Shown: in pieces, positions 1 to 22,161 of the stretch
Layout: each line of letters starts with the position of its first letter
How positions within the stretch are numbered: the first letter of the stretch is position 1
IMG/VR virus record: IMGVR_UViG_3300020172_000655
Location: 1-22,161 of that record
Origin: a virus
Reading direction: 5' to 3' (one strand)
Length of the DNA: 22,161 bases
Translations under genes and position numbers: made by a program
The notes under the pieces: generated by a model
The model's input: only the letters and a program-made list of their open reading frames with translations
What the model was told of the DNA's origin: nothing
Database searches by the model: none

Positions 1-10
1 AGAAGGTGCA

Positions 11-1261
11 ATGGACAGCGAATCTATCTTTAAACAATACAGTCAATATTCTAAGGAAGACCTAATGCAGGAATTCCCAAATATAACACCTAAGGATGCA
101 CAGACCATAGTTAACTACAGTCAATATGCTTGGGATTTTGTAAAAAGCGGTGCTACAAAACAACCAGAATTTATCAATGCTAAAAATCAAGTAATACAAA
201 GAGTTCAACAAGCTATGAGTGGTGGCGGTGAATCTAAGGTCGGATTCGAAGCCTTTGAATCTTGGGCAGACTCTGTTGTAGAAGGAACATTAAATCCTGA
301 TATGCTAGGACTACTAATTGAATTACTACAGACAGGATTAACATTTGGCGGCAATGATGCGTTTGGTGCAATTGCTGCATTAGAAAACATCGGCATGTCA
401 AATCATCGTGACTGGGATAAATTAGAAGCAGCACTTCGTGGTGCCGCAGGTGCTAACCCAGACGGTGATCCTAAAGATGTTATTGTTCCTTGGCTACAAA
501 AAGATGATCCAGAAGCAGCCGCAGAAATTCAAAGAATGACAGAACCACAACAGGCAGAACCTGCGCCTGCTGATCCTTCGGCAGCACCTGTCGAACCTCC
601 CGTAGCAGAAGGTTTTGACCCTGTAGAACAAGCCTACTATGACTGGTCACAAATTCTACAAAAAGACGGTTATCGAAACCCCAACGTGTCCGGTGCTGAT
701 GCATTAGAACTAGTGGCAGGAGATTATCGAGGACCAGATGGCTACGTATCTACCATTAGAAATATTTTGACCTATGTCAAACAGAATCGTGCAGTACTTG
801 GTAAAGCAGTGTCAGATCATAAAACAGTTAAAGATTGTATCATAGATATTAAAAAAGAGTATCCTCAATTTTACCAGGCAGCACAACAACCGGAAGGTGT
901 AGACGAAGGTCCTGCTGATGAACCAGTCCATCAAGACCCTGATGCTGACGATAAGCGTTGGGACGATATGGACGAATCTGAAGACAGTATGGACAATGCC
1001 GAAATAAAGGAACCCCGTCAAGCATCAACACGTGAAATTGCCGAAACTGTAATGTCATTTTGTGATAAAGAAAATATGACATTCCCTAAAGGTGAGGAAG
1101 GCGTAATCATTCGTTGTGGTAAAATGTACGGGCCACGAGGTGAACAGTTAGCAAAAGGGTTGATTGAACATATCAAACAACAACGTGAAGCAAAAGAAGC
1201 TCAAAGGTCTGCTGTTATGCAGTTTGAAGAAATTCGTAGGCTGGCCGGCTTAGTCAAGTAA
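11..1261 (+). CDS. Unrecognised acidic phage protein, possibly virion-associated
   Basis: A 416-residue protein; ATG preceded by a Shine-Dalgarno-like AGAAGGTG, so it appears complete. I do not recognise the family. It has a helical N-terminal part (about 1-175), a Pro/Ala/Glu-rich linker (about 178-203), a second globular segment (about 205-290), a strongly acidic stretch (about 295-332) and a charged C-terminal helix ending in EEIRRLAGLVK. No signal peptide, membrane segment or catalytic motif is visible. Linker-separated domains and an acidic region would suit a phage structural or assembly protein, but that is inference only. It lies upstream of the FkbM-like methyltransferase and is separated from it by a perfect hairpin. 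It could equally be a replication-associated protein. Confidence 0.75.
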   Translation: MDSESIFKQYSQYSKEDLMQEFPNITPKDAQTIVNYSQYAWDFVKSGATKQPEFINAKNQVIQRVQQAMSGGGESKVGFEAFESWADSVVEGTLNPDMLGLLIELLQTGLTFGGNDAFGAIAALENIGMSNHRDWDKLEAALRGAAGANPDGDPKDVIVPWLQKDDPEAAAEIQRMTEPQQAEPAPADPSAAPVEPPVAEGFDPVEQAYYDWSQILQKDGYRNPNVSGADALELVAGDYRGPDGYVSTIRNILTYVKQNRAVLGKAVSDHKTVKDCIIDIKKEYPQFYQAAQQPEGVDEGPADEPVHQDPDADDKRWDDMDESEDSMDNAEIKEPRQASTREIAETVMSFCDKENMTFPKGEEGVIIRCGKMYGPRGEQLAKGLIEHIKQQREAKEAQRSAVMQFEEIRRLAGLVK

Positions 1262-1262
1262 A

Positions 1263-1282
1263 TACCCTAAACATTTAGGGTA
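1263..1282 (+). promoter_or_regulatory. Hairpin covering the RBS of the methyltransferase gene
   Basis: A perfect inverted repeat with arms TACCCTAAA (1263-1271) and TTTAGGGTA (1274-1282). The AGGG that would serve as ribosome binding site for the ATG at 1286 lies in the 3' arm. No T-run follows, so it does not look like an intrinsic terminator. It may limit translation of the downstream gene or protect the 3' end of the upstream message. Confidence 0.5.
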
Positions 1283-1285
1283 CTT

Positions 1286-2038
1286 ATGAATATAGAATTT
1301 TTCTCTCACGAACAACAAGATGAGTTCGTTTATAATCTCTTTGACGGAAAAACCAACGGTACGTTTATTGACCTGGCCTGTGCTCACCCAATCACAGGGA
1401 ATAATACATATACACTGGAAAAATACTGCGGCTGGACAGGCTGGTGTTTTGATCTAGTCGATGTTGAGAGTAGAGATCAATGGAGTTCAAAACGTCAAAC
1501 AAAATTTCATCAAATGGATGCTACTTCTGCAGAATTTGCGGTATTTTTAACCAATAATATTCCGCATGATACTGTTATTGATTACATTTCTTTAGATATT
1601 GACGGCGCCAGTATGCAGGCATTAGATAGAATAATTCTAGGTGGTGTAAAATTTAAAGCAATGACATTTGAACACGAATCTTTCAAAGACGAATATCTAA
1701 GAACAGCGTCACGGGCAACATTAGAAGGTCTAGGCATGGTACGCTTATTTGAAGATGTGGTAATTCCACCAGTGCTGGGATATTATCCTGGTAAAACTCA
1801 AATATTTGAAGATTGGTGGATAAATCCTGATTATTTTGATGCAGATATACTGTCTATCAAAACCAGCGGACAAGAATTTAAACACAATGTTGAGCTTCTT
1901 AAGCAATATAAAAATTTATCATATACTGGTATACACGCTTGTTCACTAGCATGGCCTAATGAATACAAAATATTTGACGGACCACATCAAGAAGCAGAAT
2001 ACAAGGAAAAATTCCGGAAATATTATCAAGAAAATTAA
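1286..2038 (+). CDS. FkbM-like SAM-dependent methyltransferase
   Basis: A 250-residue protein resembling the FkbM / Methyltransf_21 family, which O-methylates sugars and other small groups. Residues about 26-57 read FIDLACAHPITGNNTYTLEK followed by GWTGWCFDL, the family's glycine-poor SAM-binding motif I with the NTYxLEK signature. DYISLDIDGAS near 98-108 matches the motif carrying an acidic pair after a strand. No signal peptide or membrane segment is visible. Its start is ATG 1286, with AGGG at 1277-1280 buried in a hairpin. The next gene is gp32, behind a terminator and promoter, so this gene probably ends the upstream transcription unit. A role in methylating a phage or host glycan is inference. 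The family call rests on motif I and overall length. Confidence 0.75.
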   Translation: MNIEFFSHEQQDEFVYNLFDGKTNGTFIDLACAHPITGNNTYTLEKYCGWTGWCFDLVDVESRDQWSSKRQTKFHQMDATSAEFAVFLTNNIPHDTVIDYISLDIDGASMQALDRIILGGVKFKAMTFEHESFKDEYLRTASRATLEGLGMVRLFEDVVIPPVLGYYPGKTQIFEDWWINPDYFDADILSIKTSGQEFKHNVELLKQYKNLSYTGIHACSLAWPNEYKIFDGPHQEAEYKEKFRKYYQEN

Positions 2039-2064
2039 TTCGGCAAAAATATTTTGTTCTCCTG

Positions 2065-2093
2065 TTGACAGGATAAATAAAACTGTGTATAGT
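2065..2093 (+). promoter_or_regulatory. Sigma70-type promoter for gp32
   Basis: TTGACA at 2065-2070 and TATAGT at 2088-2093 are separated by exactly 17 bases, a near-consensus bacterial housekeeping promoter. The predicted start is near 2100, giving a leader of about 75 nt before the gp32 ATG. The -10 box lies inside the 5' arm of the terminator hairpin, so transcripts from this promoter would lack that arm. It is probably an early or middle promoter using host RNA polymerase. Confidence 0.65.
2072..2079 (+). promoter_or_regulatory. T4-type late promoter octamer (GATAAATA)
   Basis: GATAAATA matches the T4 late-promoter -10 element TATAAATA at 7 of 8 positions and fits the NATAAATA form reported for T4-like cyanophages. 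It lies between the -35 and -10 boxes of the sigma70-like promoter, about 100 bases before gp32. It is one of only three plus-strand ATAAATA words I found in the window, all intergenic. A transcript from it would begin near 2085, inside the terminator hairpin, so its function here is uncertain. Confidence 0.4.
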
Positions 2094-2119
2094 TAACGCT
2101 ATGCACAGTTTTTCTTTTT
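2080..2119 (+). terminator. Intrinsic terminator upstream of gp32
   Basis: The arms AAACTGTGTATAG (2080-2092) and CTATGCACAGTTT (2099-2111) form a 13-bp stem with one G-U pair and the loop TTAACG. A T-rich tract, TTTTTCTTTTT, spans 2109-2119. This is a classical Rho-independent terminator that would stop transcripts from the methyltransferase gene. Its 5' arm contains the -10 box of the gp32 promoter, so terminator and promoter are interlocked. Confidence 0.75.
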
Positions 2120-2148
2120 AGTCAGTTGGCTAGAAAGAAGAGGCAACT
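2109..2148 (+). promoter_or_regulatory. Candidate H-type pseudoknot in the gp32 leader
   Basis: The pyrimidine run 2109-2121 can pair with the purine run 2130-2142 over 13 positions including three G-U pairs. The loop holds AGTTG (2124-2128), complementary to CAACT (2144-2148) just 3' of that stem, the arrangement of an H-type pseudoknot. If the inner 7 bp of stem 1 form, the third loop is about 7 nt and sterically reasonable; with all 13 bp it would not be. T4 gp32 represses its own translation from a leader pseudoknot at a similar distance from the start codon. Here the ATG is 27 nt downstream, with AAGGAG at 2163-2168. Confidence 0.45.
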
Positions 2149-2175
2149 AAAGGCATATTATCAAGGAGAAACATT

Positions 2176-3165
2176 ATGGCAACTTTAGCAGAAATCAGAG
2201 CAAAACTTCAAGCATCATCTCAACAAAACACCGGCGGCTCGACAGGTGGAGACAACGCAATTTACCCCCATTGGAATATCGCAGAAGGACAGACCGCAAC
2301 GGTTCGTTTCTTACCTGACGCTGATCCAAACAATACCTTTTTCTGGATTGAACGTGCAATGATCAAGTTGCCATTCGCCGGTGTTAAAGGTGAAACAAAC
2401 TCAAAACCCGTGACTGTACAAGTTCCTTGTATGGAAATGTGGGGCGAGACTTGCCCAATCTTAACTGAGGTTCGTCCTTGGTTCAAAGATCCAAGTCTTG
2501 AAGACATGGGTCGTAAGTACTGGAAGAAGAAGAGCTTCTTGTTCCAAGGCTTTGTAGTTGACAGCCAATACAAAGAAGATGGGAAACAGCCAGAAAATCC
2601 AATCCGTAGATTTATCATCGGTAGCCAGATTTTTAACATTATCAAGGCTGCATTGATGGATCCAGACATGGAAGAATTGCCAACAGACTACCTACGTGGC
2701 GTTGATTTCCGTATTGTAAAAACTAGTAAAGGTGGTTATGCAGACTATTCTACTAGTAACTGGGCTCGTCGTGAACGTGCTCTTACTGAAGAAGAAAATG
2801 CAGCCGTTAAGCAACACGGTCCCTTTAATTTAAAGGACTTTTTGCCTAAGAAACCAGGTGAAGTTGAACTCAAGGTTATGAAAGAAATGTTTGAAGCGTC
2901 AGTCGACGGTGAAGCATTTGACATGGAACGTTGGGGTCAATATTTTAAACCAGCTGGTATGGGTGGAAGTGGTCAAGCAACTGGTAGCGGATCATCTGCA
3001 CCAGCTAAGGCAGTACCTGCACCAACAAAGGCAGCACAAGAAGACGAAGCTCCTTTTGAAACTGATACTCCTAAGGTGTCAGCACCGGCAGCTACTGGCG
3101 GTTCAGAAGCCAGTTCACGAGCACAAGACATCTTGGCAAAGATCAAAGCACGTCAGACAACTTAA
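2176..3165 (+). CDS. 32: Single-stranded DNA-binding protein gp32
   Basis: A 329-residue protein that should coat single-stranded DNA at replication forks and recombination intermediates and recruit UvsX/UvsY and gp41. The core matches the gp32 family: PHWNIAEGQTATVRFLPDAD (31-50), the FFWIERAMIKLPF strand region, and the YWKKKSFLFQGFVVDS block near 115-130. T4 gp32 binds zinc through one His and three Cys. Here only Cys85 and Cys93 are visible in that region, so the zinc site seems reduced or absent. The C-terminal tail (about 260-329) is Gly/Ser/Pro/Ala-rich with a short acidic patch and ends in a basic helix resembling the N-terminal TLAEIRAKLQ segment. It has a strong AAGGAG ribosome site and its own promoter. 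Confidence 0.93.
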   Translation: MATLAEIRAKLQASSQQNTGGSTGGDNAIYPHWNIAEGQTATVRFLPDADPNNTFFWIERAMIKLPFAGVKGETNSKPVTVQVPCMEMWGETCPILTEVRPWFKDPSLEDMGRKYWKKKSFLFQGFVVDSQYKEDGKQPENPIRRFIIGSQIFNIIKAALMDPDMEELPTDYLRGVDFRIVKTSKGGYADYSTSNWARRERALTEEENAAVKQHGPFNLKDFLPKKPGEVELKVMKEMFEASVDGEAFDMERWGQYFKPAGMGGSGQATGSGSSAPAKAVPAPTKAAQEDEAPFETDTPKVSAPAATGGSEASSRAQDILAKIKARQTT

Positions 3166-3179
3166 TCTAGGGGATCATA

Positions 3180-4232
3180 ATGGGAAAAGCATTTGATATC
3201 TCTAAATTCCGTAAATCTATCACTAAATCTATTGACGGTTTAGGTATTGGATTTAATGATCCGACAGATTGGATCAGTACCGGTAACTATGCTCTTAACT
3301 ATTTGATCTCTGGGGACTTCCTTAAGGGAGTTCCCCTTGGCAAAGTTACAGTCTTTGCAGGAGAAAGTGGTGCAGGCAAAAGTTATATTTGTTCTGGTAA
3401 CATTATTAAGAACGCACAAGAGCAAGGCATTTATGTTATCCTAGTTGATAGCGAAAATGCTCTCGATGAAGAATGGCTAAAGGCGTTAGGAGTAGATACC
3501 AGCGAAAATAAACTGTTGAAACTCAACATGGCTATGATCGATGACGTGGCAAAAACCATTTCAGAGTTCATGAAAGAATATAAATTGATGCCAGTTGAAG
3601 AACGTCCTAAAGTTATGTTTGTAGTCGACAGTTTAGGTATGTTGTTAACTCCAACTGATGTAAATCAGTTCGAAGCAGGTGAAATGAAAGGTGACATGGG
3701 CCGTAAACCTAAAGCACTTACATCACTTGTTCGTAACTGTGTTAACATGTTTGGTACTTATAATGTAGGAATGGTTTGTACAAATCACACCTATGCTAGC
3801 CAAGACATGTTTGATCCTGATGATAAGATTTCAGGCGGTCAAGGCTTCATTTATGCATCAAGTATTGTGGTTGCTATGAAAAAGTTAAAACTTAAAACAG
3901 ACTCAGACGGTAATAAAACTTCTGAAGTACACGGAATTCGTTCCGCTTGTAAAATTATGAAGACTCGGTATGCTAAACCTTTTGAAGGTGTGCAGGTTGA
4001 AATTCCATATTCAACAGGTATGAGTCCAACTAGCGGTTTAGTTGACCTTTTTGAGAAAAAAGGTATATTGACAAAGAGCGGAAATAAGTTACAATATATA
4101 AGTAAAGCGACAGGTGAAGTCTTTTCAGAGTTTCGTAAAAACTGGACAGAAGAAAAACTTTCAGTGATTATGACAGAATGGGATGAGTCAGCTGTTACCG
4201 CTGTTTTAGTGGAAGAAACTGAGGAAGCATAA
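3180..4232 (+). CDS. uvsX: UvsX RecA-like recombinase
   Basis: A 350-residue strand-exchange protein that forms filaments on single-stranded DNA and drives recombination-dependent replication and repair. The Walker A motif GESGAGKS is at 61-68, a hydrophobic strand ending in the conserved Asp (LVDSENALDEEW) at 88-99, and Walker B VMFVVDSLGM at 145-154. A DNA-binding loop region, DPDDKISGGQGFIYASS, lies near 214-230. Length is close to T4 UvsX (about 390), slightly short at the C-terminus. AGGGG precedes the ATG by a few bases. It lies 14 bases after gp32, and its stop overlaps the next ATG (TAATG), indicating translational coupling within the recombination operon. Confidence 0.95.
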   Translation: MGKAFDISKFRKSITKSIDGLGIGFNDPTDWISTGNYALNYLISGDFLKGVPLGKVTVFAGESGAGKSYICSGNIIKNAQEQGIYVILVDSENALDEEWLKALGVDTSENKLLKLNMAMIDDVAKTISEFMKEYKLMPVEERPKVMFVVDSLGMLLTPTDVNQFEAGEMKGDMGRKPKALTSLVRNCVNMFGTYNVGMVCTNHTYASQDMFDPDDKISGGQGFIYASSIVVAMKKLKLKTDSDGNKTSEVHGIRSACKIMKTRYAKPFEGVQVEIPYSTGMSPTSGLVDLFEKKGILTKSGNKLQYISKATGEVFSEFRKNWTEEKLSVIMTEWDESAVTAVLVEETEEA

Positions 4233-4480
4233 TGGAAGAAAGTTTAATTATGGAAGTTTGGGATACCTTCCGTGAATATATCCCTGACAAAAACAAAGAA
4301 ATGGCTGCAAATCAATATGTCGATTTCTTGCTCGGTAAAGATGTCGATACATCTGTGCTAGAAGGCCTCATGGGCTATGATCCCCATCTTGATGATGCTA
4401 TCAAAGCAGTGATAGATGAAACTAAAGAATGGGAAGACGGCGAAGATGAAGACGGTTATTACGAGGAAGATGAGGACTAA
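4232..4480 (+). CDS. Small acidic protein between uvsX and uvsY
   Basis: An 82-residue protein with no recognised function. The C-terminal third is almost entirely Glu, Asp, Gly and Tyr; the N-terminal part is predicted helical. Its start overlaps the uvsX stop by one base and its stop overlaps the next start by one base, so it is translated with the recombination genes. A DNA-mimic or a partner for the basic surfaces of UvsX or UvsY are possibilities drawn only from charge and position. Confidence 0.75.
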   Translation: MEESLIMEVWDTFREYIPDKNKEMAANQYVDFLLGKDVDTSVLEGLMGYDPHLDDAIKAVIDETKEWEDGEDEDGYYEEDED

Positions 4481-4938
4481 TGATGAACTGGTATAGCAAA
4501 GTCAGCAAAGACATTGCCCATTTGCCAGGATGCATCGATTACTACTACGCAGAGCTAGACGAAGCCAAGAAAGAGGTCAAGGTCTATGGAAACATGGAAA
4601 AGGCCTCTGCGGCTTTGCCTGGCATTGTAGCTCATCGATTCAATCAGCTTCAAGAAATTGAAGGCGTTCTCGAATATCTAAACATTGAACTACGTAGGCT
4701 TCGTTCGAAGACCTTTAAAAAGTATTTGGAAAACTATCAACGTGCCTTAAGCAGTAGAGATGTTGAAAAATATGTAGATGGTGAAGCAGACGTTGTTGAT
4801 ATGGAAAAAATTATCAACGAATTTGCTCTGCTACGTAATCAATGGTTAGGTATTATCAAAGGACTTGACATCAAACAATGGCAGATGAGTAATATCATTA
4901 AACTACGAACTGCTGGAATGGAAGATATTTCAATTTAA
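4480..4938 (+). CDS. uvsY: UvsY-like recombination mediator
   Basis: A 152-residue, largely helical, charged protein of the size of T4 UvsY (137 residues). UvsY loads UvsX on gp32-covered single-stranded DNA. Segments resembling UvsY of marine T4-like phages are YYAELDEAKKEV near 22-33, the basic helix with YQRALSSRDVEKYVDGEAD near 87-105, and the C-terminal FALLRNQWLGIIKGLDIKQW plus NIIKLRTAGMEDISI. Position between uvsX and uvsW supports the call, since T4 has uvsW next to uvsY. Two consecutive ATG codons (4480 and 4483) are available, and the first overlaps the preceding stop. Recognition is by pattern and context, not a catalytic motif. Confidence 0.75.
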   Translation: MMNWYSKVSKDIAHLPGCIDYYYAELDEAKKEVKVYGNMEKASAALPGIVAHRFNQLQEIEGVLEYLNIELRRLRSKTFKKYLENYQRALSSRDVEKYVDGEADVVDMEKIINEFALLRNQWLGIIKGLDIKQWQMSNIIKLRTAGMEDISI

Positions 4939-4939
4939 T

Positions 4940-6142
4940 ATGACACTCTACGTTGAAGATCTAATTTGTCGATTGGCCTCAGACGGCGCATATCTTTTTT
5001 CTCAGGAGGTACCAGTATGGTCGGGAGATCGAGCTGTGATACAAAGCCTAGCAGCGGCACATACTCAAGGCCGCGCCTATACTCAAAAGCAGAGAGACCT
5101 TGTCATGCGGCTAGTTAAAAAGTATCAAAGCGCCTTAGTGGGAGAATTTGGAAAACTGGCTACCGATGCAATTGATTTAACAAGTTTTAGATTTCCTGTA
5201 GCTGAAGCTAAATCTTCAACAAAGTATATTAAAATAGAAAACAAGAAAATATTGGTATCCTTCCCTTATAGTGAAAAATTAGTAGAAAATATCAAAAAGT
5301 TCAAAGCCTCTACCAAGGTCAAATTAGCCGAATGGGATGTAGATAAAAAGGTATGGGCGTTCGATCTCGAAGAATCAAACGTACTATGGGTTGCTAATAA
5401 CCTAATGACTCCAGAATTTACAGTGGATGACAATTTTCTTGAAATTTTTGAAGAAATTACCCAGGTCCTTGAAAATATCGAGGACCATGTACCTATACTG
5501 GTTAATACTGAGGCCGGTTTTAAGTTTGCCAACGGACACAAGACCCTACCAGATATTGATGCTGATAATGTGATTGAGGCAGTTTTACTGGCCAAGCACT
5601 ATGGCATTTCAGTATGGGACGAAAAGGTGTCAAATTTGTTAAAAAATGAAGAAATTTCGCCTGTTTTAGATAAGTTTATTAATGAAACCGGTTCAGAAAA
5701 TTTAAATTTCGACTCGAGTACAACAAACATTGATCAGTTTAAAGACCTGTTCAAGTTTAATGTGCCTGTACTGATCGTCATTCCGGCCGGCTATGAACTC
5801 AAGTACCTAAAAAATTGGTACTTTTGGTTAAAATCACAAAATTTCCAAGAAAAAGACATTTCTGTGATGTTTAGGTTAGAGAACACAGTAGGACGCGATT
5901 TCAATGATTACGTGAGAACCTTTGAGCTAAACACTCCTCTCCACGAAAATACAAAAATTGTGTTTATCAGCCAAAAGTTACCTAAGCCTATAATTAAGTC
6001 AGGCATTGATTTTAAATTTGTGTTAAACTTAGGCAATATTACAGGGGTTCACTATAGTATCACCAGCTACCTACAAAATGAACCTTGTATGATCAAATAC
6101 ACTGACACCAAACAACTAGGCTATCGAAGTGACGTACTGTAA
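4940..6142 (+). CDS. HARP-like domain protein adjoining UvsW
   Basis: A 400-residue protein of uncertain function. Residues about 97-155 resemble the HARP domain of the eukaryotic annealing helicase SMARCAL1: a strand ending in SFPYSEKLVENIKKF, then AEWDVDKKVWAFDLEE. N-terminal to this is a helix, YTQKQRDLVMRLVKKY (48-63), of a kind seen before such domains in phage proteins. The C-terminal half (about 260-400) alternates strands and helices, for example VPVLIVIPAGYEL and KIVFISQKLP. It might be a degenerate helicase-like domain but lacks Walker A and DExH motifs. It overlaps the uvsW start by 14 bases. A fork-binding partner of UvsW is inferred from this coupling and the HARP similarity. Confidence 0.6.
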   Translation: MTLYVEDLICRLASDGAYLFSQEVPVWSGDRAVIQSLAAAHTQGRAYTQKQRDLVMRLVKKYQSALVGEFGKLATDAIDLTSFRFPVAEAKSSTKYIKIENKKILVSFPYSEKLVENIKKFKASTKVKLAEWDVDKKVWAFDLEESNVLWVANNLMTPEFTVDDNFLEIFEEITQVLENIEDHVPILVNTEAGFKFANGHKTLPDIDADNVIEAVLLAKHYGISVWDEKVSNLLKNEEISPVLDKFINETGSENLNFDSSTTNIDQFKDLFKFNVPVLIVIPAGYELKYLKNWYFWLKSQNFQEKDISVMFRLENTVGRDFNDYVRTFELNTPLHENTKIVFISQKLPKPIIKSGIDFKFVLNLGNITGVHYSITSYLQNEPCMIKYTDTKQLGYRSDVL

Positions 6143-7580
6143 AATTATCATCAAGGATGAGGTTAATGTTAAGATTGAAAATTTAGATCTTGACACACGT
6201 AAATCTTTGGTGAAAAAATTCAAATATTTTGACCAAAAAGCCAGATACCTACCAGCTTACAAGTTAGGTCGGTGGGACGGCTGTACCAGCTTCTTCGGCC
6301 TGGGCGGCGGCACGTATATGAGCATACTTCCAGAGGTCATTGAAGAATTAATTAGACAGGGGTATGATCCCGAACTTGAAGATCTACGTAACTCTACCCC
6401 ACTGAATTTTGCCGAAATTTCTGAAGATTTTTGGGGTGATCAAACTTGGCCAGAAGGTCATAGATTTGCCGGTGATAAGATTAGACTTCGTGATGACCAA
6501 GTAGAAGTAGTCAATAAGTTTCTTGAAAATCCTCAATGTATTCAAGAAATTGCCACTGGGTTCGGAAAAACAATAACTACGGCTACACTGGCAAAAATTG
6601 TCGAAAAATATGGTCGAAGCATAATCATTGTACCAAACAAAAGTCTAGTCGAACAAACTGAAGAAGACTTCATTAACTGTAGATTAGATGTAGGTGTGTA
6701 CTATGGTGATAGAAAAGAGCTAGGTAAAACTCACACAATTTGTACCTGGCAGAGCTTGAATATTTTAGACAAGAAATCACAGGACAATGACGAATTATTA
6801 ACACTGGCTGAATTTCTTGACGGAGTTCAAACAGTGATGGTTGATGAGGTACACATGGCCAAAGCTGATGTATTGAAGCGACTGTTGACTCAGAATATGA
6901 GTAATGCACCTATTCGTTGGGGGTTGACTGGTACAGTGCCTAAAGAGGATATAGAATTTCAAAATATTCGAGCTGCTTTAGGTGATGTAGTACATCGTGT
7001 ATCGGCACATGAACTACAGGAAAAGGGTGTATTAAGTAATTGTCATGTGAATGTTATTCAAACTGCCGAGTGGAAAGAGTTTGGAAGTTATCCAGAAGAG
7101 TTAAAATTTTTAGTAACTGACACAGATAGAATGACATGGGTTAGCAAACTGGTACAGGGCATAGCAGAAAGCGGAAATACACTGGTACTAGTTGATAGAA
7201 TTGAATCAGGAAAATTTATAGTAAATGAGATACCGGACAGCGTTTTTATTTCTGGAGAGGTAAAAACCAAAGATAGAAAAGAAGAATACGATGAAGTTAA
7301 AACTGCTGATAAAAAGATTATTGTGGCGACTTACGGTGTGGCCGCTGTGGGTATTAATATCCCTAGGATTTTTAATCTGGTTCTTCTTGAGTCCGGAAAG
7401 AGCTTTACTCGCGTTATACAAAGCATTGGCCGAGGTATTCGAAAAGCCGACGACAAAGACTTCGTCCAAATCTGGGACTTGACAGCATCTACAAAATATG
7501 CTAAAAAACACTTAACAGAACGTAAACGCTTCTACAAGGAAGCCAAGTATCCGTTCACAATTGAAAAGGTAAAATATTAA
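6129..7580 (+). CDS. uvsW: UvsW superfamily 2 DNA helicase
   Basis: A 483-residue ATP-dependent helicase; T4 UvsW (about 500 residues) migrates Holliday junctions, regresses forks and unwinds R-loops. The N-terminal domain (about 5-80) matches the UvsW N-domain, including the RYLPAYKLGRWDG segment. Helicase motifs are RDDQVEVV (121-128), Walker A ATGFGKT (142-148), DEVH (239-242), LTGT (266-269), motif V near ATYGVAAVGINIP (400-412) and motif VI QSIGRGIRK (431-439). The start is GTG at 6129; there is no ATG before the conserved N-domain. It overlaps the preceding HARP-like gene by 14 bases, so translation is probably coupled. All expected catalytic residues are present. Confidence 0.95.
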   Translation: MTYCKIIIKDEVNVKIENLDLDTRKSLVKKFKYFDQKARYLPAYKLGRWDGCTSFFGLGGGTYMSILPEVIEELIRQGYDPELEDLRNSTPLNFAEISEDFWGDQTWPEGHRFAGDKIRLRDDQVEVVNKFLENPQCIQEIATGFGKTITTATLAKIVEKYGRSIIIVPNKSLVEQTEEDFINCRLDVGVYYGDRKELGKTHTICTWQSLNILDKKSQDNDELLTLAEFLDGVQTVMVDEVHMAKADVLKRLLTQNMSNAPIRWGLTGTVPKEDIEFQNIRAALGDVVHRVSAHELQEKGVLSNCHVNVIQTAEWKEFGSYPEELKFLVTDTDRMTWVSKLVQGIAESGNTLVLVDRIESGKFIVNEIPDSVFISGEVKTKDRKEEYDEVKTADKKIIVATYGVAAVGINIPRIFNLVLLESGKSFTRVIQSIGRGIRKADDKDFVQIWDLTASTKYAKKHLTERKRFYKEAKYPFTIEKVKY

Positions 7581-8083
7581 TGCAAATTCTAACGCTGGAT
7601 GATAAAATCTATCACCTAAATGATCTCCCCGATGAGATCGATGACGACTTGAGATTTGCGGTTCTTGACAACAGCGATCCTTCAAATCCAGATTATTTTT
7701 ATATTCCACTGATCTTTTTAGAAAGTTTTACAGCGCCTGCGGCAGTGTTAAAAGTTGGTCCTTATACCGTTAACATGCCCTTGGATTGGTGTACTATTGT
7801 TGGCGATCCGGAAGGACCTGATATGGAAATTATGCCGTTAACCAGTCTTAATGATCGTGGATTTAAAACATTTTTGTTCAATCCTCTAAGCGGATTCCGA
7901 CCAGAATTTTATGACGTAGATATCATTGATGTATATCAAGATGTTAAATGGTATTTTCCAAAGATGAAGCCAGGTCAGCTGTTGTGTACTCCTTTATCTG
8001 AAGATCCAAATCCCCTATGTGCTTATTTTGTCAAAGAAGTTTCGAGACAAAGTGAGCTAGTTGACTACAGTAAATGTTGGTAA
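7580..8083 (+). CDS. Conserved phage protein of unknown function
   Basis: A 167-residue acidic protein with mixed strands and helices. I cannot assign a family. Its start overlaps the uvsW stop by one base (TAATG), and its C-terminal block WYFPKMKPGQLLCTPLSEDP is the most distinctive segment. No catalytic or metal motif, signal peptide or membrane helix is visible. Genomic position argues for a replication- or transcription-linked role, which is inference only. Confidence 0.75.
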   Translation: MQILTLDDKIYHLNDLPDEIDDDLRFAVLDNSDPSNPDYFYIPLIFLESFTAPAAVLKVGPYTVNMPLDWCTIVGDPEGPDMEIMPLTSLNDRGFKTFLFNPLSGFRPEFYDVDIIDVYQDVKWYFPKMKPGQLLCTPLSEDPNPLCAYFVKEVSRQSELVDYSKCW

Positions 8084-8084
8084 T

Positions 8085-8372
8085 ATGGGATCACTGACTC
8101 CGGGTGCAACATATATCTACGAACGTGTAGGCGATAAAGTGTATGCTCGTGAAGAAGGAAAAAATGAAAGGACACTTGTGGGCTACGACTGGAAAAGAGA
8201 TCCGCTAGATCATAGAAATTATATGAGCAGTCCCCATGACGCTCAACTTTGGCATGACATTAGACAAGCTGCCTTGGACAATAAAGAATTGGAATATGCT
8301 CTAGAACGTGTTAAACTATTATATTATCTAAGTAGAGATAAACCAGAACCCGTACAACATCATCCAGTATAA
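8085..8372 (+). CDS. Small conserved marine-phage protein (TPGATYIYER type)
   Basis: A 95-residue protein beginning MGSLTPGATYIYERVGDKVY. ATG 8085 follows the previous stop by one base and fits the conserved start of this small family, which I recall from T4-like marine phages without known function. An upstream in-frame TTG at 8061 would overlap the previous gene and add eight unlikely residues. An N-terminal strand pair is followed by a long helix (about 45-85). No enzymatic motif is visible. Confidence 0.75.
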   Translation: MGSLTPGATYIYERVGDKVYAREEGKNERTLVGYDWKRDPLDHRNYMSSPHDAQLWHDIRQAALDNKELEYALERVKLLYYLSRDKPEPVQHHPV

Positions 8373-8373
8373 T

Positions 8374-8838
8374 ATGGCAACCGCAAAACTTGACATCGGC
8401 AGAGAACTAAGTGCAGTAAATCAAAGAAATCATGATTTCTACAAAAATCTCACAGACGATGAAAAAAAAGCCTTTAGCCCATATCTCCTGATGCGATATA
8501 TCAGTAATCCGCAGACTGACCCTGATACCTATGAGTTTATTTTAGATCGTGTTAATAATCTAGTAAACATTAATCATTGGACATTAAGCAAGGGAAACAA
8601 GCAATTATTGTGGGAATTATTTGCTAGTTGTGGGATAGGTGTTAATCTCAAATATCAATATCTCAAAGCACCGGGCAAAGAAAAAGCCAACAAAATCGAA
8701 AAACTTTTAGAAGAATTATATCCTTCAATGAAGATGTCTGACATTAAACTCTTGGGCAGTTTAATGACCAAAAAAGACTGCGAAGAGCTGTTTGACAACA
8801 TGGGATTTGATAAAAAACAACGGAAAGAATACGAATGA
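8374..8838 (+). CDS. Possible clamp-loader small subunit (gp62-like)
   Basis: A 154-residue, basic, mostly helical protein. The layout resembles gp62-type clamp-loader small subunits of marine T4-like phages: an N-terminal segment with AVNQRNHDFY, a central FSPYLLMRYIS, a NLVNINHWTLSKGNKQLLWEL helix pair and a short C-terminal helical domain. gp62 partners the gp44 ATPase to load the gp45 clamp. No gp44 or gp45 gene lies in the window, and similarity to T4 gp62 (187 residues) is too weak to prove by eye. The ATG follows the previous stop by one base, and the stop overlaps the next ATG (ATGA). Confidence 0.5.
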   Translation: MATAKLDIGRELSAVNQRNHDFYKNLTDDEKKAFSPYLLMRYISNPQTDPDTYEFILDRVNNLVNINHWTLSKGNKQLLWELFASCGIGVNLKYQYLKAPGKEKANKIEKLLEELYPSMKMSDIKLLGSLMTKKDCEELFDNMGFDKKQRKEYE

Positions 8839-9044
8839 CAGATTTTAACAAAACTCAAATTAAAGATATTAATATTAAATTTGGAAACAAACTTTGGAAT
8901 CCTCAGACTCATAATATACTCTTATCATATGATCCTAATTATGTTACAGGGTTCTCAGTTAAAATAGTAGCAGTGTATGATACACCACCTATTACTGACC
9001 TTGATAAAGCAAAACAGGTATTACAAAAATTTAGAATTAAATGA
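8835..9044 (+). CDS. Small hypothetical protein
   Basis: A 69-residue protein of unknown function, held in place by ATGA overlaps with both neighbours, which is good evidence that it is translated. It has an Ile/Lys-rich first half and a C-terminal helix, PPITDLDKAKQVLQKF. No motif is recognised. Confidence 0.65.
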   Translation: MTDFNKTQIKDINIKFGNKLWNPQTHNILLSYDPNYVTGFSVKIVAVYDTPPITDLDKAKQVLQKFRIK

Positions 9045-9736
9045 TGGAATTAGTAGACCAACCTTTTAATTGTGTACACTGCGGCAAGAGTTTCATGAAA
9101 GAGAAAACTCTTGTTGCTCACATGTGTGAACAAAAAAGGCGTGTACTACAAAAAGATGAAAAACGTGTTCAGACAGGATTTTTTGCCTACAACAGGTTTT
9201 ATCAACTCACACAGGCAGCAAAAAAACAAAAACCCTACAGCGATTTTTGTAAAAGTGCCTACTATAATGCCTTTGTAAAGTTTGGCAGTTTTATAAACAA
9301 TGGTAATCCCTTGTATCCAGAAAGATTCATTGACTATGTGATTAAAAGTGGAGTCAAATTAGATCATTGGTGCAGAGATGAATTGTATGACAAATATCTG
9401 TCAGAATTAGTTAAGATTGAACCAGTGGAAAGTGCAGTTCAACGTAGCCTACAATATATGATGGAGTGGGGCGAAGAACAAAATGCAAATTTTGCACACT
9501 ACTTCAATTATGTCAGCGTAAATAGAGCCGTGCATAATATACGTGATGGCAAAATCAGTCCTTGGATGGTTATGAATTCTGTTAGCGGTGTAGAATTACT
9601 AAAAAAATTTAGTAACGAGCAGTTAGAGCTAGTTAATCAAACACTTGACATACCATTCTGGGTTAAGAAAATTAGAGATAATCCTGCGGACGTTGCACTG
9701 GTAAAAGAAATTTGTAAAGAAACGGGAATAGAATGA
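9041..9736 (+). CDS. Zinc-finger protein conserved in T4-like marine phages
   Basis: A 231-residue protein with an N-terminal C2HC-type zinc finger: CVHC at 11-14, then H27 and C29 in the segment ending LVAHMC. A basic helix, EQKRRVLQKDEKRVQTG, follows. The remainder is helical with conserved-looking blocks (YNRFYQLT, CKSAYYNAFVKFGSFI, ISPWMVMNS). I recall similar proteins in T4-like cyanophages, annotated as hypothetical. The finger plus basic helix suggests nucleic-acid binding, perhaps in replication or late transcription, but this is not shown. ATGA overlaps link it to the preceding and following genes. Confidence 0.75.
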   Translation: MMELVDQPFNCVHCGKSFMKEKTLVAHMCEQKRRVLQKDEKRVQTGFFAYNRFYQLTQAAKKQKPYSDFCKSAYYNAFVKFGSFINNGNPLYPERFIDYVIKSGVKLDHWCRDELYDKYLSELVKIEPVESAVQRSLQYMMEWGEEQNANFAHYFNYVSVNRAVHNIRDGKISPWMVMNSVSGVELLKKFSNEQLELVNQTLDIPFWVKKIRDNPADVALVKEICKETGIE

Positions 9737-10089
9737 GATTACAAGGTTTTGTAGAAAAAGGTTGGGGATCTGAGTTAATTTGGGCAACCAACGACAAGTA
9801 CTGCGGCAAGTTGTTAAAATTTAACAAAGGTGCTAAGTTTAGTATGCACTTCCATGCTGTGAAAGATGAAACATGGTATGTTCTAAGCGGCAAATTTGAA
9901 GTCAAATATATCATGACACAGGATGCCAGTCAACGTACTGAAATTCTTGAAGAAGGTGCCATATGGCATAACTTACCTTTGGAACCACATCAATTGATCT
10001 GTTTAGAAGAAGGTGTTATTATCGAAGTAAGTACACCAGACAGTGTAGAAGACAATTATCGTGTGCTGCCTGGAGACAGTCAAAAATGA
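9733..10089 (+). CDS. Cupin protein, mannose-6-phosphate isomerase type II-like
   Basis: A 118-residue single-domain cupin. The first cupin motif is complete: Gly33, His39, His41, Glu46 and Gly53 with standard spacing, and His86 probably supplies the fourth metal ligand. WGSELIWA at the start and DETWYVLSGKFEV match the C-terminal domain of bifunctional mannose-6-phosphate isomerases. It could isomerise or epimerise a phosphorylated or nucleotide sugar; the substrate is unknown. It overlaps the HldE-like nucleotidyltransferase gene by ATGA, suggesting that the three sugar genes act together. A non-enzymatic sugar-binding role is also possible. Confidence 0.8.
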   Translation: MRLQGFVEKGWGSELIWATNDKYCGKLLKFNKGAKFSMHFHAVKDETWYVLSGKFEVKYIMTQDASQRTEILEEGAIWHNLPLEPHQLICLEEGVIIEVSTPDSVEDNYRVLPGDSQK

Positions 10090-10481
10090 CCAAGATAGTA
10101 GTCAACGGCACATTTGATATACTACATCCGGGACATGTGGCAATGTTGAATTATGCAAAAAGCCTTGGAGTATATCTTTTAGTTTTAATTGATTCCGATC
10201 GAAGAGTTAAAGAACTCAAAGGCAATAATAGACCTGTTAATAATCAACGCGATCGACAATTCTTGTTAAAAAATCTCAAAGCAGTAAATGATGTTTGGAT
10301 TTTTGACAGTGACGAAGAACTTGTAGAAAAAATAAGATTAGCCTCACCGGATATTATGGTCAAAGGCAGCGATTATATTGATAGACCAATACTAGGACAA
10401 GAACTTGTAAAAAAGATAGAGTTTTATGACAGAACAGAACATTCAACAACAAAAATCATTCAAGATATTATTAATCGGTGA
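10086..10481 (+). CDS. HldE C-terminal type heptose-1-phosphate nucleotidyltransferase
   Basis: A 131-residue cytidylyltransferase-fold protein matching the C-terminal half of bacterial HldE (RfaE domain II), which adenylylates D-glycero-beta-D-manno-heptose 1-phosphate to an ADP-heptose. Diagnostic segments are GTFDILHPGH (8-17, HxGH nucleotide site), LKGNNRPVN (43-51), VKGSDY (near 104-109) and STTKII close to the C-terminus. These match HldE better than glycerol-3-phosphate or choline cytidylyltransferases. It is a stand-alone protein lying upstream of the kinase, the reverse of the order in bacterial HldE fusions. Its last 56 bases overlap the kinase gene in another frame. Confidence 0.85.
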   Translation: MTKIVVNGTFDILHPGHVAMLNYAKSLGVYLLVLIDSDRRVKELKGNNRPVNNQRDRQFLLKNLKAVNDVWIFDSDEELVEKIRLASPDIMVKGSDYIDRPILGQELVKKIEFYDRTEHSTTKIIQDIINR

Positions 10482-11196
10482 TGCATGTGAAGACACATAT
10501 ACCTACGGGTATGTGAATCGTATTAGTCCTGAGGCTCCTGTGCCCATATTTGAACCGCACTATACTATACACCATGATGGTATGGCTGGAAATGTTCGCA
10601 AGAATCTAGAGGCACTGGGATGTACAGTTAATTTCCTACACGGTGCAGTAAACAAAAAGAATCGACTAATTGATCACCGTAGTAAACAACAGCTTCTTCG
10701 TGTAGATCACGATGTTGAAAGCGAACCTGTTAGATTTGAAACAGCAATACCACCCGTGTACGATGCAGTGGTGATCAGTGACTATTGTAAAGGCACCGTG
10801 GATTATCAGTTAATAGAAGAACTAGTTAAAGAAGTAACTGTACCAATCTTTATTGATACTAAGAAACATGACCTAGCTCGTCTAGCTGGTTGCTATGTAA
10901 AAATCAATGCATTAGAAAAAAGCCGTGTTACTAGTTATCATCCAGAGCCTGATCACTTGATTGTTACTCATGGCGACAACGGTGCAGAATGGAATGGTTG
11001 GATTTTTCCTGCAGAAATAGCAGGCGATGTAACTGATGTGTGTGGTGCAGGAGATACATTTTTAGCGGCACTGGTGTATAAATTTTTAGAAACAAAACAC
11101 ATGCCTGATGCAATTAAATTTGCAAACAAGGCAGCATCAATAACAGTACAACACGTAGGTGTGTACGCACCAAGACTGGAGCAAATAAATGCCTGA
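10426..11196 (+). CDS. HldE N-terminal type heptose-7-phosphate kinase (PfkB family)
   Basis: A 256-residue ribokinase/PfkB-family protein matching the kinase half of HldE (RfaE domain I), which phosphorylates D-glycero-D-manno-heptose 7-phosphate. Matches include RISPEAPVPI (32-41), the substrate loop GMAGNVRKNLEALG (52-65), KQQLLRVDHD (87-96), VVISDYCKGTV (115-125) and DVCGAGDTF (204-212) with the catalytic Asp210. It is about 60 residues shorter than the bacterial domain, with apparent deletions after GCTVNFLHG (65-73) and before HLIVTHGDNG. ATG 10426 lies inside the preceding gene, giving a 56-base overlap; no later ATG precedes the conserved KILLIGD strand. All visible catalytic residues are kept. 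Confidence 0.85.
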   Translation: MTEQNIQQQKSFKILLIGDACEDTYTYGYVNRISPEAPVPIFEPHYTIHHDGMAGNVRKNLEALGCTVNFLHGAVNKKNRLIDHRSKQQLLRVDHDVESEPVRFETAIPPVYDAVVISDYCKGTVDYQLIEELVKEVTVPIFIDTKKHDLARLAGCYVKINALEKSRVTSYHPEPDHLIVTHGDNGAEWNGWIFPAEIAGDVTDVCGAGDTFLAALVYKFLETKHMPDAIKFANKAASITVQHVGVYAPRLEQINA

Positions 11197-11776
11197 TATT
11201 GATATTGACTTCCCAGATAGAACAAAGGTACTTGATATTATCAAGCATGTGCCTGCATCTATAGAAACAAATGGCATCATTAAAAAACACAACACTGGAG
11301 TATACTGTCATACTATTCCTTGCAATCCAATAACTGGATTAAGCAGTATAGACTACAAGACAGCGGAAGATAGAGGATATTTTAAAATTGACTTTTTGAA
11401 TGTCAGCGCCTACGAAGGTGTAAGAAGTGAAGCACATCTAGAAGAATTATTGGCTGTTGAGCCATTATGGGATTTATTAGAAGATCCTGCCGTATGTGAT
11501 CAAATGTTTCACATTAACGGATATCATAATTTAATTGCTAAACTCAAACCCGCTAGTATTGAAGAACTAGCAATGTTCCTCGCCTTGTTGAGGCCGGGTA
11601 AAAAGCATTTGATCCCAGTATGCGAGGAAAAAGGATTCCAGGCTATCAAAGATGATATTTGGGTCAAGACAGACGATGCGTATTTCTTTAAAAAGGCTCA
11701 TGCTGTTGCGTATTCTCATGTTATTGTTGTTCAACTCAATCTACTCTGTGAACGAGTCAGTTACCCTTTTTCCTAG
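11189..11776 (+). CDS. Miniature DnaE-like (DNA polymerase III alpha) protein
   Basis: A 195-residue protein that reads as a compressed bacterial DnaE palm. PDIDIDFPDR (2-11) matches the element carrying the first two catalytic Asp residues (E. coli D401 and D403). FKIDFLNV (65-72) matches the element with the third (D555). HNLIAKLKPASIEELAMFLALLRPG (113-137) matches the DLIKRLQP/ALFRPG region, and YFFKKAHAVAYSHVIVVQLNLL (165-186) matches the [23 protein letters not shown] region. It lacks the PHP domain, most of the fingers, the beta-binding domain and the OB domain of the roughly 1160-residue enzyme. The start overlaps the kinase stop by 8 bases. It could be a minimal polymerase or terminal transferase, or a non-catalytic relic. 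The homology is clear; the function is unknown. Confidence 0.8.
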   Translation: MPDIDIDFPDRTKVLDIIKHVPASIETNGIIKKHNTGVYCHTIPCNPITGLSSIDYKTAEDRGYFKIDFLNVSAYEGVRSEAHLEELLAVEPLWDLLEDPAVCDQMFHINGYHNLIAKLKPASIEELAMFLALLRPGKKHLIPVCEEKGFQAIKDDIWVKTDDAYFFKKAHAVAYSHVIVVQLNLLCERVSYPFS

Positions 11777-12140
11777 TTGACCTAACTAGTTGAATACTTT
11801 TTCTCTTAACACGTTTTTCTGCGATCTCACTTAAATTTACTGTAGGTCCGAATAATACAATAACATCTTTGCTGTTGAATGTTTTAATATAGGGTCTAAA
11901 ATTAATCATTTCAGATTTTAGAAAAATACTAATAGGTATTTTACGATTACTTTCCCACCACCAAACTTCACCCATTTCTAAAAATATCTGTTTTTCTTCT
12001 TCGGTGCGGATATCTGCGTAGCTATAGATACTAGCGACATTATCATCAAAGTTGATGATTATTCCAACATATTCGTTTTCAGACGTTTTAATGCAGGATA
12101 TAAAGGGAAAGTTTTTTTCGAATTCGTCCTTGTTCTTCAT
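11757..12140 (-). CDS. Small minus-strand phage protein, probably late
   Basis: A 127-residue protein of unknown function. The N-terminal half has alternating strands (FPFISCIKTSENEYVGIIIN, VASIYSY). The middle holds an unusual WWWESNRKIPISIFL block, and the C-terminus is basic (KRVKRKSIQLVRSTRKKGN). It may be a DNA- or RNA-binding small beta protein, but no family is recognised. A perfect T4 late-promoter octamer on the minus strand lies about 35 bases upstream of its ATG, so it is probably expressed late. No Shine-Dalgarno sequence is visible. Its 3' end overlaps the convergent DnaE-like gene by 20 bases. Confidence 0.7.
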   Translation of the reverse strand: MKNKDEFEKNFPFISCIKTSENEYVGIIINFDDNVASIYSYADIRTEEEKQIFLEMGEVWWWESNRKIPISIFLKSEMINFRPYIKTFNSKDVIVLFGPTVNLSEIAEKRVKRKSIQLVRSTRKKGN

Positions 12141-12142
12141 TA

Positions 12143-12150
12143 CAATAAAT
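12143..12150 (+). promoter_or_regulatory. T4-type late promoter octamer (AATAAATA), plus strand
   Basis: AATAAATA matches TATAAATA at 7 of 8 positions. Only five bases (TAGGT) separate it from ATG 12157. With T4 spacing (octamer about -13 to -6), transcription would start at or next to the ATG, giving a leaderless message for the baseplate/fibre-like gene. It is set divergently against the minus-strand octamer at 12175-12182. Confidence 0.55.
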
Positions 12151-12156
12151 ATAGGT

Positions 12157-13269
12157 ATGCAAAAATTACCAGTCTATTTATACTCCAATTTATTCAGCAT
12201 ACAATTAGATTTGGACAACGAAGTGCGGGAGACCAACAATACTATGTATCAACGCGAGCTAAGAATACAAAAAGGCCTTAAAAATAAGGTACAACTACAG
12301 TTTAAAAACTCTGACCAAAAAGCTGTGAGAGTACGTGCTGTTACAAACACTGCTGGGCCTACTTCGACATCCAGCAATACTATATCTCTAGTTGATGCAT
12401 CCAATGTTCAAGTTGGTATGATTATCAATAGCAACAATATACAGACCGGCACCTATGTTTCTGCAATATCTGCCAATGTTGTCACTGTAGAAAATCTAAA
12501 TCCTGTGTATGACCCCGATACTGATCAATTTTTATCTCCTGTAATTTCTGCAATATCATCTGGAACTAGCCTTAGTTTCAATCACAATTTTGTGTTCAGT
12601 ATGTTTGATGCTGTACAACAACGAATGGTATTACAAAAGTCTGTAGAAGTAGTAGACGACGGTGCAACTACAGCAACTAGAGGTCTTGCCCTGCTTACCC
12701 TAACAGAAAATGACACTAGAAATTTAGACACTAGTTATTACACGTTTGGTGTTACACTAACTGACAATGACGGTGCTAACTTGCCTGCTTATTCAAATAC
12801 CTATTATGGTATAAATGGCACAGTTAGACTAACGCATGACCTATGGCCAACACTAAAAGACAGTGGCGCTGTGTCTGTATTTCAAAAGTATGTTAATGTG
12901 GCCAACACACGATATGACTTTTACACTGGTAATTTAAGAGCATACCCAGAACTAACACAGACTACCACAATGGCTATGTATCTAGATAACTTCACAGGCA
13001 CTGTTAAAATACAGGCGTCTATGGAAAATGGCCCGGGTGCTTTTGCCAACTATGTTACTCTAGAGACTAAAACCTACACAGGATTTAGTGGTGTTGACTA
13101 TGCCAATGCTGAAGGTAGTTGGAGTGATGTTAGAATTATTTGGATTCCTGATAATTGGGATATTCCATCTGGGCAAAATTACTACAGCCCACAGATGCCG
13201 GGTAATCCCACACCTGGATCGGACTATTGGCCTAACGGAAAAATTGACAAAGTATTGTATAGAAGCTAA
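12157..13269 (+). CDS. Baseplate or fibre-like virion protein (BppU-like N-terminus)
   Basis: A 370-residue protein, rich in Thr, Asn, Ser and Tyr, typical of phage tail structural proteins. The N-terminal block (about 10-60) and the block at about 140-230 resemble the BppU-type baseplate domain, split by a beta-rich insert (about 62-140) with the repeated style NTISLVDASNVQVGMIINSN. The C-terminal half (about 235-370) looks like an appended beta-sandwich containing aromatic and Asn/Gly-rich loops. ATG 12157 is preferred to an upstream ATG at 12052, because the latter would run through the divergent gene and both late promoters. A late virion gene lies here inside the replication gene cluster. 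It has no clear Shine-Dalgarno sequence. Confidence 0.75.
   Translation: MQKLPVYLYSNLFSIQLDLDNEVRETNNTMYQRELRIQKGLKNKVQLQFKNSDQKAVRVRAVTNTAGPTSTSSNTISLVDASNVQVGMIINSNNIQTGTYVSAISANVVTVENLNPVYDPDTDQFLSPVISAISSGTSLSFNHNFVFSMFDAVQQRMVLQKSVEVVDDGATTATRGLALLTLTENDTRNLDTSYYTFGVTLTDNDGANLPAYSNTYYGINGTVRLTHDLWPTLKDSGAVSVFQKYVNVANTRYDFYTGNLRAYPELTQTTTMAMYLDNFTGTVKIQASMENGPGAFANYVTLETKTYTGFSGVDYANAEGSWSDVRIIWIPDNWDIPSGQNYYSPQMPGNPTPGSDYWPNGKIDKVLYRS
12175..12182 (-). promoter_or_regulatory. Perfect T4-type late promoter, minus strand
   Basis: The minus strand reads TATAAATA, all eight bases of the T4 late consensus. Predicted transcription start is near 12169, giving a leader of about 29 nt to the ATG at 12140 of the small minus-strand gene. 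It sits inside the first codons of the divergent plus-strand gene. Confidence 0.7.
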
Positions 13270-13278
13270 AATATATGT

Positions 13279-14286
13279 ATGAATCTCATACAGGCTTCCG
13301 TACAAACTTTCTTGCCTCCTAAAAGAAAGACCACTCCTAGCGGCTGGACGAGTTTTAATGCTGTATGTTGTCATCACAACGGTGACAGCCCAGATACTAG
13401 AAAACGTGGCGGTGTGCTGTTCAGTGAGGACGGATTCCAATATCATTGTTTTAACTGCGGATTCAAGGCAGGATGGACTCCTGGTAAACTTCTAAGTAAA
13501 AATACCAAAAATTTATTGTCATGGATGGGAATGCCCACTGACGAGATTAACAAGCTCAATCTTGAAGCACTGCGTAGTAAAGAAGACATTCCTAAAGTAG
13601 TTAAGACATTTAATTTTGATTTGCAGGAAAAAGAACTGCCTGAAGATTCTGAATCAATAATATCATGGGCACATGATTTAACAAGGCTTAACAGTGAGTT
13701 AAGAGATAAATTTTATAGTATTGTTCAATACATTGACAACAGAGGATTTGACCCATACGATCAAAGATTTTATTGGTCGCCTGCCCCTGGCTATTCGGAT
13801 CGAGTAATCATAGCGTTTCGTCAAGATGGAAAGATTGTTGGCTACACTGGACGTAAGGTCACAGAAGGCAAACCTAAATACCTTACAGATGCTCAACCTG
13901 GATACGTGTTTAACATTGATAATCAAACTGAAGATAGAGAATATGTAATTGTAGTAGAAGGTCAGTTTGATGCCATGGCAGTGGACGGCGTGGCAATCAT
14001 GTCTAACGACCCTAATGCTACGCAGATTGCTAGAATTAATCGACTAGGTAAAAAAGTTATAGTAGTACCTGATCGAGACAAGCCCGGTGCTAAAATGATA
14101 CAGACTGCGTTAGACAACGGGTGGAGTGTTAGTATGCCTGATTGGGAGTCTGACGTTAAAGACTGTGCAGATGCTATGAAACGATACGGCAGACTGTACA
14201 CACTGTTCACAATATTGGAAAGTCGAGAAGACAGCGAGATAAAAATACAACTAATGAAAAAGAAACTAGAAAACCTAAATGAGTAA
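13279..14286 (+). CDS. 61: DNA primase gp61
   Basis: A 335-residue DnaG-type primase, close in length to T4 gp61 (342). It makes RNA primers and works with the gp41 helicase as the primosome. An N-terminal zinc-binding region contains Cys30, Cys31, His32, His33 and the CFNC pair (57-60). The TOPRIM core has VVEGQFDA with Glu227 and the metal-binding VVPDRDKPG with Asp265 and Asp267. An RNA polymerase-like segment, YSDRVIIAFRQDGKIVGYTGRK, spans about 172-193. The start at 13279 has no Shine-Dalgarno sequence but an A/T-rich stretch just before it. It overlaps the gp41 gene by 8 bases. Confidence 0.93.
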   Translation: MNLIQASVQTFLPPKRKTTPSGWTSFNAVCCHHNGDSPDTRKRGGVLFSEDGFQYHCFNCGFKAGWTPGKLLSKNTKNLLSWMGMPTDEINKLNLEALRSKEDIPKVVKTFNFDLQEKELPEDSESIISWAHDLTRLNSELRDKFYSIVQYIDNRGFDPYDQRFYWSPAPGYSDRVIIAFRQDGKIVGYTGRKVTEGKPKYLTDAQPGYVFNIDNQTEDREYVIVVEGQFDAMAVDGVAIMSNDPNATQIARINRLGKKVIVVPDRDKPGAKMIQTALDNGWSVSMPDWESDVKDCADAMKRYGRLYTLFTILESREDSEIKIQLMKKKLENLNE

Positions 14287-15733
14287 AACAAACTATAACG
14301 CTGAAATACAAAAATTATATCTGGAGATGTTTCTGTCAGACGCAGAAACATTTGTACGCTGTCAAAATATCTTTAATCCAGATAGCTTTGACAAACGATA
14401 TCAAGATTCTGCAAAATTTATCACAGAATATTTAGATCAATACAAAGTCATGCCTGAGGTCAGTATTGTCAATGCTGCCTGCGAATCTGATTTCCAAGCA
14501 GTGTCACTGCCCAAAGAAAATTATGATTGGTTAATGAACGAATTTGAAAATTTTGCACGGCATAAGGCACTAGAACGTGCAATCTTGCAAAGTGCCGATC
14601 TACTGGAGAAAGGTGAATACAATCCAGTTGAAAAGCTGATCAAGGATGCAATACAGATCAGTCTTAACAAAGACATGGGCACAGACTATTGGTTAGATCC
14701 TCGTGCTCGATTACTAAAACTTAAAGATAATAATGGTCAAATTTCAACTGGCTGGCTCACTGTTGATAAAAAATTATATGGTGGATTTAAACGCGGTGAA
14801 TTGAATATTTGGTGTGCTGGGTCAGGCGGAGGTAAGAGTTTGTTCCTAGCTAACCTAGGTGTTAACTTTTCTTTAGCAGGATTGAATGTAATCTACTTTA
14901 CCTTTGAACTTTCAGAAGAATTAGTAGGTATGCGTATTGACAGTATGTTAACCGATATTGCAGCCAAAGATATTTTTAAGAACCTTGACGATGTTGAAAT
15001 GAAGGTTAAATTAACAGGAAAGAGGGCAGGAGGAATCCAAATAAAATACATGCCTTCCGGTAAGAATTGTAACGATTTGAGGTCATATTTAAAAGAATAT
15101 CAGGTCAAAACAGGCAAAAAACCTGACATAATTTTAGTGGACTACTTAGACCTAATGATGCCACTAAGTGTTAAAGTTAGTCCTAGTGATCTGTTTGTTA
15201 AAGACAAATATGTTTCAGAAGAACTACGTAACTTGGCTATGGAAACACAGGCAGTTGTGGTAACAGCGGCACAGTTAAATCGTTCAGCAGTTGATGAAAT
15301 TGAGTTTGATCACAGTCACATCAGCGGAGGATTGAGTAAGATTCAAACCGCAGATAATGTTATTGGTATCTTTACTAGTAGACAAATGAAAGAACGTGGA
15401 CGTTATCAAATTCAGTTTATGAAGACACGTTCAAGTAGTGGGGTTGGACAAAAAGTTGACTTAGAATTTAATATAGATACACTAAAAATTGGTGATTTAG
15501 GTGAAGATGAAAGTCAGAGTTTTAACGGACAAAGAAGTGCTGCTAGTGCATCATTAATTGACGGGTTAAAGAAAACCAGTGTAGTAACTTCTACAAATAG
15601 TGTTATTGATTCAGATGGTGTAATACGTGATATTGATCCAGCGGCAGGATCAAACATACCTAAAAATAAAGTAAGTATCAAGCCTAGGGATATTCGCGAT
15701 ATGTTGAATAACTTAAATCCTGAGAAAGATTAA
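14279..15733 (+). CDS. 41: Replicative DnaB-family helicase gp41
   Basis: A 484-residue hexameric 5'-3' helicase that unwinds the phage fork and stimulates primase. The N-terminal helical domain (about 1-130) is followed by a RecA-type ATPase domain. Walker A is GSGGGKS (181-187), the catalytic Glu lies in TFELSEE (208-214), Walker B is ILVDYLD (285-291), and AAQLNRSAVDE plus KTRSSSG cover motif H3/H4 and the arginine-finger region. Length matches T4 gp41 (475). The Ser/Thr-rich tail (about 415-484) is variable, as expected for the loader/primase contact region. It begins inside the primase gene, so the two subunits are translationally coupled. It ends with a 4-base convergent overlap with the AlgH-like gene. 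Confidence 0.95.
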   Translation: MSKTNYNAEIQKLYLEMFLSDAETFVRCQNIFNPDSFDKRYQDSAKFITEYLDQYKVMPEVSIVNAACESDFQAVSLPKENYDWLMNEFENFARHKALERAILQSADLLEKGEYNPVEKLIKDAIQISLNKDMGTDYWLDPRARLLKLKDNNGQISTGWLTVDKKLYGGFKRGELNIWCAGSGGGKSLFLANLGVNFSLAGLNVIYFTFELSEELVGMRIDSMLTDIAAKDIFKNLDDVEMKVKLTGKRAGGIQIKYMPSGKNCNDLRSYLKEYQVKTGKKPDIILVDYLDLMMPLSVKVSPSDLFVKDKYVSEELRNLAMETQAVVVTAAQLNRSAVDEIEFDHSHISGGLSKIQTADNVIGIFTSRQMKERGRYQIQFMKTRSSSGVGQKVDLEFNIDTLKIGDLGEDESQSFNGQRSAASASLIDGLKKTSVVTSTNSVIDSDGVIRDIDPAAGSNIPKNKVSIKPRDIRDMLNNLNPEKD

Positions 15734-16290
15734 AGCCAAGTAGCTATCTTATTTTGAGCAACCAGTTCTATTCCTCGTTGCCATTGTTCTTCTTCTGTGA
15801 GGTTGAATACAGATTCTATCGTAGTAGGTGTGTTTAACCAACTAGTGTTTTGTTGCCAGGGCATTTCTCCTGCTAACTCTCCGTCTAATTGCCCGGGTCC
15901 CCAACCGCAGTGACCAACACAAGCTCGATAAAGTGCAGGGCCTACACCGTCTGCAATAGCAGCTAATATAGAAATATCATTGCTTATTCCGATATCTTCT
16001 GTAACTGCCATTGTAGTACTAGATCGCCAATCTAAACTGTGCAAAACAAATACCCTATGTGTATCTACAGGTCCGCCGATGTAAATTCTGTCTTGTTTGT
16101 TACTCATAATGCCCACACTCTGCATTATTTGATCAATGGTGGTTTTAGGTGCCGGTTTATTAACCATGAGTCCCCAGGCTCCGCCTGAGTGATGTTTGGA
16201 TAGTATTATTACACTCTTAGAAAAATACGGCTCTTCTAATTTAGGATGTGCTATAATAATATGTCCTGCTAGACTTTTGTTTCCCTTCAT
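15730..16290 (-). CDS. UPF0301 / AlgH (YqgE) family protein
   Basis: A 186-residue protein of the bacterial UPF0301 family. Segments typical of it are SLAGHIIIAHPKLEEPYFSKSVI (6-28), GAWGLMVNKP (37-46), YIGGPVDTHRVFVLHS (69-84) and YRACVGHCGWGPGQLDGEL near 121-139. AlgH was linked to alginate regulation in Pseudomonas, but its biochemical role is unsettled. Length is the usual one for the family. It is a probable host-derived accessory gene on the opposite strand from the replication genes. Upstream on the minus strand, ATTAAATA followed by five bases before the ATG is a weak late-promoter-like match (6 of 8). No Shine-Dalgarno sequence is visible. Confidence 0.9.
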   Translation of the reverse strand: MKGNKSLAGHIIIAHPKLEEPYFSKSVIILSKHHSGGAWGLMVNKPAPKTTIDQIMQSVGIMSNKQDRIYIGGPVDTHRVFVLHSLDWRSSTTMAVTEDIGISNDISILAAIADGVGPALYRACVGHCGWGPGQLDGELAGEMPWQQNTSWLNTPTTIESVFNLTEEEQWQRGIELVAQNKIATWL

Positions 16291-16305
16291 TAGTATATTT
16301 AATAA

Positions 16306-16313
16306 AATAAATA
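16306..16313 (+). promoter_or_regulatory. T4-type late promoter octamer (AATAAATA)
   Basis: AATAAATA, 7 of 8 matches to the late consensus, ends six bases before ATG 16320. The geometry copies that before the gene at 12157, so its transcript would also begin at about the start codon. It sits in the 29-bp divergent gap between the AlgH-like gene and the nucleotidyltransferase gene. Confidence 0.55.
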
Positions 16314-16319
16314 ACCAAT

Positions 16320-17006
16320 ATGAGCATGTTTGAGTTTACAGATCCTATTGAAATACACGATACGCTGAATCCTAAAATTTGGGACGGAGAGCACCTTCGT
16401 AATGACGTACAGGTTGCATTATTACGTATTGCTAAAGAATTTTACGAATTTCTAAATATTAATGTGCGTGTTGACGATGTAATAGTGTCAGGTAGTCAAG
16501 CCAATTATAATTACACGAAATACAGCGATTTAGATCTACATCTAATTGTGCCCTACAGTCAAGTAGAATGTGATGCTAGTGTTGCTGAATTATTTGACAC
16601 TAAACGTAAACTATGGAAAGAAGAACACGATATTACAGTAAACGGTGTTCCTGTAGAATTGTATGTTGAAGACATCGAAGAACCCGCAGTAAGCTCAACG
16701 TATTCCATAGTTAAAGATCAATGGATTAAAAAGCCCGAACAGACTAATGTAAAATACAACAGAGCTGATATTGAAGATTCTGTTAATGCTTGGGAAAGAT
16801 TGATCAAACATGCCGTTGAGCATAAAAATCTTTCTCTTTGTCTACAGCTCAAAGATCTACTAAAAAAATATAGAAAACTAGGATTAAAAAAATCTGGTGA
16901 GTTTGGCGTACCTAACCTAGTGTTTAAAAGTCTAAGAAATGACGGTGTAGTCGAACTGTTAATGACAACTATAAACCGTCTTAAAGATCAAGAACTAGGA
17001 ATTTAA
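16320..17006 (+). CDS. Polymerase-beta-fold nucleotidyltransferase
   Basis: A 228-residue protein with the minimal nucleotidyltransferase signature GSQANYNYTKYSDLDLHLIV (58-77): GS followed by Asp70-x-Asp72. A third acidic residue is probably Glu113 in PVELYVED. A helical C-terminal part (about 145-228) follows. Family members transfer nucleotides to proteins, RNA or small molecules, or act as toxins (MNT/HEPN systems); the substrate here is unknown. It probably has its own late promoter at 16306-16313 and no Shine-Dalgarno sequence. Its 3' end overlaps the convergent glycosyltransferase-like gene by 4 bases. No HEPN partner gene lies next to it. Confidence 0.8.
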   Translation: MSMFEFTDPIEIHDTLNPKIWDGEHLRNDVQVALLRIAKEFYEFLNINVRVDDVIVSGSQANYNYTKYSDLDLHLIVPYSQVECDASVAELFDTKRKLWKEEHDITVNGVPVELYVEDIEEPAVSSTYSIVKDQWIKKPEQTNVKYNRADIEDSVNAWERLIKHAVEHKNLSLCLQLKDLLKKYRKLGLKKSGEFGVPNLVFKSLRNDGVVELLMTTINRLKDQELGI

Positions 17007-17800
17007 AAATAACTTACATTGATCCGATAAGGATACAAGAATTCGTTATTTTCTTTAGTTTCATTTTTACGCAATTCAATTCTGCTAGTCTTACCTAAAC
17101 AGATACTGGCCATAGTACCTGGCATACTTTGATTTCCAATAAACAAATCACAGCCTGCTAACACTCTAGAAAGATGTAGCATGTCCTCAGTATGATAATA
17201 ATTAACTTCGCATTTATAAAGGTCTTCGAACCAGGCGTGTTCTGATTCATGTCCAACAAATACACACTGGTCAGCTAGACCCATATCAATCCATTCTTTC
17301 CATTGCGGATTATATACCGGGGCACCGTCGAGGTATTTTTCATTGCGACTAATTACCACAGGGCGATTAGGAATGCGTATAGGATCTTTACATTCTAACC
17401 AGGCACGTTGTTGTAGGGCTTCAAAGTTTGCCTCCATATCAATACCTTGGCTAGCAGCATATTGGTTAGTAAAGTTTCTTGGCCATACACCGCCGGCACT
17501 GTGATGTCTACAGACTTCTTCAAATTCGTGTGTTACCTGCTCACCTTTCCACACTTGAAAACTCTTGATAAAACTTTGATCTTTCATCAATGGCTCGATC
17601 ATATCATAGTCTTTTTGTGTCATGCGTCCACTGTGGATACCTGCATTAGGCCATCCAAGTTTTTCTTGAATCATACGATCCATATTGTTTAGACGTAGAT
17701 AGAAATCTCCGCCGCCTAGAATTTTAACAATACAAAGACTAGTAAGAACATCGCCCAGTGTACCGGAGTGAGTAAAAGAAAGATTAGAAGTAGTGAACAT
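17003..17800 (-). CDS. GT9-like (heptosyltransferase-fold) glycosyltransferase, copy 2
   Basis: A 265-residue protein paralogous to the gene directly upstream. The N-terminal FTHSGTLGDVLTSLCIVKIL followed by GGGDFYLRLNNMDRM resembles the RxGxxGDxxxxxP-type nucleotide-sugar loop of GT9 ADP-heptose transferases. The C-terminal LSRVLAGCDLFIGNQSMPGTMASICLGK resembles the GT9 donor-site block ending in a conserved helix. I prefer ATG 17800 to ATG 17824, because the paralogue starts near this point and the extra residues come from DNA encoding the upstream paralogue's conserved C-terminus. The overlap with that gene is then 17 bases. Both proteins end in a similar RxNVxYF motif. Donor and acceptor are unknown; ADP-heptose is a reasoned guess. 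Confidence 0.7.
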   Translation of the reverse strand: MFTTSNLSFTHSGTLGDVLTSLCIVKILGGGDFYLRLNNMDRMIQEKLGWPNAGIHSGRMTQKDYDMIEPLMKDQSFIKSFQVWKGEQVTHEFEEVCRHHSAGGVWPRNFTNQYAASQGIDMEANFEALQQRAWLECKDPIRIPNRPVVISRNEKYLDGAPVYNPQWKEWIDMGLADQCVFVGHESEHAWFEDLYKCEVNYYHTEDMLHLSRVLAGCDLFIGNQSMPGTMASICLGKTSRIELRKNETKENNEFLYPYRINVSYF

Positions 17801-18551
17801 TTGATCTAATAAAATAACATTCATTTCTGCTTAGTGGCAGATCTTTGCGGCATTCACAAAAAGTAGTTTTACCTAGGCCAATTGCAAGACTTAGACACAT
17901 ACTTTGACTGCCAATAAACTGTTCCGCACCTGCAATAACACGGGCAACATCTAAAATGTTTTCAGTTTTGTAGTGAGGAATTTTTATGTCTAGGCTTTGT
18001 TCAAACCAAGCATGTTCATCTTCTTTGCCCACATAGACTGCGGTTTCTGTGAGTCCACGTTTTAGAAACTCTCTCCATCCTTTGATTTCTGGATCGCAGC
18101 CGTAGAGGTGTCGATTAACACGATTGACCACTACAGGTCGTCCCGGAATACGAATAGGATCTGCAACTTCTAACCAAGGAGTCAACATAAATTCCTTGTA
18201 ATTTTTATAGAAATCTATTCCTAGTGCGGCAGCATAACTGTAGGCATAGTTACCGTTTTGTTGAACAATAGTAAAGCCTGCTTCTTCTAGCTGATGATCA
18301 ATCTGTTCACCGTTATAGACATTAAAGCTGTTAATATATGGAAGACTTTCCATAAATGGTTTAAGAATATCGAATTGACGTTGCGTCATTTCTCCAGTAT
18401 GATCACCTGCCGAACCTGCACCTAGTACACGTTTAGCCATACGGTCCATATCGTTGAGTCTTAGATAGAAGTCGCCACCTCCTAGATGTTTTACCATCGC
18501 TAGCGAATAAATTAGGTCACCAAAGGTTCCTGAATGAGAGAATTTTAACAT
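17784..18551 (-). CDS. GT9-like (heptosyltransferase-fold) glycosyltransferase, copy 1
   Basis: A 255-residue protein starting MLKFSHSGTFGDLIYSLAMV, then GGGDFYLRLNDMDRM. As in its tandem paralogue, the HSGTFGD loop matches the donor loop of GT9 heptosyltransferases, and VARVIAGAEQFIGSQSMCLS with IGLGK matches their C-terminal donor-binding block. A shared central DPIRIPGRPVVVNR and AVYVGKEDEHAWFE complete a two-domain GT-B-like layout at somewhat below usual GT9 length. The start codon lies in the 3' arm of a perfect 14-bp hairpin, and there is no Shine-Dalgarno sequence. It follows the collagen-like fibre gene on the same strand by 48 bases, suggesting modification of that fibre (inference). 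Confidence 0.72.
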   Translation of the reverse strand: MLKFSHSGTFGDLIYSLAMVKHLGGGDFYLRLNDMDRMAKRVLGAGSAGDHTGEMTQRQFDILKPFMESLPYINSFNVYNGEQIDHQLEEAGFTIVQQNGNYAYSYAAALGIDFYKNYKEFMLTPWLEVADPIRIPGRPVVVNRVNRHLYGCDPEIKGWREFLKRGLTETAVYVGKEDEHAWFEQSLDIKIPHYKTENILDVARVIAGAEQFIGSQSMCLSLAIGLGKTTFCECRKDLPLSRNECYFIRSNVHYF

Positions 18552-18586
18552 AGTGTTGTAAGTTTAACATATTTACAACACTATGT
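18548..18586 (-). promoter_or_regulatory. 14-bp perfect hairpin burying a start codon
   Basis: The arms ACATAGTGTTGTAA (18548-18561) and TTACAACACTATGT (18573-18586) are exact reverse complements around an 11-base loop. In the minus-strand transcript, the ATG of the glycosyltransferase gene (18551) is paired in the 3' arm. A T-tract does not follow, so it is not a standard intrinsic terminator. It may attenuate translation, act as an RNA-processing site between fibre and transferase messages, or serve as a protein operator. Confidence 0.65.
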
Positions 18587-18599
18587 CTAGAGAGGAAAA

Positions 18600-21500
18600 T
18601 TATCCGAACGTTGATGTTGATGCTAGTACAACTGTAGAAGTAGCTGTGCCTAATTGTAATAGTTTAAATTGTACTAAATCAATTTTTCCTGGATTACCGA
18701 CATGAGCTCCATTGTTTTGCCAATTTACATCCGAAGTAACACCGTTAATAGAAAATCCAGTAATAGTTCTAGCAGTAGCAGTTTGATGAACAAATACATT
18801 AACATACTTGGTTATTCCAGAAGCTGTATTAATATAATTATAGATACCAACTACAAAGTTAGCGTTTGGTCTAAATATTGAGGTATCATCTCCGGAATCA
18901 TTCCAATCTATAAAAACTGTAGAGGTTGTATTTGTCTGAGTACCGTGACCCGTTAGATACTTATTGAAGAAAATACCACCACTGTCATTTATGAAGTCTC
19001 CTCTTTGATATATATTTCCAAATACACCTATACCCCCTTGAACTACTACTGCTCCAGTACTTGTAGAAGTGGAATTTGATCCCTGTACTAGCATTCCACT
19101 TCTAGCAGTTACTATTCCTCCCTGCACTGTTAGGCCTGTGCTCATGGTAGCAGTACCAATAAAACTAGAAGTTGAACTTACTAGTATATCAGTATTAACA
19201 ATTAAATTTTTACCAATATATGCACCACCGGCTAGTTGTAGGGCACCAGTAACGCCGTTGTTTAATGCGGCATCTGCATTAGTTGAGGTAAAAATACCAA
19301 CATATGGAAACTGTAGTAAGCCGGTTGCGCCGGTTGCGCCTGTGGATCCGACATTTCCTCCTACACCTTGTATACCTGTAGCACCAGTAGTTCCCGGAAC
19401 ACCTGTCTGCCCTGTAGCACCAGTAGCACCTGTGCCTCCTATTGGTCCAGTGGCACCAGTGGCACCAGTTGAACCTGTAGTACCTTGAATACCAGTAGCA
19501 CCAGTACCGCCAACAGCACCAGTAGCACCTGACCCAGTAGCACCAACTGGTCCAGTACTACCTGTAGCACCAGTACCGCCCATAGCACCTGTGGCACCGT
19601 CGTAGCCAGTTGCACCAGTTGCACCTTGAGCCCCTGTAGCACCTCCAATACCAGTAGCACCTTGTGATCCTGTAGCACCAGTTGCACCAGATCCAGTTAA
19701 TCCTGTAGCACCATCTAATCCTGTAGCACCTGTTGGGCCTGTAGCACCTGTACCTCCTGTTGGACCGCTTGGACCAGTTGCTCCTGTAGATCCTGTAGCA
19801 CCTGTTGATCCTGTTGATCCTGTAGCCCCAATAGGTCCTGTAGCACCTGTAGATCCCTGTTGTCCGGTAGCACCTGGAACATTACTTACGCCTGTAGCAC
19901 CCGATGGTCCTGTAGCACCGGTAGCACCTGCTGCCCCAGTTGATCCAGTTTCACCTTGATTTCCTTGATTTCCTTGAATGCCCGTTGCACCTGTTGCACC
20001 AGCACCTGTTGCGCCAGTTGGTCCTGTAGCTCCCGCAGCACCTGTAGCACCATCTTGCCCTACTGCGCCGGTTGCACCAGCGCCAGTGGCGCCTTGAGGA
20101 CCTGTAGCGCCGGTTGCACCTGTAGCACCTGTAGCACCAGCACCCGTAGAACCTTGAGGACCTGTGGCGCCTGTGGCTCCAATATTACCAGTGGCACCAG
20201 TGGCACCTGCACCTGTGGCTCCCTGAGAACCTGTTGCACCTGTTGCACCGTCGGCACCTGCATTACCTGTAGCACCTGTAGCGCCGGCGCCAGTAGCACC
20301 TTGATTTCCTGTGGCACCTGTGGCACCTGTACTACCTTGATTTCCTGTGGCTCCTGTGGCACCTGCACCAGTAGCACCTGCAGGTCCTGTTGCGCCTGTT
20401 GCGCCAGTAGCACCTGTACTACCAATATTACCTGTAGCACCTGTCGACCCAGTAGCACCTATATTGCCTGTTGCGCCAGTGGCACCTGTGGCTCCAATAT
20501 CTCCTATAGCACCTGTAGCACCTGCACCTGTGGCTCCCTGCGGACCAGTAGCACCTGTACTGCCTGTAGTTCCTTGTACACCTGTGGCACCTGAGCCTGT
20601 AGCACCAGTTAAACCTGTAGCACCTTGAGCACCTGTTGATCCTTGGAAACCGGTAGCACCAGTCGAACCGGTAGCACCAGTTGAACCAGTAAATCCTGTT
20701 GCGCCTGTACTACCTGTTGCGCCTGTAGTTCCAATAGGACCTGTTGCACCGCCCGGAGTTCCTGGAATACCCTGTGGTCCTGTAGCACCAGTAGTTCCTG
20801 TTCTTCCTGTTGCACCGGTACCACCTGTTGCACCATTTCCGCCAACCGGTCCTTGAGGTCCAGTGGCACCTGTTGAGCCAGTAGCGCCTGCGCCAGTGGC
20901 TCCTTGATATCCTTGATATCCTATTGGTCCAAGAGGGCCTGTTGCTCCTGTTGAACCTGGTCCACCTGTAACACCAGTGGCACCGGATGGTCCAGTAGCA
21001 CCAGTACTGCCCAAATCTGCTGTAGCCACAACAAACCAAGTTGTTGTAGTTAAGGCCAATCCCTGTGTTCTATCCACTGCCACCGTAATACTGTTGGTAA
21101 CAGTGTCGATTACTGTGATCTGGCCTTCTACCCAATCATTAACAGGAACAATACTTTGATAATTCTTTGCACGTACACGCTGACCTAAAATCAGTGCTGT
21201 TTGGTCATTTAAAACAAATGTCTTATTACCTGTATTAATTGTATGACTGCTGGTACTGTAACTACCTAGTCCTAGGCCTGTGGCACCGGTTGCACCTGTT
21301 TCACCTTGTATACCAGTGGCGCCGTCGAGGCCGTTGTCACCAGCTTCACCAGTAGCGCCAACTACGCCACCGCTGACACTGACTATGCCTGATCCGTCAA
21401 TAGTCAGTCCGCTGCCAATAATAACACCGCCAAGCGTTGAAGTAGTTGCTGAACTTAAACTTAATACTTGGCCAGAAATTTCTAATCCACCGCCAACTCG

Positions 21501-22161
21501 TATAATACCTGCTGTGCTAGTAGTGGCAGTGTTTAGAGAAACTACAATTGTTGAAGTATCAACACTGACCACACCTGCTGCAACTTGAAGTCCATCTCCA
21601 ACTTGCATGATACCTGCTGTAACTGCACTGGCAACTGGAATATTAATTAGATCGTTAAAATCACCAGTGACTGCAACACCACTGAGTGTTTGTTGACTTT
21701 GATCAATCTTACGATCAATCAAATCTGAGAATGTGTAGTTGATACCATCAACACTGGAAATTTCAATGCCGTAGGTTCCCACAAAATCACTACGCATTAC
21801 ACCGCTCGTTAGATTGGGCAATAGGGTAGCATTGGTAACACTGCTGATATCTGAGAATGTCACTGTGGTAGCAGTGGATAAAATATCTACATACAGTCTA
21901 AGGCTACTGTATTGATCAATTGGAAATTCACGAAGTTGTACTGTGATGTTGCCCGCAGTTTCTAAGTAGTGTACTGGTGCGTCTGTAAAACTAACTAGAA
22001 CTGTGCCTGTAACTGAGGCTCTTCTAAATAGTCTCTGAGTCCAGTCTGCTAGTTGAACTTCACGTATTTCTGCACCAACCATGTAGTTTTGATAGTCGTC
22101 TGCATTTTCTGCACGAGTAGTGCTGGTTGTACCTTTGAGCAAGGTTGTACCGTCAATTTGA
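18600..22161 (-). CDS. Collagen-like tail fibre protein (partial at N-terminus)
   Basis: A minus-strand reading frame open to the right edge of the window; the codons before 22142 (QIDGTT) fit the protein, so the true start lies outside. At least 1186 residues are present. Counting from the codon at 22142, the layout is a globular N-terminal part with short repeats of the type [11 protein letters not shown] / [11 protein letters not shown] (1-261), a short Gly-X-Y block (262-290), a beta domain (about 291-377), a collagen-like block of about 564 residues (378-941) dominated by Gly-Ala-Thr, and a 239-residue C-terminal beta-rich head (942-1180). Such proteins form trimeric fibres used for host recognition. 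Thr in the Y position is a possible glycosylation site. The two GT9-like genes follow downstream. Confidence 0.88.
19320..21011 (-). repeat. Tandem 9-bp-type repeats encoding the collagen-like shaft
   Basis: About 1.7 kb of degenerate tandem repeats built on Gly-X-Y triplet pairs (commonly Gly-Ala-Thr, read on the minus strand). Around eleven sites have a Gly-X-Gly step where one residue is missing, for example GATGAGATG and GATGSGATG. The larger unit [13 protein letters not shown] recurs, which points to duplication of blocks within the shaft. The repeats create long open frames on the other strand and frames that are not genes, and they are prone to recombination and assembly error. Confidence 0.9.

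Follow-up and report, generated by a model that had tools for sequence, protein, structure and literature searches.

A HARP-like protein family encoded directly upstream of UvsW in uncultured giant phages, a candidate accessory subunit of the recombination machinery

What is the role of a protein with a HARP-like segment that is encoded directly in front of the helicase UvsW? The question is raised by a stretch of 22,161 bases (positions 1 to 22,161 of the uncultured virus record IMGVR_UViG_3300020172_000655), here called the window, in which a gene for 400 amino acids, here named H, lies between uvsY and uvsW. The first-pass annotation, made from the sequence alone, suggested that H and UvsW may be the two subunits of a split HARP-SF2 annealing helicase. 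The genes concerned are the following.

2176..3165, plus strand, gp32-like single-strand DNA-binding protein
3180..4232, plus strand, uvsX recombinase (PHROG 97, 3e-71)
4480..4938, plus strand, uvsY recombination mediator (PHROG 231, 8e-16), ending 1 base before H
4940..6142, plus strand, H, 400 amino acids, ATG start, HARP-like and, by predicted fold, RecA-like
6129..6142, plus strand, overlap of H and uvsW, 14 bp
6129..7580, plus strand, uvsW, SF2 helicase, 483 amino acids, GTG start, motor motifs intact

The order of the locus is gp32, uvsX, a small open reading frame (ORF), uvsY, H and uvsW, and further downstream there are genes for a primase and a DnaB-type helicase (13279-15733, with an 8-base overlap). 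Because of this gene order, and because the UvsW of the window has its nearest counterparts in giant phages (Phosso, Paride and RaK2, 48-53% identity), the window is placed among the T4-like jumbo phages. The largest contig with a relative of the H locus measures 383 kb. The small ORF between uvsX and uvsY (4232-4480) encodes 82 amino acids without a family match, and its first 67 residues are 98-100% identical in most close relatives. Another ORF, of 167 amino acids (7580-8083; PHROG 11279, unknown function), begins at the uvsW stop and is 98-100% conserved in close relatives. Just 5' of the gp32-like gene, positions 2065-2112 hold a promoter-like site followed by a 15-bp stem-loop and a T run, possibly the start or a boundary of the recombination operon. 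On the minus strand, opposite to the replication genes, positions 18600-22142 encode a repetitive tail-fibre or collagen-like protein of 1180 amino acids.

The identity of the gene downstream of H, given as uvsW in the first-pass annotation, is certain (PHROG DNA helicase, 8e-78; T4 UvsW, 2oca, 2.6e-26). In the latter alignment, residues 28-468 of the window UvsW pair with residues 26-471 of T4 UvsW, that is, with the N-terminal recognition domain as well as the two motor domains. T4 UvsW has both unwinding and annealing activities (PMC3409536) and promotes branch migration, the substrate being recognised perhaps via the small electropositive N-terminal domain (PMC3016280). A published comparison assigns a single HARP domain to the N-terminus of UvsW and two to SMARCAL1 (PMC4666394). 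Since UvsW-type enzymes have an N-terminal HARP-type domain of their own, and since the alignment of the window UvsW covers it, H does not supply a HARP half that UvsW would otherwise lack. The 14-base overlap between the two reading frames is present as previously described.

Is the segment of H truly related to HARP? For the window H alone the resemblance is marginal. Against the Pfam HARP family (PF07443; curated cut-off 25 bits) the whole protein gave E=8.9 (6.4 bits, residues 106-149) and the segment 86-160 alone gave E 0.013 (15.5 bits), both below the cut-off. Relatives checked singly reached up to 16.8 bits, with the match at the same position in each. As the evidence from single proteins was marginal, a family was built. 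UvsW as the query yielded 80 loci, H relatives were then picked out upstream of uvsW, and after further scans the family comprised 133 distinct sequences from uncultured phages. In a Pfam scan of 77 whole H proteins HARP was the commonest match (7/77, best 3.6e-5), and it was matched by 17 of the 31 segments (residues 86-160) from clade 1, to which the window H belongs (best 3e-6). At the family level the HARP resemblance is significant, and the first-pass annotation was right to see it in the gene before uvsW. The H profile also matched the stand-alone, 168-amino-acid HepA-related protein of Bacillus phage vB_BsuS_PJN02 (HMM 6e-5; hhalign profile match 5.5e-6 to 1.1e-5). Among PDB sequences it had no significant match, and the HARP of SMARCAL1 was not recovered. 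In isolate phages, tblastn with the window H found nothing at E<=0.01 and likewise nothing with divergent members as queries; the genome contigs scanned held no relative. A Pfam match to glutaminyl-tRNA synthetase R1 (E 0.08) was dismissed as chance. H is an undescribed family, whose only close relatives are the stand-alone HepA-related proteins of phages and the two-ORF versions of Sinorhizobium phage Phosso and Agrobacterium phage Atu_ph07 described below.

Structure prediction agrees with the profile matches. A first AlphaFold model, made from 7 close relatives, was discarded (pLDDT 39.6). The model from a 77-row alignment reached pLDDT 87.8 and pTM 0.62; both this model and the Foldseek searches with it rest on an alignment of uncultured sequences. 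Its nine best fold matches in the PDB were all S. tokodaii XPB-II, A. fulgidus XPB or T4 UvsW (best E 1.3e-3, probability 0.99). The N-terminal domains of XPB and UvsW are relatives of HARP. Among the viral models of BFVD it matched the Bacillus phage HepA-related protein (4e-4) and a 181-amino-acid protein of Atu_ph07 (A0A2L0UZF7), which from its length and organism would be the first of the two Atu_ph07 ORFs considered below. In the predicted HARP-type region, where mean pLDDT per block is 78-92, strands at 96-100 and 103-107, a helix at 112-124, strands at 130-133 and 138-142 and a helix at 145-154 follow one another. The model thereby supports a HARP fold in residues 96-154, a beta sheet packed on two helices as this fold is described in the published comparison (PMC4666394). 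The parts of H are as follows.

5069..5182, plus strand, residues ~44-81, helix with the motif GxxxTEKQxxLxxKILxKY; all relatives have Q51
5225..5401, plus strand, residues 96-154, predicted HARP-type domain (b-b-a-b-b-a), FPY...W.....K.W.F
5426..5701, plus strand, residues ~163-254, middle region, mostly helical and acidic
5702..6109, plus strand, residues 255-390, predicted RecA-like alternating alpha/beta domain without Walker A

Residues 1-85 are predicted to be helical, and the TEKQ helix motif recurs in Phosso and Atu_ph07, in the ORFs that encode the HARP half separately. Over residues 161-275 the window H has a net charge of about -15.

It could be argued that the resemblance to HARP is merely convergence on a small W-x(n)-K-x-W-x-F beta motif and that H has an unrelated DNA-binding fold. 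The same motif is present in DUF5710, which was likewise matched in the Pfam scans of the family, and both the score of the window H below the Pfam cut-off and the absence of a match among PDB sequences would fit such a view. It is nevertheless very unlikely, given that HARP was matched by more than half of the clade-1 segments, far above any other family, and that the fold search with the model leads independently to XPB and UvsW with their HARP-related N-termini.

The C-terminal half of H had been described as having no recognisable catalytic motif. This stands as far as Walker A (GxxxxGK[ST]) is concerned, which is absent from all 133 sequences, and a DExx box is represented only by a few DE-x-H/D strings at scattered positions. 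Judged by these two motifs, H by itself would not be an SF2 helicase. The half is not featureless, however, as the residues best conserved in the family lie here. Q51, F311, R312, N331 and K349 are fixed in both clades and N322 is conserved at 99% or more; most of the fixed residues sit in the C-terminal domain, where they form the signature FR...FN...N...K-x-PK. The aromatic core of the HARP-type domain (W132/W139/F141) is ~92% conserved in clade 1, while in clade 2, which makes up half of the family, this core is eroded and the C-terminal signature is still invariant. The RecA-like assignment of this half comes from the fold matches to XPB and UvsW, which span about 320 columns; profile comparison gave no match to either motor domain. 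When the half was compared with RecA1 and RecA2 of UvsW, hhalign and our own profile alignment supported neither, and by eye either fits. A weak local match to the core of UvsX (hhalign P 0.002, z 5.3), one among several targets tried, was set aside.

The adjacency to uvsW, on which the pairing of the two proteins had been founded, proved to be conserved. In every one of the 136 distinct loci the gene that directly precedes uvsW is H. The two overlap in 132 of these loci, most commonly by 14 bases, and in most relatives the H stop falls inside uvsW codons 4-5. With H as the query, and hence free of the bias of a search with uvsW, uvsW was found immediately 3' in all 37 loci that had downstream sequence, and no member of the uncultured family was found away from uvsW. 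Nine large contigs carry one copy of H each and no second copy. RaK2, Paride, fEgEco12 and Vibrio phage 2.275 have UvsW but lack H, and in two contigs of the same group (L110, L111; 3107-3958) a 283-amino-acid gene replaces H, which was not found elsewhere in these 35-kb and 181-kb records. The replacement gene looks glycosyltransferase-like by eye.

The proposed split enzyme would have H as its HARP half and UvsW as its motor half, neither working alone. Its premises, a HARP-type domain in H and a near-universal adjacency and overlap, hold. The pairing into one enzyme is nonetheless quite unlikely, as UvsW keeps its own N-terminal HARP-type region (PMC4666394 and the alignment with T4 UvsW), the same kind of UvsW serves many phages that have no H, and H carries a further domain of its own. 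Natural fusions of H and UvsW, proposed as a check in other phages, were found in none of the loci: the two are separate genes throughout and UvsW has at most 512 amino acids. A combination of H with an SF2/SNF2 motor in one chain, as in SMARCAL1, was not seen. The evolutionary distances, to which we now turn, add no preference of H for UvsW.

H is only 60-70% identical across phages in which UvsX, UvsY and UvsW are 96-100% identical, and the drop in identity coincides with the edges of the gene (window positions 4940-6142 compared with loci L003, L005, L006, L007 and L009). Such sharp edges possibly mean that this one gene evolves fast or has exchanged alleles. The dN/dS ratio is 0.09-0.18 for H and 0.02-0.03 for uvsW, and over the whole family H diverges 5.3-fold faster than UvsW. 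These ratios rule out a decaying pseudogene; together with the rate of divergence they indicate that H is selected, functional and fast-changing. A protein of this kind might be an arms-race product on a helicase scaffold, placed beside uvsW and inhibiting a nuclease or sensor with which the host attacks recombination intermediates. Both the divergence confined to H and its rate would suit this role, yet the FR/FN/N/PK residues are strongly conserved family-wide, selection on H is purifying, and H has been retained at one locus over very divergent phages. Arms-race genes usually come and go, and we consider this origin improbable.

The distances of H correlate with those of UvsY (r 0.83), UvsW (0.80) and UvsX (0.75), and the partial correlations are 0.46 for UvsY vs 0.30 for UvsW, so that UvsW is not singled out over UvsY. 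As H tracks UvsY slightly better than UvsW, its partner could be UvsY/UvsX or DNA alone. H might then be a stand-alone binder of branched or single-stranded DNA, mediator-like or protecting R-loops or D-loops, which does not bind UvsW and is adjacent to it for co-expression only. HARP-type domains bind DNA by themselves, Bacillus phages have stand-alone HARP-type proteins without uvsW alongside, and H follows directly after uvsY. That the searches met no H away from uvsW in the uncultured family, and no second copy in the nine large contigs, is harder to reconcile with such independence, and we hold this alternative to be rather unlikely.

The reading that we prefer, with a probability of about 0.5, makes H a non-catalytic accessory subunit dedicated to the machinery of recombination and fork remodelling around UvsX, UvsY and UvsW. 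It would contact DNA through its HARP-type domain, dock or regulate through its RecA-like domain and help UvsW. The relation to HARP and to the HepA-related protein, the XPB/UvsW folds, the adjacency, the dN/dS ratios and the missing Walker A all point this way, as does the position of H inside the run gp32-uvsX-uvsY-H-uvsW. UvsW and H are probably a helicase and its non-catalytic helper, and the simplest model adds to UvsW, or to the UvsX/UvsY/UvsW machinery as a whole, a further HARP-type subunit that is ATPase-dead. What H does, including its binding to DNA, its binding to UvsW in a physical complex and the direction of its effect, we infer. H would be made next to UvsW and most likely translationally coupled to it. 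Its HARP-type domain may add a contact with branched or single-stranded DNA; the ATPase-dead RecA-like domain may be a conserved docking or regulatory module. Most likely H would help UvsW to recognise or load on forks, D-loops and Holliday junctions, or would bias UvsW between regression/annealing and unwinding. With the HARP-type domain of UvsW itself, the pair would have two such domains, as SMARCAL1 has in one chain. Several observations speak against a subunit: the slightly closer tracking of UvsY, an evolution about 5 times faster than that of UvsW, the related giant phages with UvsW and no H and the two same-group contigs with another gene in its place, the loss of the HARP aromatic motif in clade 2, and the lack of a profile match of the C-terminal half to the UvsW motors. 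Such fast evolution is unusual for a core subunit.

A more specific version, which we regard as unlikely, makes H a pseudo-helicase. H would be a HARP-SF2 paralogue whose ATPase has been lost by decay, and its obligate heterodimer with the active UvsW would be a fork-regression enzyme that has two HARP domains and one motor and is encoded by two genes; the two-ORF versions of Phosso and Atu_ph07 would be stages of the same decay. Were H such a partner, it would reveal how an annealing helicase can be controlled in trans, or equipped in trans with a second recognition domain; SMARCAL1 makes this hard to study, since both of its HARP domains are in one chain. In any case H is a previously unnamed family, nearly absent from isolated phages. 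It accompanies the principal fork-remodelling helicase in a large set of uncultured giant phages, and its C-terminal signature lets the family be found and tested.

Among known systems, T4 UvsW and archaeal XPB have the solved folds closest to the H model as a whole. They share with H a small DNA-recognition domain followed by a RecA-like alpha/beta domain, both predicted in H, but H lacks Walker A, its sequence shows no detectable similarity to the UvsW motor, and UvsW itself is encoded by the next gene. With SMARCAL1 and the HARP family, H shares the HARP-type domain with its aromatic W...K.W.F core; unlike SMARCAL1, it is not fused to an SF2/SNF2 motor and has an additional helical N-terminus and a predicted RecA-like C-terminus, and unlike members of Pfam HARP, the window segment falls below the family cut-off. 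The HepA-related protein of the Bacillus phage has the N-terminal helical and HARP-type segments of H, but is without the middle and C-terminal domains, and its gene does not lie beside uvsW. In Phosso (gp418 and gp419, 212 + 500 amino acids; L010, 3747-5880) and Atu_ph07 (181 + 334 amino acids; L100, 6842-8372) a HARP-half-like ORF overlaps a second ORF, after which comes uvsW, so that, unlike in H, the HARP half and the second half are kept in separate genes. Phosso gp418 matches H at 2e-15 and the 181-amino-acid ORF of Atu_ph07 matches it weakly, through the TEKQ helix, whereas gp419 and the 334-amino-acid ORF have no sequence match to H, including its C-terminal half, or to UvsW; by eye these second ORFs look like a decayed helicase core, which no tool confirmed. 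The T4 UvsW system itself has a small accessory protein, UvsW.1, which is trihelical and a potential DNA-binding partner (PMC7824862); it differs from H in fold and resembles it in the accessory role proposed here.
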